The notes beneath the pieces are model-generated. The model saw only the letters and a program-made list of their open reading frames with translations, made no database searches and was not told the origin of the DNA. The position numbers and the translations under genes are program-made. A stretch of DNA of 64,000 nucleotides from Parabacteroides faecis (GTDB lineage Bacteria > Bacteroidota > Bacteroidia > Bacteroidales > Tannerellaceae). Of this stretch, positions 1 through 64,000 are shown one piece after another; the first letter of the stretch is position 1, and each line of letters opens with the position of its first letter. The DNA lies in assembly GCF_014647375.1 (NCBI RefSeq), contig NZ_BMPB01000010.1:62001-126000 (forward strand). The letters are read 5' to 3'.

Positions 1-1
1 T

Positions 2-1381
2 AAGCAGGCGATGGCTTCCTGTTATACTCCGTTGAAAAACTGGAACGGCGGTTACTATGGAACCCGCGGACTGATGACTCGTATTTCCCGTGCCGACGAT
101 ATCGAATTTCGTAATGATATCGCTGATATCTATTCGATGCACCGTTTTACGAACGACCCGAACAATTCGGTGGCACATAATATCTTCTATCAGTTCTATA
201 ATGCTATCTATCGTGCAAATTCTATTTTGCAGGAAATCGAAGGAAAAGATTTTCCGGAAGATTTTATAAAGAAGACCCGCGGTGAAGCTTTATTTATCAG
301 AGGCATGTATTATTTCCAACTGGCAAAAGAGTTTGGAGATGTGCCTTTGAGATTGGAAGCATCCCAGGATCCGGTGACATTCCAGTTGGCCAAGTCGAGC
401 CAGGCAGATGTTTATGCACAGGCGGCAAAAGATTTTATTGAGTCGGCCAATTTACTTCCTGTATCGAATGATAAGGGAAAACCGACAAAAGGTACGTCTT
501 ATGCTTATTTGGGTAAATTGTATGTATATACAGAGAAATGGCAGGATGCTAAAAATACCTTGGAACCATTGACAAAAGCACCTTATACTTATAAGTTAGT
601 CGATGATTTTACCTGGAATTTTGATGAGGAACATGAAAATAATGCGGAAAGTATTTTTGAGATCCTGTATGAACCGGTCGGCGGATCTGACCAGTGGGAT
701 AATGGCGAAACGGCCAACTCGGCACAGTCTACCACTATCGCAGTTGAATATGCGGCCGGTGCTGTAGGCGGATGGTTTGAAGCTAAACCGACACAGAAAA
801 TGATGGATATTTTCCTGCAGGAAAAAGCGGCTAATGGCGAGTACGATTATCGTGCTCTGACATCTGTCGCCTGGAATTATCCGGGATGTATGTATTATAT
901 GAAACCTATTCAGGAGGTACTATCCGGTGACGATCTGAATTCCTATTGGATTCTTAAATATCAGAACTCCAAAACCCGTGAACAGGAAGTGGAAACAATT
1001 CCTTCTTATATCAATGAACGGGCTATGCGTTTTGCGGATGTGATCCTTCTGCTGGCAGAATGTGAACTGAACCTGAACAATACGGCACAAGCTATCAGTT
1101 ATATCGATCAGATCCGTACCCGTGGCGGTAACCTGCTTCCTTATTCCGGTAAAACCGATGCGGCATCAGTTAAGAATGAGTTGGTTCATCAACGTGCTAT
1201 CGAGTTCTTTAAGGAAGGGGAGCGTTTCTACGATCTTCGTCGTTGGGGATTACTGGAACAGGAATTGAAATCGCAGGATCCGATCCGTTTCGCCAGCTTC
1301 CAGAAGCGTCATTATTATTTACCGATCCCGGCTAAAGAAATACAGACGAATTTACTATGTACTCAAAATAGCGACTGGTAA
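2..1381 (+). CDS. SusD/RagB-family glycan-binding lipoprotein, 5' end cut by window edge
   Basis: The reading frame is open to base 2, upstream of the first visible Met at 11, and no signal peptide or lipobox is present, so the gene starts left of the window. The visible part has SusD helices: an N-terminal segment with FYNAIYRANSIL, the RGEALFIRGMYYFQLAKEFGDVPL motif region (TPR-like), and a C-terminal RAIEFFKEGERFYDLRRWG motif, which is the RagB/SusD C-terminal signature. Members sit on the cell surface and cap a SusC transporter to capture oligosaccharides. The partner susC should lie just left of this window. A terminator-like hairpin follows the stop, and a hydrolase gene lies 84 bp downstream. 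The family assignment is firm; the ligand is unknown. Confidence 0.93.
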   Translation, partial: KQAMASCYTPLKNWNGGYYGTRGLMTRISRADDIEFRNDIADIYSMHRFTNDPNNSVAHNIFYQFYNAIYRANSILQEIEGKDFPEDFIKKTRGEALFIRGMYYFQLAKEFGDVPLRLEASQDPVTFQLAKSSQADVYAQAAKDFIESANLLPVSNDKGKPTKGTSYAYLGKLYVYTEKWQDAKNTLEPLTKAPYTYKLVDDFTWNFDEEHENNAESIFEILYEPVGGSDQWDNGETANSAQSTTIAVEYAAGAVGGWFEAKPTQKMMDIFLQEKAANGEYDYRALTSVAWNYPGCMYYMKPIQEVLSGDDLNSYWILKYQNSKTREQEVETIPSYINERAMRFADVILLLAECELNLNNTAQAISYIDQIRTRGGNLLPYSGKTDAASVKNELVHQRAIEFFKEGERFYDLRRWGLLEQELKSQDPIRFASFQKRHYYLPIPAKEIQTNLLCTQNSDW

Positions 1382-1400
1382 TAAATTGTATATTATAAAG

Positions 1401-1437
1401 ATAAGGCCGTTACCGTTTGGCGACGGCCTTATTTGTC
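1401..1437 (+). terminator. hairpin after first susD
   Basis: ATAAGGCCGT pairs perfectly with ACGGCCTTAT across a 12-nt loop, 19 nt after the susD stop. The T tract is weak (ttatttgt), so termination may be partial, with some readthrough into the GH123-like gene. Confidence 0.5.
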
Positions 1438-1465
1438 TCTGATCATTAATGTAAAAATAGATTGT

Positions 1466-3283
1466 ATGAAATATAACAGTGTAATCGCGCTAATAACCGC
1501 GGGCTTTTGCCTGGCTGTACAAGGTTATGCGCAATCAGTGAATGGCGTAACACATTCCGGACAGTCTACCGGTCAACCGCCTTTCCCCGTGACATCTTAT
1601 ATGGAATTACCGAATCCGGCCGTGACAAACCTCGACTTGTGGGAAAAAGTGAAAGGGACGAAAGTCAGTTGGGGGTCGACGGATATCCGTTACAAGAAAG
1701 AAGAACCGGCTCCGGTGGGATCGATAAAAAAGGAAATAGCATTAACTGCCTGGAAAGGGGAACGTGTCGCTTCACAATTTGTTGTCTGGGGGGATCAGCC
1801 GCTCACAGATCTTTCTTTTTCGGTAAGTGACCTGGTTTATAAAAATGGAAAATACACAATCGGCAATAGTCGGCTCTTATGCGGTTTTGTCCGTTATGTC
1901 ATGACAGATGAATTGAATAAGGATGGAAAAGGAGGATGTGGCGACCGTCCTGATGCGGCTGCTTTCGATTCGTCGCTTGTAGCAGATCCGATAGACCATC
2001 TGACGCATACTTTGTCTTTACCTGCCCGGTGTACACAAGGCGGATGGGTGCGTGTATGGGTTCCTCAGGAAAGTCTGCCCGGCCTTTATGAAGGGACAGT
2101 GACTGTAAAAGACGGGGAAAAAATATTGGAGACTTTAGCTTTGACCGTACAGGTGAAAGATCGTACCTTGCCTCTGCCGTCCGATTGGTCGTACCATCTC
2201 GACCTGTGGCAGAATCCGTATGCCATAGCCCGTTATCATCAGGTGGAACCCTGGAGTGACGCTCATCTGGAATGTATGCGTCCGTATATGGAAATGTACC
2301 GGCAGGCTGGCGGTACAGTTATTACTGCCTCTATCATGCATAAGCCCTGGAACGGACAAACCTATGACTATTTCGAGTCTATGGTTACATGGATGAAGAA
2401 AATGGATGGTAGCTGGTCTTTCGATTATGCCGTATTCGATCGTTGGATCGGATTTATGATGAATGTCGGTATCACTCAGGAGATAAATTGTTATTCGATG
2501 GTGCCGTGGCGGCTTTCTTTTCAATATTTCGACCAAGCAACCAATAGTCTGAAACAGTTGGATACGAAACCCGGAGATCCGGAATATGAGAAGGTGTGGG
2601 TCGCTTTACTCAAATCATTTGCAGCTCATCTGAAGGAAAAAGGATGGTTTGATATTACACATATATCGATGGATGAACGCCCTATGCCTGTCATGCAGGA
2701 AACATTGAAAGTAATCCGTAAAGCTGATCCTGATTTCAAGGTATCTCTGGCAGGAGCTTTGCATGAAGAATTGTCGGACGATCTGGACGATTACTGTGTA
2801 GCTTTACGGATGAAATACTCCGAAGAAACGAAGAAAAAACGTCGGGAGGAAGGAAAGATAACGACTTTCTATACGAGTTGTGAAGAACCGCGTCCAAATA
2901 CGTTCACCTTCAATCCGCCTGCCGAATGTGAGTGGTTCAGCTGGTATGCGGCAAAAGAGGATCTCGACGGTTATTCCCGTTGGGCGCTCAACAGTTGGGT
3001 GATCGAGCCGTTGCTGGATAGTCGTTTTTATACCTGGCCGGGTGGCGATACCTATCTGATCTATCCGGGCGCAAGAACTTCCATGCGTTATGAACGTTTG
3101 ATAGCCGGGATACAGGCTTTTGAAAAGATAAGAATATTGAAAAAAGAATTTAAGGCTTCTGGAAATCAACGGGCGATAAAGAAGATAGAGAAAACGCTGG
3201 GGCGGTTCGATGAAAATACATTGGAGACTATTCCTGCCGCTGTGGTCATAGAGGAGGCGAATAAAATAATTAATAGTTTTTGA
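1466..3283 (+). CDS. GH123-like glycoside hydrolase (DUF4091 family)
   Basis: Probable exo-hydrolase of the GH123/DUF4091 type, whose characterised members release beta-N-acetylgalactosamine. The start at 1466 is preferred over 1433 because it begins a clean signal peptide (MKYNSVIALITAGFCLAVQGYAQ), placing the product in the periplasm or outside. An N-terminal beta-sandwich with LSFSVSDL and WVRVWVPQ segments comes before a TIM barrel. An adjacent Asp-Glu pair, D403-E404 in the sequence SMDERP, matches the acid pair GH123 uses for substrate-assisted catalysis. About 605 residues is normal for the family. It lies between an orphan susD and the sigma factor gene, on the same strand. The family is recognised from motifs only; substrate specificity is inferred. 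Confidence 0.8.
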   Translation: MKYNSVIALITAGFCLAVQGYAQSVNGVTHSGQSTGQPPFPVTSYMELPNPAVTNLDLWEKVKGTKVSWGSTDIRYKKEEPAPVGSIKKEIALTAWKGERVASQFVVWGDQPLTDLSFSVSDLVYKNGKYTIGNSRLLCGFVRYVMTDELNKDGKGGCGDRPDAAAFDSSLVADPIDHLTHTLSLPARCTQGGWVRVWVPQESLPGLYEGTVTVKDGEKILETLALTVQVKDRTLPLPSDWSYHLDLWQNPYAIARYHQVEPWSDAHLECMRPYMEMYRQAGGTVITASIMHKPWNGQTYDYFESMVTWMKKMDGSWSFDYAVFDRWIGFMMNVGITQEINCYSMVPWRLSFQYFDQATNSLKQLDTKPGDPEYEKVWVALLKSFAAHLKEKGWFDITHISMDERPMPVMQETLKVIRKADPDFKVSLAGALHEELSDDLDDYCVALRMKYSEETKKKRREEGKITTFYTSCEEPRPNTFTFNPPAECEWFSWYAAKEDLDGYSRWALNSWVIEPLLDSRFYTWPGGDTYLIYPGARTSMRYERLIAGIQAFEKIRILKKEFKASGNQRAIKKIEKTLGRFDENTLETIPAAVVIEEANKIINSF

Positions 3284-3305
3284 TCTTATTAAAATAGCAG
3301 AACAG

Positions 3306-3336
3306 AGGGGATAGTTTATAAGCTTTCCCCTTTTTT
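3306..3336 (+). terminator. rho-independent terminator after GH123-like gene
   Basis: AGGGGA pairs with TCCCCT over a 14-nt loop and is followed directly by TTTTT, 23 nt after the stop codon at 3283. This separates the hydrolase from the sigma-factor operon. Confidence 0.6.
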
Positions 3337-3396
3337 CTTTGCTCAAGTATGCGTATAAAAAAACGGAAGGCTCTATTTATTTACGGAAAATTTTCC

Positions 3397-3404
3397 TATG
3401 TTTG
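3397..3404 (+). promoter_or_regulatory. -7 box for the ECF sigma gene
   Basis: TATGTTTG matches the Bacteroidetes primary-sigma -7 consensus TAnnTTTG and lies 65 bp before the sigma-factor ATG. A T-rich -33 region is present, but no clean TTTG box was seen. Confidence 0.5.
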
Positions 3405-3469
3405 TAAAAGACATTTAGGGACGGGAGACTTCGGAGTACCTTAAGTATGATATTTGGTAAATAGTAGGA

Positions 3470-4024
3470 ATGGATAGAGGAATTGAAGAAAAATACTTGA
3501 AAGAACTTGTAAAAGGTAGCCGTAAAGCCTTTGAAGCTATTTATATGATCTATGCTCCTCGTGTGGAATATTTTTTGCGTGGCCTGCTGAAAAATGATCT
3601 TGAAGCCGAAGATATAACACAAGATATATTTTATAAAGTATGGAGTAATCATGAAACGATAGCCCAGGTGGATTCATTTAAGTCTTACTTGTTCCGCATG
3701 GCGAAGAATGCTGTATATAACCACTATTCCCATCTTCTGATAAAAGAAAATTATATCGAAATTCAAAAGAACATACAACCATATGAGGATTTGGTAGAAG
3801 AGAAAATTTATGCGGAAGATCTGGAGTTGCTGATCATAATGTCAATCGAGAAAATGCCCCCTCAGAGAAAGAAAATATTTAAAATGAGTAGGTTGGAGAA
3901 CTTATCTAATGATGAAATTGCAACACTATTGAATATAAGTAAACGTACTGTCGAGTCTCATATTTCACAGGCTCTGGCTGATTTAAGAAAACTGCTTGTC
4001 CTGTACGTAATAACTTTTCTGTAG
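3470..4024 (+). CDS. ECF-type RNA polymerase sigma factor (Bacteroidetes sigma-70 family)
   Basis: Alternative sigma factor expected to redirect RNA polymerase to the downstream susC/susD operon when the matching transporter senses its glycan. At 184 aa it has the two-domain ECF layout: region 2 at about residues 20-90 (RVEYFLRGLLKNDLEAED followed by ITQDIFYKVW) and region 4 at about 130-180 (helix-turn-helix NLSNDEIATLLNISKRTVES). There is no anti-sigma domain. It is followed 78 bp later by the FecR-like gene and then by an STN-domain SusC, the standard trans-envelope signalling trio. Its target promoters cannot be determined from this window. Confidence 0.93.
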   Translation: MDRGIEEKYLKELVKGSRKAFEAIYMIYAPRVEYFLRGLLKNDLEAEDITQDIFYKVWSNHETIAQVDSFKSYLFRMAKNAVYNHYSHLLIKENYIEIQKNIQPYEDLVEEKIYAEDLELLIIMSIEKMPPQRKKIFKMSRLENLSNDEIATLLNISKRTVESHISQALADLRKLLVLYVITFL

Positions 4025-4102
4025 GATAAAATGATTTTTTTTTGATTAGGGACACCGTGTGCTCGGCGTCTTAGCTGTCTTATATATGTAACACCGATTA
4101 AA

Positions 4103-5092
4103 ATGAAGACAAATTATATAAATTCCGTAATAACGAAATTTTTCGGTAATGATATGCCGAAAGATATTCAGGCTCGTTTCCAGCATTGGTTCCTGCAACC
4201 GGAAAATATGTTGGAGAAAGAAGAGGTGCTTCATGAGATCTGGAGTGAGATAGATGTGAAAGCGGATGATACGACACGCCGGAAATTTGTTCAGTTGAAT
4301 ACTCGTATCGATGTCGTTCAGGGAAGGAACAAGCAGTATGCACTAAAGAGAGTAGCAGCTGTTGCCGCTGTATTCCTGTTGCTGATAGGGACGAGTTGGT
4401 TGACCTGGAACCTGAAAGACAGGCAGGAAGCGGAGTCTTTTTATATTGTAGAAGCTCCGTTAGGTGAAAAAAGTAAACTGACATTACCCGACGGAACAAT
4501 AGTCTGGTTGAATGCCGGATCGCAGTTGACATATTCCAATTACTTTAATAAGAATAACCGGAATGTTACGCTGAACGGAGAAGGATATTTTGAAGTGACT
4601 AAACAGGGAGGGAAAGAGTTTGTCGTTAATTCTGCCGGATGCGGGGTACATGTCAAAGGGACGGTATTCAATGTAAAAGCTTATCGGGAAGATCCGACAA
4701 TGGAAGTCCGCCTTTATGAAGGTTCTGTCTGTTTATCCACACCTTCGATCGATGAAGAGGATGGGATTTATATGGAGCCGGGTGAAAAAGTCAGCTATGA
4801 TAAAACGACTAATGCCATTAAGAAAGACAAATTATTGCATTTGGATAACCTGTCATGGAAAGATGGATATTACCATTTTACAGACAATTCGCTGGAAGAA
4901 ATTTCTGCGGAACTGGAACGTGTTTTCGATGTCCGTATAAAAATAGAGGATGCTGATATAGGGCAGCATAAATATCATATATCGTTTGTAAATCAAGAAA
5001 CGTTGCCTGAAATGCTGGATGCGATCAACAATGATAAAAAGTTGGTTATAACGTATAACAGGGATACGGTCGAGATAAGGAAGAGAAAATAA
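4103..5092 (+). CDS. FecR-family anti-sigma factor
   Basis: Inner-membrane regulator that holds the ECF sigma factor (3470-4024) and releases it when the periplasmic STN domain of the neighbouring SusC signals. The cytoplasmic N-terminus (1-82) carries the short helical sigma-binding region; one membrane span lies at about 84-103 (VAAVAAVFLLLIGTSWLTW). The FecR domain follows at about 113-210, with the hallmark LPDGTIVWLNAGSQLTY and GYFEVTK motifs. A DUF4974-type C-terminal domain at about 255-325 resembles an STN fold. The length of 329 aa is typical. Adjacent partners on both sides make the role secure by family knowledge. Confidence 0.94.
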   Translation: MKTNYINSVITKFFGNDMPKDIQARFQHWFLQPENMLEKEEVLHEIWSEIDVKADDTTRRKFVQLNTRIDVVQGRNKQYALKRVAAVAAVFLLLIGTSWLTWNLKDRQEAESFYIVEAPLGEKSKLTLPDGTIVWLNAGSQLTYSNYFNKNNRNVTLNGEGYFEVTKQGGKEFVVNSAGCGVHVKGTVFNVKAYREDPTMEVRLYEGSVCLSTPSIDEEDGIYMEPGEKVSYDKTTNAIKKDKLLHLDNLSWKDGYYHFTDNSLEEISAELERVFDVRIKIEDADIGQHKYHISFVNQETLPEMLDAINNDKKLVITYNRDTVEIRKRK

Positions 5093-5203
5093 ATATTCAA
5101 TTTATTTAATAGAAATACTAGTATTAAGCTGAAGCGTACGGTCGGCTGACGGATATTTCTATGCATGAATGTAAACTTTGTATAAACAATTAAATTAATT
5201 AAC

Positions 5204-8200
5204 ATGAGAACAAGACAGTCCTTTTATGAAAAACCGCTTCTACTGTTTTTCCTGTTGATGATCTTTGTTTCTTCTACAGTGATGGCACAAGGTGCCGAAA
5301 AGATTTCGATGAAGTTGACAAATCTCACGATAGAACAGGTGTTGGAACAGATCACGAAACAAAATGGCTATTCGTATGTGATAAAAAGCTCCGAGCTGGA
5401 TATGCAGAAAAAGACTTCTGTGGATGTCACGGACGAATCGATCAAAGATGTTCTTTATAAGGTGTTTGAAGGGCAGCCGGTTTCGATCGAGATTGTAGGT
5501 AAGAGTATCCGTATTTCTAAAGAAAGCCGGAGTGTCTCTGCAGGGAGTTCACAAAAGAAAGTGGTAAAAGGTGTTGTTACCGATGAAAATAACCAGCCGT
5601 TGGCAGGTGTGAATGTCGTTGAGCAAGGAACAACCAATGGTACGATCACAGATATGAACGGGAACTACTCTCTTGAACTGAGTGATCCGAATGCTGTTCT
5701 GCAATTTTCTTTTATCGGTTCGAAAACGATCATGCAGAAAGTCGGTAATCAGACTTCGATCAATGTCGTTTTGCAGGAAGATTCGCAGACATTGAGTGAA
5801 GTGGTAGTTGTCGGTTTCGGTACACAGAAAAAAGTGAATCTGACGGGATCGGTTTCGACGGTTGCATCGAAGGCGTTGGAGTCGAGACCTGTTATGAATG
5901 TGAGTCAGGCGCTCCAGGGGTTGGTTCCGGGTTTGAACTTTTCATATGCAGGTTCCGGGAACGGTGGTGAGCTGAACAATGAAATGAAACTGAATATCCG
6001 TGGTGGCGGTACGATCGGCGACGGTTCGAAATCATCTCCGTTGGTACTGATCGATGGGATGGAAGGCGATATGAATGCGTTGAATCCTCAAGATATCGAA
6101 AGTGTTTCAGTATTGAAAGATGCAGCAGCTTCCTCTATCTACGGATCGAGAGCACCTTTCGGGGTTATATTGATCACGACTAAAAAAGGAACGGCCGGGA
6201 AAATCGCCGTGAACTATAACAATAGTTTCCGTTGGTCTTCAGCGATCAATACTCCTGATATTGCCGATTCATACACGTATGCCCAGTATTTTAACCGGGC
6301 AGCAGAAAATATGGGAGAAACCGGACGCTTTACACCGGAATGGCTGGAACGTATTAAAGCGTATCAGGAAGGAACTTTCCTCCCGACAACTGTTCCTGAT
6401 CCCAATAATCCGAGTCGTTGGGACTGGCAGGGTAACTCCAATAATGACTGGTATGACATATATTTTAATAATGCCGCTTTTTCACAGGAGCATTCAGTAA
6501 GTGCCAATGGCGGAAGTGAAAAGTATCAGTTCTATGTGTCTGCTAATTACCTGGACCAGAGTGGTCTCCTGAAGTTCAATACGGATAAGATGCAACGTTA
6601 TACGGTTACCGGTAAGATCAATGCCAAGCCGACGGACTGGTTGAGCTTTAATTATAGCTCCAAGTTTATCCGTAATGATTACAAGAAACCGTCTTCTGTG
6701 GATGATAATGTGTTCTATCACAATATTGCAAAACGCTGGCCTATGGAACCTTTTCTCGATCCTAACGGACATGGAATGAGTATGGCGGAAGGATTGTTGC
6801 AAGGCGGTGATTATAAGACTCAGAAAGATAATCTGTACCAGCAATTTCAGTTGATCCTGGAACCGATCAAAGACTGGAAGATCTTCGGCGAACTGAATTA
6901 CCGGACTACGACGGAGTTTTTGCATAAAGATATAAATCCTGTAACCAAATATGATGTAAGTGATAATCCGTGGACAAATCCGGCAGAGCAATCGTCCGTA
7001 CTGGAACAGGCTACCAAGAATAACTTCTTCAATCCGAACGTTTATTCGGAATATTTCAGGGAGTTCAACGAAGGTCATGCCTTGAAGGTCATGGTCGGTT
7101 TTCAGGCGGAACTTAATAAATACAGGGAGTTAGGTGCATCGAGAACAGATATGATCACCTCCAATTTACCGACGTTGAATACATCGACCGGTACTGATAA
7201 GATTACAAAAGGGGGATATAGCCATTGGGCTACAGCTGGTTTTTTCGGCCGTATCAATTACAACTATAAAGAACGCTATTTGCTGGAAGTAAATGCCCGT
7301 TATGACGGTACTTCCCGTTTTTCAAGAGATCATCGATGGAATGTATTCCCTTCCGTTTCTGCCGGTTGGAATGTAGCGCGTGAAGCATTCTGGGAACCTT
7401 ATTCCGATATTGTAAATAATTTGAAACTGAGAGGCTCATGGGGTGAGTTGGGAAATCAGAACACAACGAACCTGTATCCTTATTATCAGTTACTCAAATT
7501 TGCGGCGAATGATGCTGATAGTCATTGGTTACTGAATGGGGTAAAGCCGAATACGGCTAATGCGCCGGATTTGATTTCCGCTTTATTATCCTGGGAAACA
7601 ATGCGCTCCTGGAATATAGGTATCGATGTAGGTGCATTGCAGAATCGCCTGACTTTCAGTTTTGATTATTTCAACCGTAAAACGTTGGATATGGTTGGAC
7701 CGGCACCGGAACTACCTGTGATCCTGGGTGCTACTGTTCCCAAAACGAATAATGCCGACATGGAATCGAAAGGCTTTGAACTGGACGTGGCCTGGAGAGA
7801 CCAGATTGGCAAAGTAAGTTACGGTGCACATATTATGCTGTCGGACGACCGTCAGCGGGTAACCCGTTATTCGAATCCGACCGGAACCCTGAATACCTGG
7901 TATGAGGGACAATATGCCGGGGAAATATGGGGATATGTAACTCACGGTATTGCAAAAACAGACGAAGAAATGCAGAGCTGGCTTGCGAACCACAAACAAT
8001 CGTTTGGTAATAACTGGGCAGCCGGTGATGTCATGTACGAAGATCTGAACGGTGACGGCGAAGTGAACGAAGGTAGTAATACGATTACGGATCCGGGAGA
8101 TAAGAAAATAATCGGAAATTCGAGTCCGCGTTATAAATTCGGTATCGATCTGGATGCTTCCTGGAAAGGATTTGATATCCGTATGTTTTTCCAGGGTGTA

Positions 8201-8656
8201 GCAAAAAGAGACTATTGGTTGGGTGACAACATGTTCTGGGGTGCAAGTGGCGGATTATGGCAGAGCACCTGTTTTACGGATCACCTGGACTTCTTCCGTT
8301 CGGAAGGAGATGAGTGGGGAGCTAATCCGAATGCTTATTTCCCGCGCCCGATACTGGATGGTGGAAAGAACCAGAAAAAACAGACTCGCTATTTGCAGAA
8401 TGCTGCTTATTTGCGTATGAAAAACCTGCAAATAGGTTATACATTACCTGCACATCTGACAAGTAAAGCCGGCTTATCAAAATTACGGATCTTCCTCTCT
8501 GTAGAGAACTTATTTACGATCAGTGGCTTACCTGATAGCTTTGATCCAGAAACATTAGGATCAGGATATGGAAACTGGAACGGTTCGGTAACAGAATCCG
8601 CCAAATCATATCCTTTATCGAGAACTGTCTCAACCGGATTAAGTGTAACCTTTTAA
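5204..8656 (+). CDS. SusC/RagA TonB-dependent transporter with STN signalling domain
   Basis: Outer-membrane importer for oligosaccharides, energised by TonB-ExbBD, which also reports substrate to the FecR protein. The signal peptide ends near residue 28 (SSTVMAQ). The STN domain spans about 33-106 (KLTNLTIEQVLEQITKQNGY). A carboxypeptidase-like beta domain spans about 120-200 (VVKGVVTDENNQPLAGVNV). The plug follows, with a TonB-box-like EVVVVGFGTQKK and LVLIDGMEGDMNAL, and then the barrel, ending in a C-terminal Phe (STGLSVTF). At 1150 aa it is longer than the two other complete SusC proteins here because of the STN domain. The SusD partner starts 13 bp downstream. Expression is probably under the upstream ECF sigma factor. 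Confidence 0.96.
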   Translation: MRTRQSFYEKPLLLFFLLMIFVSSTVMAQGAEKISMKLTNLTIEQVLEQITKQNGYSYVIKSSELDMQKKTSVDVTDESIKDVLYKVFEGQPVSIEIVGKSIRISKESRSVSAGSSQKKVVKGVVTDENNQPLAGVNVVEQGTTNGTITDMNGNYSLELSDPNAVLQFSFIGSKTIMQKVGNQTSINVVLQEDSQTLSEVVVVGFGTQKKVNLTGSVSTVASKALESRPVMNVSQALQGLVPGLNFSYAGSGNGGELNNEMKLNIRGGGTIGDGSKSSPLVLIDGMEGDMNALNPQDIESVSVLKDAAASSIYGSRAPFGVILITTKKGTAGKIAVNYNNSFRWSSAINTPDIADSYTYAQYFNRAAENMGETGRFTPEWLERIKAYQEGTFLPTTVPDPNNPSRWDWQGNSNNDWYDIYFNNAAFSQEHSVSANGGSEKYQFYVSANYLDQSGLLKFNTDKMQRYTVTGKINAKPTDWLSFNYSSKFIRNDYKKPSSVDDNVFYHNIAKRWPMEPFLDPNGHGMSMAEGLLQGGDYKTQKDNLYQQFQLILEPIKDWKIFGELNYRTTTEFLHKDINPVTKYDVSDNPWTNPAEQSSVLEQATKNNFFNPNVYSEYFREFNEGHALKVMVGFQAELNKYRELGASRTDMITSNLPTLNTSTGTDKITKGGYSHWATAGFFGRINYNYKERYLLEVNARYDGTSRFSRDHRWNVFPSVSAGWNVAREAFWEPYSDIVNNLKLRGSWGELGNQNTTNLYPYYQLLKFAANDADSHWLLNGVKPNTANAPDLISALLSWETMRSWNIGIDVGALQNRLTFSFDYFNRKTLDMVGPAPELPVILGATVPKTNNADMESKGFELDVAWRDQIGKVSYGAHIMLSDDRQRVTRYSNPTGTLNTWYEGQYAGEIWGYVTHGIAKTDEEMQSWLANHKQSFGNNWAAGDVMYEDLNGDGEVNEGSNTITDPGDKKIIGNSSPRYKFGIDLDASWKGFDIRMFFQGVAKRDYWLGDNMFWGASGGLWQSTCFTDHLDFFRSEGDEWGANPNAYFPRPILDGGKNQKKQTRYLQNAAYLRMKNLQIGYTLPAHLTSKAGLSKLRIFLSVENLFTISGLPDSFDPETLGSGYGNWNGSVTESAKSYPLSRTVSTGLSVTF

Positions 8657-8669
8657 ATAGTAATAGAAT

Positions 8670-10631
8670 ATGAAACTGAAATATATCTTACCCGTATTGA
8701 TAAGTGCGTTTTCCATGACATCATGTAATGATTTCCTGGACAGGGAACCGCTGGACAATATTACGCCTGAAGCTTTTTTCTGGAGCGAAAGCGATCTGGC
8801 TGCCTATACGATCAAACAATATAGTTTTACCACACATGACGGCTGGAATCTGGGTACATGGAAAAATGATAACGATACCGATAATCAGGTGACAGGTTCT
8901 TTCAACAGCCGTTGGGTTCCTGGCGAATGGAGAGTGAACGAATCTTTTTCTACCCGGGGTGACGATCCGTGGAATTTCGATAAAATAAGGAATCTGAATT
9001 ATTTCCTTGAAATAGCGGTACCCCGCTGGAAAAACGGTGAAATAAACGGGACGGAAACCAATATCAAACATTATATCGGGGAGGCTTATTTTATGCGTGC
9101 CTGGCAGTATCTGAGCAAACTTCAGACATTGGGTGATTTTCCGATTGTCCGTAACACGTTGCCGGACGAACAACAGGCTTTGACGGAAGCCAGTTACCGG
9201 CGTCCGAGAAATGAAGTAGCCCGCTTTATTATTTCTGATCTGGATTCTGCGATCATGCTGATGAATAATAGCCCGGTCGGAGGTAAAAACCGGATTACCC
9301 GTAATGCCGCTTTATTGGTAAAATCGAGAGCAGCGCTCTTTGAAGCAAGTTGGGAAACTTACCATAAAGGGACGAACCGCGTTCCCGGTGGACCTGGTTG
9401 GCCCGGAGCTTCTACTGCTTATTTGAAAGATTATACAATTAATATCGATAGTGAAATCTCTTATTTCCTGGATGAGGCGATGAAAGCAGCTGAGGAGGTG
9501 GCCGATAATGTTTCTTTGACCATGAATAATTTCGGAGAAAAGCTGGATAATCCGTATTATGCACAGTTTGCTGCGGAAAATATGGAAGGATACGAGGAGA
9601 TATTACTCTGGCGGGCTTATGATATGGAATATAAGGAGAAGCATTCAGCCGGTTATTATTTGCAGCGTGGAGGAGGAAATTCGGGTTTTACCAGGGATTT
9701 CGTGGAAACATTCCTTTGTGAGGATGGCCTTCCGATTTATGCTTCTTCCAAATATGTGGGTGATAATACGATCGCAGATGTGAAGGCGAACCGTGATTTC
9801 CGTTTGCAATTGTTTATGAAAGAGCCGGGCGAGTTGTTGAGTGAGTTGTCGGATGTCGATACATTCGGGTATCCGGATATTCTGGCCAAACAGGAGGTTC
9901 GTGCCGTAACCGGTTATTGCCTGCGTAAGGGGATGCCGCATACATGGTATCGTGACGGGGATTATTGTGTGGAAGGGTCACATGTATTCCGTGCGGTAGA
10001 AGCCTATCTTAATTATATCGAGGCTTCCTGCATGAAGAACGGCGGAAGTAGTATCGACAGCAAAGCGGATTCTTACTGGAAAGCTATTCGTGAACGTGTT
10101 GGTCTTCCGGTGAATTATCAGCAGACAGTAGCAGCTACTGACCTGGTAAAGGAAAAGGACTGGGCTGTATATTCCGGTGGTCAGCCTGTTTCTAAATTGC
10201 TGTACAATATCCGTCGTGAACGTCGTTGTGAATTAATGGAAGAAGGCTTCCGTATGAACGATTTGAAACGCTGGAGAGCATTAGACCAGGTAAAAAATTA
10301 TCAGGTGGAAGGTTTCAAATTGTGGGGATCTATGCAGCATGAATATGTGGATAACCAGGGAAATTCGACTTTGATACCGGAAGGTACGGAAGGAAAGACG
10401 GCTAATGTTTCCAGCCAGAAGAACAGTTTCTATTTACGTCCTTACCAGATCATTAAAACGTCCAACCTTGTTTACGACGGATATAATTGGTGTGATGCTC
10501 ATTACCTGAGCCCGATCGCCATGCAACATTTCCGCATTACGGCTACTGATCCTGAAAACGGAGAAACTTCTGTGATCTATCAGAACCCGGGATGGCCGTT
10601 GAAAGCAAATGCCGGTGCAATCGGTTATTGA
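8670..10631 (+). CDS. SusD/RagB-family surface glycan-binding lipoprotein
   Basis: Lid and glycan-capture partner of the SusC just upstream (13-bp gap, same operon). The N-terminus MKLKYILPVLISAFSMTSC has a lipobox with the lipidated Cys at 19, followed by NDFLDREPLD, a common SusD opening. The TPR-like core includes the YIGEAYFMRAWQYLSKLQTLGDFPI region, and the C-terminal module contains IRRERRCELMEEGFRMNDLKRW. At 653 aa it is on the large side for SusD. An intrinsic terminator follows at 10663-10712. Its ligand is presumably the sulfated glycan handled by the downstream enzymes (inference). Confidence 0.95.
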   Translation: MKLKYILPVLISAFSMTSCNDFLDREPLDNITPEAFFWSESDLAAYTIKQYSFTTHDGWNLGTWKNDNDTDNQVTGSFNSRWVPGEWRVNESFSTRGDDPWNFDKIRNLNYFLEIAVPRWKNGEINGTETNIKHYIGEAYFMRAWQYLSKLQTLGDFPIVRNTLPDEQQALTEASYRRPRNEVARFIISDLDSAIMLMNNSPVGGKNRITRNAALLVKSRAALFEASWETYHKGTNRVPGGPGWPGASTAYLKDYTINIDSEISYFLDEAMKAAEEVADNVSLTMNNFGEKLDNPYYAQFAAENMEGYEEILLWRAYDMEYKEKHSAGYYLQRGGGNSGFTRDFVETFLCEDGLPIYASSKYVGDNTIADVKANRDFRLQLFMKEPGELLSELSDVDTFGYPDILAKQEVRAVTGYCLRKGMPHTWYRDGDYCVEGSHVFRAVEAYLNYIEASCMKNGGSSIDSKADSYWKAIRERVGLPVNYQQTVAATDLVKEKDWAVYSGGQPVSKLLYNIRRERRCELMEEGFRMNDLKRWRALDQVKNYQVEGFKLWGSMQHEYVDNQGNSTLIPEGTEGKTANVSSQKNSFYLRPYQIIKTSNLVYDGYNWCDAHYLSPIAMQHFRITATDPENGETSVIYQNPGWPLKANAGAIGY

Positions 10632-10662
10632 TAAATAGGAATAAAAATAGGATTTAATTAAG

Positions 10663-10712
10663 ACCAGTTTGGTGAGAAGCATTTATTTGCCGGATTACCA
10701 AACTGGTTTTTT
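10663..10712 (+). terminator. rho-independent terminator after susD
   Basis: ACCAGTTTGGT (10663-10673) pairs perfectly with ACCAAACTGGT (10697-10707), followed by a T run to 10712. It separates the susC-susD unit from the enzyme genes, giving stoichiometric control of binding proteins versus enzymes. Confidence 0.8.
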
Positions 10713-10742
10713 ATTGAGTAATTTGTATAAAATAGAAAGTGT

Positions 10743-12398
10743 ATGATCAAATATTGGATATTGATTTTTGCCGCGTTATTTGCATTGGTCTATCCGTTGC
10801 AGGCTCAATTGAGTGAACCGTTGCCATTTATGACTACTTCTTCTCCGGTAGCAGCGAGAATAGTAGACTATGAGATGAAAGATACAGTGACCGCTCCGGC
10901 AGCATTAATCCGTCTGCCGAACCGGAAAATAGCTTATATGGTCCGGCAGAATGGTCGGTTGGCTCCATTTTTCCTGAAAGCGATAGAGACCGGGTATTGG
11001 GATACCCGTTATGAAAAAGAGACAAATTATGATTCTGTCTTCGCTGATATGAAGGAGATGGGAGCTAATACGGCTTATGTGATGTTGCATTGGGAAGACA
11101 TCGAGCCGGCAGATAATCGGTTTGACTACCGTTTCGCCGATGAAATTGTTGCTGCCGCCCAAAGACAGGAATTGAAAATCGGTTGGGTATTGTTTTTACA
11201 TGCACAGAAGGAGAGAGTGCCGACCCTCAATCCCGAAACGGCCTGGACATTTCATCTGGACGACAGGGATTCTTCCAATTATACGATGCAATGGGTGAAA
11301 CGGGATGGCGTACTTTATTCGAATATCCGGGATATACTGACCTACGGTGTCCGTCCCCTTCATGTATATGGTCATAAGGAGGTTTTTTACCGGATAAGAA
11401 GAATGCTTTATAATCTGGCTGTCCATTATAAAGATGATGAGACGGTTATCGGGGTACAACTGGGGAATGAGGAAGGTTTCAGTTTTCTGGATGAGAGTGA
11501 TTTCAATCCGGTAACGGCTGAATTATTTGAAGAGTGGAAACTGAAAACCAACAAAACCGATTATGTACAGTTTAAAAAGGAGGCCATCGACTGGTGGTGG
11601 CAACAGTTTACTTCCGCTTACCATGAAGGAGATCCCTATAAGATATTATCTTTCAACCTGGATGCCGGACAGGCAGAAGCCGGTGATCCGGAGCGTGTTC
11701 GAATGACGGGAACGAGTGCGGCTACCTATGCGGACGGAAACCTGGATGCGATCGGTACGATGTTTTATAAAAACTGGGGGTATAAAGCGATAGCTGGGAT
11801 CGATCATCGCTATAATGATTCGTATAATTATAAACTGCCCATATTGATCCCTTCCGAGATCGGTATAGGACATTTCAATACATCTGTCAATTTTCGTCAC
11901 TTTGTAATTCATTCCCTGGAAAGGGCGGCACAGGGTTTTGGGGTCTACTGTTACGGGGAAGTAAGGAAAGAACTGATGGAATTGAAACCGGTCAGGGATG
12001 ATCTTGTCGGGATGTTTGAAGCCATATCCCGGAATGAGGATATTATTTATGAAGGATTACCGGGGCCGGGATTTGTGCGTTGTGAGGTCGGTATTCCGGG
12101 TGTACAGGTCAGCCATTTGAATGTGGATGGTCGGGAGACTTTGGCGATGGTTTATTTCCCGGAAGCAAAATCTTTTGCAGACAGTGAATTGGCATCTATG
12201 GAAACTATGAAAATTAAACTGGATTGTACGGCCCGAGTATCGGGAACCTATAAGATTCAGGTTTATAAGAATGGAGAAAATATAAATGATCTTTCTATTT
12301 CGTTACAGGAAGCTGATTCTGAGTCGATGGAAATTAAGGATGTGAGAAAAGAAGATATTCTTTTTATCTCGGTCCGGGAACATTTTCCTTTGAACTAG
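10743..12398 (+). CDS. clan GH-A glycoside hydrolase, GH42/GH35-like (putative beta-galactosidase)
   Basis: Secreted TIM-barrel hydrolase. The signal peptide ends at about residue 21 (LVYPLQAQ). The barrel begins with DMKEMGANTAYVMLHWEDIEP, the usual GH42/GH35 beta-1 and beta-2 pattern of a cellulase-superfamily barrel. GVQLGNEEG places the probable acid/base Glu at 243 after Asn242, and ILIPSEIG offers a candidate nucleophile at Glu372. A small beta-rich C-terminal domain follows (about 430-551). At 551 aa it is shorter than classic GH42 enzymes. It opens the enzyme section of the PUL, after a terminator and before a sulfatase. Activity on beta-galactosides is inferred from clan membership; another exo-glycosidase activity is possible. 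Confidence 0.75.
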   Translation: MIKYWILIFAALFALVYPLQAQLSEPLPFMTTSSPVAARIVDYEMKDTVTAPAALIRLPNRKIAYMVRQNGRLAPFFLKAIETGYWDTRYEKETNYDSVFADMKEMGANTAYVMLHWEDIEPADNRFDYRFADEIVAAAQRQELKIGWVLFLHAQKERVPTLNPETAWTFHLDDRDSSNYTMQWVKRDGVLYSNIRDILTYGVRPLHVYGHKEVFYRIRRMLYNLAVHYKDDETVIGVQLGNEEGFSFLDESDFNPVTAELFEEWKLKTNKTDYVQFKKEAIDWWWQQFTSAYHEGDPYKILSFNLDAGQAEAGDPERVRMTGTSAATYADGNLDAIGTMFYKNWGYKAIAGIDHRYNDSYNYKLPILIPSEIGIGHFNTSVNFRHFVIHSLERAAQGFGVYCYGEVRKELMELKPVRDDLVGMFEAISRNEDIIYEGLPGPGFVRCEVGIPGVQVSHLNVDGRETLAMVYFPEAKSFADSELASMETMKIKLDCTARVSGTYKIQVYKNGENINDLSISLQEADSESMEIKDVRKEDILFISVREHFPLN

Positions 12399-12441
12399 AC
12401 GGATTTGAATTCTTATATCATTCTATATGGTCTAAATAACG

Positions 12442-12449
12442 TATCTTTG
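12442..12449 (+). promoter_or_regulatory. -7 box before the sulfatase gene
   Basis: TATCTTTG fits TAnnTTTG exactly and lies 39 bp before the sulfatase ATG, so the sulfatase and the downstream GH2 gene may have their own constitutive promoter. Confidence 0.55.
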
Positions 12450-12488
12450 GGTTGAAAAATAACATTAGATTTAAAATAACTGTAAGAA

Positions 12489-13889
12489 ATGAAAACACAA
12501 CTCGTATTATGCATAGGCGGAACTTTGTTGACCGGATTTTCTGCCTGTAAAAAAGAAGCACCGGCGGAGGGGAGGCCTGTGAATGTTATCTATATCCTGG
12601 CTGATGACCTGGGCTACGGAGATATAGGCTGTTACGGACAGCAAAAGATCAAGACTCCTAATATCGACAGGATGGCACAGGAAGGTATGTTGTTTACCCA
12701 GCATTATGCCGGTTGTACGGTTAGTGCCCCTTCCCGTTGTTCCTTGATGACGGGGTTGCATACCGGCCATTCGCAGATCCGCGGTAATAAAGAGATCAAA
12801 CCGGAAGGACAGCAACCGATGACTGAAGATACTTATACTTTGGGGAAACTGATGAAGTCGGCAGGATATACGACCGGGATTTTTGGTAAATGGGGACTGG
12901 GCTATCCCGGTTCGACCTCTGTTCCGGCAAATATGGGGTTCGATGAGTTTTTCGGTTATAACTGCCAGCGTCAGGCACATTCTTATTATCCGGACCATCT
13001 GTGGCATAACAACGACACTGTATTTCTGCATGAGAACGATAATGAAGGAAGAAAAATCTATTCACAGGATTTGATCCATGAACAGGCTTTAAAGTTTATC
13101 CGGGATAATAAGGATAAACCTTTCTATGCAATGCTTACTTACACCTTACCGCATGCGGAATTGAATTTGCCGCATGATTCTATTTATCAAATGTATGAAA
13201 ATGCATTTGAAGAAGTCCCTTATGATGGGAAGATGGGATATCATCCGTCGGAAAAACCTTATGCTTCCTTTGCCGCTATGGTCACGAGACTGGATAAATA
13301 TGTCGGTGATGTGATGGCAGAGTTGAAAGAACTGGGGCTGGATAAGAATACAATTGTTATTTTTACCAGCGATAATGGTCCTCACAGGGAAGGTGGTGCA
13401 AATCCTGATTATTTCCGGAGTTACGGTCCGCTGAAAGGTGTAAAAAGGGATGTTTACGAAGGAGGTATCCGGGTGCCGATGATAGCCTGGGGGCCTGAAA
13501 AGATCAAAGCTGGCGTGAAAAGTGAGCATATCAGTGCATTCTGGGATGTAATGCCGACCTTGGCAGAGCTGACAGGGGTAACCTTACCGGAGGCTGGCGA
13601 CGGAATCTCTTTCCTGCCAACCTTATTGTCGGAAGGGGAACAGAAGCAACACGATTATTTATATTGGGAATTTCATGAACTGAATGGGCGCGAAGCTTTA
13701 CGCAGTGGAAACTGGAAACTGATCCGTCAACCGGTTGTTGGCGAAACCATCCTGGAACTCTATGATTTGAGTTCAGATATCCATGAGGATAATAACCTGT
13801 CTCAGCAGAATCCGGAGAAAGTGAAAGAATTGGAAGTGTTAATGGACGGTGCACGGACAGAATCACCATTATTTAATTTCGGAAAATAA
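12489..13889 (+). CDS. S1-family sulfatase, serine-type, lipoprotein
   Basis: Removes sulfate esters from glycans. The S1 signature is clear: a metal-binding opening ILADDLGYGDIGCYG, then CTVSAPSRCSLMTG, where Ser79 is the residue to be oxidised to formylglycine in the S-x-P-x-R context. A Ser rather than Cys means maturation by the radical SAM anaerobic enzyme (anSME), which must be encoded elsewhere. Further motifs are FGKWGLG, FTSDNGPH, and a C-terminal GNWKLIRQ. The N-terminus has a lipobox ending at Cys20 (LLTGFSAC), so it is probably membrane-anchored. It is followed 19 bp later by the GH2 gene, so the two are likely co-transcribed. The position of the sulfate it removes is unknown. Confidence 0.93.
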   Translation: MKTQLVLCIGGTLLTGFSACKKEAPAEGRPVNVIYILADDLGYGDIGCYGQQKIKTPNIDRMAQEGMLFTQHYAGCTVSAPSRCSLMTGLHTGHSQIRGNKEIKPEGQQPMTEDTYTLGKLMKSAGYTTGIFGKWGLGYPGSTSVPANMGFDEFFGYNCQRQAHSYYPDHLWHNNDTVFLHENDNEGRKIYSQDLIHEQALKFIRDNKDKPFYAMLTYTLPHAELNLPHDSIYQMYENAFEEVPYDGKMGYHPSEKPYASFAAMVTRLDKYVGDVMAELKELGLDKNTIVIFTSDNGPHREGGANPDYFRSYGPLKGVKRDVYEGGIRVPMIAWGPEKIKAGVKSEHISAFWDVMPTLAELTGVTLPEAGDGISFLPTLLSEGEQKQHDYLYWEFHELNGREALRSGNWKLIRQPVVGETILELYDLSSDIHEDNNLSQQNPEKVKELEVLMDGARTESPLFNFGK

Positions 13890-13908
13890 AGAACAAACTA
13901 AAATACAA

Positions 13909-16575
13909 ATGAGAAAATTAATTGGTTATATTTTATTAAGTCTGATCTGCCTGCCGGTATTGGCTGCTTATCAACCTGAGTTTTCAACAGCCGGTTTCTT
14001 CCGGATGAAAAACTCCGGACGTGACGTTTATTCCATGAATCCGGCATGGCGATTTTACAAAGGGGCTGCTGAGGGGGCGGATGCGAAAGAGTTTAATGAT
14101 AAAGACTGGACAGTCGTATCTTTGCCGCACGGTATTGAATACCTCCCGACAGAGGCAAGCGGTTGCATTAACTATCAGGGGGAAGTGTGGTATCGTAAGC
14201 ATTTTACACCCGATGCAGCTTTGAAAGGAAAGAAACTTTTCCTGCATTTTGAAGCGATCATGGGGAAAAGTAAAGTCTTCGTAAACGGTAAACTGCTGAC
14301 GGAACATTTCGGAGGTTACCTGCCGGTCATAGTCGATGTGACAGACGCATTAGACTGGAGCGGTGAGAATGTGATTGCCGTATGGACAGACAATAGCGAC
14401 GATCCGTCCTATCCTCCCGGAAAAGCGCAGGATGTATTGGACTATACCTATTTCGGAGGGATCTACCGTGATTGTTGGCTGGTGTCTCATAATAATATTT
14501 TTATAACCGATCCGAATTATGAAAATGAAATAGCTGGAGGAGGTTTATTTGTCGCTTTCGATAAGGTTTCAGATACATCTGCTGAGGTTTTGCTGCAATT
14601 GCAGGTACGTAACGAGACGAAGAAAGCGTTTACAGGTGTGGTAGAATACGAATTGCAGCAACCGGACGGTAAACAGGTTGCTTTTCTGAATGATAAAGTG
14701 AAGATCAAACCGGGCAAAACTGTAACCAGCTCCGATAAACTGTTGGTACAGCAACCGATGTTATGGACACCCTCTACACCGACCTTATATAACTTATTGG
14801 TGCGTGTGCGTGACGAACAAGGGAATGTGATTGACGGTTATCGTCGCCGTATCGGTATCCGTAGTATCGAGTTCAAAGGAAAAGACGGTTTCTGGCTGAA
14901 CGGTAAACCGTATGAGAAGCCGTTGATCGGAGCGAACCGCCATCAGGACTTTGCCGTTGTCGGCAATGCGGTTGCCAACAGTATTCATTGGCGGGATGCA
15001 AAAAAGCTGAAAGATGTCGGCATGGAAGTGATCCGTAATGCCCATTGCCCGCAAGATCCCGCCTTTATGGATGCCTGCGACGAGCTGGGATTGTTCGTGA
15101 TCGTCAATACGCCGGGTTGGCAATTCTGGAACGATGCACCCGAATTTGCGCAACGTGTCTATAGCGATATCCGTAATCTGGTGCGCCGTGACCGTAACTA
15201 TGCTTGTGTCTGGTTGTGGGAACCGATCCTGAATGAGACCTGGTATCCGGCTGACTTTGCCAAGAATACTAACGATATCGTACATGCTGAATATCCTTAC
15301 CCATCCTGCTATTGCGGTAGTGACAGTGAGGCACGTGGTCACGAAGTCTTTCCGGTACTTTTTGCTCATCCTCAGAATGCAGATAAGGAATGGGCGATAA
15401 AAGAATTGGATCCGTCAAAAACCTATTTTACCCGCGAATGGGGAGATAATGTGGATGACTGGAATTCGCATAACTCTCCCAGTCGTGTTGCCCGTAACTG
15501 GGGTGAACAGGCGATGTTGATACAGGCGCAGCATTATGCTTCACCTTCCTATCCTTATACCAGTTATGATGCGTTGTTTCAGACTTCCCGTCAGCATGTA
15601 GGCGGTTGCCTCTGGCATTCGTTCGATCATCAGCGCGGTTATCATCCCGATCCTTTTTACGGAGGTATCATGGATGTGTTTCGTCAGCCCAAGTATTCAT
15701 ACTATATGTTCAAGGCTCAACGTCCGCCTGTTAAAAGCGACCTGATCGCAGAAACTGGGCCGATGGTATTTATTGCCAATGAAATGACTCCGTTCTCAGG
15801 TAAAGATGTCATGGTTTATTCCAACTGTGATGAGGTACGTCTGACCTTTAATAAAGATGGCAAAACATCCACTTATAAGAGAGACAAGGGATGGCAAGGA
15901 ATGCCGTCGCCGGTAATCACTTTCCCCGATATGTATGATTTTATGGTAGACAAGGCTCTGTCGAGAGACAGGAAACAGGAGGATGTCTATTTACTGGCAG
16001 AAGGTCTGATAGATGGAAAAGTGGTTGCTACCCATAAAGTAACGCCTGCCCGCCGCGCGGAGAAACTGTTGCTCTGGGTAGATAACGAGGGTACGAACCT
16101 GGAGGCAAACGGCTCTGACTTTGTAACAGTAGTTGCAGCTATTGCCGATAAACAAGGTAACATTAAGCGTTTGAACAATTATTTCATCAAGTTCCATATC
16201 GAAGGTGAAGGACGTATTTTGGGAAGTGCCGATATTATGGCGAATCCGGCTCCGGTGAAATGGGGAACTGCCCCGGTACTGGTACAGTCTACTTTGAAAC
16301 CGGGGAAGATCAAAGTGATGGCCAGTGTTCTGATGGAAGGCTCCCAGATGCCGATCAGCGCAGAGCTTGAACTGGAAAGTACTCCGGCTGTTTATCCCTT
16401 AGTCTATAATCAATCGGAAGCCGTTCTTATACCTCTGACTGTAACCGGTAAAACAGATGTACAAATGAGCAAATCATCAGCCGAACGTGAAGTAGAACGT
16501 CTTCAGAAAGAACTGAATGCTTTGAAACTGAAGGAGGTTGAAAGACAGCAGACCGAATTTGGAGAAAAGAGGTAA
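13909..16575 (+). CDS. GH2 family glycoside hydrolase (beta-galactosidase-like) with C-terminal coiled coil
   Basis: Exo-acting hydrolase of family 2. The start at 13909 is chosen over 13849 because it begins a proper signal peptide (MRKLIGYILLSLICLPVLA) and does not overlap the sulfatase. Order: a sugar-binding jelly roll (WRFYKGA, WTVVSLPHGIEYLP, YFGGIYRDCWL), an Ig-like domain, then the TIM barrel from about residue 325 (DGFWLNGKPYEKPLIGANRHQDF). The acid/base is Glu443 in EPILNETW, and the nucleophile candidate is Glu510 in YFTREWGDN. Beta-sandwich domains follow, and the last 35 or so residues are a charged heptad-like coil (EREVERLQKELNALKLKEVE). The coil is unusual for GH2 and might mediate oligomerisation. 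About 889 aa. A beta-galactosidase role is inferred. Confidence 0.9.
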   Translation: MRKLIGYILLSLICLPVLAAYQPEFSTAGFFRMKNSGRDVYSMNPAWRFYKGAAEGADAKEFNDKDWTVVSLPHGIEYLPTEASGCINYQGEVWYRKHFTPDAALKGKKLFLHFEAIMGKSKVFVNGKLLTEHFGGYLPVIVDVTDALDWSGENVIAVWTDNSDDPSYPPGKAQDVLDYTYFGGIYRDCWLVSHNNIFITDPNYENEIAGGGLFVAFDKVSDTSAEVLLQLQVRNETKKAFTGVVEYELQQPDGKQVAFLNDKVKIKPGKTVTSSDKLLVQQPMLWTPSTPTLYNLLVRVRDEQGNVIDGYRRRIGIRSIEFKGKDGFWLNGKPYEKPLIGANRHQDFAVVGNAVANSIHWRDAKKLKDVGMEVIRNAHCPQDPAFMDACDELGLFVIVNTPGWQFWNDAPEFAQRVYSDIRNLVRRDRNYACVWLWEPILNETWYPADFAKNTNDIVHAEYPYPSCYCGSDSEARGHEVFPVLFAHPQNADKEWAIKELDPSKTYFTREWGDNVDDWNSHNSPSRVARNWGEQAMLIQAQHYASPSYPYTSYDALFQTSRQHVGGCLWHSFDHQRGYHPDPFYGGIMDVFRQPKYSYYMFKAQRPPVKSDLIAETGPMVFIANEMTPFSGKDVMVYSNCDEVRLTFNKDGKTSTYKRDKGWQGMPSPVITFPDMYDFMVDKALSRDRKQEDVYLLAEGLIDGKVVATHKVTPARRAEKLLLWVDNEGTNLEANGSDFVTVVAAIADKQGNIKRLNNYFIKFHIEGEGRILGSADIMANPAPVKWGTAPVLVQSTLKPGKIKVMASVLMEGSQMPISAELELESTPAVYPLVYNQSEAVLIPLTVTGKTDVQMSKSSAEREVERLQKELNALKLKEVERQQTEFGEKR

Positions 16576-16599
16576 TTGATATAAAGTATGAAATTTATC

Positions 16600-16646
16600 A
16601 AAAGTTTGCCTTAATTTTGTAGCAACAAATAAAGGCAAACTTTTTT
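16600..16646 (+). terminator. intrinsic terminator between GH2 and transporter, with a -7 box in its loop
   Basis: AAAAGTTTGCCTT (16600-16612) pairs perfectly with AAGGCAAACTTTT (16632-16644), followed by TT and an AT-rich stretch. The loop contains TAATTTTG (16612-16619), a perfect TAnnTTTG match, so the transporter may be transcribed from inside the terminator. Confidence 0.7.
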
Positions 16647-16660
16647 ATACCAGAGAACGA

Positions 16661-18262
16661 ATGAAACTGAATAAGATTCCGCATACTTATACAATTATAT
16701 CTGTTGTAATCCTGATATGTGCCGCCCTTTCCTGGATTATTCCTGCTGGTGAATACTCCCGGGAAATACGGGTGGTCAACGGTACGGAACGTACGGTTAT
16801 TGTAGATAACTCCTTTCATGCAGTCGATCCCGCCCCGCAGAGCTGGCAGGTTTTCGGTGTGTTACTGGAAGGATTCGAGAAACAGGCAGGTATCATAGCT
16901 TTTCTGTTGATTATCGGAGGAGCTTTCCAGATTATGAACAGTAGCCGGGCAATCGATACCGGGATACTATCTTTTTTACGGAGTTCGCGTAAAGTGGAGA
17001 AATATGGGCTGTTTCGCATGGTCGGAGTGAATAATGTGGTGATATCCTTGATTATAATCCTATTCAGTTTGTTCGGAGCCGTATTCGGCATGAGTGAGGA
17101 GACGCTTGCATTTGTTATAATTATTGTGCCGCTTGCCATTTCGATGGGATATGATTCTATTACGGGACTTTGTATGGTCTATGTGGCAGCACATGTGGGG
17201 TTTTCGGGAGCAATCCTGAATCCGTTTACAATCGGTATAGCACAGGGTTTGTCGGACTTGCCGCTGTTTTCCGGTTTCGGTTACCGGTTGTTTTGCTGGG
17301 TGGTGCTCACTTCCATTCTGATCGTTATCGTTCTTCGTTATGCAGCCAGGGTGAAAAAGAACCCGAAATTGTCTCCTATGTATGAGGCGGATGCTTACTG
17401 GAGGGAGAAAGGTGAAGTTTCTTCCGAAGAGGTTCCGGAGGAAAAGACAACCCGTTCGGCCTGGATTGTCTACTTGTTATTATTACTTTCATTGATCGGC
17501 TTTTCGATATATTATCCTTCTACCACCTTTGAAGTCGGAGAGAGTGCTGTTAGTTTTCCGGCAGTACCGGTGTTTACCGCCTTTTTTGCTTTGACCGGCT
17601 GGTTGGGATTGCGCAAATCGAATCAGTTCTTTATTTTGAATCTGCTTGGTTATACCATTGTCTTTCTGGTAGTAGGTGTGATGGGGTATGGATGGTATCT
17701 GATGGAAATATCCGCAATCTTCCTGGCAATGGGACTTCTATCCGGATTTGCCAATAACGAGGGAGCTGACGGGATCATTAGCCAGTTTCTTACCGGAGCC
17801 AAAGATATGCTTTCGGCTGCCCTGGTAGTCGGGCTGGCAGGTGGAATTATCCAGATTTTGCAGGATGGGCATATTATCGATCCGATCCTGCATAGTATGG
17901 CGGCTTTGATGGGGGAGGCTGGAAAGATTGCTTCTCTGGGTGTTATGTATCTGATCCAGACAACGATCAATATTATTATTCCTTCCGGTTCGGCGAAGGC
18001 GGCATTGACTATGCCGATTATGGCACCATTCTCGGATGTGATCGGTATTTCCCGTCAGGCAACAGTGCTGGCGTTTCAGTTCGGTGACGGGTTTACCAAT
18101 ATGATCACACCTACTTCCGGTGTTTTGATGGGGGCGCTTGGTTTGGCTCGCATCCCTTATGAAATATGGGTGAAGTGGTTCTTCCGTATTCTTATACTGT
18201 TTATTTTGCTGGGAATGTTATTGTTAATTCCTACGGTTTTGATACCTTTGGATGGATTCTAA
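16661..18262 (+). CDS. YfcC/DcuC-superfamily membrane carrier
   Basis: Polytopic inner-membrane protein of the YfcC family (C4-dicarboxylate/basic amino acid anaerobic carrier superfamily). The start KIPHTYTIISVVILICAALSWIIPAGEY is the family hallmark, including the first span and the IIPAGEY turn. About a dozen hydrophobic spans follow. Conserved glycine/serine-rich re-entrant motifs are IIPSGSAKAALTMPIMAPFSDV and FGDGFTNMITPTSGVLMG. The length of 533 aa is usual. The substrate is not assigned: members move carboxylates or amino acids, and no sugar carrier is known to me in this family. Its place between GH2 and GH16 genes of a PUL is therefore odd. The gap to the GH16 gene is 24 bp, so they are probably co-transcribed. 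Confidence 0.88.
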   Translation: MKLNKIPHTYTIISVVILICAALSWIIPAGEYSREIRVVNGTERTVIVDNSFHAVDPAPQSWQVFGVLLEGFEKQAGIIAFLLIIGGAFQIMNSSRAIDTGILSFLRSSRKVEKYGLFRMVGVNNVVISLIIILFSLFGAVFGMSEETLAFVIIIVPLAISMGYDSITGLCMVYVAAHVGFSGAILNPFTIGIAQGLSDLPLFSGFGYRLFCWVVLTSILIVIVLRYAARVKKNPKLSPMYEADAYWREKGEVSSEEVPEEKTTRSAWIVYLLLLLSLIGFSIYYPSTTFEVGESAVSFPAVPVFTAFFALTGWLGLRKSNQFFILNLLGYTIVFLVVGVMGYGWYLMEISAIFLAMGLLSGFANNEGADGIISQFLTGAKDMLSAALVVGLAGGIIQILQDGHIIDPILHSMAALMGEAGKIASLGVMYLIQTTINIIIPSGSAKAALTMPIMAPFSDVIGISRQATVLAFQFGDGFTNMITPTSGVLMGALGLARIPYEIWVKWFFRILILFILLGMLLLIPTVLIPLDGF

Positions 18263-18286
18263 TCACTTATTCTAAAATACTGCGAT

Positions 18287-19075
18287 ATGAAAAAAAGCTT
18301 TTTAGGGCTGTTAGCCTGCCTGGGCATGATGATTGCCTTACCGTGTTGCGAACCGTCGCCTGCCGAATGGAAATTAGTTTGGGAAGATAATTTCGACCAG
18401 GCTGATAGTTTTGATCCTGCCTCCTGGAGTAAGATTCCCCGGGGTACATCCGACTGGAATAATTATATGTCTGACTTCGATTCCTGTTATGCGATGCGTG
18501 ACGGTAAGTTGGTATTGCGAGGACTGGTCAATTATAGCCTGCCGACCGATACGGCACCGTATGTGACCGGTGGCGTTTATACAAAAGATAAGGTCGGATT
18601 CAATAACGGCCGCCTCGAAATCCATGCCAAACTGAATGGAGCGACCGGTGCCTGGCCTGCTTTCTGGTTATTGCCGCAGGATGCCAAATGGCCCGGAGGT
18701 GGTGAGATCGATATCATGGAACGTCTGAATAATGATAGTATCGCTTATCAGACAGTCCATTCTCATTATACATTTAATCTGGGGATCAAAGACAATCCCA
18801 AACAAGGAAGTACCGGCGTTATCGACCCGAATGATTTCAATACCTACACGGTAGAAATGTATGCGGACAGCCTGGTGTTTTTTATCAATGATACCCGTAC
18901 ATTCGCTTATCCGCGGATCGAAACAGAAAAGGAAGGACAGTATCCGTTCAATGACAGTCAGTTCTATTTGTTGTTGGATATGCAGCTTGGCGGAAGTTGG
19001 GTTGGTGCCGTTGATCCGGAAGACTTGCCGGTAGAAATGGAGATAGATTGGGTTCGTTTCTATCAAAAGCAGTGA
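18287..19075 (+). CDS. GH16 endo-glycosidase lipoprotein
   Basis: Endo-acting beta-jelly-roll hydrolase of family 16. An SPII signal ends at Cys20/Cys21 (MMIALPCC), so it is lipid-anchored and possibly surface-exposed. WKLVWEDNFD opens the catalytic domain. The active-site strand is GGGEIDIMERL, with nucleophile Glu140, Asp142 and acid/base Glu145 in the E-x-D-x-x-E (beta-bulge) form typical of the laminarinase/agarase/O-glycanase side of GH16. At 262 aa it is a single-domain enzyme. In a PUL with GH2, GH42/35-like, GH123-like and sulfatase genes it would cut the polymer into oligosaccharides for SusC import. Candidate substrates are poly-LacNAc chains of mucin, keratan sulfate or a sulfated galactan; the sequence alone does not decide. 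Confidence 0.92.
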   Translation: MKKSFLGLLACLGMMIALPCCEPSPAEWKLVWEDNFDQADSFDPASWSKIPRGTSDWNNYMSDFDSCYAMRDGKLVLRGLVNYSLPTDTAPYVTGGVYTKDKVGFNNGRLEIHAKLNGATGAWPAFWLLPQDAKWPGGGEIDIMERLNNDSIAYQTVHSHYTFNLGIKDNPKQGSTGVIDPNDFNTYTVEMYADSLVFFINDTRTFAYPRIETEKEGQYPFNDSQFYLLLDMQLGGSWVGAVDPEDLPVEMEIDWVRFYQKQ

Positions 19076-19176
19076 AAGTTTTTAGTTAATTATTTGGCGT
19101 AAGACAACAGTATTGTTGTATAAAAAGTTTACCTTTAGTGCGCAAATAATATTTAAATGTATAAAATTTTACTGTA

Positions 19177-19512
19177 ATGATTGGATCTATTATTCAATTG
19201 GCATTGAGTGTACTGATGATTGTCAGTATGTGGAAGATTTTTGAAACTTTCGGCCAAAAGGGATGGGCTTGCATCATTCCGTTCTACAACATCATCGTGA
19301 TGTTGCGTATTGTAAAATGGGAACCGGTTAAATTCTGGTTTTTCCTGATTCCTATTTATAACATTTATCTCTCCTTTCTGCTGTATAGAGATATAGCTGC
19401 AAAGTATGGTAAAGGTGACAATGCGTACGCTGTAGGTTTACTTTTGTTACCGTTTATTTTCTTCCCATTACTGGCGTTCAAAGAAACTCCGATTGCGGAA
19501 ACTGTAGAGTAA
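19177..19512 (+). CDS. small integral membrane protein, DUF5684-like
   Basis: 111 aa with four hydrophobic segments: residues about 2-20, 30-45 (GWACIIPFYNIIVMLRI), 52-70 (FWFFLIPIYNIYLSFLL) and 84-100. The paired IPFYNI / IPIYNI motifs and the GWACIIPFYN turn are typical of the DUF5684 family, small membrane proteins sometimes found beside signal peptidases. No catalytic residues were seen and no function is known. It stands alone between the PUL and sufS, with a strong terminator downstream. Confidence 0.75.
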   Translation: MIGSIIQLALSVLMIVSMWKIFETFGQKGWACIIPFYNIIVMLRIVKWEPVKFWFFLIPIYNIYLSFLLYRDIAAKYGKGDNAYAVGLLLLPFIFFPLLAFKETPIAETVE

Positions 19513-19532
19513 AGAAGTATTTGAGGGTACAG

Positions 19533-19567
19533 AAAAGCCTTTCGTCTCGGATGAAAGGCTTTTTTTA
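19533..19567 (+). terminator. rho-independent terminator
   Basis: AAAGCCTTTC pairs with GAAAGGCTTT around a 9-nt loop, followed by TTTT, 20 nt after the stop of the small membrane protein gene. Confidence 0.85.
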
Positions 19568-19619
19568 TATTCTTATATCTGTATAAAAGAATAAATCGCC
19601 GTTGTTAAATAAAACATCG

Positions 19620-19627
19620 TATCTTTG
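19620..19627 (+). promoter_or_regulatory. -7 box of sufS promoter
   Basis: TATCTTTG (TAnnTTTG) lies 32 bp before the sufS ATG; a TTG at 19602-19604 may form part of the -33 element, although spacing is short. Confidence 0.6.
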
Positions 19628-19659
19628 GCGTTTGTTATACGACTAAAGATACAATTGCT

Positions 19660-20874
19660 ATGTTAGATATACAGTCTATCCGGAAAGATTTTCCAATACT
19701 GGAACATAAAATATACGATAAGCCGCTCATTTACTTCGATAACGGTGCTACTACGCAAAAGCCTCGCCAGGTAGTGGAAAAGATTGAAAGCGGTTATTAT
19801 AATGTAAATGCCAACATTCACCGCGGGGTACATTTTTTGAGCCAGGCGGCAACCGAAGCACATGAAGATGCACGTAAAACCGTCCAGTCTTTCCTGAACG
19901 CACGTTCATCTAACGAGATCATTTTCACACGTGGTACAACAGAAGCGATCAACCTGATAGCTTCCAGTTTTACTGATGAATGTATGTCGGCAGGAGATGA
20001 AGTGATCGTTTCGGTAATGGAGCATCATTCCAATATCGTACCCTGGCAGATACAGGCGGCACGCAAAGGAATTGTATTGAAGGTCATTCCGATGAATGAA
20101 AAGGGAGAACTGGATATGGAAGCATTCCGTGGGTTATTTTCTGAACGTACGAGGTTGGTTTCCGTTACACATGTATCGAATGTGCTGGGGACTATTAATC
20201 CGGTGAAAGAGATCATCGAAGAAGCGCATAACCATGAGGTGCCGGTATTGATCGACGGGGCGCAGGCTGTTCCTCATCTGACAGTCGATGTGCAGGACCT
20301 GGATGCTGAGTTTTATGTTTTTTCCGGACATAAGGTGTATGGTCCGACAGGTATCGGTGTATTATATGGGAAAGAAGAATGGCTGGATAAATTACCTCCT
20401 TACCAGGGTGGTGGCGAGATGATTGCGACTGTCTCGTTCGAGAAGACTGTTTTTAATGAATTACCGTTTAAGTTCGAAGCCGGTACACCCGATTATATCG
20501 GTAGTACAGCATTGGCGGAAGCCTTACGTTATGTGAATCGGCTGGGCATGCAGAATATTGCTGCTTATGAGGACGAGTTATTGCGCTATGCAACTGAAAA
20601 GTTGAACGATATAGATGGTATGCGTATTTTCGGTCAGGCGGATCATAAAGGCGCTGTCCTGTCTTTTCTGGTGGGAAATATTCATCATTATGATATGGGG
20701 ATGTTGTTAGATCGTTTGGGGATCGCTGTCCGTACCGGGCATCATTGTGCACAGCCTTTGATGCAGGCATTGGGGATTGAAGGTACTGTACGTGCTTCTT
20801 TTTCTTTCTATAATACGAAAGAAGAAATCGATACTTTTGCCGCCGGGATAGAACGTGTTAAAAAAATGTTTTGA
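19660..20874 (+). CDS. sufS: SufS-type cysteine desulfurase
   Basis: PLP enzyme that takes sulfur from L-cysteine, forming a persulfide passed to SufE and then to the Fe-S scaffold. At 404 aa it has the group II layout: an N-terminal YFDNGATTQKP motif, EHHSNIVPWQ in the cofactor region, DGAQAVPH, the PLP Schiff-base lysine Lys225 in FSGHKVYGPTG, and the active-site Cys363 in RTGHHCAQPLM. The sufBCD genes are not in the window. A sufE gene lies 13 kb away on the other strand. The next gene starts 10 bp after the stop, so a vanZ-like / rnhB transcript is likely shared. Confidence 0.96.
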   Translation: MLDIQSIRKDFPILEHKIYDKPLIYFDNGATTQKPRQVVEKIESGYYNVNANIHRGVHFLSQAATEAHEDARKTVQSFLNARSSNEIIFTRGTTEAINLIASSFTDECMSAGDEVIVSVMEHHSNIVPWQIQAARKGIVLKVIPMNEKGELDMEAFRGLFSERTRLVSVTHVSNVLGTINPVKEIIEEAHNHEVPVLIDGAQAVPHLTVDVQDLDAEFYVFSGHKVYGPTGIGVLYGKEEWLDKLPPYQGGGEMIATVSFEKTVFNELPFKFEAGTPDYIGSTALAEALRYVNRLGMQNIAAYEDELLRYATEKLNDIDGMRIFGQADHKGAVLSFLVGNIHHYDMGMLLDRLGIAVRTGHHCAQPLMQALGIEGTVRASFSFYNTKEEIDTFAAGIERVKKMF

Positions 20875-20884
20875 TCAGTAGCTT

Positions 20885-21286
20885 ATGTTGTATTATCTGA
20901 AAAAATATCCGATATCTCTGACAATCATTCTGGTTGTTATTTACTTGTCATTTTTCAAACCGCCTTCTGTGGAGATCGGAAAGATCCCGGGAATAGATAA
21001 GGTGGCCCATATCTGTATGTATGCCGGATTATCGGGAATGCTGTGGATTGAGTTTTTGCGTAATCACCGGAAATATGACGAGGTGTTATGGCATGCCTGG
21101 GTAGGAGCCGTACTTTGTCCGATCCTGATGAGTGGGGCGATTGAGCTGTTGCAGGAATATTGTACCTCTTACCGGGGTGGTGACTGGTTCGATTTTCTGG
21201 CAAACATAACAGGAGTAGCATTGGCTACCTTGTTCTCTTATTTCGTATTGCGTCCCTGGATGTTGAGAAAGAAGATAATAGAATGA
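20885..21286 (+). CDS. VanZ-like membrane protein
   Basis: 133 aa with four predicted membrane spans (about 8-26, 38-58, 72-90, 103-125). It has the VanZ-type pattern: KVAHICMYAGLSGMLW in span 2, SGAIELLQEYC and the following RGGDWFDFLANITGVALA, where the Glu-Gln and the D-W-x-D motif are conserved in the family. VanZ-like proteins are small membrane proteins of uncertain function; glycopeptide resistance should not be assumed. It lies 10 bp after sufS and 24 bp before rnhB in one apparent operon. Confidence 0.85.
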   Translation: MLYYLKKYPISLTIILVVIYLSFFKPPSVEIGKIPGIDKVAHICMYAGLSGMLWIEFLRNHRKYDEVLWHAWVGAVLCPILMSGAIELLQEYCTSYRGGDWFDFLANITGVALATLFSYFVLRPWMLRKKIIE

Positions 21287-21310
21287 TAACAAACTTACAT
21301 ATCAGACTCT

Positions 21311-21910
21311 ATGTTGTTACCTTATTTAGAAGCGAACCGGATAGAAGCCGGTTGTGATGAAGCGGGACGCGGATGTCTTGCCGGATCCGTTTTTGCTGCT
21401 GCGGTTATTCTGCCTCCTGATTTTAAAAACGATGATTTGAATGACAGTAAACAACTCAGTGAAAAGAAACGTTACGCCCTGCGTCCGATAATAGAACGGG
21501 AAGCAATTGCCTGGGCTGTAGGTATTGTGACTCCGGAGGAGATTGATAAAATAAATATACTGAAAGCTTCTTTCCTGGCTATGCATCGTGCCATCGACCA
21601 GTTGACGGTAAGACCGGAACATCTGCTGATAGACGGAAATCGTTTTACTCCCTATCGGGATATAAAACATACGACGGTTGTAAAGGGGGATGGGAAGTAC
21701 CTGAGTATTGCTGCCGCTTCCATCCTGGCTAAAACATATCGTGACGATTATATGGATGAACTGGCTAAAGAATATCCGGATTACCATTGGACTGAAAATA
21801 AAGGTTATCCGACTAAAGCCCATCGCGAAGCGATCCGTGCAGTCGGTATCACTCCTTATCATCGTAAAACCTTCACATTATTACCGGAACAACTAACATT
21901 GGATTTTTAG
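21311..21910 (+). CDS. rnhB: ribonuclease HII
   Basis: Cleaves the RNA strand of RNA-DNA hybrids and removes single misincorporated ribonucleotides. The N-terminal [14 protein letters not shown] motif carries the catalytic Asp16-Glu17 pair. LLIDGNRF supplies the third acidic residue and [17 protein letters not shown] the fourth. [24 protein letters not shown] is the conserved C-terminal stretch. The length of 199 aa is standard. It is the last gene of the sufS-vanZ-rnhB group. The promoter in the invertible segment downstream currently points back toward it and would give antisense RNA to its 3' end. Confidence 0.96.
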
Positions 21911-22096
21911 ACTTTTATCTTCATTCTTCATTTCTTGGTCTGTAGGCTTTGTTCGTTAACCTTTTTCTAGGTGAATGATTGGCTGTTCGGGTGGGCAGTC
22001 TGGATTTGTCGTTCAATGAAAAACACTTTTACTTTTCTTGGATATTTCTTTTTTACTTGACATAGTTCACATAGAACTATATCAATAATCCGTCTG

Positions 22097-22104
22097 CAAA
22101 TATA
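22097..22104 (-). promoter_or_regulatory. -7 box of invertible promoter 1, OFF orientation
   Basis: On the minus strand this reads TATATTTG (TAnnTTTG). It is preceded by a T/A-rich stretch that aligns with the one before the ON-oriented promoter at 28088 (CTYGTTTT, then an A6-TA run). It lies 18 bp from the inverted repeat and fires leftward, toward rnhB. After inversion between 22064 and 22225 it would face the susC at 22575. Confidence 0.8.
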
Positions 22105-22191
22105 GTATTTTTTGCAAAAACAAGATACTTTAACGCTAAAATTAGCAAAATAACGCTATAATTTTATTCTTTTTATACGAATATACCCATT

Positions 22192-22259
22192 AATTCCTCC
22201 TCAAAACATTAGTTCTATGTGAACTAATTCCTCCTCAAAACATTAGTTCTATGTGAACT
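22192..22259 (+). repeat. perfect 34-bp tandem duplication carrying the right inverted repeat
   Basis: Bases 22192-22225 and 22226-22259 are identical. Each unit ends with one copy of AGTTCTATGTGAACT. The duplication gives the OFF segment two alternative right-hand sites, with spacers of 132 or 166 bp to the left site. The outer copy matches the left site's outer flank slightly better (ACAY before AGTTC). Confidence 0.9.
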
Positions 22260-22574
22260 GTGTTAATAATTCCACTAGTGTTGATATTTTGAAAAACTTA
22301 GTTTGAAGAAATATGCAGGTAAATCGATTCAATAATTTATTGTTGGATTGTCCTCTTTGGAAGCTAATAAGCTGTCGTTATTTATTTTAGAAAAGAAATG
22401 CTAATTTCTGCTGTAGATAAACGCTAAATAATTTCTATAAAAAGTCTAATTTTTGATTCAGGTCAGGTATGAGGAACAATAGCAGCTAGTAGAAGGGATA
22501 GAAGAAATATTTCTTTTTTAACCTAATCAGTGAATGGTTTTTTATTCAAGTTCTAATCATTAAATAATTAAGTT
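22260..22574 (+). other. AT-rich leader of susC operon 1
   Basis: No gene, perfect TAnnTTTG box or convincing terminator was seen in this stretch. It would be the long 5' untranslated region (about 315 nt) when the invertible promoter is ON. The last 15 or so bases before the ATG closely match the bases before the paralogous susC at 28420. Confidence 0.5.
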
Positions 22575-25500
22575 ATGAATAATTGCACAAAGAAAGTTGC
22601 CTGCATGGCTATTCCTTTGTTTTGTCTTAATTTGACCATGGTGGCTGAAAACACTATTTCAGATTTTGATGTCCAGAAGGCTGTAGTAGTAGAGGCAGCT
22701 TCTGTTAATCAGAGTATCCGCAAAGTAACAGGTATTGTTAAAGACGAAAACGGAGAACCGGTAATTGGTGCCAGTGTTGTAGAAGTAGGCACGACGAATG
22801 GTATTATGACAGATATGGATGGTAAATTTGAACTGTCCATGAGTGCTAATGGCTCATTACAAATCTCTTATGTCGGTTTTGTTACCCAGACAATGAAACC
22901 GGGAAATAAAAATAATCTCCAGATCGTTTTACAGGAAGATAACCAAGCTTTGGATGAAGTTGTGGTTGTAGCTTTCGGTAAAAGTACAAAAGAAGCTTTC
23001 ACCGGTTCTGCCGGTATAATGAAGGCAGACGATCTTCTGAAAGCACAGGTGTCGAATCCGGCTCAGGCTTTGGCCGGACGTGTTGCCGGTGTACAGTTGA
23101 GTAACGCTTCTTCACAGCCGGGTAGTTCGCCCTCTATTACTATCCGTGGTTTTGGTTCTATTTCTTCGGATACGGAGCCTTTAATCGTAGTGGACGGTAT
23201 GCCTTTCGATGGTGACCTGAACCTGATCAACTCCAACGATATCGAGTCGATGACCGTATTGAAGGATGCTGCCTCGAATGCCTTGTATGGTGCCCGTGGA
23301 GCCAATGGTGTGATTATGATCACAACAAAGAAAGGTAAGAATGGAGACGCCAAAGTGTCTGTAGATGCTAAATGGGGAGCAAACTCCAATGGCCTTCAAA
23401 ATTATAAGACAACAAATGCTCAGCAGTTTTATGAAACTTATTATAAAATGCTGTATAACTATTATATAACGGAAGCTGGTGGCGGTATGTCTGCTACTGA
23501 TGCCCATGCATTGGCAAATCAACATCTGACAAATTCGTCAAGTGGTGTTGGTCCGGGATATATGGTTTATTCAGTTCCGGAGGGACAAGATTTTATCCAG
23601 CAGGGCGGAACAATGAATCCGGGAGCGACTATGGGAACTCTTTATAATTATAACGGTCAGAAACTTTGGCTGCAAGCCGACGATTGGGAAGAAATCGGAT
23701 TGAAAAACGGTTTCCGTCAGGAATATAATGTCTCGGTATCCGGTGCCTCTGAACGTATTAATTATTATACCTCTGTGGGGTATCTGGATCAGGATGGTAT
23801 CCAGGAAGGTTCATCGCAGAAACGTTTGACAGCACGTGCCAAACTGGACTATCAAGCGAAGAAATGGTTAAAAGTCGGTGCAAACTTCAATTATTCCAAG
23901 TACAATTACAGCCAGACATCTGAAGGTACGATCGGTACCGGAACGATTTGGAGTACAATCAAAACTCAGGCGCCTATTTATCCGGTTTATTTCCGTGATG
24001 AAAATAAGAATATCATGATCGATAAATGGGGAGAGAAAATGTATGACTTCGCACAAGCTTATGATCTGAGTCGTGCAGGAGGTGTTGGTGGTAACTGTAT
24101 TTTTTCTAATAAATACCGATCGGATGAAACAACAGGTAACTCGTTTATTGCTAGTGGTTATGCAGATATAAATCTGACTAATGATTTGACATTCACATTT
24201 AATGCCAATGCCTATGATTACGACCGCCGTTATACCTATGCTACCAGTCCTTTTGTCGATTACTACACCAGTTCATCCGATAACGGTTATCTGTCAAAAG
24301 CATCTTACCGTACCTTTACTTATAATACACAACAGTTATTGAATTACAACAAACAATTTGGTAAGCATGATGTAGGTGCTATGATCGGTCATGAATACTA
24401 TAATTACAAATATGAATCGTTGAGTGCCTCCGGGCGTAATTTCGGAATCGATAATACGCGCGAGTTAGCAACTCTTTTGAATCTGAATAATAATCCGTAT
24501 TCTTATTCCAATTCTTATAATAACGAAGGTTATTTCTTCCGCGCCATGTATAACTATGATGCAAAGTATTTCGGTTCGGTGTCTTATCGCCGTGATGCTT
24601 CTTCACGCTTCGCAAAAGACCACCGTTGGGGTAACTTCTGGTCGGTCGGTGGTGCTTGGCTTATTTCGAAGGAAGCTTTCTTTAATGCACCTTGGGTGAA
24701 TTCTTTGAAACTGAAAGCATCTGTCGGCTCACAAGGTAACGACAATATCGGGGATTATTTATATGCCGATTCCTACAAAGTGGTAAATAATGACGACCAA
24801 GCTGCTTATCAATGGCGCCAGAAAGGCTCTAGTGATATTACCTGGGAAACTAATACGAACTGGAATGTGGGTGCCGAATTCGATCTTTTCGATGGACGTC
24901 TGAGTGGTAGCCTGGATTATTTCTACCGGAAGACCAGTGATATGTTGTTCTCGCTGAATACACCTCCTTCTATCGGTTATACCAGTTATTTCATTAATCT
25001 GGGTGACATGCGAAATGCCGGTCTCGAGTTAGTATTGCAGGGTACGTTGATTAGAAATAAAGATTTCAAGTGGGATGTTAATTTCAATATCTCTCATGTA
25101 AAGAATAAGGTACTGACCTTGCCGGATGCAATAAAAACGACAAAGGTAGACGGACATAACGGTTATGTTAACCTGGATAAGTCGTTTGTTTCCAAATATA
25201 AATATTTCGTAGCCGAAGGGCTTTCTCTCTACACATGGTACTTACCTAAGTTTGCCGGTCTGGATCCTGAAACGGGAGAATCATTGTTCTATAAAGATAT
25301 CCTCGATGATGCAGGAAATGTAACCGGACAGGAGACAACTAAAGATTCGAGTCAGGCAACCGACTATCTGATTGGCGATGCTCTTCCGTCTTTCTATGGC
25401 GGTTTGGGAACATCTTTGACCTATCGTGGTTTCGACTTCTCCATCAATCTGAACTATCAGTTGGGTGGAAAGGCATACGATTATACTTATCAGACATTGA

Positions 25501-25874
25501 TGCATACCAGTACAACTTCGTCTACAACATGGCATAAGGACATATTGAATGCCTGGTCTCCGGAGAATACAGGTTCAAATATTCCACGTTTGCAATTTGC
25601 TGAAAAGTATTCACAGAATCCTCGTTCAGACCGCTTTATTACTAATGCGAGCTATCTGAATGTACAGAATATCAACCTGGGATATACATTGCCCTCAAGC
25701 TTGACACAGAAGTATAATATCCAGAATATACGTGTTTACTTCTCCGGTGAAAACCTGTTTTACTTCTCGGCACGCCAGGGATTCGATCCTCGTTATACGT
25801 TGAAGGGATATAGTAATCCGGAACTCTATTCTCCGATACGTACTATCTCTGGTGGTATTTCATTGACATTCTAA
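22575..25874 (+). CDS. SusC/RagA TonB-dependent transporter, phase-variable copy 1
   Basis: Outer-membrane nutrient importer of 1099 aa. It has a signal sequence with a cleavage region near NLTMVAE, no STN domain, a carboxypeptidase-like domain at about residues 50-130 (VTGIVKDENGEPVIGASV), the plug with DEVVVVAFGKSTKEAFTGSAG and LIVVDGMPFDGDLNLI, and a beta-barrel ending in GGISLTF. Most of the protein is nearly identical to the SusC at 28420-31746; differences concentrate in the N-terminal 50 residues and scattered barrel positions. The SusD partner follows after 19 bp. The upstream invertible promoter is in the OFF direction, so this copy should be silent in the sequenced state unless another promoter exists. 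Confidence 0.95.
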   Translation: MNNCTKKVACMAIPLFCLNLTMVAENTISDFDVQKAVVVEAASVNQSIRKVTGIVKDENGEPVIGASVVEVGTTNGIMTDMDGKFELSMSANGSLQISYVGFVTQTMKPGNKNNLQIVLQEDNQALDEVVVVAFGKSTKEAFTGSAGIMKADDLLKAQVSNPAQALAGRVAGVQLSNASSQPGSSPSITIRGFGSISSDTEPLIVVDGMPFDGDLNLINSNDIESMTVLKDAASNALYGARGANGVIMITTKKGKNGDAKVSVDAKWGANSNGLQNYKTTNAQQFYETYYKMLYNYYITEAGGGMSATDAHALANQHLTNSSSGVGPGYMVYSVPEGQDFIQQGGTMNPGATMGTLYNYNGQKLWLQADDWEEIGLKNGFRQEYNVSVSGASERINYYTSVGYLDQDGIQEGSSQKRLTARAKLDYQAKKWLKVGANFNYSKYNYSQTSEGTIGTGTIWSTIKTQAPIYPVYFRDENKNIMIDKWGEKMYDFAQAYDLSRAGGVGGNCIFSNKYRSDETTGNSFIASGYADINLTNDLTFTFNANAYDYDRRYTYATSPFVDYYTSSSDNGYLSKASYRTFTYNTQQLLNYNKQFGKHDVGAMIGHEYYNYKYESLSASGRNFGIDNTRELATLLNLNNNPYSYSNSYNNEGYFFRAMYNYDAKYFGSVSYRRDASSRFAKDHRWGNFWSVGGAWLISKEAFFNAPWVNSLKLKASVGSQGNDNIGDYLYADSYKVVNNDDQAAYQWRQKGSSDITWETNTNWNVGAEFDLFDGRLSGSLDYFYRKTSDMLFSLNTPPSIGYTSYFINLGDMRNAGLELVLQGTLIRNKDFKWDVNFNISHVKNKVLTLPDAIKTTKVDGHNGYVNLDKSFVSKYKYFVAEGLSLYTWYLPKFAGLDPETGESLFYKDILDDAGNVTGQETTKDSSQATDYLIGDALPSFYGGLGTSLTYRGFDFSINLNYQLGGKAYDYTYQTLMHTSTTSSTTWHKDILNAWSPENTGSNIPRLQFAEKYSQNPRSDRFITNASYLNVQNINLGYTLPSSLTQKYNIQNIRVYFSGENLFYFSARQGFDPRYTLKGYSNPELYSPIRTISGGISLTF

Positions 25875-25893
25875 ACATTAAAAAGAAAACATC

Positions 25894-27783
25894 ATGAAGA
25901 AATATAAGATTTTATTGGCTGCGGCGACTCTTGTGGGTTTTAGTAGCTGTATTGAAGAAACATTGCCGACAGAATATGTACTGAATGACCAGATCCAGGC
26001 ATCGGAGTCGGCATTGCAAGGAATGGTTAACTCCATTTATACCTCGATGGGTGGATACAAGAATGAAGATGGTGGTATAGAAATGATTTCTTATGGTGGC
26101 ATGCGTGCCATGCTGGAGCATAGTACGACCCAGTTTGTTTGCTCGGGAGCGAACGGTTATAACACAATGGGGGCCTATTGTTATGGAGCGATCAGTGCAA
26201 CAGGTTCCAATCGCGGACTGTATCCTTCTTATCTCTACTATTCTTATATTAAGAATGTAAACGACATCATCGGTATGATCGATGTGAATGATCTGGATGA
26301 TACTAAAAAGGGATATCTGGGAGTTAGTTACGCTTATCGTGCTCTTTATTATCTGGACTTGGTTCAGATAATGGAATATAAGAAACCTACTGACAGCCGT
26401 TACAGCTATGTAACTCCGGAGAACGATCTTACTAATTTGGGGGTACCTATTGTAACGGAGAAGACGACATCTGAAGAGGCTTCCAACAATCCGCGTGCAA
26501 CGGTAGATGCTGTTTATGACCTGATTCTGAGCGATCTTCAACAGGCGGAAACTTATCTGGACGGCTATACCCGTACGGATAAAACCCAGCCTAACCTGGC
26601 CGCTGTGTATGGTTTGTATGCCCGTACGTATGCCAACCTGGCTTCTCGTGTAAAAATATCGGCAACCTATAAGGATGAAGCTTCCTACTGGCAAAAATCC
26701 GGTGAATATGCGGATAAGGCAATTTCTGTAGCCGGTTGTACCCCGCTGACGGAGGCAGAATGGACCGATCCGGTAAACGGATTCAATAACCGTAACTCTC
26801 AGAATTCATGGATGTGGGCAACTTCTATTTCTGAAGGTAATACTACGGCTGCCACGGGAAATAATGAATCGTTCTCTTTTGCGATGATCTTCGGAACAGA
26901 AACGACTTTTAGTGTGTATGGCTGGCGTGTCGGCCGTTCGCTCGATCGTAAATGGTACGAACGTCTTTCGGATAACGACTTCCGTAAGAAATCATGGTTG
27001 GATCCTAGCTTCTTCTATGAATCGAAGAATCAGAAAGAAGGAGAGCCATATCTGGTGGAAAGAGATGCTGATGGTAAGTTTATCAATAATAAGTGGTCGG
27101 TAAATGACGTAAGTACAAGTACGACCCAGAGTGACTGGAATGACGACTATTCCGGATTCGGACCTGATAAGTATCAGTATAAGTATAACAGTTCTGCGTC
27201 CTGGATCCGTTCACGTATAAATTCGTCTAATGGGTTCCTGTCATGGCCGTGGTTATATGTTAATATGAAGTTCCGTCCGCATAACGGCGATTACCGGACT
27301 CATACGGTTGGTGGTGCAGTCGATTATCCGATCATGCGTATTGAAGAAATGTATTTCCTAAAAGCGGAAGCTGCTCTTCATACATCGGGTGTTCCGGCAG
27401 CTGCTACAATTTTGGAAGAAATTGTGAAGACACGTAATTCTACCTATACCTGTACGGCAACGACTACTGATGCATTCCTGGATGAATATGTATTTCAAAA
27501 AGGTATTGAGTTCTGGGGTGAAGGTATCAACTATTTTGATGCTAAGCGTCTGGAAGTAGGTATCCATCGTGCTTATAAAGGAACGAACTGTGAACGTTAT
27601 CAGCATTGTATTGATATGGACGGCGTATATGTTGGCTGGACTCCGGGCTGGAACCAGGCAGAGTTGAATGCTAATCCTGCTATTTATCATTATAATAATC
27701 CGTATACAAATCCGACGACCTATTATGTCTATAAGTCTAATGATGAGATAAAGCCGTATTATGGTACTGAAATCACCGAGTAA
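25894..27783 (+). CDS. SusD/RagB-family lipoprotein, phase-variable copy 1
   Basis: Partner of the SusC just upstream. The lipobox ends at Cys19 (LVGFSSC) and continues IEETLPTEYVLNDQIQASE. The SusD core includes SYAYRALYYLDLVQIMEYKKPT, and the C-terminal module has IMRIEEMYFLKAEAAL and GIEFWGEGINYFDAKRLEVG. At 629 aa it equals the copy at 31766-33655 in length and is very similar throughout. Differences include GGMRAM versus ASMRAM near residue 66 and DPSFF versus APNFF. A strong terminator follows. Ligand unknown; the paralogs may differ in ligand or only in surface antigenicity. Confidence 0.95.
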   Translation: MKKYKILLAAATLVGFSSCIEETLPTEYVLNDQIQASESALQGMVNSIYTSMGGYKNEDGGIEMISYGGMRAMLEHSTTQFVCSGANGYNTMGAYCYGAISATGSNRGLYPSYLYYSYIKNVNDIIGMIDVNDLDDTKKGYLGVSYAYRALYYLDLVQIMEYKKPTDSRYSYVTPENDLTNLGVPIVTEKTTSEEASNNPRATVDAVYDLILSDLQQAETYLDGYTRTDKTQPNLAAVYGLYARTYANLASRVKISATYKDEASYWQKSGEYADKAISVAGCTPLTEAEWTDPVNGFNNRNSQNSWMWATSISEGNTTAATGNNESFSFAMIFGTETTFSVYGWRVGRSLDRKWYERLSDNDFRKKSWLDPSFFYESKNQKEGEPYLVERDADGKFINNKWSVNDVSTSTTQSDWNDDYSGFGPDKYQYKYNSSASWIRSRINSSNGFLSWPWLYVNMKFRPHNGDYRTHTVGGAVDYPIMRIEEMYFLKAEAALHTSGVPAAATILEEIVKTRNSTYTCTATTTDAFLDEYVFQKGIEFWGEGINYFDAKRLEVGIHRAYKGTNCERYQHCIDMDGVYVGWTPGWNQAELNANPAIYHYNNPYTNPTTYYVYKSNDEIKPYYGTEITE

Positions 27784-27803
27784 TCGGAATTGATTGAAAT
27801 AGA

Positions 27804-27837
27804 AAAGGGTATGTCGATTTTCGGCATACCTTTTTTT
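27804..27837 (+). terminator. rho-independent terminator of susCD operon 1
   Basis: GGTATGTCG pairs with CGGCATACC (one G-U) around a short T-rich loop and is followed by TTTTTTT. It keeps operon 1 transcription out of the second invertible segment. Confidence 0.85.
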
Positions 27838-27966
27838 ATTTCTGAAAAGAAGATTCACTTATCCTTGGTTGTAAAAGTACAGGAAGTAAAGTAAAAAGAG
27901 GTACCGGATACCTGGGTTTAGAGTAGTTGGAATAAATATTTTTGTTGGGTTTTCTCTTATGACCGG

Positions 27967-28129
27967 AGTTCACGTAGGACTCCAGCAATTAAAGGATGAG
28001 ACGAAGTCTTTTAATACATAAATTGGCAACAATATGTTTTTTTTATTTATTTTTTATACTAAACCGCGCTCGTTTTATAAAAAATAGTATATTTGTATAC
28101 TGATATTTAGATAGAGTCCTACGTGAACT
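27967..28129. repeat. invertible promoter segment 2 (ON), bounded by 16-bp perfect inverted repeats
   Basis: AGTTCACGTAGGACTC at 27967-27982 is perfectly inverted at 28114-28129. Counted from the 15-bp core, the spacer is 133 bp. It contains one TAnnTTTG box at 28088-28095, 19 bp from the right repeat and pointing toward the susC at 28420. The repeat differs from that of segment 1 at two core positions (consensus AGTTCACRTAGRACT). The two segments could share a recombinase but should recombine preferentially within themselves. Inversion is inferred from structure, as no reads are available. Confidence 0.85.
28088..28095 (+). promoter_or_regulatory. -7 box of invertible promoter 2, ON orientation
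   Basis: TATATTTG (TAnnTTTG), identical in sequence to the box in segment 1 and preceded by a similar T/A-rich stretch. Transcription would start near 28102, cross the right inverted repeat and read a leader of about 315 nt into susC at 28420. Confidence 0.8.
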
Positions 28130-28198
28130 ATGCTCAAAATATCTATTACACTAATGAATACAGGTTTAAGAAGTTAGGAGAAATTGTGGATAACAAAC

Positions 28199-28263
28199 AG
28201 TCTGATTTGTCAGATTGTGCTTTTGGGCAGGCTATGAAATATAGCCTTTGTGGTCTTTTTTTT
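28199..28263 (+). promoter_or_regulatory. two hairpins in the leader of susCD operon 2, possible attenuator
   Basis: TCTGA pairs with TCAGA near 28201-28214. Then AGGCTAT (28229-28235) pairs with ATAGCCT (28241-28247), followed at a distance by an eight-T run (28256-28263). The T run is 8 nt from the stem, so terminator strength is doubtful. No equivalent structure was seen in the leader of operon 1. Confidence 0.35.
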
Positions 28264-28292
28264 ATAGTAAAAACCATTAATTAATTTTTAAC

Positions 28293-28367
28293 ATGACGAC
28301 AAACACTAAATGGATGAAGTTACATGCATCGGCAATATTCGCCATACCCGTATGCATATATGCTTAG
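28293..28367 (+). CDS. 24-codon leader ORF or signal-peptide remnant
   Basis: ATG at 28293 opens a 24-residue frame, MTTNTKWMKLHASAIFAIPV and then CIYA, ending in TAG at 28365-28367, 52 bp before the susC ATG. It looks like a signal peptide with nothing attached and is preceded by an A/T-rich region like that of Bacteroidetes start sites. It may be a leader peptide, or the stranded 5' end of a receptor gene left by past recombination at this locus. Translation is not shown. Confidence 0.35.
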   Translation: MTTNTKWMKLHASAIFAIPVCIYA

Positions 28368-28419
28368 TATCTTCTCTTCGTATTTGATTTATGAGTTATA
28401 ATCACTAATTATTTAAGTT

Positions 28420-31400
28420 ATGAATTACACTAAGAAAGTCATTTTTGTACCTATGGCTTTATTTTGTCTGGGGTTGCCGTTGGCTGCCGAGAGTAATGTC
28501 TCTGCAAAACAGGCAATGACAGAATTAAGTGCAAATGGTAGCCATTCCGCAATTGCGGTGCATGAAGCAACATCGACGGCTCAGAATACCCGTAGAGTAA
28601 CAGGGGTAGTGAAAGACGAAAACGGTGAACCGGTGATCGGCGCCAGTGTTGTTGAGGTAGGTACTACCAACGGTATCATGACAGATCTCGACGGTAAGTT
28701 CGAGTTATCTATCCCGTCAGGCAGTTCGCTGCAAATCTCTTATGTGGGTTATGTTACCCAGACTATCCGGCCGGGGAACCGGAACAATATCCAAGTCGTA
28801 TTACAGGAAGACAGCCAGGCACTGGATGAAGTTGTAGTGGTTGCTTTCGGTAAAAGTACAAAAGAAGCCTTTACCGGTTCTGCCGGTATAATGAAGGCGG
28901 ACGATCTTTTGAAAGCACAGGTAAGTAACCCAGCCCAGGCGTTAGCCGGACGTGTTGCCGGTGTTCAGTTGAGCAACGCTTCTTCACAGCCGGGTAGTTC
29001 GCCCTCTATAACTATCCGTGGTTTCGGTTCTATTTCTTCGGATACGGAACCGCTGATCGTAGTGGACGGTATGCCTTTCGACGGTGACCTGAACCTGATC
29101 AACTCCAACGATATCGAGTCGATGACTGTCTTGAAAGATGCTGCTTCCAACGCGCTGTATGGTGCCCGTGGTGCCAACGGTGTGATCATGATCACGACCA
29201 AGAAAGGGAAAAGCGGAGAAGCCAAAGTGTCTGTAGATGCTAAATGGGGATCGAACTCCAATGGTCTTCGGAACTATAAGACGACGAATTCCCAGCAGTT
29301 CTACGAAACATATTACAAGATGTTGTATAACTATTATATAACAGAAGGCGGTGGAGGTATGTCGGCTACCGATGCTCATGCTCTGGCAAACCAGCATCTG
29401 ACCAGCTCTTCCAGTGGGGTAGGCCCGGGTTATATGGTCTATACCGTTCCCGACGGACAGGATTTCATTCAACAGGGGGGAACCATGAACCCGGGAGCGA
29501 CTATGGGGTCTCTTTATAACTATAACGGACAGAAATTCTGGTTGCAGGCCGACGACTGGGAGGATATCGGTTTGCAGAACGGTTTCCGCCAGGAATATAA
29601 CGTGTCGGTTTCCGGTGCTTCCGAACGTGTTAATTATTATACCTCTGTCGGTTATCTGGATCAGGATGGTATCCAGGAAGGTTCCACGCAGAAACGTTTG
29701 ACGGCGCGTGCAAAACTGGATTACCAGGCAAAGACATGGCTGAAAGTCGGTGCGAATTTCAACTACTCCAAATATGATTACAGCAAGACATCCGAAGGTA
29801 CGATCGGTACCGGTACCATCTGGAGTACGATAAAGACCCAGGCTCCTGTCTATCCTGTTTATTTCCGTGATGAAAACAAGAACATCATGGTCGATAAATG
29901 GGGAGAGAATATGTATGACTTCGCTCAGGCCTACGACTTGAACCGTGCAGGTGGTGTGGGTGGCAACTGTATCTTCAATAACAAGTATAATGTAAATGAA
30001 ACAACCGGTAACTCGTTTATCGCCAGTGGTTATGTAGATGTAAATCTGACCAAGGACCTGACATTCACGTTCAATGCCAATGCGTATGATTACGACCGGC
30101 GTTATACGGAGGCAAAAAGTCCTTTTGTCGATTATTACACCAGTTCGTCCGATAACGGTACCCTCTATAAGGCCTCTTACCGTACTTTTACTTATAATAC
30201 GCAACAGTTGCTGAATTACGGCAAACAGTTCGGCAAGCATGACGTGAGCGCGATGGTCGGTCATGAATATTACAATTACAAATATGAGTCACTGAGCGCT
30301 TCCGGACGTAATTTCGGTATCGATAACTCTTGGGAGCTGGCGACACTTCTGAATCTGAACAATACTCCGAATTCTTATTCCAATACGTATAATAACGAAG
30401 GGTATTTCTTCCGTGCGATGTACAACTACGATGCAAAATATTTCGGTTCGGTCTCTTACCGTCGTGATGCTTCTTCCCGTTTCGCGAAAGACCACCGTTG
30501 GGGTAACTTCTGGTCGGTCGGCGGTGCCTGGCTTATCTCGAAGGAGTCGTTCTTCAATGTGCCTTGGGTGAATTCTTTGAAACTGAAGGCTTCTGTCGGC
30601 TCACAGGGTAACGACAATATCGGCGATTATTTGTATGCCGACTCTTATACGGTAGTGAACAACGATGACCAGCCTGCTTTCCAATGGCGTCAGAAAGGCT
30701 CCGGCGATATCACCTGGGAAACCAATACAAACTGGAATGTGGGTACCGAATTCGACCTGTTCAACGGACGCCTAAGCGGTAGCCTCGATTATTTCTACCG
30801 GAAAACCAGTGATATGCTCTTCTCCCTGAATACACCTCCTTCTATCGGTTACACCAGTTATTTCATTAACATGGGGGATATGCGTAATGCTGGTCTTGAG
30901 TTGGTATTGCAAGGCACGCTGATCCGGAATAAGGACTTCAAGTGGGATGTTAATTTCAATATCTCCCATGTGAAGAACAAAGTACTGACTTTACCGGATG
31001 AAATCAAGACAACCAAGGTGGACGGTCATGACGGTTACGTCAACCTGGATAAGTCGTTCGTATCCAAGTACAAATATTTCGTGGCTGAAGGTCTTTCTCT
31101 CTACACATGGTACTTACCTAAGTTTGCCGGTCTTGATCCTGAAACAGGAGAATCCTTGTTCCATAAAGATATCCTCGACGATGCAGGAAATGTGACGGGA
31201 CAAGAAATGACCAAGGATGTCAACCAGGCTACCGATTACCTGATCGGCGATGCGCTTCCGGCTTTCTATGGTGGTTTGGGTACATCTTTGAGCTATCGCG
31301 GTTTCGACTTCTCCATCAACCTCAACTATCAGTTGGGAGGTAAGGCATACGATTATACCTACTCGACATTGATGCACACCAGTACAGCCACTTCTTCAAC

Positions 31401-31746
31401 CTGGCATACAGACATGCTGAATGCCTGGTCGCCGGAGAATAGAGGTTCAAGTGTTCCACGTTTGCAGTTTGCAGAAACATATTCGCAGAATTCGCGTTCA
31501 GACCGTTTCATCACCAATGCAAGCTACCTGAACATCCAGAACATCAATCTGGGTTATACATTGCCATCCAGTTTGACACAACAGTATAAAATACAGAACA
31601 TACGTGTTTACTTCTCGGGTGAAAACCTGTTCTACTTCTCGGCACGCCAGGGATTCGACCCTCGCTATACGTTGAAAGGATATACTAACCCGGAACTTTA
31701 TTCTCCGATACGTACTATCTCGGGCGGTATTTCATTGACATTCTAA
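28420..31746 (+). CDS. SusC/RagA TonB-dependent transporter, phase-variable copy 2
   Basis: 1108-aa paralog of the SusC at 22575-25874, with the same architecture: signal peptide (LGLPLAAE), carboxypeptidase-like domain (VTGVVKDENGEPVIGASV), plug (DEVVVVAFGKSTKEAFTG) and a barrel ending GGISLTF. The N-terminal 55 residues differ strongly and include a 9-residue longer stretch before the carboxypeptidase-like domain; the plug is almost unchanged. The DNA differs largely at third codon positions, so the duplication is not recent, although blocks of identity suggest gene conversion. The SusD partner begins 19 bp downstream. The promoter in the upstream invertible segment faces this gene, so it should be the expressed version. 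Confidence 0.95.
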   Translation: MNYTKKVIFVPMALFCLGLPLAAESNVSAKQAMTELSANGSHSAIAVHEATSTAQNTRRVTGVVKDENGEPVIGASVVEVGTTNGIMTDLDGKFELSIPSGSSLQISYVGYVTQTIRPGNRNNIQVVLQEDSQALDEVVVVAFGKSTKEAFTGSAGIMKADDLLKAQVSNPAQALAGRVAGVQLSNASSQPGSSPSITIRGFGSISSDTEPLIVVDGMPFDGDLNLINSNDIESMTVLKDAASNALYGARGANGVIMITTKKGKSGEAKVSVDAKWGSNSNGLRNYKTTNSQQFYETYYKMLYNYYITEGGGGMSATDAHALANQHLTSSSSGVGPGYMVYTVPDGQDFIQQGGTMNPGATMGSLYNYNGQKFWLQADDWEDIGLQNGFRQEYNVSVSGASERVNYYTSVGYLDQDGIQEGSTQKRLTARAKLDYQAKTWLKVGANFNYSKYDYSKTSEGTIGTGTIWSTIKTQAPVYPVYFRDENKNIMVDKWGENMYDFAQAYDLNRAGGVGGNCIFNNKYNVNETTGNSFIASGYVDVNLTKDLTFTFNANAYDYDRRYTEAKSPFVDYYTSSSDNGTLYKASYRTFTYNTQQLLNYGKQFGKHDVSAMVGHEYYNYKYESLSASGRNFGIDNSWELATLLNLNNTPNSYSNTYNNEGYFFRAMYNYDAKYFGSVSYRRDASSRFAKDHRWGNFWSVGGAWLISKESFFNVPWVNSLKLKASVGSQGNDNIGDYLYADSYTVVNNDDQPAFQWRQKGSGDITWETNTNWNVGTEFDLFNGRLSGSLDYFYRKTSDMLFSLNTPPSIGYTSYFINMGDMRNAGLELVLQGTLIRNKDFKWDVNFNISHVKNKVLTLPDEIKTTKVDGHDGYVNLDKSFVSKYKYFVAEGLSLYTWYLPKFAGLDPETGESLFHKDILDDAGNVTGQEMTKDVNQATDYLIGDALPAFYGGLGTSLSYRGFDFSINLNYQLGGKAYDYTYSTLMHTSTATSSTWHTDMLNAWSPENRGSSVPRLQFAETYSQNSRSDRFITNASYLNIQNINLGYTLPSSLTQQYKIQNIRVYFSGENLFYFSARQGFDPRYTLKGYTNPELYSPIRTISGGISLTF

Positions 31747-31765
31747 ACACTAAAAAGAAAACATC

Positions 31766-33655
31766 ATGAAGAAATATAAGATTTTATTGGCTGCAGCGGC
31801 TCTTCTGGGGTTAAGTAGCTGTATTGAAGAAACATTACCGACGCAATACGTGCTGAATGACCAGATACAGGCGTCGGAATCGGCATTGCAGGGAATGGTA
31901 AACTCTATTTATACCTCGATGGGAGGATATATAAATGAAGACGGCGGTATAGAAATGATCTCCTACGCCAGTATGCGTGCCATGCTGGAACATAGTACAG
32001 GCCAGTTTGTTTGTTCCGGAGGTAACGGTTATAACACGATGGGCGCCTATTGTTATGGGGCGATAAGTGCTACCGGATCTAACCGCGGACTGTACCCTTC
32101 TTACCTGTATTATTCTTACATAAAGAATGTAAACGACATCATCGGCATGATCGATGTGAACGATATGGATGATACGAAGAAGTCTTATCTGGGAATCAGT
32201 TATGCCTACCGTGCCCTTTATTATCTCGACCTGGTACAGATCATGGAATATAAGAAACCCACGGATAGCCGCTACAACTATGTGGCGCCTGAAAACGACC
32301 TGACCAACCTGGGCGTGCCTATCGTAACGGAAAAGACCACATCGGAAGAGGCTTCCAACAACCCACGTGCGACGGTGGATGCAGCCTATGATTTGATATT
32401 GAGTGACTTGCAGCAGGCTGAAACCTATCTCGAAGGATATACCCGCACCGATAAAACCCAGCCTAATCTGGCGGCTGTCTATGGTTTGTATGCCCGTACA
32501 TATGCTAACCTGGCTTCCCGTGTGAAAACATCAGCTTCCTATAAGGATGAAGCCTCTTACTGGCAGAAATCCGGCGAATATGCGGACAGGGCTATTTCTG
32601 TAGCCGGTTGTACTCCGTTGACGGAAAGTGAATGGACGGATCCGGTGAACGGCTTCAACAATCGTAACTCGCAGAACTCATGGATGTGGGCAACTTCCAT
32701 TTCGGAAGGTAACACCACTGCTGCTACCGGCAATAATCAGTCATTCTCTTTCGCCATGATCTTCGGGACAGAGACGACCTTCAGTGTGTATGGTTGGCGT
32801 GTCGGTCGTTCGCTCGACCGTAAATGGTACGAACGTCTTTCAGACAACGACTTCCGCAAGAAATCGTGGCTGGCTCCTAACTTCTTCTACGAGTCGAAGA
32901 ACCAGAAAGAAGGTGAGCCGTATCTGGTGGAAAGAAGTGCAGACGGCAAGTTCGTCAACAATAAATGGTCGGTCAACGACATAAGCACAAGTACGACCCA
33001 GAGTGACTGGAATGACGACTATTCCGGATTCGGACCTGATAAGTATCAATATAAGTATAACAGTTCTGCGTCGTGGATTCGTTCACGTATTAATTCATCC
33101 AACGGTTACCAGTCATGGCCATGGTTGTACGTCAATATGAAGTTCCGTCCGCACAACGGTGATTACCGGACACACTCGATCGGTGGTGCCGTCGATTGCC
33201 CGATCATGCGTATTGAAGAAATGTATTTCCTGAAAGCCGAAGCGGCACTTCATACATCGGGTGTACCGGCAGCAGCGGCCATTTTGGAGGATATCGTGAA
33301 GACCCGTAATCCGTCTTATACCTGCACGGCAACGACTGCCGATGCGCTTCTGGATGAGTATGTTTTCCAGAAAGGTGTCGAGTTCTGGGGTGAAGGCGTC
33401 AACTACTTTGACGCTAAGCGTCTGGAACTGGGTATCCACCGTGCTTATAAAGGAACGAACTGCGAACGTTACCAGCATTGTCTCGACATGGACGGTGTAT
33501 TTGTCGGTTGGACTCCGGGTTGGAATCAGGCAGAGCTGAATGCCAATCCTGCCATTTTCCATTACAATAATCCGTATACGAATCCGACGACTTATTACGT
33601 ATATAAGTCGAACGATGATTTCCGACCGTATTATGGAACTGAGATAACCGAATAA
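31766..33655 (+). CDS. SusD/RagB-family lipoprotein, phase-variable copy 2
   Basis: 629-aa partner of the SusC just upstream and paralog of the protein at 25894-27783. The lipobox ends at Cys19 (LLGLSSC), followed by IEETLPTQYVLNDQ. The TPR-like core and the C-terminal GVEFWGEGVNYFDAKRLELG module are present. The first 40 or so nucleotides, and the susC-susD junction before them, are almost identical between the two operons, giving a substrate for homologous exchange. The two SusD proteins keep a constant length, which fits swapping of whole modules or point divergence rather than domain gain. Likely ON together with its susC. Confidence 0.95.
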   Translation: MKKYKILLAAAALLGLSSCIEETLPTQYVLNDQIQASESALQGMVNSIYTSMGGYINEDGGIEMISYASMRAMLEHSTGQFVCSGGNGYNTMGAYCYGAISATGSNRGLYPSYLYYSYIKNVNDIIGMIDVNDMDDTKKSYLGISYAYRALYYLDLVQIMEYKKPTDSRYNYVAPENDLTNLGVPIVTEKTTSEEASNNPRATVDAAYDLILSDLQQAETYLEGYTRTDKTQPNLAAVYGLYARTYANLASRVKTSASYKDEASYWQKSGEYADRAISVAGCTPLTESEWTDPVNGFNNRNSQNSWMWATSISEGNTTAATGNNQSFSFAMIFGTETTFSVYGWRVGRSLDRKWYERLSDNDFRKKSWLAPNFFYESKNQKEGEPYLVERSADGKFVNNKWSVNDISTSTTQSDWNDDYSGFGPDKYQYKYNSSASWIRSRINSSNGYQSWPWLYVNMKFRPHNGDYRTHSIGGAVDCPIMRIEEMYFLKAEAALHTSGVPAAAAILEDIVKTRNPSYTCTATTADALLDEYVFQKGVEFWGEGVNYFDAKRLELGIHRAYKGTNCERYQHCLDMDGVFVGWTPGWNQAELNANPAIFHYNNPYTNPTTYYVYKSNDDFRPYYGTEITE

Positions 33656-33700
33656 GAGCCTGTCCTGACGGGTTTGTCCCGGGATGACAGAACTTCTATA

Positions 33701-34292
33701 CAATAAAAGTTTTCGTAAATAAATCCTTCATTCCTTCATCTGTATGACTAATCGCTTGATTGTGGTTATTCTATGGATGAAGGAATATTATATATATGAA
33801 GGATTTTTCTTGTGTTTTATATTTTTTAGTTCATAAATGATCGCATCCTATACAATGAAAAGGCTAGGTATTCACCGGTAGGCTATCAGTTTGCCTATTC
33901 TATTTTAGTACATAGCCAGTGACTCCTTAGGTCAATTATCCTTTCTTCTTTTCTGTTTGTCAATTATCGAACGTTTGTTTGTCAGATGTCAAACGCTTGT
34001 TCGATAGCTGTGATATAAGCGTTTGACAACTGACAAATAAGAAAGAAGAGATAATGTTTTAGATAACAAGTAGTTATAAGATTCGTTATTGCTTATTACC
34101 TAAGCTTCACTTCTTGCCTGAAGAATTAAACCTAAACAGACATCAATATCTGGAAGGATAATGATGTATTAATCCGAAAAGAAGACTGTTTCCTTCATTA
34201 CACTAAAAATCCTTCATCTGTAAATAACAAATAATTAGTTAGTTATATTACAGATGAAGGAATGAAGGACTTGTTTCTGAAAACTTTTGTTG
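33701..34292. repeat. 592-bp gene-free element with long terminal inverted repeats (MITE-like or foldback)
   Basis: Left end 33701-33743 and right end 34250-34292 are inverted copies: outer CAAYAAAAGTTTTC, a degenerate 10-bp middle, then a perfect 19-bp inner block beginning CCTTCATTCCTTCATC. Further inverted pairs lie inside: ATGAAGGATTTTT at 33796-33808 with its complement at 34205-34217, and local hairpins made from CCTTCAT units near both ends. No reading frame of note, no TAnnTTTG box and no obvious target-site duplication were seen. It fills the gap between the convergent susD and sufE genes. Origin as a non-autonomous mobile element is inference. Confidence 0.6.
33956..34037. repeat. 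three-unit repeat forming a strong hairpin
   Basis: A 21-bp unit at 33978-33998 (TTTGTCAGATGTCAAACGCT plus T) is repeated inverted at 34017-34037 with one mismatch, leaving an 18-nt loop. A partial third copy lies at 33956-33973. ATCGAAC (33966-33972) can also pair with GTTCGAT (33999-34005), so two alternative folds compete. It sits in the middle of the 592-bp element. Confidence 0.6.
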
Positions 34293-34307
34293 AAATGCTC
34301 TTATAAA

Positions 34308-34733
34308 TTATCCTTGTTCTTTTGTCCGGAAAGCCAACGCATACATACGCATCTGTTTGACCATAGCCACCAAACCGTTTGAGCGAGTAGGGGAAAGATG
34401 TTCTTTCAAACCGATCTTCTCTATGAAATAGAGGTCGGTGTCCAGTATCTCCTGCGGTGTATGGTCCGACATGATATTGATCAGCAGCGAAACGATACCT
34501 TTCACGATCACTGCATCACTTTCACCTTTGAATATAATTTTACCGTCTTTATAGTCCGCCTGCAGCCATACACGGCTCTGGCAACCTTCGATCAGGTTAC
34601 TTTCTGTTTTATACTTTTCTTCCAGCGGGGGAAGGGAGTTGCCTAAGTCGATCAGCAACGCATACTTGTCCATCCAGTCGTCGAAGGCTGAGAACTCTTC
34701 AATAACATTGTCCTGAAGTTCGTTGATAGTCAT
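34308..34733 (-). CDS. sufE: SufE-family sulfur acceptor
   Basis: Accepts persulfide sulfur from SufS and delivers it to the Fe-S scaffold. 141 aa. The acceptor Cys51 lies in NLIEGCQSRVWL, the family signature, and the C-terminal half has GIVSLLINIMSDHTPQEIL and the SPTRSNGLVAMVKQM motif. It is the last gene of a minus-strand group, only 8 bp after the M28 lipoprotein gene. The partner sufS is at 19660 on the other strand, so the two are not co-transcribed. Confident by motif and length. Confidence 0.95.
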   Translation of the reverse strand: MTINELQDNVIEEFSAFDDWMDKYALLIDLGNSLPPLEEKYKTESNLIEGCQSRVWLQADYKDGKIIFKGESDAVIVKGIVSLLINIMSDHTPQEILDTDLYFIEKIGLKEHLSPTRSNGLVAMVKQMRMYALAFRTKEQG

Positions 34734-34741
34734 CGTTCGTA

Positions 34742-35770
34742 TTATTTCTTTTGTCGGTTATATATTACTTCCAGAACCGTTTGCCCTACAGCTTTGAGGG
34801 TTTCGCGGTCGATATTGTCCATATTGTCTTTCTGTGTGTGCCAGTACCATCCGAAACCATCCTCACTGTAATTGATAATGTCGAGGCATGGAATATTACG
34901 CCCTTCGATTACAAATTCGTGGTCATCGGTGACACCTCCGCCGTTCGCATTGATGAAATACTTTCCGTATCCCAGGTTACGCGCAGTATTCCATACTTCA
35001 TCGACATAGCGTGCTGCATAACGCATGGAGGTCATTTCTTTATAGAATACGGCATTCTTCGATCCTACCATATCCAGCAGGATACCGAATTCTGCTTTGT
35101 AATTGGGTATGTGAGGATTCTTTGCCCAGAACTGCGAACCCAGGCACCAGGTCGTACTGGTCGGTTCATTGTATTTGTTTCTGCTGAATTCGGGTACACC
35201 GTAATCTTCCGCATCAAAGAAGATGATATCGACACCGATACCGGGATTGGTTATACTGAGCTGGCGGGCGATCTCCAATAAAACACCGACACCGCTGCCT
35301 CCGTCGTCGGCACCGTCTATCGGCTTATGATGGTTGGCGGGATCAGGATCTTCATCTGAATAAGGACGGGAATCCCAATGGGCGAACAACAGGATGCGCT
35401 TGTCGCTATCCGGGTTATAGGAGCCGATAATATTTTTAGCTTCCAGTCCCGTATTGTCATAAGCAGTGAGGGTTGCTTCCTGCTCATATACCTTTGCTCC
35501 GAAACGTCTCAGTTCGGAAGCCAGGTAATTGCCACAATCTTTATGGGCCTGGGTGTTAGGTACACGCGGACCGAATTTAACCTGGTTCTCTACGTATGTG
35601 TAGGCACTGTCGGCATCGAATGTCGGCGTATTTGTTTGAGGTACTGCCTGGCTCACCGTTGTATTCTCTTTTTGTTGGTTTTTGGCCTGACTGCATGCTG
35701 CTAATGAACATGCCAGCAGGGCGATATACAGAATGTGCATCATATCTGTTTTTGTTTTTTGTTTATCCAT
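34742..35770 (-). CDS. M28-family zinc lipoprotein, probable glutaminyl-peptide cyclotransferase
   Basis: Predicted periplasmic lipoprotein with an M28 zinc-peptidase fold, most like the bacterial type II glutaminyl cyclases described in Porphyromonas and relatives, which convert N-terminal Gln to pyroglutamate. Motifs: FAHWDSRPYSDEDPDPANHH with DGADDGGSGVGVLLEIARQL (metal-binding), DIIFFDAEDYGVPEF, and a C-terminal GVTDDHEF supplying the last His. The start at 35770 is chosen because ATGGATAA overlaps the upstream stop by 8 bp, giving translational coupling; the lipobox then ends at Cys26 (SLAAC). A longer start at 35800 and shorter ones at 35743/35740 are possible. Cyclase versus aminopeptidase cannot be settled by eye. 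Confidence 0.82.
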   Translation of the reverse strand: MDKQKTKTDMMHILYIALLACSLAACSQAKNQQKENTTVSQAVPQTNTPTFDADSAYTYVENQVKFGPRVPNTQAHKDCGNYLASELRRFGAKVYEQEATLTAYDNTGLEAKNIIGSYNPDSDKRILLFAHWDSRPYSDEDPDPANHHKPIDGADDGGSGVGVLLEIARQLSITNPGIGVDIIFFDAEDYGVPEFSRNKYNEPTSTTWCLGSQFWAKNPHIPNYKAEFGILLDMVGSKNAVFYKEMTSMRYAARYVDEVWNTARNLGYGKYFINANGGGVTDDHEFVIEGRNIPCLDIINYSEDGFGWYWHTQKDNMDNIDRETLKAVGQTVLEVIYNRQKK

Positions 35771-37541
35771 TATAGGCTGACTGCACACGTGACATGACAC
35801 GCAGCAGATTGCCTCCCCATATCTTTGCTATATCATTTTCACTGTATCCGTCTTTCAGAAGGCGTACGGTGATGTTAATCAGTTCATTACTAGCCCGGCA
35901 TCCGATCAGTTCGCCGTCGCCGTCGAAATCGGAACCGATGCCTACATGATCGATGCCGATCAGGTCCACGATATGATTGATGTGGCGTACGGCATCGGTG
36001 AGCGATGCTTTTTCAGCATCTTCATTGATAAATCCCTTATAAAGGCAGACCTGTACGACACCCTGTTTGGCGGCCAATGCTTTCAACTGGTCGTCGGTCA
36101 GGTTACGCGGATGGTCGCATAAAGCACGTGCCGAAGAATGCGAAGCGATGATCGGCTGTGTGCTTATTTCCAGTGCATCATAGAATGTGCTTTCTGCAGC
36201 ATGCGATACGTCTACCAGAATACCCAGCCGGTTCATTTCGGCAATCACTTCTTTTCCGAACGGGCTAAGGCCGCCCCATTCGGCTTCTCCGCGTGCAGAG
36301 TCGCAGATATCGTTGCTACCATTGTGGCAGAGCGTGATATAGCTGACACCCAGTTCTTTGAAACGGGCTATATTCCTGATATCTTTACCGATGGCATAAC
36401 CGTTTTCTACACCCAGCATGATTGCTTTCTTGCCGGCAGCTTTCGTTACCCATACTTCCTGAGGGGTATGGGCGATGTTCATTCTGCCGCGGTTTATTTC
36501 CATCTGGCGATGTATCTCGTTCAATCGGTTCATGGCAAACGCCGTTGCCTGTTGCAATGATGCGTCATCCCGTTTTCCCTGAGGGATATAAGCAACCATG
36601 ATGGCTGCATCTACCATGCCTTCCTCCATAAGCGGAAGATTCACTTTACCGCCCTCTTTCTGGCCGATATTGAACTGGCCGGGGAAGATCATCGGTGTGT
36701 CGGTGTGGGAGTCGAGTATAACATTCCGGCTGTGGATACGTTTGGCTTCTTTGAACAGACGTGCCGCTTCTACATGATGCCTGAATAATTCGAGCATCAA
36801 CTTGTCGCCATTGGATGCCATTGCTTCGGGATGCCATTGAATACTGAATATCTCTCTTTCGGGATGTTCCATCGCCTCGTTGATGCCATCGGGAGCAACG
36901 GCTGTTTCCTTGAATTCGGGAGCAACCTCTTTGACTGCCTGGTGGTGTACCGAGTTGACCAGTACATCCGGTTCCTTTTTCAGTATTTCAAAAAGACGGG
37001 AAGAGGTATCGGAGATACGGACGGAATGTGAAGCCTGTTCACGGGGCATTGCCTGACTGTGTTTGAATACGCCGCCTGTATGTTGCGAATAAATATCCTG
37101 ATAGACGGAGCCGCCGAATGCCACATTGATAAGCTGGTGCCCGCGACAGATACCCATGACAGGCAACTGGCGATTGGTAGCCAACCGGAGCAGGATCAGG
37201 TCGAACTCATCGCGGAAGGTATCCACATCCTGTAACTGCGGTATCGGTTCTTCTCTGATATAGAGCGGATTGATATCTCCACCGCCACTCATCAGTAATC
37301 CGTCCAGGCTGGAAACAATCGCTGTGAGAGCTTCCAGGTCGGTTATAACCGGGATCAGCACCGGAGCACCCCCAGCCATCAGAACAGACTGTACATAAGT
37401 CTCGGCTATACAGGAAAGTCCGTCTTTCCGGTTTGAAGATATTCCTATGCGGGGGGGCTGAAGTTTTTCTTTTTTCGGATTGAAATTGTCAACTTCCCTG
37501 AATAAGGCTTCTAAACTCGGACGGCGGACTTGATTATTCAT
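35763..37541 (-). CDS. fusion of a class-I glutamine-amidotransferase-like (C26) domain and an M19 membrane dipeptidase
   Basis: Two enzymes in one 592-aa chain. Residues about 30-255 form a gamma-glutamyl hydrolase-like domain of the PuuD/C26 type: MSGGGDINPLY, nucleophile Cys132 in GICRGHQLINV, and His237/Glu239 in IQWHPEA. From about 270 an M19 renal-dipeptidase-like domain starts with ILDSHTDT (zinc ligands His279 and Asp281), followed by SHSSARALCDHPRNLTD and GIGSDFDGDG. No signal peptide is seen, so it is probably cytoplasmic. A combined role in opening gamma-glutamyl or D-amino-acid-containing dipeptides is plausible, but no activity is shown. It overlaps the M28 gene start and is 93 bp from gyrB. 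Confidence 0.88.
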   Translation of the reverse strand: MNNQVRRPSLEALFREVDNFNPKKEKLQPPRIGISSNRKDGLSCIAETYVQSVLMAGGAPVLIPVITDLEALTAIVSSLDGLLMSGGGDINPLYIREEPIPQLQDVDTFRDEFDLILLRLATNRQLPVMGICRGHQLINVAFGGSVYQDIYSQHTGGVFKHSQAMPREQASHSVRISDTSSRLFEILKKEPDVLVNSVHHQAVKEVAPEFKETAVAPDGINEAMEHPEREIFSIQWHPEAMASNGDKLMLELFRHHVEAARLFKEAKRIHSRNVILDSHTDTPMIFPGQFNIGQKEGGKVNLPLMEEGMVDAAIMVAYIPQGKRDDASLQQATAFAMNRLNEIHRQMEINRGRMNIAHTPQEVWVTKAAGKKAIMLGVENGYAIGKDIRNIARFKELGVSYITLCHNGSNDICDSARGEAEWGGLSPFGKEVIAEMNRLGILVDVSHAAESTFYDALEISTQPIIASHSSARALCDHPRNLTDDQLKALAAKQGVVQVCLYKGFINEDAEKASLTDAVRHINHIVDLIGIDHVGIGSDFDGDGELIGCRASNELINITVRLLKDGYSENDIAKIWGGNLLRVMSRVQSAYNG

Positions 37542-37556
37542 AACAAAACTATTTTA

Positions 37557-37634
37557 GTTGATAGTTGACAAGTGACAGTTGACAGTTCTTTTTCTTTGTT
37601 ATCTGTCCACTGTCATCTGTCACCTGTCCACTTA
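37557..37634. repeat. heptamer-based inverted repeat after gyrB
   Basis: Tandem variants of GTTGACA/GTGACAG (37562-37587) face variants of CTGTCAC/CTGTCCA (37603-37632) across a T-rich centre, forming a long imperfect hairpin. It may act as the gyrB terminator on the minus strand. The same heptamer family recurs at 56655-56776. Confidence 0.55.
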
Positions 37635-39590
37635 TTAAGCGTCAATATTTGCGTATGTAGCATTTTCTTCGATGAACTCGCGGCGCGGACCTACGTCTTC
37701 ACCCATCAACATGGAGAAGATCTGGTCAGCTTCTGCTGCGCTGTCGATCGTGATCTGCTTTAATGTACGGTTATCAGGATTCATGGTCGTATCCCACAGC
37801 TGGTGGTCGTTCATTTCTCCCAAACCTTTGTATCGTTGCGTGTGAATCTGGTTTTCATTACCTCCACCGAATCTGTCGATGAATGCCTGACGTTGTTGTT
37901 CTGTCCAGCAATATTCTTCCACTTTACCTTTCTTACAGAGGTAGAGAGGAGGGGTTGCCAGATAAACATATCCGTTCTCGATCAGGGCACGCATTCTGCG
38001 GAAGAAGAAAGTAAGAATCAAAGTGGCAATGTGGCTTCCGTCCACGTCGGCATCGGTCATGATGATCACCTTATGGTAGCGGAGCTTGCTCAGGTTCAAT
38101 TCCTTCGGATCTTCTTCTGTACCGATAGTAACACCCATAGCACGGAAGATGTTCTGGATTTCTTCACTTTCGAATACTTTATGGTCCATTGCTTTCTCCA
38201 CGTTCAGGATCTTACCGCGGAGCGGCAGGATTGCCTGGAACACACGGTCGCGGCCCTGTTTAGCCGTACCGCCTGCAGAGTCCCCTTCGACCAGGAACAA
38301 CTCGCAGATAGAAGCGTCTTTCGATGAACAGTCGGCCAGCTTGCCGGGAAGTCCTCCACCGGTCATCGGCGATTTACGCTGAACCAGTTCGCGTGCTTTA
38401 CGGGCAGCCTGACGTGCCTGGGCAGCCAGGACAACTTTTTCAACGATAATCTTCGCCTCTTTCGGATGCTCTTCCAGATAATAGGAGAGGGCTTCACCGA
38501 TTGCCTGGTCTACAGCACCCGTCACTTCGCTGTTACCCAGCTTCGTCTTGGTCTGTCCTTCAAACTGCGGCTCGGCAACCTTGATAGAGATAACGGCTGT
38601 CAGACCTTCACGGAAGTCATCGCCCTGGATCTCTACTTTGGCCTTTTCCAGTAGTTTGGAATCTTCTGCATATTTTTTCAGTGTACGTGTCAGACCACGG
38701 CGGAAACCAGCCAGGTGCGTACCACCTTCAATTGTGTTGATGTCATTTACATACGAGAACACGCTTTCGTTGAAAGATGTGTTGTATGTCATAGCAACTT
38801 CTACAGGAATACCCTGTTTTTCCGTTACGATATGGATCACATCGGGGATCAGGGATTCTTTGGAACGGTCTACGTAACGAACGAACTCCTTCAGACCTTC
38901 TTCCGAATGGAATAGATCCGATTTGTAAGTTCCGTCTTCTTTCTGAACGCGTTTGTCTGTTAATGTCAGATTGATACCTGCATTCAGGAATGCCAGTTCA
39001 CGTAAACGTGTTGCCAGTATTTCGTATTTATATTCCGTTACAGTAAAAATGGTTGCATCCGGCTTGAAAGAGATGGTTGTTCCGGTAGTAGTGGCCTCGC
39101 CGATCACTTCCACGCCATGGAGCGGTTTACCACAGGAATAATCCTGCATGTATAGTTTCCCGCCTTTGCGAACTTCAGCTTTCAGGTAAGTGGAAAGGGC
39201 GTTCACACAAGATACGCCGACTCCGTGTAATCCTCCGGATACTTTGTAGGTCCCTTTGTCGAATTTTCCTCCGGCATGTAAGATTGTTAAAACTACTTCC
39301 AGAGCTGATTTACCTTCTTTCTCATGAAAATCTACAGGGATACCACGACCATCGTCCGATACTGTGATCGAATTGTCTTCGTTAATTACCACATCGATCT
39401 GGGAACAAAATCCGGCTAACGCTTCATCGATCGAGTTGTCAACAACTTCGTATACGAGATGATGGAGACCTTTTTCACTGGTGTCGCCAATGTACATGGA
39501 CGGCCTTTTACGTACTGCTTCTAACCCTTCAAGTACCTGAATACTGTCCGCAGAGTATTCTCCGGAAGTATTCTTCATTTCTTCACTCAT
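37635..39590 (-). CDS. gyrB: DNA gyrase subunit B
   Basis: ATPase and Toprim subunit of gyrase, which introduces negative supercoils. 651 aa. The GHKL ATPase domain shows LHHLVYEVVDNSIDEALAGF and SDDGRGIPVD, with the glycine-rich GGLHGVGVSCVNAL lid. The transducer follows, then the Toprim domain with LVEGDSAGGTAKQGRDR and MTDADVDGSHIATLIL, and a C-terminal QRYKGLGEMN. The IEGGTHLAGFRRGLTRTLKKY stretch and the genomic stand-alone position fit GyrB rather than ParE, and the length is standard for Bacteroidetes GyrB. A promoter-like -7 box lies about 50 bp upstream. Confidence 0.96.
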   Translation of the reverse strand: MSEEMKNTSGEYSADSIQVLEGLEAVRKRPSMYIGDTSEKGLHHLVYEVVDNSIDEALAGFCSQIDVVINEDNSITVSDDGRGIPVDFHEKEGKSALEVVLTILHAGGKFDKGTYKVSGGLHGVGVSCVNALSTYLKAEVRKGGKLYMQDYSCGKPLHGVEVIGEATTTGTTISFKPDATIFTVTEYKYEILATRLRELAFLNAGINLTLTDKRVQKEDGTYKSDLFHSEEGLKEFVRYVDRSKESLIPDVIHIVTEKQGIPVEVAMTYNTSFNESVFSYVNDINTIEGGTHLAGFRRGLTRTLKKYAEDSKLLEKAKVEIQGDDFREGLTAVISIKVAEPQFEGQTKTKLGNSEVTGAVDQAIGEALSYYLEEHPKEAKIIVEKVVLAAQARQAARKARELVQRKSPMTGGGLPGKLADCSSKDASICELFLVEGDSAGGTAKQGRDRVFQAILPLRGKILNVEKAMDHKVFESEEIQNIFRAMGVTIGTEEDPKELNLSKLRYHKVIIMTDADVDGSHIATLILTFFFRRMRALIENGYVYLATPPLYLCKKGKVEEYCWTEQQRQAFIDRFGGGNENQIHTQRYKGLGEMNDHQLWDTTMNPDNRTLKQITIDSAAEADQIFSMLMGEDVGPRREFIEENATYANIDA

Positions 39591-39641
39591 GAGTTTCTAT
39601 CCTTTAAAATCACTAAATTTCTATATATCTAAAAATGCTAA

Positions 39642-39649
39642 CAAATGTA
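39642..39649 (-). promoter_or_regulatory. -7 box of gyrB promoter
   Basis: The minus strand reads TACATTTG (TAnnTTTG) 51 bp before the gyrB start codon. Confidence 0.5.
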
Positions 39650-39722
39650 GTGAAAATAATCGACTTAGAAGGTAAAAGTGATGTGAAAATAGCAAAAAAT
39701 ACGGCTGGTGGGAGTATAAACG

Positions 39723-39757
39723 AAAAGAGGTCGAATTATCACTAATCCGACCTCTTG
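39723..39757 (-). terminator. terminator of tRNA-Glu copy 1
   Basis: On the minus strand AAGAGGTCG and CGACCTCTT form a 9-bp stem that runs into TTTT, immediately after the 3' end of the tRNA gene. Confidence 0.75.
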
Positions 39758-39762
39758 TAAAG

Positions 39763-39834
39763 TAGCCCATAGGGGAATCGAACCCCTCTTTCAAGAATGA
39801 AAATCTTGCGTCCTAACCGATAGACGAATGGGCC
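39763..39834 (-). tRNA. tRNA-Glu (anticodon TTC), copy 1
   Basis: A 72-nt cloverleaf on the minus strand: acceptor GGCCCAT pairs with ATGGGCT, the anticodon loop is TTTTCAT within a CAAGA/TCTTG stem, and the T arm is GAGGGGTTCGATTCCCCT. CCA is not encoded. It is identical to the copy at 40194-40265. It follows rpsT after a terminator, so readthrough or its own promoter is needed. Confidence 0.95.
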
Positions 39835-39843
39835 ATCTGGGTT

Positions 39844-39871
39844 AAAAAAGCCGGGCTGTTGAGTCCGGCTT
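39844..39871 (-). terminator. terminator of rpsT
   Basis: The minus strand reads AAGCCGG, a 10-nt loop, CCGGCTT and a T run. It sits between the rpsT stop and tRNA-Glu copy 1. A perfect 18-bp AT palindrome (39871-39888) lies beside it. Confidence 0.75.
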
Positions 39872-39897
39872 ATACTATATATAGTATAACCTATTCC

Positions 39898-40152
39898 TTA
39901 AGCAAGTTTGTTGACGTGCTTTGTCAGTTTGGATTTCAGGTTGCCAGCTTTATTCTTATGAATAACGTTTTTCTTAGCAAGCTTATCCAGCATAGAGCAC
40001 ACCTTAGGTAACAGAACCTGAGCTTCATTCTTGTCTTCAGTTGCACGCAGTACACGCATTGCATTTCTTGCAGTTTTTGCATGATATCTGTTGCGCAGAC
40101 GTTTTGTGTTTGTCTGTCTGATTCTTTTGATTGATGACTTGTGATTTGCCAT
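39898..40152 (-). CDS. rpsT: 30S ribosomal protein S20
   Basis: Small, highly basic 84-aa protein that binds 16S rRNA early in 30S assembly. [22 protein letters not shown] is the conserved N-terminal stretch, and the C-terminus has [22 protein letters not shown]. It lies between two identical tRNA-Glu genes on the same strand, 41 bp after the upstream tRNA. It probably shares the promoter at 40325-40356 with that tRNA. Confidence 0.97.
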
Positions 40153-40193
40153 TTCTTAGCTATTCTTTATTGAATTTTTAATCTTGTTTATTG

Positions 40194-40265
40194 TAGCCCA
40201 TAGGGGAATCGAACCCCTCTTTCAAGAATGAAAATCTTGCGTCCTAACCGATAGACGAATGGGCC
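40194..40265 (-). tRNA. tRNA-Glu (anticodon TTC), copy 2
   Basis: Identical in all 72 nt to the gene at 39763-39834, with identity extending a few bases outside both ends. A strong promoter lies about 60 bp upstream (40325-40356). It is first in the order tRNA-Glu, rpsT, tRNA-Glu. Confidence 0.95.
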
Positions 40266-40324
40266 ATCATGTCAAAGTTCTCACTTTCAGCGCTCTGGGA
40301 TTGTTGATTTCCCGATTGCGAGTG

Positions 40325-40356
40325 CAAAGATAGATGTTCTCTCTGAACTACCAAAA
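40325..40356 (-). promoter_or_regulatory. promoter of the tRNA-Glu/rpsT unit
   Basis: The minus strand shows TTTTG (40352-40356) as a -33 element and TATCTTTG (40325-40332) as a -7 element with 19 bp between them, the best complete Bacteroidetes promoter in the window. Confidence 0.75.
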
Positions 40357-40397
40357 CATTTCATGGGAAAATTTAATAGTATTTCTCGTTTTAACTT

Positions 40398-40787
40398 CTA
40401 TTTAGAACTTATATCCTGCAAATGTATTTCTAAAGCCTTCACGGAAATGTTTATTTCCCAGATACATACGCATAGCGAAGCTGCCAGGAGCAGCAGGGCG
40501 ATACCGAATATCCAGGCGGCGATGATTTGCCATGAAATATAGATGAAGAACATGGAAATCACGCAAAGCAACAGGCTGAGTATACCGAGTATCTGCATCG
40601 AGCGGGTCAGGTAAAGCCGTTTGCGGAGGTTGGCGATCTGGGCAATATCTTTCGGATCGTGTGTCTGCTGGTGCTTTTCCTTTAACGCGCGGACTACGCT
40701 GGCGTATGAAAGAAAACGGTTGGTGTAGGCCAATAGTATCAATGATATGGCTGAAAACAAAAGCGACGGGGTAGTAAGATCTAACAT
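40398..40787 (-). CDS. DUF2721-family membrane protein
   Basis: 129 aa with an N-terminal membrane span (about 5-25), a basic soluble stretch with LRKRLYLTRSMQILGILSLL leading into two further spans (about 66-85 and 90-112), and a short cytoplasmic tail. The pattern, including the two adjacent C-terminal spans and the LLFSAISLILLAYTNRFL start, matches the DUF2721 family. No function is known. It is divergent from recO, with 89 bp between the starts. Confidence 0.75.
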   Translation of the reverse strand: MLDLTTPSLLFSAISLILLAYTNRFLSYASVVRALKEKHQQTHDPKDIAQIANLRKRLYLTRSMQILGILSLLLCVISMFFIYISWQIIAAWIFGIALLLLAASLCVCIWEINISVKALEIHLQDISSK

Positions 40788-40846
40788 AACTCAAATGTAT
40801 TTATACTATTATAACCTACAAATATCGTAAATAGTTTGTTGTTTTG

Positions 40847-40854
40847 TATCTTTG
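40847..40854 (+). promoter_or_regulatory. -7 box of recO promoter
   Basis: TATCTTTG (TAnnTTTG) lies 22 bp before the recO start codon. Confidence 0.6.
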
Positions 40855-40876
40855 TCTGCCATAAAGCGGTGAAGAT

Positions 40877-41602
40877 ATGTTATGTAAAACACGCGGGATC
40901 GTCCTGCATGCTATTCCATATAACGATAAGTACTCTATTATATATATGTATACGGAGGCGTTCGGACGCGCTTCTTATCTGGTTGCACGCAGCCGGGGAA
41001 AGAAGTCGACCGTATCCAGGGCCTTGTTCATGCCTCTGTCGGTGTTGGAAATGGAAGTGGAGCATCTGAATAAGCGCGACCTGCACCGGATACGTGAAAC
41101 GAAACTGTGTTATCCGCTCACCGAAGTGTTCTGCAATCCGGTGAAGAATGTACTGGCACTGTTTCTGGCGGAGGTGTTGTTGCGAGTGGTGAAGGATACT
41201 GAACCGGACCAGCGGCTTTTCGATTATCTGTATGAATCGATCCGTTTGCTGGAATATGCCGATAAAGGGGTGGCAAATTTTCATCTGGTATTCCTGCTGC
41301 GTCTGCTTCATTACCTGGGTATCTATCCGAATGCCGATTCTTATTCGGCCGGTTGCTATTTTGATATGCAGAACGGGGTCTTTGTGGACCGTGTCCCTAT
41401 GCACCGGCATTACCTGACCCGTGAAGAGAGCCTCTTTTTTGCCCGGTTACTGAAAATTAGCTTTGAAAATATGTCATTATACTCATTTTCCCGGCAGGAC
41501 AGGGTAGGGGTTATCAATCGTATTGTTGAATATTATCGGTTGCATTTGCCGGAATTTCCCGAAATAAAATCACTTTCGGTGATGCAAAGTCTTTTTGATT
41601 GA
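40877..41602 (+). CDS. recO: DNA repair protein RecO
   Basis: Recombination mediator of the RecFOR pathway that helps load RecA on SSB-coated single strands. 241 aa. The N-terminal OB-fold begins MLCKTRGIVLHAIPYNDKYSIIYMYTEAFG, the typical RecO opening, followed by a helical domain with FCNPVKNVLALFLAEVLLRVV and HLVFLLRLLHYLGIYPNAD. The zinc-finger cysteines of some RecO proteins are not obvious, as in other Bacteroidetes members. It is followed by tRNA-Arg. Confidence 0.92.
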   Translation: MLCKTRGIVLHAIPYNDKYSIIYMYTEAFGRASYLVARSRGKKSTVSRALFMPLSVLEMEVEHLNKRDLHRIRETKLCYPLTEVFCNPVKNVLALFLAEVLLRVVKDTEPDQRLFDYLYESIRLLEYADKGVANFHLVFLLRLLHYLGIYPNADSYSAGCYFDMQNGVFVDRVPMHRHYLTREESLFFARLLKISFENMSLYSFSRQDRVGVINRIVEYYRLHLPEFPEIKSLSVMQSLFD

Positions 41603-41673
41603 TCAGATTACCGGCTGAATACTTGCCAGTTTGCGGAAAAGATTATACTTTTGCCACACCTTATACAAAAGTT

Positions 41674-41748
41674 GGTCTTGTAGTTCAATGGATAGAATAG
41701 AAGTTTCCTAAACTTTAGATCCGGGTTCGATTCCCGGCGAGACTACCA
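41674..41748 (+). tRNA. tRNA-Arg (anticodon CCT)
   Basis: A 75-nt cloverleaf including an encoded CCA: acceptor GGTCTTG pairs with CGAGACT, the D arm is GTTCAATGGATAGAAT, the anticodon loop is TTCCTAA with CCT at its centre, and the T arm is CCGGGTTCGATTCCCGG. It reads AGG codons. A strong terminator follows. Confidence 0.93.
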
Positions 41749-41760
41749 GGTTAAAGTGTT

Positions 41761-41806
41761 GAAGGACTGTATCTAAGCATCAGCTTCAGATACGGTCCTT
41801 CTTTTT
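41761..41806. terminator. terminator after tRNA-Arg, possibly bidirectional
   Basis: GAAGGACTGTATCT (41761-41774) pairs with AGATACGGTCCTTC (41788-41801; one G-U) followed by TTTTT. The fimbrial gene ending at 41841 converges on it from the other side. Confidence 0.85.
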
Positions 41807-41840
41807 AACCGGAAATACTCCTTTTATAATATTCTATTTC

Positions 41841-43994
41841 TTATTGTAGATTCAGACGTTGTCCGGATAGTAGCTCCCTGACGGTGAATGTACCTGTATA
41901 GGAACTTGTTGTCAGTGAAACAGTGTCGGATAATTTGCATCCGGATTTGACGGAAATATTGTAATTGCTGGCATTATTGGCCCTGAATGAATCGAGTATA
42001 CTTCTGTCGGACGATGAGATCGTATAGTTCGGTATTGTATATGTCCTTCCGTTTATAATAACGCGTATCTCTCCCGATGTTGAAGTGTTTTTATTCACCA
42101 GATTTTCAACATTTATTGTCGCATTACTGAATCCTGGTGCACTGACCGTTACCTGCTCGCCGCTATCATCCTGCGTAGAAGTGAACGCTACGGTTTGTTC
42201 TCCGGTAGGAACCTGATTATAGGTGTAACTGTAACCGCCATTCACGGCTGTCCATCCGGCTTGCGACGTCGTTAGCTTTGTTGTGGCGACGAAGACGGTG
42301 AGCGGATATTCCGGTGGATAATCAGCATATCCGGGAATAGTAAACCTGAGTGTCGCAGTATTTCCTTTACCATAAACGATCATGTTATTGTTATTGACAG
42401 ATACATTTTCAAACTGGCGTGATACCAGATTGATCTCTGCCGTCTTAAAATAGTCGTTCTCTATGGTGACAGTCTCATTGCTGTTATCCAGGCTTGTTTT
42501 GAAATTAAGTGTTTTGGCACCCGGACTTTCTGCCCAGTATACATATTTATATACTCCGTTGATGAAGTTGATCTGTAGATCTTTATTCGGATCGGTCGGA
42601 TATAAATATTGAGTTGTGATCTCACACTTCAGCGGATAGAGGTAATTAGGTATTCCATCCGGTATCCGGAAAGATAATGTGATATCCTGGTCCTTGCCTG
42701 TGTATAACTCCGGAGTGAAAGCTGCCGGGCTGAAACTGTACAACGTACTCGATGTGACTGTGATCGTACGAGAGAGCTTGCCTGCTTTCACCGAGATTGT
42801 AGCTTCATTCTGTCCGGCATATACCCGGGCAATACGTGCTGTTATATTTCCATTTCCGTCGTACGACAGGCCGCTGATGATGTTGCCTCTGTCTTCCTGG
42901 ATAGATACGCTGATCTCTTTGTCGTTCGGAACTTCATTTTCCGTATAATGGGCGGTCACGTTCAAGGTACCTCCCTGCGTGTACAGGAAGTTCAGGTTGC
43001 TGACGGTAAGCCGGTTGTTATCGCTGTCGGAGATGGAGGGTGAATCTTTGAATATATCGGCATAGATATTGTTGGATACCTCTGCCTTCTTGGCATCCTC
43101 AAAAGAATTACTACCCTTTGCATCTTCGCTGAAAGATTTGATGATCACTTTGTACTGAAAGTTCCTGACGATTGTATAAGGTCTTTTATTGTTGTCAAGG
43201 AATTGTATCTTATAATATAATTCCGAGCCGTCTTTCAGGCGTCCCTTGATAATAAGGAAAGACTGATTTTCGTAATAGTTCGGATTTTCGAACATATACT
43301 TATCTTCCAGATTACAATCGGTATCGCTTTGGTCTGTTCTTGACAGGGTTTCCAGAGGTAAAGTTGTGATATCATCCTGGATGGCGAACGGGTTCGGTTC
43401 CATATTCGGAATGAAAGGAGCTACTGTTCCTGTTGAAACTATATTCGCCAAGGCGTAGCCGGTGACAGTGAAATTGTCTGTTTCATTCTGAACCGTCACC
43501 TTTGCCTGGTTACGGAACAGGGTTACGCTCAAAGGCGAGGTCAGGGAAGAAACTTCACTTCTTCCCCAGAAAACCATCTTGCTGCCGTATAAAGCAGGCA
43601 TAAGTTCTTTTTCATCTTTTTCGGCGAAAGCCTTGTCGTCGAATGAAGACCAGTTGTCGTAATTGGCAACTACATGGACGATCCTGGTTTCTTCGGATAC
43701 TTCCGCTTTGAAAGAGCCGTTGCCGACGCCATTCGTCTCCTGGCTGTCGAGGTCGGTCGCATGGACACGTCCGATGAAGAGTCCGTTCATGTCGAAAGTC
43801 AGCAACCATACGTCCGAAAGATTATTTTCGAAAGAGGCAGCACGTGTGGCAATCCTGTATTCCGGGATATTCACGGAAATCTTCAAGGTCGCTTTACCGG
43901 GAATACCGGGCTTCTCCACTTCATATTCGTCCTGGCAGGCGAATAAAGCGAATGAAGCAATTAAATATATGATAACATTTTTCATAACTTTCAT
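41841..43994 (-). CDS. large fimbrillin-like lipoprotein, putative type V pilus tip component
   Basis: 717 aa; last gene of the minus-strand fimbrial operon, 6 bp after its neighbour. The lipobox ends at Cys20 (FALFAC). A TR-A motif at Arg51-Ala52 (YRIATRAAS), 31 residues after the lipid Cys, resembles the site cut by Arg-specific protease during FimA/Mfa maturation. The N-terminal part has the fimbrillin features SDVWLLTFDMNGLFIGRV and VHVVANYDNW. The C-terminal half is a string of beta-sandwich (Ig-like) repeats, seen from recurring FTIPGYADYPPEYPLTVFV-type units. A tip-adhesin or accessory role is inferred from position and size. Confidence 0.72.
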   Translation of the reverse strand: MKVMKNVIIYLIASFALFACQDEYEVEKPGIPGKATLKISVNIPEYRIATRAASFENNLSDVWLLTFDMNGLFIGRVHATDLDSQETNGVGNGSFKAEVSEETRIVHVVANYDNWSSFDDKAFAEKDEKELMPALYGSKMVFWGRSEVSSLTSPLSVTLFRNQAKVTVQNETDNFTVTGYALANIVSTGTVAPFIPNMEPNPFAIQDDITTLPLETLSRTDQSDTDCNLEDKYMFENPNYYENQSFLIIKGRLKDGSELYYKIQFLDNNKRPYTIVRNFQYKVIIKSFSEDAKGSNSFEDAKKAEVSNNIYADIFKDSPSISDSDNNRLTVSNLNFLYTQGGTLNVTAHYTENEVPNDKEISVSIQEDRGNIISGLSYDGNGNITARIARVYAGQNEATISVKAGKLSRTITVTSSTLYSFSPAAFTPELYTGKDQDITLSFRIPDGIPNYLYPLKCEITTQYLYPTDPNKDLQINFINGVYKYVYWAESPGAKTLNFKTSLDNSNETVTIENDYFKTAEINLVSRQFENVSVNNNNMIVYGKGNTATLRFTIPGYADYPPEYPLTVFVATTKLTTSQAGWTAVNGGYSYTYNQVPTGEQTVAFTSTQDDSGEQVTVSAPGFSNATINVENLVNKNTSTSGEIRVIINGRTYTIPNYTISSSDRSILDSFRANNASNYNISVKSGCKLSDTVSLTTSSYTGTFTVRELLSGQRLNLQ

Positions 43995-44000
43995 CTTTTA

Positions 44001-45986
44001 CTATTTAACATCTCTCACGCAACGTACGGAAGAACGTAGCGGATTGAAACCGTTACCGCCTCCGACCCTGGGGTCCATAAATTGTACGGTACTACTGGCT
44101 CTGGCACTCCAGTACCAGCTTCCTTCCAGAATCTTTTTTACTTCGGCCGCCTTGATGTTCTGGAGTACGTCGATCAGATATACTTCTGCCAGTGTAGGCA
44201 TACGCCAGTCCGAATAAGTCTCACCGGTCGTTTCATCTCTTTCAACATAGGTAGAGCATTTATTTCTGGAATTCAGATAACTGTCCGATGTCGTTACTCC
44301 GAACTGTGAAGCCAGCATCACGCGGGGAGAGATACGCCGGTTATTTTCCTCCGTATCGATCGTCTCGTTGTTTGCATCTCTCAGCGGGTAACCCAGAACT
44401 GCATTATTCCTGATGTATTCGGCATACGATCGTCCCAGTGCAGGATTGGCAGCATAATGTGTATATCCGCTACCGAAATCTTCATCGAATTCATCCGGAT
44501 CGGGCAACGAGGAGAAGTCGGCAACAAAAGAACCGATCACGTACATCTTTTTATTATTCTGTCCCTGGCTGCCGCCTGGTGTTTCCGCTGAGATATCGGA
44601 ACTAAGGTACAAGGCCGGATACTGTGTAACCGTGACCTTCTGTGTAAAACCGATTCCGTTCTTTACTGTGAATTCGATCTCTTTCGCAACAAAGTTTCCG
44701 GGAAGCGTACTGTTTATTACAATGTCTCCTGACTTAACTCCTTGCGAACAGGTTATATCGACTCCGTTAGCCCCGTTTGTGACAGTTGTTCCGTTGACAG
44801 TGATATCCGTTATTTCGACGTCCGGGGTGGATGACTGGAATGTCGTTGTATAACTCGTACGGTTCGGTAACGTGATCGTTGTCTGTTCCACGTAGAGAAA
44901 GTTGAATCCTTCTACCGAAACCAATACCTCTTTCGTTGTCCAGTCTTTGATCGTATAGTTGGCACTGATCTCTTTGGCAGATTCCGGTGTTTCAGACCCT
45001 GGTTTGTCTACCAGGATCGTAATATCGTATAAATGGTTACGTTCCAGTTTATAGATAGCGTCCCGTTCGGCTTCCTGTTCTTCGGACGGATTAGCCGTAT
45101 CATCGGACGGTAACCGGAAATTGACAGGCACCTTATAGTAATTCTGCGTATATTCTTTTCCATCCGGGCCGGTTATCGGAATATTCATGATCAGATATGT
45201 TTCGTTCTGTTGATCCTGGCTCCAATCGTTCGGATATGAATAGACGACCGTCTTGTCCGAGCCTGCACCGGAGGCGATATCCGTAAAACCTGACATGCTC
45301 TGTAGCTGCGGGGTAGCCGGTGTTGCTGTTTCGAGTACGGATGCATTGGTTGCATACCGGTACAGCTTTTTGCTGATATTTTCGCTTTTCAAAGCTGAAA
45401 AACTATTTGTATAAGCTGTTGACACCCGTATTTTAGCAGCAGCCCTTTTCAATGGCACAGTAATTTCTTTGTTCATTATCACACCATCGTTCAGGATCTG
45501 GGCGGACGTGCCATCCATCAAAAAGCTATCCTGTATTTTATCGGGGTCCAGGGTTGAAACGGCTTGTGCTTTCAGTTCGGAAAGGGTAAGACCATTCGCC
45601 GGAACAGTTTGTGAATAGTTTGCTACAACATATGTATTATATGTCTTATCCCGGTTGAACTGTTCTTGCTTGGCGTTCAGAGTCACTGTGTATTCTCCGC
45701 TTACCGCTTTTCCGGAGGCTAAGTTTATATGTTGATAGAAAAAGCAGGCGTCTTCTCCTTCCCCGTAAATGAACACATCCAGTGTCTTCACCAGGTTTTC
45801 ATTCAGGTTGTCTTCACCGGTTTCCGTATCTGCTTTTGTGATGCCGGGTTGCGCCAATGATAACCGGATCGCTATTTTACCGGAATCGGCAAAAGGCTTA
45901 TTCTCTAGCTCTTCCTGGCTACAGGAAGAAAGCAATAAAGTAAGCACCGATAAGCATAATATGATATAATTCTTATTTCGTTTCAT
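44001..45986 (-). CDS. fimbrillin-like lipoprotein with C-terminal DUF1566/Lcl-type domain, putative pilus tip adhesin
   Basis: 661 aa. The lipobox ends at Cys22 (TLLLSSC). At the usual cleavage position the sequence is ITKAD, a Lys51 where neighbouring proteins have Arg. The N-terminal half is Mfa-like (VKTLDVFIYGEGED, NTYVVANYSQ). The C-terminal 90 or so residues carry SDWRMPTLAEVYLIDVL, then GSWYWSARASST and VRCVRDVK, the pattern of the DUF1566/Lcl C-terminal (C-type-lectin-like) domain found in bacterial adhesins. It sits between a 489-aa fimbrial protein (15-bp gap) and the 717-aa protein. An adhesive-tip role is inferred. Confidence 0.75.
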   Translation of the reverse strand: MKRNKNYIILCLSVLTLLLSSCSQEELENKPFADSGKIAIRLSLAQPGITKADTETGEDNLNENLVKTLDVFIYGEGEDACFFYQHINLASGKAVSGEYTVTLNAKQEQFNRDKTYNTYVVANYSQTVPANGLTLSELKAQAVSTLDPDKIQDSFLMDGTSAQILNDGVIMNKEITVPLKRAAAKIRVSTAYTNSFSALKSENISKKLYRYATNASVLETATPATPQLQSMSGFTDIASGAGSDKTVVYSYPNDWSQDQQNETYLIMNIPITGPDGKEYTQNYYKVPVNFRLPSDDTANPSEEQEAERDAIYKLERNHLYDITILVDKPGSETPESAKEISANYTIKDWTTKEVLVSVEGFNFLYVEQTTITLPNRTSYTTTFQSSTPDVEITDITVNGTTVTNGANGVDITCSQGVKSGDIVINSTLPGNFVAKEIEFTVKNGIGFTQKVTVTQYPALYLSSDISAETPGGSQGQNNKKMYVIGSFVADFSSLPDPDEFDEDFGSGYTHYAANPALGRSYAEYIRNNAVLGYPLRDANNETIDTEENNRRISPRVMLASQFGVTTSDSYLNSRNKCSTYVERDETTGETYSDWRMPTLAEVYLIDVLQNIKAAEVKKILEGSWYWSARASSTVQFMDPRVGGGNGFNPLRSSVRCVRDVK

Positions 45987-46001
45987 AACCCTTTTCTCCT
46001 T

Positions 46002-47471
46002 TTATTTATATTCTGTTTGTGTGATCAGAATATCTGTATCATTGTCACCCGGGAATTTTCGTGATCCGTTACTCTGGAGCGGATTGATCTTGAGTTTTTC
46101 CCCTTCGACGGTGATATACAACCGTACTTCGCGTTGAGAACCTCCCCACGGCTTTGTTGCCCCGACTTTTATTTCGTAGATATTATCTCCTGCGATCCCT
46201 TTTGAAATAGCCAGTTTCCCGGCAGTCGATCCTTCTTTCCCGAAAGTAAATTCCAAACCGTTCGTTAATGTCGCTGTCCAGATAGCTCCTGCCGGACCTG
46301 TCAGGCGGAAGTTATAGCTGACATAGGACGTTTTATTTTGTGGCTCCCCATTCTGTACATAAGGATATTGTATGATCCCGTCAGTGGCACTCGTATTGTT
46401 TGCACTGAATTCATAATCTCCATCCTTTACCACGTGACCGATCTCTGAAACAGATTTGGTCCAGGGGAGAGTGATAGTTTTAAGCTCCAGTATATTGTCC
46501 GGATGATCGATGATCCCCATGACCGTATATACCGTATTCCGTTTCAGGCTGTATTTATTATCCGTCTGCCCGTTGTCGGTTATGTAACCTTTGTATTTAT
46601 AAAGTTCTCCGTCTACTGTCACAGAAATACGTAAATAAGGTGTGATCAGCGAATCGGGCGCCCCCGGACCGGCTATGTTCTGATAACTGTAGAAAGAAGC
46701 CACCGCCTTATCCGGTGTGATAACGGAGAGGTCTTCGGGTACACGTTCCAGCGTATTATCGGAACTGATCGTCCGGCTCTCCTGTCTTTTTTCGACTGGC
46801 GAAACCATGACCTCATTTTGATATTTGCCGAGCGTATTGGTAACTTGATTGACCAGCTCGATTGAGTTCACGACTACTTCACTGTCCGTATACTTACTGT
46901 TTTTGAACATGTAAATGTCCAGTCGTGAAACCAGTCGTTCCATTGGCACGGTTACCTCTGTCAGAAAATCTTCTATGGGCGTTTCTTTCCTACCGACCAT
47001 CAGGATATTAGTATCGCTGAAACCGTTCCGGTTCGAAATGGTCAGGTTTTCCAGTTCCTGTAAAGTCAGGTCACCTAATTCTTGTAAAGCGATTTCTCCT
47101 TTTGACGGAATTGAAAAGACCTTGTCCGGATCGTTATAATTCCCTATGGTATAGATAATCTTTGTCTGTGGTGAAACCTGGACCGACCGGATTAACTCAT
47201 CCGTATATTGCGGAGTTATGACTGGAACCAGTTCGGTGTATTCACGACTGCCGTCGGCTTTGTTGAATACATAGAGAGCCAGGCTTGAAAACTTACCGTC
47301 CCCCCCTTTGCTCAGGTTGTCTGCTGTTGCGCGAGTGGAGATAGTCATGTTCAGTCGTGCATCCATTTTCGCCGAGGTCTGATTCGTATCCTGGTCTTCA
47401 GTACAGGATGTAGCCAGCAGGGCGACAATGAAAACACCTATTGTCGCTATATATTTGTTCTTGATTTTCAT
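46002..47471 (-). CDS. fimbrillin-like lipoprotein (Mfa/Fim accessory subunit)
   Basis: 489 aa. The lipobox ends at Cys23 (VALLATSC). An STR-A motif follows at Arg47-Ala48 (MTISTRATAD). SSLALYVFNKADGSREYTEL and KIIYTIGNYND are typical beta-strands of the N-terminal fimbrillin domain, and RLVSRLDIYMFKN resembles the strand that starts the second domain. Its size and place after the FimB-like anchor fit an accessory or tip-proximal subunit (FimC/D- or Mfa3/4-like). The exact orthology is not resolved. It lies 13 bp downstream of the anchor gene and 15 bp before the next accessory gene. Confidence 0.72.
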   Translation of the reverse strand: MKIKNKYIATIGVFIVALLATSCTEDQDTNQTSAKMDARLNMTISTRATADNLSKGGDGKFSSLALYVFNKADGSREYTELVPVITPQYTDELIRSVQVSPQTKIIYTIGNYNDPDKVFSIPSKGEIALQELGDLTLQELENLTISNRNGFSDTNILMVGRKETPIEDFLTEVTVPMERLVSRLDIYMFKNSKYTDSEVVVNSIELVNQVTNTLGKYQNEVMVSPVEKRQESRTISSDNTLERVPEDLSVITPDKAVASFYSYQNIAGPGAPDSLITPYLRISVTVDGELYKYKGYITDNGQTDNKYSLKRNTVYTVMGIIDHPDNILELKTITLPWTKSVSEIGHVVKDGDYEFSANNTSATDGIIQYPYVQNGEPQNKTSYVSYNFRLTGPAGAIWTATLTNGLEFTFGKEGSTAGKLAISKGIAGDNIYEIKVGATKPWGGSQREVRLYITVEGEKLKINPLQSNGSRKFPGDNDTDILITQTEYK

Positions 47472-47484
47472 ATCTTTATGGGGC

Positions 47485-48363
47485 TTATCCGAGGCCCGGT
47501 ATTATCACCTCTTCATCCCAGGGTTTGACTGTGACCGAGGTCCCATTGAAACGGAAGCGGATCCCTACCGTCACTTCGTTGATCCCGTTGACCGTGATCC
47601 GGTTATCTTGCATGAAATCCTTTAGCTTCAATGTATATATTGTTTTATTAGTCTCTTTTCTTATCAGATTGATATAGATGCCGTTATCGTCGTTGAATCG
47701 CAAAACATTGAACTTTGTGTCGAAAGCGGGTGAATTTTCCTCTTTACGGGCAACCGGCCTGTACGAAACATTCTCCGAAGAGAATGTTTTCGTAAAGTCG
47801 ACTGTCGGGCTCAGATTACCGATCTCGATGTCGATCGGTGATGTGGCATCTGCCAGAGCAGCCTCTTCCAGTCCAACCAGTTCAATATACATTTTTATGT
47901 GCGAGCTGCTGAAATAAACGGTATCTTCACTTGAGTTATCCTGAAATATTTCAATGTCTCTGCTTCCAATGTACAGGCTGTCATTAGTGGTGATCAATTC
48001 TTTTGTAAAATAGTGAGGGGCTGCAACCAAAGCTGTGTTTAAAGTTGAAGCCTGGTCGATCCGGGTGTCGTTCCGGGAATTACCCCAGCAAATGATCCGG
48101 TATTTGCCTGCCGGAAGATTGAGGGGAGTTCCCTGAACGCGTCTTAAATCACCCTGATCCAGTCCGATCGTTTGTACTAGTGCTCCGTTTTCGCCATATA
48201 CATACAGATCCACTTTCTCTATTTTTTCAGGGAATATATCCTTTGTCCCGTCTCCGAAGTATTTGAAGACCAGGTTGGTGTCACAACTAGCCAAATCTTC
48301 TTTGATACAACCGGTCATCAGGACAACCCATAACATGATGCTGAAATATATAATTCGTTTCAT
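47485..48363 (-). CDS. FimB/Mfa2-family fimbrial anchor lipoprotein
   Basis: 292 aa. The lipobox ends at Cys19 (WVVLMTGC), followed by IKEDLASCD, the recurrent Mfa2/FimB start. DLYVYGENGALVQTI and LNLPAGKYRIICWGNSRND are the conserved strands of the first domain, and the protein ends with VKPWDEEVIIPGLG. There is no TR-A cleavage motif, as expected for a member that keeps its lipid and anchors the pilus to the outer membrane, regulating its length. It lies 36 bp downstream of the major-subunit gene. Family assignment is good; function follows from Porphyromonas studies of the family. Confidence 0.85.
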   Translation of the reverse strand: MKRIIYFSIMLWVVLMTGCIKEDLASCDTNLVFKYFGDGTKDIFPEKIEKVDLYVYGENGALVQTIGLDQGDLRRVQGTPLNLPAGKYRIICWGNSRNDTRIDQASTLNTALVAAPHYFTKELITTNDSLYIGSRDIEIFQDNSSEDTVYFSSSHIKMYIELVGLEEAALADATSPIDIEIGNLSPTVDFTKTFSSENVSYRPVARKEENSPAFDTKFNVLRFNDDNGIYINLIRKETNKTIYTLKLKDFMQDNRITVNGINEVTVGIRFRFNGTSVTVKPWDEEVIIPGLG

Positions 48364-48399
48364 TTGTTCTGTATGTTGAAATTATATTGAAATTGGAAA

Positions 48400-49620
48400 T
48401 TACTGATCCAGGTCGAATCCCGGAGTGATCGTTTCTTCTGCCCAAGGAGCAATCGTTACATGAACCAATACGTTAAACTGGATATTTTCCAGGTCATTAT
48501 CGAGCATCGGTATCAGTTCGACCTCCATATTATAGATCGTACCCGGTTTGAAGTCGGCAGCCGTCATTTCAACATCCGGTGCTTTGAAATACTTCACGAT
48601 GTTGGCGAAGCGTGCCTTGTTGGCCAGCGACGGGTTGAATGCTGTCGTATTGGTAGACTGCATACCTTCTACATTGATATTTGTCAGGTCGAGATGTATT
48701 GTCGGTACCACTGATCCCGGGAAGAAGTTGAATGCATAGCTCTTTCCTGTCGCAGGAACCATATTTATTGTTTGATAAGCTCCTCCTGAATAGTTGTTGT
48801 AGCTGGCATACGATGCAGCATCGTTGGGAGTAGGCTGATTGAACAACCATTTGCCTTCCAGGATATTGTTCACGGCTGAAGCGTTGCTGTACAGGTCTTC
48901 TACATTTGTCGAATCATGATAGGTGTTGAAGAATTTATTCAGGTAGATACCTTTCAGGTCTGCAGTAAAGTCTGTCCAGGTGACTTTGGCTTCTTCTGTT
49001 TTTCCTCCGACAAGACGTGTGAATGTAAATTCTTTCTTGTCAGTGAAATAGATCCTGTTAATCTGTATACGGGCAAGGATCGGTTTAATGGTCACATTGG
49101 CCGTATAGGTTTGTCCTGAAGTCGGGTCCGGTTCGACCGGTTCGGCGACGATCGGTGTCAGGTCTTCATCGACACCGGAATACAATACGCCTGATCCCTG
49201 CTGCTGGTCGAGTGTAGTTGTTACCTGGTTATCTACCACCGCACTACCCGGGTTGCCATAGATATATACTTTGGAAACGGTTTGAGGTACATTGATGAAT
49301 TTTAAACCAGATCCTTCTCCTGTGCCGGTCAGTTTGCTCCAATCGGAATCGGCTGCAACATCTTTATTTACTGTCTTTGATACAACGACACTGTTGCTGG
49401 CATCTGTCAGATTGATAAGTACGCTGTTGACATTTATAGTATCTTTAGTCAGGAAATTCCCGGCTTCTGAGGCTCTTGTCTGGATTCCCGGCATTCCTGC
49501 CAATGATACGGAAATGGATTTAGGACCACCCGCATCGGGAACCGGGGATTCATCGTCATTGCTACATGCAAATAAAGTGGCTACAGCAAATAAAGCTGTA
49601 AATAAATTTCTGAAATTCAT
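48400..49620 (-). CDS. FimA/Mfa1-like major fimbrial subunit (fimbrillin)
   Basis: Likely structural pilin of a type V pilus. 406 aa. The lipobox ends at Cys19 (VATLFAC), and QTR-A at Arg49-Ala50 (GIQTRASEAG) is the expected site where an Arg-specific protease removes the N-terminal strand so that subunits polymerise by strand exchange. VNSVLINLTDASNSVVVSKT and KVYIYGNPGS mark the N-terminal domain, ILARIQINRIYFTDKKEFTF the second. The end (VHVTIAPWAEETITPGF) is similar to the anchor's. It is first in the apparent operon, directly before the FimB-like anchor, as in fimA-fimB and mfa1-mfa2 loci. Confidence 0.82.
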   Translation of the reverse strand: MNFRNLFTALFAVATLFACSNDDESPVPDAGGPKSISVSLAGMPGIQTRASEAGNFLTKDTINVNSVLINLTDASNSVVVSKTVNKDVAADSDWSKLTGTGEGSGLKFINVPQTVSKVYIYGNPGSAVVDNQVTTTLDQQQGSGVLYSGVDEDLTPIVAEPVEPDPTSGQTYTANVTIKPILARIQINRIYFTDKKEFTFTRLVGGKTEEAKVTWTDFTADLKGIYLNKFFNTYHDSTNVEDLYSNASAVNNILEGKWLFNQPTPNDAASYASYNNYSGGAYQTINMVPATGKSYAFNFFPGSVVPTIHLDLTNINVEGMQSTNTTAFNPSLANKARFANIVKYFKAPDVEMTAADFKPGTIYNMEVELIPMLDNDLENIQFNVLVHVTIAPWAEETITPGFDLDQ

Positions 49621-49773
49621 AACTCTCTGTTATTAATGATTAATACTCTGTGTGGAAGTCTTTCCCTCCTGTCTGTCATTAGTGGTTTCTTATGCGTTTA
49701 TGAGGCATAAGAGTGGCTGTACATATAAAAATATATGTAAAATGTTTCTTAATTTGTAATACTCTTTTTTTGT

Positions 49774-50370
49774 TTATTTGAGGATATAGATGAGGCTCAG
49801 ACCAGCTTTGGTGGGACCGAAATAATTCCTGTGGCCGTCTTTTATTTTACTACCACATTGGCCGCAGGGATATTTATCGTAATCCAGATAAGCATAACCA
49901 ACTCCGATCGTCGCCTCTATGCTAAGGCGCTTATTGAGTATCCAATGATAACCATAGGAAACACCGGCTCCGTAGAGGTTGCCCTGATAACGGTGGTCTT
50001 TGAGTCCCAGCATCTTGATGCCGCCAACGTTGTACTCGGCATAATGTGCATGGAGTCCGAAGAAATGTCCGTTGAATCGTTCGCAGGTCCAGTAGCGTAG
50101 TTCGGGTTGAACCAGCCAGTGTTTGAGTTTCTTGCTGTCGGAAAATGTCCATGGATTATAATTCCCCGACAGGTCGAGTGTAAATTTATCGGATAGCCCT
50201 ATTTCAAACCCCAGATTCGGGGTTGTCGTTGCCCAATATAATGCATTTGTTTTGATTGCATAAGCCGGTAAATGGTTTCTATTATCTTTTACTTGTGCTG
50301 CTATGCCACTGACAAATGCATAAATAATGCATATTATCAATATTCCTCTTCTCATCGTACTTTTACTCAC
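49774..50370 (-). CDS. DUF3575-family outer-membrane protein of fimbrial loci
   Basis: 198 aa with an N-terminal signal peptide (a start at 50355, MRRGILIICIIYAFVSGIAAQ, is equally possible). AIKTNALYWATTTPNLGFEIGLSDKFTLDLSGNYNPW is the DUF3575 hallmark, and alternating aromatic strands suggest a small beta-barrel ending in SLIYILK. DUF3575 genes are regularly found next to Mfa/Fim fimbrial genes in Bacteroidales; a role in assembly or secretion is often assumed but not shown here. It lies 153 bp upstream of the major subunit gene, on the same strand. Confidence 0.85.
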   Translation of the reverse strand: MSKSTMRRGILIICIIYAFVSGIAAQVKDNRNHLPAYAIKTNALYWATTTPNLGFEIGLSDKFTLDLSGNYNPWTFSDSKKLKHWLVQPELRYWTCERFNGHFFGLHAHYAEYNVGGIKMLGLKDHRYQGNLYGAGVSYGYHWILNKRLSIEATIGVGYAYLDYDKYPCGQCGSKIKDGHRNYFGPTKAGLSLIYILK

Positions 50371-50552
50371 AAATTGTTAAACATCCAAGAAGAACCTCCC
50401 TTATTGTTTCAGACGCCTTACGCCCTGATTTTTACCCTATGAGATTCTTGCTCTCTTTATGAATGAAACAACTATAATTCAGATAAGTTTTAGAAAGTAT
50501 GTAGAATAAGAAATTTTGGCATAATATTTACTTTTGATGATACAATTTAAGG

Positions 50553-50969
50553 TTAAAAGGGTTCGAAGACTACTTCTTCGCCATCCAGCAAACCGGATAA
50601 TTCGTACGGACTTATAAATAACTGGTCGAAAAACAGATAATCACCGTTCGGATATTCCATATAAATGGATCCGTAATAATCATCATCCCATTCCCAATAA
50701 AACGAGTTGCGAAGTTCTTCAAAGTCTCCCGGAAAATCGCTGAAAGAGCGTACGATCGTTTCTTTGCCGCTACCATCGGAATAGAAGATGAGGCGTTGCG
50801 TGCAGGGATAACCGTTGGAGTCTATATATTCATCATACCATCCGGAACCGTTACACAACAGATATTCAGGATTTTCATCAACAGGATCGAACGGTTTATC
50901 CTGACAACTGTTGAATCCGCAAAGGATGGTAAGTAATAAAATAAGACTAAATATGCTTTTCTTTTTCAT
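50553..50969 (-). CDS. small lipoprotein of unknown function
   Basis: 138 aa. The lipobox ends at Cys22 (LCGFNSC). The mature part is acidic and rich in aromatic residues (SFYWEWDDDYYGSIYMEYP), with predicted beta strands. No family is recognised. The pattern of alternating charged and aromatic strands recalls small lipocalin-like or immunity-like domains, but nothing decisive is seen. It has its own -7 box at 50993-51000 and lies on the same strand as the fimbrial genes, 182 bp before the DUF3575 gene. Membership in the fimbrial operon is uncertain. Confidence 0.65.
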   Translation of the reverse strand: MKKKSIFSLILLLTILCGFNSCQDKPFDPVDENPEYLLCNGSGWYDEYIDSNGYPCTQRLIFYSDGSGKETIVRSFSDFPGDFEELRNSFYWEWDDDYYGSIYMEYPNGDYLFFDQLFISPYELSGLLDGEEVVFEPF

Positions 50970-50992
50970 AACGATTCTCTTTTGTGAAGATA

Positions 50993-51000
50993 CAAAGATA
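50993..51000 (-). promoter_or_regulatory. -7 box of the small lipoprotein gene
   Basis: The minus strand reads TATCTTTG (TAnnTTTG), 24 bp before the lipoprotein start codon. Confidence 0.55.
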
Positions 51001-51116
51001 GTTTATGTTTTAATAAAATTAAAATGTAGGCAGATCAGTATAATATATGATAGGATAAATATGTCAAATTTAGAAAGATTTGAACTATTCATCTATAAAC
51101 CATCAGTCATCAATAG

Positions 51117-51304
51117 GGCTGGTATAGTTACAGGTCTATTTGCCGTCGGTTTTAACCGACGGATAAGTAAATGCTCTATCTCTTTGGACTTTAGTCCCAT
51201 TTAAAGAGTCTCTCTATGTAAAGAGAAATGTGGCTGAAGCCAATAAAGAGAAGCAACTTGTAAACCGTCAGTTAAAACTGACGGCAAATAAACCTGTAAT
51301 GGCT
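51117..51304. repeat. paired-palindrome element (REP/BIME-like)
   Basis: Two palindromes of the form CCGTCRGTT-WW-AACYGACGG lie at 51143-51162 and 51265-51284 in opposite orientation. They are flanked by a matching stretch (TTACAGGTYTATTTG next to the left one, its complement next to the right), 32 of 36 positions identical between arms. Between them are a short GGACTTTAGTCC palindrome and AT-rich DNA. No coding frame is apparent. It lies in the 391-bp gap between two fimbrial-region lipoprotein genes. The form recalls REP doublets mobilised by RAYT transposases, which is inference. Confidence 0.65.
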
Positions 51305-51360
51305 AAGTCACTTTGATAAAGGGATAGCTCATTATTGATAAGTTTTGAACCTTACAACCT

Positions 51361-52308
51361 TTATTCCGGCAACTCATTTTCCACCGATTCGCTCCATTCC
51401 CCATTGTTTCCAATGATCAGATTGAAGGTGTTTTCCGAGTCATCGGGTTTGGGTGGTGTATATAGAATGCCGGTATAACGGATTACTTTATTAGCGATGG
51501 GTAGAATATCAGTCACTGTCCTACAACGCATAACCTGTCCGTCTATGTCGGTTGAGGTAAGTGTGGCAGATATTCTTTTGCTGCCGGATGCTACGAATGT
51601 GTAGAAGGAATGAGTCTTTCCGGTTTGTCCTTTATCTTCTGATTTAAATAAATAAGTGAAACTTTGTTCTTCGGAGGAAGCGAGTCCTTCTTTGGTCAGT
51701 ATATTCAGCTTGGCCGGATAATTTTTTACCGAAATATCGAATTGTTTTATTACATCCGGTACAGGATCAATAGCCTTAAACTCTATCCTGCTTACAATCC
51801 GCTCCAGGTCAATATCCATATTCGTTTCTTCTGTCTTTTCCACATTGAAGACTTTTGTGCCATAGAAAGTATCGGATAGCTTGTCGAACGAAAACGTATT
51901 TTTCACAAATGAAGACTTCTCTGATTGATGAGCTAAAAAGTAGACCTGATAGTTACCGGCAGGCAATGTGTCATATACAATACTGAAATCATTATCGGTC
52001 TCTACATTATATATATGGTGTTTTACCGGTTCCTCCAGGTCGTTTTTATCATAAACCAGATATTCGATTGTCGAGCAGAAGTCCTTTAGTTCTTTATCCG
52101 GGTTTTCTTTATCCGGGACTGTCGGTTCAGGGAACGCGTTGGACGGCATACTGCGGGTAGAAGGGAACGGAAGTACCTCTTTTTGAAGTTGAACACTGAA
52201 TTGTACGGGAAATAAATTCTTTACAATTTCAACCTCGTCCGAAGCCGGATCATTACAACCTGCGAGCCAAAACAGGCAGGCAACTGCACATAATTCTTTC
52301 TTTTTCAT
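51361..52308 (-). CDS. fimbrillin-like lipoprotein (FimB/Mfa2-like)
   Basis: 315 aa. The lipobox ends at Cys18 (LFWLAGC). An STR motif at Arg52 (FPSTRSMPS), 34 residues later, matches the maturation position of the other fimbrial proteins here. EYLVYDKNDLEEPVKHHIYN and LPAGNYQVYFLAHQSEKS resemble the first beta-sandwich of Mfa2/FimB-type proteins, and IDLERIVSRIEFKAIDPVP resembles the second-domain strand. It is separated from the main fimbrial operon by the palindrome element and the unknown lipoprotein, so it may be a distant member or a second small fimbrial unit. Function is inferred. Confidence 0.62.
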   Translation of the reverse strand: MKKKELCAVACLFWLAGCNDPASDEVEIVKNLFPVQFSVQLQKEVLPFPSTRSMPSNAFPEPTVPDKENPDKELKDFCSTIEYLVYDKNDLEEPVKHHIYNVETDNDFSIVYDTLPAGNYQVYFLAHQSEKSSFVKNTFSFDKLSDTFYGTKVFNVEKTEETNMDIDLERIVSRIEFKAIDPVPDVIKQFDISVKNYPAKLNILTKEGLASSEEQSFTYLFKSEDKGQTGKTHSFYTFVASGSKRISATLTSTDIDGQVMRCRTVTDILPIANKVIRYTGILYTPPKPDDSENTFNLIIGNNGEWSESVENELPE

Positions 52309-52412
52309 AGCAAAGGAGTTATTAATGATAAAATCTACACAAAGGAAATACTAATTTCGGAATTTAAAAAATATTAAGGAGAGAACTTGCCGGTTATGAG
52401 CAGAACTTTTTC

Positions 52413-52420
52413 TAGATTTG
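52413..52420 (+). promoter_or_regulatory. -7 box of the sugar isomerase/epimerase gene
   Basis: TAGATTTG (TAnnTTTG) lies 43 bp before the start codon, in the divergent region facing the fimbrillin-like lipoprotein gene. Confidence 0.55.
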
Positions 52421-52463
52421 TAGAAAACAGACTCAATGTAATAACCTTAAAATTAAAAAGAAA

Positions 52464-53456
52464 ATGGCACGTCCAGTAACTTTATGTACCCTTCAATGGG
52501 GAGATTTACCCCTTGAAACAGTTTGTGAAAAAGCGAAAGCGTTCGGATATGACGGATTGGAACTGGGATTACCCAACCATCTGGATGTTCGTCGTACGGA
52601 TCAGGCCTATTACGACGGCATAAAAGAACTGCTGGGTAAATATGACCTGAAACTTTATTGTATATCGATCCATCTGATCAGCCAGGCTGTCTGCGATAAT
52701 ATCGACCAGCGACATAAAGCAGTTCTGCCCGATTGTATCTGGGGAGATGGAGAACCTGAAGGCGTACGCCGGCGTGCAGCCGAATATATGGTACAAACGG
52801 CTCATGCCGCTAAAGCATTAGGCATTGATGTGGTTGCCGGATTTACAGGTAGTCCTATCTGGCACTGGCTTTACTCTTTTCCTCCTGTTACGGATCAGAT
52901 GATTGAAGACGGCTATGCCGATTTTGCCCGTCGTTTCATACCAATTATGGACGAGTATCAGAAATTGGGTATCCGTTATGGTCTGGAAGTTCATCCGACG
53001 GAAATTGCTTTCGATACGTATTCTGCCCGTAAGGCGCTCGAAGCATTGAACAACCATCCGGCCTTCGGTTTCAATTACGACCCGAGCCATATGGGTTATC
53101 AGGGCGTCGATTATGTCGATTTTATTTATCAGTTCTCCGACCGTATCTTCCATGTACATATGAAAGATGTTTATTGGAGTGATACCCCGAAACAGATCGG
53201 GGTGTTCGGAGGTCATTCCACTTTTGGCGATTCCTGCCGTTATTGGAATTTCCGCAGTATGGGACGCGGCCGGATCGGTTTCGAAGAGATTATCCGTGCT
53301 CTGAACGATATCGGTTATCAGGGACCGCTGTCGGTTGAATGGGAAGACAGTGCGATGGACCGCGAACATGGTGCGCGTGAATCCTGTGCCTTTGTTAAAC
53401 AAGTGGATTTCCAGCCTTCGGGACATGCCTTCGATGCATTCTTCGATAAGAAATAA
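52464..53456 (+). CDS. sugar phosphate isomerase/epimerase-like TIM-barrel protein
   Basis: 330-aa protein of the xylose-isomerase-like TIM-barrel superfamily (AP endonuclease family 2). GYDGLELGLPNHLDV is the first conserved strand. Candidate metal ligands are the Glu in YGLEVHPTEIAFD, the Asp-His in NYDPSHMGYQG, the His pair in FHVHMKDVYW, and the final Glu in LSVEWEDSAMD. No signal peptide is present, so it is cytoplasmic. Such proteins isomerise or epimerise sugars or cyclitols, often next to oxidoreductases; here the gene stands alone, so the substrate is unknown. A cluster of hairpins follows the stop codon. Confidence 0.88.
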   Translation: MARPVTLCTLQWGDLPLETVCEKAKAFGYDGLELGLPNHLDVRRTDQAYYDGIKELLGKYDLKLYCISIHLISQAVCDNIDQRHKAVLPDCIWGDGEPEGVRRRAAEYMVQTAHAAKALGIDVVAGFTGSPIWHWLYSFPPVTDQMIEDGYADFARRFIPIMDEYQKLGIRYGLEVHPTEIAFDTYSARKALEALNNHPAFGFNYDPSHMGYQGVDYVDFIYQFSDRIFHVHMKDVYWSDTPKQIGVFGGHSTFGDSCRYWNFRSMGRGRIGFEEIIRALNDIGYQGPLSVEWEDSAMDREHGARESCAFVKQVDFQPSGHAFDAFFDKK

Positions 53457-53490
53457 AAAGGACTGACTATTAAACTATGCCGTAGCTGGA

Positions 53491-53577
53491 GTAGTGACAC
53501 TACTATGGCAGACCATTGCCATTACGATGACAAGGTAATGCCACTAGCATGGCACAACTGTGCCACTAGGGTGGCAC
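53491..53577. repeat. cluster of five overlapping palindromes
   Basis: Consecutive hairpins: GTAGTG-A-CACTAC (53491-53503), ATGGCA with TGCCAT (53505-53522), TGCCA with TGGCA (53539-53554), TGGCACA-AC-TGTGCCA (53550-53565) and GTGCCAC-TAGG-GTGGCAC (53560-53577). The last three share strands, so only some can form at once. It lies between the isomerase gene and ddh; there is no poly-T tail. Confidence 0.65.
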
Positions 53578-53675
53578 TACCTCTTGTCTGCGGTAAAGCT
53601 TTCGTTCGTTACAGGTCATTTATCACCTCATAACTTTTCTTTATAAGCTTCGGATGGATTTTCGCCATAAATAAT

Positions 53676-53683
53676 TAACTTTG
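53676..53683 (+). promoter_or_regulatory. -7 box of ddh promoter
   Basis: TAACTTTG (TAnnTTTG) lies 28 bp before the ddh start codon; a TTTTCG near 53659 could serve as the -33 region. Confidence 0.55.
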
Positions 53684-53711
53684 CGGTTGGTTGAAAAGTA
53701 AAAACTAAAGT

Positions 53712-54608
53712 ATGAAGAAAATTAGAGCCGCCATCGTTGGATATGGCAACATTGGAAAGTATGTGTTAGAGGCCCTGGAAGCTGCTCCCGATTTTGAAGT
53801 AGCAGGTGTTGTACGTCGTAATCCGAATGACGTACCAGACGAACTGAAAGCTTATACTGTGACTGACAGTATCACTAAGTTAGATAAAGTAGACGTTGCC
53901 GTTTTGGCAACTCCTACCCGTAGCGTTGAATCATTCGCTAAAGAAATTCTTTCATTAGGTATCAATACGGTAGATAGCTTCGATATCCACGGAGGTATCG
54001 TAGACCTGCGCCGCTCGTTGGATGCTGTAGCCAAAGCACATAATACAGTTGCCGTTATTTCTGCCGGATGGGATCCGGGAAGCGACTCTGTTGTTCGCGC
54101 CTTACTGGAAGCAATGGTTCCGAAAGGAATTACTTATACAAACTTCGGACCGGGTATGAGTATGGGACATACGGTTGCTGTAAAAGCGGTCGAAGGTGTG
54201 AAAGCCGCTTTGTCAATGACGATCCCGATGGGTACAGGTGTTCACCGCCGCATGGTATATATCGAAGTGAAAGACGGTTATGATTTCAAGCAGGTGGCTG
54301 CTGCTATCAAAGCCGATGATTATTTTGCACACGATGAAACGCATGTGATGCAGGTGGAATGCGTAGATAACCTGCTGGATATGGGACATGGTGTGAATCT
54401 GGTGCGCAAAGGTGTATCAGGCAAGACACAGAACCAGTTGGTTGAATTTGACATGAAGATCAACAATCCGGCTCTTACTGCACAAATCCTGGTTGCCGTT
54501 GCCCGCGCAAGCTTCAAACAAAAGCCGGGTGCTTACACTATGATCGAATTACCGGTGATCGATATGATCTGCGGTGAAAGAGAAGACTTGATCAGACGAC
54601 TAGTTTAA
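53712..54608 (+). CDS. ddh: meso-diaminopimelate dehydrogenase
   Basis: NADPH-dependent enzyme converting tetrahydrodipicolinate and ammonia directly to meso-diaminopimelate, for lysine and peptidoglycan. 298 aa. The Rossmann motif is IRAAIVGYGNIGKYVLEAL. The substrate-binding part contains DSFDIHGGIVDLRRSLD, SAGWDPGSDSVVRAL, FGPGMSMGHTVAV and GTGVHRRMVYIEV, all characteristic of Ddh. It is first in a tight operon with lgt (10-bp gap) and a flavodiiron gene. The Ddh shortcut is found in only part of the Bacteroidales. Confidence 0.94.
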   Translation: MKKIRAAIVGYGNIGKYVLEALEAAPDFEVAGVVRRNPNDVPDELKAYTVTDSITKLDKVDVAVLATPTRSVESFAKEILSLGINTVDSFDIHGGIVDLRRSLDAVAKAHNTVAVISAGWDPGSDSVVRALLEAMVPKGITYTNFGPGMSMGHTVAVKAVEGVKAALSMTIPMGTGVHRRMVYIEVKDGYDFKQVAAAIKADDYFAHDETHVMQVECVDNLLDMGHGVNLVRKGVSGKTQNQLVEFDMKINNPALTAQILVAVARASFKQKPGAYTMIELPVIDMICGEREDLIRRLV

Positions 54609-54618
54609 TATAAAAAAT

Positions 54619-55467
54619 ATGCTTGATTTTATTACCTGGACGGCTGACCCCGCCATCTTTTCCATTGGTTCACGCGAAATTCGCTGGTATGGACTTGCTT
54701 TTGCCATCGGCTTCTGGATTGGTTACACCATCGTGAGCCGGATGTGGAAAAATGAAAAACTTCCTCCTGCATGGATCGATTCCTTGCTTATTTATACTAT
54801 GGTAGGAACTGTGGTCGGCGCCCGGCTAGGACACTGCCTGTTTTATGATCCCGGATATTATCTAGCTAATCCGATAGAGATATTCAAGGTTTGGGAAGGC
54901 GGACTGGCAAGTCATGGCGGTACGTTAGGTATTGTGATCGCCATTTATTTCTATTCCAAACGTGTCTCACATAAAAGTATGCTGTGGACATTCGACAAGC
55001 TGGTGGTTCCGACCGGGCTGGTTGCGGCTATGATCCGTCTGGGTAACCTCATGAATCATGAAATATACGGACATCCGACCGATATGCCGTGGGGATTCCG
55101 TTTTATCGAGAACTTACATGCCTGGAAAATGGGAGCGGAGCCAATCTTTACGGTACCCAGCCATCCGACACAGTTGTATGAGGCACTGTGTTATCTGGTC
55201 ACTTTCGGGATATGTATGTGGCTTTATTTTAAAAAGCAAGCCTGGAAACGCGAAGGACTTATTTTCGGGGTCTTTATGATCATCGTGTTCGGATCGCGTA
55301 TCTTCATCGAATTTTTGAAGAACAATCAGGAAGCTTTTGAAGATAATATGATGCTGAATATGGGCCAGTGGCTCAGTATTCCGTTTGTTTTGGCCGGTTG
55401 CTGGTTCGTTTGGAGAGCACTGACGAGAAAGCCGAACAATTACGAAGAATTAAAAAGACGAAATTAA
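54619..55467 (+). CDS. lgt: prolipoprotein diacylglyceryl transferase
   Basis: Inner-membrane enzyme that adds diacylglycerol to the lipobox cysteine, the first step of lipoprotein maturation; the many SusD and fimbrial lipoproteins of this window depend on it. 282 aa with about seven spans. REIRWYGLAFAIGF, GTVVGARLGHCLFYDP, EGGLASHGGTLGI (conserved His-Gly), and MIRLGNLMNHEIYGHPTDMPWG (the Lgt signature with Arg-x-Gly-Asn) are all present, followed by HPTQLYEALCYL. It sits in an operon with ddh (10 bp) and the flavodiiron gene (4 bp). Confidence 0.96.
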   Translation: MLDFITWTADPAIFSIGSREIRWYGLAFAIGFWIGYTIVSRMWKNEKLPPAWIDSLLIYTMVGTVVGARLGHCLFYDPGYYLANPIEIFKVWEGGLASHGGTLGIVIAIYFYSKRVSHKSMLWTFDKLVVPTGLVAAMIRLGNLMNHEIYGHPTDMPWGFRFIENLHAWKMGAEPIFTVPSHPTQLYEALCYLVTFGICMWLYFKKQAWKREGLIFGVFMIIVFGSRIFIEFLKNNQEAFEDNMMLNMGQWLSIPFVLAGCWFVWRALTRKPNNYEELKRRN

Positions 55468-55471
55468 GGAG

Positions 55472-56668
55472 ATGTATAAGTTAAAAGAAATAGCAGATAA
55501 GGTATATTACGTAGGAGTTAACGACCGTCAGAAGGCCCTCTTCGAGAATATGTGGCCGCTTCCGTATGGTGTTTCCTATAATTCATATTTGATTGTAGAC
55601 GAAAAGACTGTATTGGTGGATACGGTGGATGTTTGCTACTCTGATATCTTTTTGAAAAAAATAGCAGATGCACTGGACGGACGGACGCTCGACTATCTGG
55701 TCGTGAACCATATGGAACCCGATCATGCCGGAAGTATCCGCCTGTTGCGCCAGCAATATCCCGACGTGCAGATCATTGGTAATAAGCAGACATTCGGTAT
55801 GCTGGACGGCTATCACAATATAACGTCCGGCCTTTACGAAGTGAAAGAAGGGGATACGCTGAATATCGGCCGTCATCAGCTTTCTTTCTATATGGCTCCG
55901 ATGGTACACTGGCCGGAGGTGATGGTGACATACGATTCGACGGACAAGTTGCTGTTCTCTGCCGATGCTTTCGGTACATACGGTACATTGGACGGCGGTG
56001 TGATCGATGAGGAAATGAATGTGGATCATTACTGGGAAGAAATGATCCGTTATTATTCCAATATTGTCGGTAAATACGGTAATCCGGTACAGCGTGCTTT
56101 ACAGAAACTTTCTGTATTGGGTATCGAAACGATCTGTTCGACTCATGGCCCTGTATGGCGTAAATATGCTAAGAAAGCGGTTGAGATATACGATCGTCTG
56201 AGCCGTTATGAAGGAGAAGACGGTGTTGTCGTTATCTATGGAAGCATGTATGGTAATACGGAACAGATGGCGGAAGCGATCGCTTCATCGCTGTCGGCAC
56301 ATGGCGTGAAGAATATTGTGTTGCATAATGTCAGCAAGAGTCCTGCATCCTATATATTGAAAGATGTATTCAAATATAAAGGTATCATCATCGGCAGTCC
56401 GACTTACTCGAACAGTTTGTTCCCGGAAGTGGAAGCTATTCTGAGCAAGATCGAAATGCGCGAGGTGAAGAACCGTTTGTATGGTTACTTCGGTTCATTT
56501 ACCTGGGCCGGTGCTGCGGTAAAACGCCTGACGGCTTTCGGAGAAAAGATGAAATGGGAAACTGTTGGTACTCCTGTTGAACAAAAACAGGGCTTGAAAG
56601 CCGATAAGTATGAAGAATGCTGGGCTTTGGGCGAAGCGATGGCGAAACAGCTGACGGCTGACAAGTGA
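55472..56668 (+). CDS. FprA-family A-type flavoprotein (flavodiiron protein)
   Basis: Cytoplasmic enzyme reducing O2 to water, or NO to N2O, to protect an anaerobe. 398 aa. The metallo-beta-lactamase-like domain (1-245) has diiron ligands His80, Glu82, Asp84 and His85 in NHMEPDHAGS, further ligands in MVHWPEVMVTYD, FSADAFGTYG and STHGPVWRK. The flavodoxin domain starts near 252 (VVIYGSMYGNTEQMAEAIA). No rubredoxin domain is fused, so a separate electron donor is needed. It begins 4 bp after lgt. Palindromic heptamer repeats follow. Confidence 0.93.
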   Translation: MYKLKEIADKVYYVGVNDRQKALFENMWPLPYGVSYNSYLIVDEKTVLVDTVDVCYSDIFLKKIADALDGRTLDYLVVNHMEPDHAGSIRLLRQQYPDVQIIGNKQTFGMLDGYHNITSGLYEVKEGDTLNIGRHQLSFYMAPMVHWPEVMVTYDSTDKLLFSADAFGTYGTLDGGVIDEEMNVDHYWEEMIRYYSNIVGKYGNPVQRALQKLSVLGIETICSTHGPVWRKYAKKAVEIYDRLSRYEGEDGVVVIYGSMYGNTEQMAEAIASSLSAHGVKNIVLHNVSKSPASYILKDVFKYKGIIIGSPTYSNSLFPEVEAILSKIEMREVKNRLYGYFGSFTWAGAAVKRLTAFGEKMKWETVGTPVEQKQGLKADKYEECWALGEAMAKQLTADK

Positions 56669-56776
56669 TAGTTGACTGTTAAAAAAGGATCTAAAAAAAC
56701 TATTAATAACCTATCAGTTCCGGTGCGCGGAGGAGGGTGACTATATCTGTCACTTGTCAACTGTCAACTGTCAACT
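56655..56776. repeat. heptamer tandem repeats flanking the FprA-nagB gap
   Basis: The right part (56749-56776) is four tandem copies of TGTCAAC or close variants. Its complement, GTTGACA-type units, is partly matched at 56658-56681 next to the flavoprotein stop. The same unit family makes up 37557-37634, so these are dispersed repeats. In between (56685-56745) there is no gene. Confidence 0.6.
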
Positions 56777-56794
56777 GAAAAAAACGCAAACGTT

Positions 56795-57607
56795 ATGAGA
56801 CTGATTATTGAACCTGATTACGAGCAACTCTCAAAATGGGCTGCTAATTATGTTGCTGCAAAGATTAAGAAAGCGAATCCGACAGCAGAAAAACCGTTTG
56901 TACTGGGATTGCCTACCGGATCATCTCCGCTGGGAATGTACAAGAACCTGATCGAGCTGAATAAACAAGGTGTTATTTCCTTCCAGAATATCATCACTTT
57001 CAATATGGATGAATATGTAGGTCTGCCGAAAGATCATCCTGAAAGTTATCATTCTTTCATGTGGAATAACTTCTTTAGCCATGTGGATATCAAACCGGAA
57101 AACGTAAATATTCTGAATGGTAACGCTCCTGATCTGGAAGCTGAATGTGCTGCTTATGAAGCAAAAATGAAGGCTGTGGGTGGTGTAGACCTGTTCCTGG
57201 GTGGTATCGGTCCTGATGGTCATATCGCATTCAACGAACCGGGTTCTTCTTTGTCTTCACGTACTCGTGTAAAATCATTGACTACAGACACGATCATCGC
57301 TAACTCACGTTTCTTCGATAACGACGTGAACAAAGTACCGAAAACTTCTGTAACGGTTGGCGTAGGTACTGTACTGGATGCTAAAGAAGTATTGATCATG
57401 GTAAACGGTCATAACAAGGCTCGTGCTTTGCAGCAGGCTGTTGAAGGTTCCATCAATCAGATGTGGACAATCACTGCTTTACAGATGCACCCGAAAGGTA
57501 TCATCGTGGCTGATGAAGCTGCTTGTGCTGATATCAAAGTAGGTACATACAACTACTTCAAAGATATCGAAAAAGATAATCTTTGTCCTTGTAGCTTGCT
57601 GAAGTAA
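56795..57607 (+). CDS. nagB: glucosamine-6-phosphate deaminase
   Basis: Converts glucosamine-6-phosphate to fructose-6-phosphate and ammonia, the entry of amino sugars into glycolysis. 270 aa. [15 protein letters not shown] binds phosphate. Asp72 in [10 protein letters not shown], Asp141 and His143 in [12 protein letters not shown], and Glu148 match the catalytic residues of the E. coli enzyme in number and context. The C-terminal [11 protein letters not shown] is also conserved. It is a single gene ended by a strong terminator, and it would feed on GlcNAc/GalNAc released by the host-glycan PULs (inference). Confidence 0.97.
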
Positions 57608-57629
57608 GGATTAAAAGCTTATAAAACGA

Positions 57630-57668
57630 AAAACGGAGCTGTATCCTTTTGGTACAGCTCCGTTTTTG
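57630..57668 (+). terminator. rho-independent terminator of nagB
   Basis: ACGGAGCTGTA(T)CC pairs with GGTACAGCTCCGT around a TTTT loop, followed by TTTT. It may also stop the converging barrel gene that ends at 57669. Confidence 0.9.
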
Positions 57669-59795
57669 TTAGTCTTTATTTCCTGATATGATACTCGGGT
57701 CGTTGTCCATGTTTTGGACGGCTTTACGGATGTTCTTCAGTTGTTTGCCGAAATTGAGATTGAAATTGAATTTAATGACTACCGTTCTCGCCATATTATT
57801 ACTGTGAATATCCGATTTTACAGGATTGAGGGCCGACCAGTTTTCGTTTTCAGATCTGTAAGTACGGATAAAAGGATTGTATACCCCAGCCATTACCGAC
57901 CAAGCCGACATTTTATATCCAACCATGAGTGTGTGCATCAAATCGCCTTTCATCAATTGTTCTCCATAAACATATCGGTTTGGAGGAACAATGGTTGCGA
58001 AATTGGCGAGCCAGTGACGATATGAAAAGTCAAGATTGACACGAAGCGATTTCATTGTATAGGTATGTAAATAGTTGTTGCCGTGACTGATGTAGCGGTT
58101 GAGGCCGGGAATAACAGAGATACTGAGGTGGTCTTTCCAGGGTTTTATGTGGAAATCTACTTCAAAAGCTAGGTTCTGAAAAGATTTCTGATTATCGTAT
58201 GTTCGGACAAATTTACCCTCTTCGTAGAATATGGATTCCATGATCGGCTTGTGCTCATAATTATAGGTTACTAATGCGTCTATTCCGAAAAGACCTTTGT
58301 TATATCCTGCATTGAAGGATTGATTGATGCTTTGGAACGATTTCAGGCCGGGATTTCCTCTTCGTACTTGTAATACGTCAATGGGTTGTTCCACGTCGTT
58401 GAGATAAGCGATAGAGGGAGTGTTATTCTTCAAAGCTGCACTGTAACGGAAAGATAGGTCCTGATTTGGATTGTAAGTGACGCGTAGAGACGGTTGCAGG
58501 GCATATTTTTCATTCTTATTATTGCGTTGGCTATAATAGAAGCGGGAGAGAGTCAGGTTTGCCATGTAACTCCATTTTCCTGTTTTCAGTTGGTATTCTC
58601 CATAGGCGAAACTTTCGCTTTGATTCATCGTTACATCGGTAGTTGCTGTTCCTGTATATTTATTATCCGTATAAGACTGGATATGTTTTATACCTCCGGT
58701 GAATTGACTTTTTCCTATTCTTTTTTCATAAATACCTTCTGCTATCAATGAATACTTTTTTCCTGAAATATCGGATAATATATCTGTCTCAGGGATATTC
58801 TCTCTTATTTCCTGATAAATACGGGTATTCTTGGTCTCTATATAAGTCCCGACCAGATTAAATATCAATGACTGGTTGCTTTTTAGATTGTGGTGAAAGT
58901 AAAGGTCGAGAGCCGGGATATGATTTTTTTCTACCGTATGGTCGTAAATAGACAGAGGAATGTCCACCCCCGATGAGTAGAGCTTGCTTTTACGATCTTC
59001 ATATCCGGCGGGAAAATCGTTATAGCTATACCGGAATTGTACATTGAAGATGTATTTATCTTTTTCCAGCAGACTGTAATTCAGATTTGAATACAGTACT
59101 TTTTTATTAAAAAGTGTGGGTTCTCCTATTTCCTTTCGTTCTAGTTCGTGATCGGGAAATAGGTATTTTTCATCGTATTCACGTATCCAGTCACCTTTGC
59201 GCTGGATAAAGCGGACATTAGCTGAAAATTCTGATTTGCCGTTATTATAGTTTGCGGAAAGCATATCGTCTATGGAGGTACGATCTTTTCCGATACTGTG
59301 AAAAGCACCGCCACGGATGCCGCCTCCCGATTCTTTTTTACGTGTTATATAATCTATTACTACAGCGGCATTTCCGTAACGCACTCCCGGGCTGTCGTGA
59401 TATTCGATCCGGACAATATCCTCCGGATTCAAGGCTGCTATTTCGGGATAGGTGACAAGTATCCCGTTGACTCTCAATTGTACTTCTCCATTTCCCGGGG
59501 TGGTTATTTCTCCGGATATTACATCTACCATAATACGGGATAACTGCATTTTATTTAGTAGATCAACTCCGTTCGTAGAACCTTTTCGCTGAGTCTCGGA
59601 AGGTAATATCGACAGTCTGTCTCCTTTATTGATAACCGATTTAGCGGTTACGGTCACTTCGTCCAGGAGAAAGGATGAGGTAGTCACAAATGTAGAATCT
59701 CCCAACATGGTTACTTGTTGGGCCGATACAGGTAGGAGCTGTAAAAATATAGTAGCGATAAATGATAAAATTGTCTTTGTCTTCATACGATTCAT
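57669..59795 (-). CDS. outer-membrane beta-barrel receptor with plug-like N-terminus
   Basis: 708 aa. A signal peptide ends near LLPVSAQ; starts at 59795 or 59786 are both possible. LLDEVTVTAKSVINKGDRL and the following region look like a TonB-box and plug: GEVQLRVNGILVTYPEIAALNPEDIVRIEYHDSPG is the typical plug strand set, without the long carboxypeptidase-like domain. The rest is a beta-barrel of repeated amphipathic strands (LSFRYSAALKNNTPSIAYL). The last residues before the C-terminal tail (VVIKFNFNLNFGKQLKN) are barrel-like. It belongs to the TonB-dependent-receptor-like outer-membrane family of Bacteroidetes; no SusD partner is present. Substrate unknown. Confidence 0.82.
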   Translation of the reverse strand: MNRMKTKTILSFIATIFLQLLPVSAQQVTMLGDSTFVTTSSFLLDEVTVTAKSVINKGDRLSILPSETQRKGSTNGVDLLNKMQLSRIMVDVISGEITTPGNGEVQLRVNGILVTYPEIAALNPEDIVRIEYHDSPGVRYGNAAVVIDYITRKKESGGGIRGGAFHSIGKDRTSIDDMLSANYNNGKSEFSANVRFIQRKGDWIREYDEKYLFPDHELERKEIGEPTLFNKKVLYSNLNYSLLEKDKYIFNVQFRYSYNDFPAGYEDRKSKLYSSGVDIPLSIYDHTVEKNHIPALDLYFHHNLKSNQSLIFNLVGTYIETKNTRIYQEIRENIPETDILSDISGKKYSLIAEGIYEKRIGKSQFTGGIKHIQSYTDNKYTGTATTDVTMNQSESFAYGEYQLKTGKWSYMANLTLSRFYYSQRNNKNEKYALQPSLRVTYNPNQDLSFRYSAALKNNTPSIAYLNDVEQPIDVLQVRRGNPGLKSFQSINQSFNAGYNKGLFGIDALVTYNYEHKPIMESIFYEEGKFVRTYDNQKSFQNLAFEVDFHIKPWKDHLSISVIPGLNRYISHGNNYLHTYTMKSLRVNLDFSYRHWLANFATIVPPNRYVYGEQLMKGDLMHTLMVGYKMSAWSVMAGVYNPFIRTYRSENENWSALNPVKSDIHSNNMARTVVIKFNFNLNFGKQLKNIRKAVQNMDNDPSIISGNKD

Positions 59796-60109
59796 TTCTA
59801 ATTCCGTTCATTCGGTTTGTTGTAATTCAAAATTGTAATTGTTTGGATAGCCTATCTATATATCGGTGACGAATGACCGAAAAGAATATTTTAGAAAAGT
59901 GAGCTAAACTTTATTTTCTTTGCAATAGTTTCGATCAGGTAACGTTTATACTGTATACGATTAAAAAAAGTAAAAATGTTTTTATTTTGCTTTTAGTGTT
60001 TATCTTTGGTCCGTGTTTATGAGTAAAAACGGGCCTTATGGAACGTATATAATTGTTTAAATTTATTGAGATAGTATTTTGTGTTTAATATCTAAAACAA
60101 TTTAGTAGT
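59796..60109. other. divergent intergenic region
   Basis: A 314-bp AT-rich gap between the divergent barrel genes. It holds one perfect TAnnTTTG box on the + strand (60001-60008). No gene and no clear repeat was seen; no equally good box was found for the minus-strand gene. Confidence 0.5.
60001..60008 (+). promoter_or_regulatory. -7 box of the small barrel gene
   Basis: TATCTTTG (TAnnTTTG) lies 101 bp before the start codon at 60110, implying a leader of about 95 nt. Confidence 0.5.
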
Positions 60110-60736
60110 ATGAAAAAGATCGCTTTATTATTGTTGCTTTTCGTCGCATTTCAGGCAAGTGCACAAGAATTTCATTTTATTCCGAAGATCGGTTTGAACT
60201 TTGCCAATATGACAAACTCAGGAGGGAGTATGAAGCCGGGTTTGAATATCGGAGCTTCCGGTGAAGTGATGATGACTAATAATTTTGCTATAGAACCGGG
60301 GATCTTTTATTCGATGCAAGGAACTAAAGGTAAAGAGAGTGGCGTTAGCGTTAAGTTTAAGAATGATTATTTGAATATACCTGTTTTATTTAAAGGTTAT
60401 GTTTATGAAGGATTTAATTTGTTTGCAGGTCCTCAGCTAGGATTTAAGGTCTCTTCTAAATTGAAAGGGTCTGAATCTGGAACTTCTGTTTCAACAGATG
60501 CTCTCAGTGATTGTTTTAAAACTTTTGATTTTGCGCTTGTAATCGGTGCCGGCTATCAATCACCTATGGGGGTAATGTTTTCATTAAATTATAATATTGG
60601 ATTGACGAATACTATTGATAAAGATAATCTTGCAGCTGCTATCAGAAATGTAGGAGTGCCTGGGATAAGCGCTTCCGACCTAGACGGAAAGAGTCGTAAC
60701 GGTGTCCTGCAATTCAATATCGGTTGGCGTTTCTAA
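60110..60736 (+). CDS. small outer-membrane beta-barrel protein (PorT/OMP_b-brl_2 type)
   Basis: 208 aa. The signal peptide ends at LLFVAFQASAQ. The mature protein begins EFHFIPKIGLNFANM and has about eight amphipathic strands (NNFAIEPGIFYSMQGTK, YLNIPVLFKGYVYEGFNLFAGPQLGFKV), ending in a C-terminal Phe (NGVLQFNIGWRF), the usual outer-membrane barrel signature. Members of this family are abundant in Bacteroidetes and mostly lack assigned roles. It is a single gene with an inverted repeat after its stop. Function unknown. Confidence 0.85.
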   Translation: MKKIALLLLLFVAFQASAQEFHFIPKIGLNFANMTNSGGSMKPGLNIGASGEVMMTNNFAIEPGIFYSMQGTKGKESGVSVKFKNDYLNIPVLFKGYVYEGFNLFAGPQLGFKVSSKLKGSESGTSVSTDALSDCFKTFDFALVIGAGYQSPMGVMFSLNYNIGLTNTIDKDNLAAAIRNVGVPGISASDLDGKSRNGVLQFNIGWRF

Positions 60737-60740
60737 AAGG

Positions 60741-60786
60741 ATAGGAGGATTTTTGATAGTTATAAAGTCTTGAAAAATCCTCCTAT
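60741..60786. terminator. inverted repeat between convergent genes, probable bidirectional terminator
   Basis: ATAGGAGGATTTTT (60741-60754) pairs perfectly with AAAAATCCTCCTAT (60773-60786) around an 18-nt loop. The T-run is inside the stem on each strand. The small barrel gene ends 5 bp before it and the minus-strand lipoprotein gene 8 bp after it. Confidence 0.65.
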
Positions 60787-60793
60787 ACATCTG

Positions 60794-61636
60794 TTATTTC
60801 CAGCTTATATTAAGCGCATTCCAGTTGCTTGAATTATCGCTGTAGTTGTTCCAGTGGTATATGCGACCTGATTTCTTGTTGAGATTCAAGTATGAATAAC
60901 TTGCACCCAGATAGATATAAGTTGATGTGATATAAATATCCGATCCGGTAGGATAACAGGGGATGAAGTTGTCGTTTTCTAAAAATTGCCAATAAGTTCC
61001 ATCGTTATATCCTCCGGAAAAAGATATGGCTCCGGTCGATTTGTCTATAGTAAATTCAACCGTTTTCCCAGATTTAAGAAAGTCTTTGATTTGATATTTA
61101 TTGCTACCTTCCAGATTTTCAATTTCTCCCTCCCATGGACTATACAGGTCTTCAAAAGAAAAAGTGGCTTGTAATGTATTCCATTTTTCTATCATGACAG
61201 AACCGAAAAATTTAGCTGATCCATCAAGCTTTGTATAAGGATCAATGTTGTCTCCCGTAAGCTCCAGTTCGAAAATGTATTCCGTTCCGGCTTCGGCATC
61301 GGAAGATAATGTGATTTCCAGTTTCGTCGTTGGACTACCTGCTGTAAATTCAATGGTGGAGGGTATCGTTAGTTTATCATCTTTTGATAGGATGTTTATC
61401 GGCATTGACAAAGCAGATGATGTTTTTGTTCGTGCTACTATTAATGTGACACTGCGGCTACCTTCGATAGGGAGCATTAGGGAAGCGGCATTCTCTTTTG
61501 AGAAATAAACTTGCTCACAACTTGCCGGAATTGCTGTTCCGGGTGCATAATTATCGTCTTCGCTACAAGCTGAAAATAAAAATATTGCCAGGTTGATCAA
61601 CAAATAAGCAGTGTGTTTTATATATGTTATTGTCAT
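60794..61636 (-). CDS. surface lipoprotein of a SusCD operon (SusE/DUF1735-like)
   Basis: 280 aa. The lipobox ends at Cys24 (AIFLFSAC), followed by an acidic SEDDNY stretch that fits surface export. An N-terminal beta-sandwich with AASLMLPIEGSRSVTLIVART and TIEFTAGSPTTKLEITL resembles the DUF1735/Calx-like domains of glycan-binding lipoproteins. The C-terminal half (YKIQ/TGAISFSGGYNDGTYW-like region at about 180-280) resembles domains found in SusE-type proteins. It lies 26 bp after the SusD gene in the same operon. The role as an additional glycan-binding protein is inferred. Confidence 0.7.
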   Translation of the reverse strand: MTITYIKHTAYLLINLAIFLFSACSEDDNYAPGTAIPASCEQVYFSKENAASLMLPIEGSRSVTLIVARTKTSSALSMPINILSKDDKLTIPSTIEFTAGSPTTKLEITLSSDAEAGTEYIFELELTGDNIDPYTKLDGSAKFFGSVMIEKWNTLQATFSFEDLYSPWEGEIENLEGSNKYQIKDFLKSGKTVEFTIDKSTGAISFSGGYNDGTYWQFLENDNFIPCYPTGSDIYITSTYIYLGASYSYLNLNKKSGRIYHWNNYSDNSSNWNALNISWK

Positions 61637-61662
61637 ATCGTTTTATTTTTATGTGATTGGAT

Positions 61663-63384
61663 TTATTCTTCCCAGGCTTCGATGGAACTCGAAGGATCAG
61701 GATTATTTATGATACTAAGATTGTACTTATATTCACTGCTGGTGATATAGACATTCATCCAGGGGGCGGCATATCCTTTAATGGAATTATAACGGTGGGT
61801 AGCAGGAGTGTTGGTTCCTGTATATCCCCGGATAATTTGTTTTTCCAGTCGTTTATAGTCGAATGCAAGAATACCTTCTCCCCAGAATTCGATCCGTTTC
61901 TGGACCAGTAATTCATCGATAAATAATTCCATGTTGGAACTGTTACATTTATAGGAACCATCTTTATACCGGTATGTATTCATGAAATTTTCCAGTAAAG
62001 ATATACCAGTCTGTACACCTTGTGTGTGAGCCACGGCTTCCGCTTCGATAAAATACATTTCCTCTACCCGCATAAGTGGAATGTTGACCACATTTCCAAT
62101 AAGATAATTGCCCATATTCCCCTGATTGGGACGGAATTTGAAACCGGTGTAGGCGGGGATATTAGCCCATTGTTCATCACTCAACAATGTTTTATACTGC
62201 GAGGGAACCGGATTTTTACCAGCATCGTCTGGGGCAATCCAGCTTGTTTTCCGCCAGTCTGCATCAGGAATCTTGTCAAAAAGACTTTTCCCAATCATTC
62301 TGTAGGCTCCGTATTGTGTGGTTCCAAAAGTCTGCTCCGGACTTATTTGGGATATGAATGCTTTCCACGAACTAAGTCCGTCATTTGCTCCGATAAGGAT
62401 GGCAAAGATCCAGGCATCATTTACGGTATTGAAACCTGACGCAGTATCGTGCCATTGTGCTTCTCCAACAGGAGTATAACCTTTGTCGATCACTTTGCGG
62501 GCATAGCTGGCTGCATTGGCATAACAGTCGGAAGCTGAATTTATATTAAGAGAGGCATAGGTTTCCAGTTCTGCATCTTTATCGTGAGAGATCTGGGTTG
62601 CCAGGTCATCAGGATATAATTCGAATCGTGATCCCAGTTCCATCCACAATCTGGCTTTCATTCCGTATACAACGCTGAGATCAGCCCAGTTTTTCTTTTC
62701 CCGCTGGAAATTCGACAGGTATTTCTCTGCATTGTTCAGGTCATTCATGATAAAACGGTACATTTTATAGAAAGGAACTCTCGGATTATTACGGCCTTCC
62801 TCTTCCGATGTATTTTCTGTAATCAGGGGTACTGTTAGTCCGTAAATACCGTTTGCTTCCGCCTTACTGTCGAGGCTGGATACGCCTGTGTGTTTATATT
62901 CAAAATAACGGCTCAGGTCCATGTAGGCCATGGCGCGGTAAACCAATGCGTTTCCTAAATAACTTTTTGTCGTTTCGGTCATTGTTTCCGGGTCGATAGA
63001 GCCGATCAGGAGGTTGGCATTATTGATCAGGTTATAATGATAGGTCCAAAACATTGAAGGCACTGGATAATCACCGAGATAACTCGTGGTTCCGAAACCA
63101 TAATTGAAATAATCGTAACTGGTACTGTATACCGGCATATCCTGAAGCATAACGTCACGCCACATCATAAATCCGGCATATCCGAAATTTGTATTATCAC
63201 TGGTTCCCCCGTCGTAAGTCGTCATATAGGCAATAACGGAGTTGGATAAAGCGCCCAGTGCCTCTTCCGATACACTGACCTGATCGGAAGTGGCAATATC
63301 AGTTGGGAATGTTTCCTCCAGACAACTGCTAAATGTAATGCTTGCCAGAGAAATGAATACTATATTTTTGAGTAACTTCTTCAT
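61663..63384 (-). CDS. SusD/RagB-family lipoprotein, third susCD operon
   Basis: 573 aa. The lipobox ends at Cys21 (ITFSSC) and continues LEETFPTDIATSDQVSVSEEAL, closely resembling the IEETLPT opening of the two phase-variable SusD proteins. The core includes YLGNALVYRAMAYMDLSRYFEYKH and the C-terminal RVEEMYFIEAEAVAH and RIEFWGEGILAFDYKRLEKQ modules. It is 19 bp downstream of the partial susC. It belongs to the same SusD subgroup but is clearly more distant than copies 1 and 2 are to each other. Its promoter lies outside the window. Confidence 0.94.
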   Translation of the reverse strand: MKKLLKNIVFISLASITFSSCLEETFPTDIATSDQVSVSEEALGALSNSVIAYMTTYDGGTSDNTNFGYAGFMMWRDVMLQDMPVYSTSYDYFNYGFGTTSYLGDYPVPSMFWTYHYNLINNANLLIGSIDPETMTETTKSYLGNALVYRAMAYMDLSRYFEYKHTGVSSLDSKAEANGIYGLTVPLITENTSEEEGRNNPRVPFYKMYRFIMNDLNNAEKYLSNFQREKKNWADLSVVYGMKARLWMELGSRFELYPDDLATQISHDKDAELETYASLNINSASDCYANAASYARKVIDKGYTPVGEAQWHDTASGFNTVNDAWIFAILIGANDGLSSWKAFISQISPEQTFGTTQYGAYRMIGKSLFDKIPDADWRKTSWIAPDDAGKNPVPSQYKTLLSDEQWANIPAYTGFKFRPNQGNMGNYLIGNVVNIPLMRVEEMYFIEAEAVAHTQGVQTGISLLENFMNTYRYKDGSYKCNSSNMELFIDELLVQKRIEFWGEGILAFDYKRLEKQIIRGYTGTNTPATHRYNSIKGYAAPWMNVYITSSEYKYNLSIINNPDPSSSIEAWEE

Positions 63385-63403
63385 TGTTTCTTTATTTTAA
63401 AGT

Positions 63404-64000
63404 TTAGAATTGAATATTGATACCTCCGGATATTGTACGCATTTGAGAATAATCACCAGCGGATGTGCTACCATCAAAGCTGGTGCGAGGATCGAATCCT
63501 TTTCGCTTAGACCAGTAGAATACATTATCGCAGGCCATATAAAGACGTACTTTATTGATCAGTAATGCTTTAGTGAGGCGTGTCGGAAGTGTATAGCCCA
63601 GGTTGATGTTCTGGAGTGTCAGGGTACTTGCATTGGTTAGCCAACGGTCGGAACCGGCAGCTGTATATAAATCTCCGTATTGCCAGCGTGGAATATCGGA
63701 GGTGGGATTGGTTTCCGACCAACCTTTGAGAGCATCCTTATGAATGTTTTTCCCTGTTGCATCGGCATATGGGGCTGTCATCAGACCGGAATAACCTGAA
63801 TCATACGATTTCCCGCCGATGGAGTAGGCAAAGTTTACATTCAGATCAATACCCGCATATGACAAGGTTGTTCCAAAACCACCATATACTTTCGGCATGG
63901 CATTGCCACAGAGATAATAGTCCGCTTCATCATAATTAGTTGTTGTTTGTCTTTCCCCATTTTCGTTATCATAATACCACATGGGAATTCCATCGTTCGA
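63404..64000 (-). CDS. SusC/RagA TonB-dependent transporter, C-terminal part only
   Basis: The frame is open through the right edge of the window, so only about the last 199 residues are seen. VYGGFGTTLSYAGIDLNVNFAYSIGGKSYDSGY, LTLQNINLGYTLPTRL and RLYMACDNVFYWSKRKGFDP are typical C-terminal barrel strands of SusC, and the end is MRTISGGINIQF. These strands parallel the ends of the SusC proteins at 22575 and 28420. The SusD partner follows after 19 bp. Whether this operon also has an invertible promoter lies beyond the window. Confidence 0.93.
   Translation of the reverse strand, partial: SNDGIPMWYYDNENGERQTTTNYDEADYYLCGNAMPKVYGGFGTTLSYAGIDLNVNFAYSIGGKSYDSGYSGLMTAPYADATGKNIHKDALKGWSETNPTSDIPRWQYGDLYTAAGSDRWLTNASTLTLQNINLGYTLPTRLTKALLINKVRLYMACDNVFYWSKRKGFDPRTSFDGSTSAGDYSQMRTISGGINIQF

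Follow-up and report, generated by a model that had tools for sequence, protein, structure and literature searches.

A putative invertible promoter upstream of a SusCD operon in Parabacteroides faecis, and a genome-wide set of about 35 related segments

Introduction

The closest described relatives of the locus considered here are three inversion systems of Bacteroides fragilis. The recombinase Tsr0667 acts on SusC/SusD regions (Nakayama-Imaohji 2009, cited in PMC4747536 and PMC11852207), and PMC4747536 lists three SusCD clusters and nine other regions for it. The same paper describes Mpi as a serine recombinase, seven of whose 13 regions are capsule promoters, and Tsr19 as a tyrosine recombinase with two targets, IVp-I and IVp-II, one near and one distant; at IVp-I, transcription is reported there to fall as more repeats stand between the promoter and its gene.

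The element described here lies within a window of 64,000 nucleotides, the stretch of DNA from which the analysis started. It resembles the Tsr0667 system in that several SusCD loci of one genome carry one repeat motif, 20 of 35 segments lying directly upstream of a susC-like gene and eight more being connected to one via an ECF sigma gene. In B. fragilis, one recombinase serves many distant regions with SusC/SusD targets, and inversion changes expression; the likeness here is one of target genes and setting. Unlike the Tsr0667 regions, the Parabacteroides set comprises about 35 segments, mostly promoter-sized single flips rather than shufflons, and eight of them adjoin ECF sigma genes. A single global invertase that flips many promoters, which is the feature of Mpi, is also what we propose here, but the targets that we identified are mostly SusCD operons, and the matched cores of the sites lead us to infer a tyrosine recombinase. 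Tsr19 differs in having just two targets, yet its IVp-I offers a parallel to the doubled right repeat at operon 1 described below, which might likewise lower transcription. A literature search of titles and the beginnings of abstracts, mostly outside subscription journals, gave no recognisable account of invertible ECF-sigma/SusCD promoters in Parabacteroides, and none of the papers listed by one search contains both half-sites together with the word invertible.

Results

A first-pass annotation of the window had described a 16-bp repeat, perfectly inverted around a 133-bp spacer with a single promoter box aimed at susC. The perfect 16-bp repeat is indeed there (Table 1), and was also recovered by an unbiased repeat scan. 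The spacer length is correct for arms of 15 bp, but becomes 131 bp if the arms are counted as 16 bp. The single TATATTTG box does point toward susC; it is separated by 19 bp from the 15-bp right arm, and nothing else in the segment matches TAnnTTTG, quoted in PMC4747536 as the Bacteroides -7 consensus. No TAnnTTTG occurs on either strand of the leaders 22260–22574 and 28130–28419, and, by eye, the promoter of operon 2 has a weak -33 element. The element measures 163 bp in total and is followed by a 290-bp leader and then by susC. It thus has the feature that marks the invertible promoters of Bacteroidales: short inverted repeats flanking a promoter upstream of a surface-protein operon. All four genes of the two operons encode SusC and SusD family proteins. 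The operon 2 leader also contains a 24-codon open frame (28293–28367) that begins MTTNTK and could encode a leader peptide; by eye, the same start is found in the related genomes G038 and G009, where the frames are longer.

The segment of operon 1 (22064–22259) has the same arrangement with its box reversed and with an extra, second right-hand repeat, bearing out the view that the two segments mirror each other, one with its box toward susC (ON, operon 2) and the other with its box away from it (OFF, operon 1). The repeats of the two operons differ, as had been said, at two positions of 15, namely 8 and 12. The window contains four perfect inverted repeats that have arms of 15 bp or longer and 60–600 bp between them, against a mean of 0.05 in 100 shuffles made with our own approximate dinucleotide procedure, five of which had one such repeat and none more. 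Three of the four entries belong to the segments of operons 1 and 2, while the fourth is found at 33724/34249. The motif AGTTCACRTAGRACT, with up to two mismatches allowed, has five matches in the window against 0.27 expected, and all five are exact. The fourth inverted repeat (33724–34269) is a perfect one of 21 bp with arms about 500 bp apart, lies downstream of the susD of operon 2, and is not of the AGTTC class.

Table 1. Features of the two segments, their operons, and related loci (positions refer to the window unless a genome or contig is named)
Feature	Position	Strand	Remarks
Left repeat, operon 1 segment	22064..22078	+	AGTTCACATAGAACT; core ACATA
TATATTTG box, operon 1	22097..22104	-	points away from susC (OFF)
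34-bp tandem duplication	22191..22258	+	doubles the operon 1 right repeat; read directly from the sequence
Inner right repeat, operon 1 segment	22211..22225	-	AGTTCACATAGAACT
Outer right repeat, operon 1 segment	22245..22259	-	AGTTCACATAGAACT
susC, operon 1	22575..25874	+	
susD, operon 1	25894..27783	+	
Left inverted repeat, operon 2 segment	27967..27982	+	AGTTCACGTAGGACTC; arms AGTTC/GGACT, core ACGTA
Putative invertible segment between the arms	27983..28113	+	131 bp; promoter toward susC (ON)
TATATTTG box, operon 2	28088..28095	+	matches Bacteroides -7 consensus TAnnTTTG; aimed at susC (28420)
Right inverted repeat, operon 2 segment	28114..28129	-	perfect inverse of 27967–27982
susC, operon 2	28420..31746	+	SusC/RagA TonB-linked receptor, TIGR04056
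susD, operon 2	31766..33655	+	SusD-like_3 / SusD_RagB
Candidate recombinase L029	G000:C3:454683-455873		397 aa; Arm-DNA-bind_5, Phage_int_SAM_5 (SAM-like) and Phage_integrase domains
ECF-sigma-adjoining segments	L048, L050, L052, L059, L069, L071, L079, L085		own genome

The repeat of operon 2 belongs to a class with the pattern AGTTC-N5-GAACT, which is also how the repeat of the Tsr0667 regions reportedly reads. Further pairs of the class, for which the first-pass annotation had suggested looking, are abundant in the source genome (G000; 6.66 Mb, genus Parabacteroides), in which we count 35 segments of the class. The pattern AGTTC-N2-R-N2-GAACT, which counts every site once, has 66 exact matches, compared with one for the reversed control pattern. 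Forty-five of these form 22 neighbouring inverted pairs (one, at operon 1, with a third copy), another 12 each have an inverted partner close by whose core is identical but whose arms contain one or two mismatches, and nine are solitary; core identity was imposed in the search for the 12 mismatched partners, and not for the exact sites. Operon 2, whose right half-sites read GGACT and thus fall outside the exact pattern, adds the 35th segment. All 23 pairs of neighbouring exact sites within 2 kb of each other share their core and 22 are on opposite strands, the sole same-strand pair being the operon 1 duplication.

The arms of 83 segments, taken from stretches of three genomes, give the consensus ACWT-AGTTC-T-nnn-A-GAACT-AWGT, in which the middle three bases are freest. 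Among the 79 segments shorter than 700 bp from these genomes, 53 have a TAnnTTTG box 13–22 bp from an arm (shuffled segment letters gave a mean of 1.4 and at most 4), and 12 have no such box. Judged by arm sequence and, for the most part, by promoter placement, the segments of operons 1 and 2 are both members of this common set of about 35, and these shared properties suggest that the set probably uses one recombinase.

The 20 susC segments lie 0–315 bp upstream of their gene. Direction can be read in 15 of them, where a box lies within 34 bp of an arm: 11 are OFF and four, operon 2 included, are ON. In the fetched stretches around the eight segments that adjoin an ECF sigma gene, a susC-like gene follows further on the same side in every case, and whole sigma-linked uptake operons may be phase variable by way of these segments. 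Four others adjoin genes for FecR, an outer membrane efflux protein, a CsgG-like protein and an NHL/TIG protein, and the remaining three (L054, L055 and L065) were assigned to no target. Approached from the side of the genes, 25 loci with susC relatives obtained by genome scan, among them L151 with just 271 bp of upstream sequence covered, gave a site pair within 1.8 kb upstream at one, L153 of P. gordonii. L074 (C3:209683–210107) is flanked by divergent susC-like genes, one on each side, and stands ON for one of the two; inversion there would choose between two operons, and a second left-hand site is present.

We compared the segments of the source genome with those of G009 (P. gordonii) and G038. 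Orientation relative to the flanks could be decided at nine loci, a count that excludes L056, L063, L064 and L076. The segment is reversed in a relative at three of these (L048, operon 1 and L066) and has the same orientation at six (L051, L053, L057, operon 2, L068 and L071), so that, going by these alignments, members of the class are found reversed between species. The cleanest case is L066, for which both 1.5-kb flanks match the G038 orthologue (L214) on one strand at 85–91% and the segment matches on the other at 97.5%, with the switch of strand falling at the 15-bp repeats. L048 is reversed relative to both relatives, with one flank alignable; at operon 1, susC matches P. gordonii on the same strand, and the 71 bp just inside the left repeat match it on the opposite one (82%). 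We set aside L074, which had been scored as reversed relative to G009, since similar susC genes on both sides make the flank correspondence ambiguous. No reversal was seen at operon 2, which is ON in all three species read (the source genome, G009 and G038); inversion of its own segment is something that we infer. In G001, G009, G010, G014 and G022, moreover, there are contigs with a site less than 50 bp from their low end, as would be expected if assemblies broke where orientations are mixed. As a separate matter, the reversed segment of L066 is more alike between the two species than are its flanks.

The first-pass annotation had also raised the question of the nearest recombinase, which we can answer for the tyrosine type. 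Searching the source genome with the profile PF00589 gave 22–23 matches, none of them in the window, and the recombinase would therefore have to work in trans; the best candidate lies elsewhere, at C3:454683. The pattern AGTTC-N5-GRACT is absent from the + strand of stretches of about 3.4 kb around 23 of the tyrosine recombinase matches. This candidate, the 397-aa protein L029, is probably the recombinase of the switch, and from its setting we propose that it would be a Tsr0667-like invertase. It has matches in 27 of 39 genomes of the genus (19 nearly full-length and eight partial; two each in G006, G008 and G013, and one in every other matching genome), and the motifs TGLR, HxARH, GHKS and TTEIY, which we take to hold the catalytic residues, are conserved in the ten orthologues compared.

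All three neighbourhoods of L029 that were scanned have SusC and SusD family genes next to it. In G004, two divergent susC genes lie near the L029 orthologue, and the interval between them is taken up by an exact site pair. Exact site pairs occur 4.8–6.1 kb from the L029 gene in six of 17 neighbourhoods (G002–G006 and G019), five of which had been noticed before the 17 were chosen and which include near relatives of each other; the other 11, the source genome among them, have no site pair, and G018 has a single site. Site pairs are found in ten of 11 genomes with a near-full-length L029 gene and in three of 12 without it (Fisher p 0.003). It is important to note that this 23-genome table was counted by hand and ignores shared ancestry, that 15 genomes and G008 (split gene) stand outside it, and that G002, counted as having the gene, has two stops inside it. 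The three genomes with site pairs in which L029 was not found (G022, G010 and G033) are all drafts of 140 to 490 contigs; in G001 the gene is present but a site pair is not. In the source genome, contig C3 ends at 460550, about 4.7 kb from L029. The end falls at the beginning of a susC-like gene or within it, and a shufflon or a repeat there could be the cause.

In G038 and G009 the same neighbours enclose just one operon; G022 also has one operon, with its genes split in the assembly and its contig ending 271 bp upstream of susC. In trees, for which only protein pieces were available from G022, operon 2 groups with G038 (SusC 100/98, SusD 88/91) and operon 1 groups with G022 in SusD (86/92), the SusC placement of operon 1 being unresolved. 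The two operon copies thus appear, from these trees, to be older than these species, the relatives having kept one. The core of the operon 2 orthologue is ACATA in G038 and in P. gordonii, compared with ACGTA in the source genome, and from its absence in both relatives we take it that both arms changed in the lineage of the source genome. The GGACT arm variant is common to operon 2 and G038, which makes the arm difference older than the core difference. Such core changes are seen elsewhere: in seven orthologous segment pairs a single core base is changed, and six of these changes are transitions (for six of the seven pairs the search left the two arms free to differ, and for L206/L196 it required them to be equal). 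In L053 and L076, more than one core base differs from the counterpart.

Discussion

Our reading of these results is that the 163-bp element is the invertible promoter of a SusCD operon, to which we give a probability of roughly 0.87. A tyrosine recombinase acting in trans would pair the two AGTTC-N5-GRACT sites and reverse the segment between them, turning the sole recognisable promoter either toward the susC of operon 2, as it stands in the assembly (ON), or in the opposite direction (OFF); operon 1 would have the same switch, assembled OFF. The first-pass annotation's expectation that the cells express operon 2 and not operon 1 follows from this model as a prediction drawn from one assembly.

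One alternative is that the promoter of operon 2 is fixed, its repeats being relics and the operon constitutively ON. The shared ON state of all three species would suit such a relic, as would the presence in both arms of the half-site GGACT, whose variant base occurs in 5–7% of arms. However, the arms still match perfectly over 16 bp, their cores differ from those of G038 and P. gordonii by an identical change, a pattern consistent with ongoing exchange between the arms, and AGTCC/GGACT variants of one arm recur at other members of the class, making us sceptical that the switch has been lost; we consider a fixed promoter very unlikely. A weightier alternative concerns the enzyme. The switch might be as we describe and yet be worked by a Tsr-type protein (L039–L044), by XerC/XerD, or by another tyrosine or a serine recombinase. 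With 22 PF00589 matches over the cut-off there is no shortage of tyrosine candidates, and relatives of L043 with at least 60% identity are found, among the matches listed, only in G000, G038, G013, G009 and G022, all of them site-rich genomes. Against this, L039 and L041–L044 each adjoin an inverted repeat of 18–26 bp of the type CTTATT-N5-AATAAG, and L040 adjoins yet another; such different local repeats suggest other site preferences, and for this reason we set the Tsr-type proteins aside as first choice. The short recombinase L034 (about 195–231 aa) was likewise rejected, being not found in site-rich G013 and present only as a broken remnant in G038. Another enzyme therefore seems to us possible but the less likely case, and L029 remains our preferred candidate for the invertible promoter.

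It had further been suggested that the repeats of the two operons differ in order to prevent cross-recombination, that is, that they diverged under selection because crossing would delete or invert the 6 kb between them. The neighbouring cores do differ (ACATA and ACGTA), and the orthologues that have no second operon keep ACATA, as this idea would have it. Nonetheless, locus pairs sharing a core number eight among the 35 loci, compared with 9.6 expected from composition, so that unique, private cores can be dismissed as a selected property of the set; ACGTA itself recurs on another contig, at C8:262682; single-base core changes are common between orthologues at other loci; and the GGACT difference is the older one. 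The two copies, moreover, seem to predate these species, and yet G038 and G009 hold just one operon here, which suggests that a copy can be lost. No special selection is thus required to account for the difference between operons 1 and 2, and we find the claim poorly supported: selected insulation is unlikely, and mismatched cores may hinder cross-recombination as a by-product.

In our view the operon 2 switch is a real invertible promoter, and its kind has already been described in relatives. It is the set that is unusually large, and the 35 segments together are more interesting than the single switch. They add Parabacteroides to the bacteria with SusCD phase variation through promoter inversion, outnumber the 12 regions given for B. 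fragilis in PMC4747536, and suggest chance switching of entire ECF-sigma-linked uptake operons. With a defined motif, 35 loci and one candidate enzyme, the number of uptake systems per invertase becomes a testable question. Going further, we would offer only tentatively the wider view that one chromosomal tyrosine recombinase governs the approximately 35 segments, acting directly on SusCD operons and, at a second level, on ECF-sigma/SusCD clusters via their sigma genes, a single enzyme thereby randomising much of the nutrient-uptake surface, and that the 5-bp cores drift by single bases, mostly transitions, passing from arm to arm through tolerated heteroduplex, as address codes of the switches that evolve in step.

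Two observations lie to one side of these questions. The perfect CTTATT-N5-AATAAG repeats beside L042, L043 and L044, and also beside L039 and L041, form a second site class with a similar 5-bp-core layout. In G022, two inverted sites 153 bp apart (C109:22976 and C109:23129) have cores one transition apart, TTACA and TTGCA, and this pair has possibly been caught in the middle of a core change.
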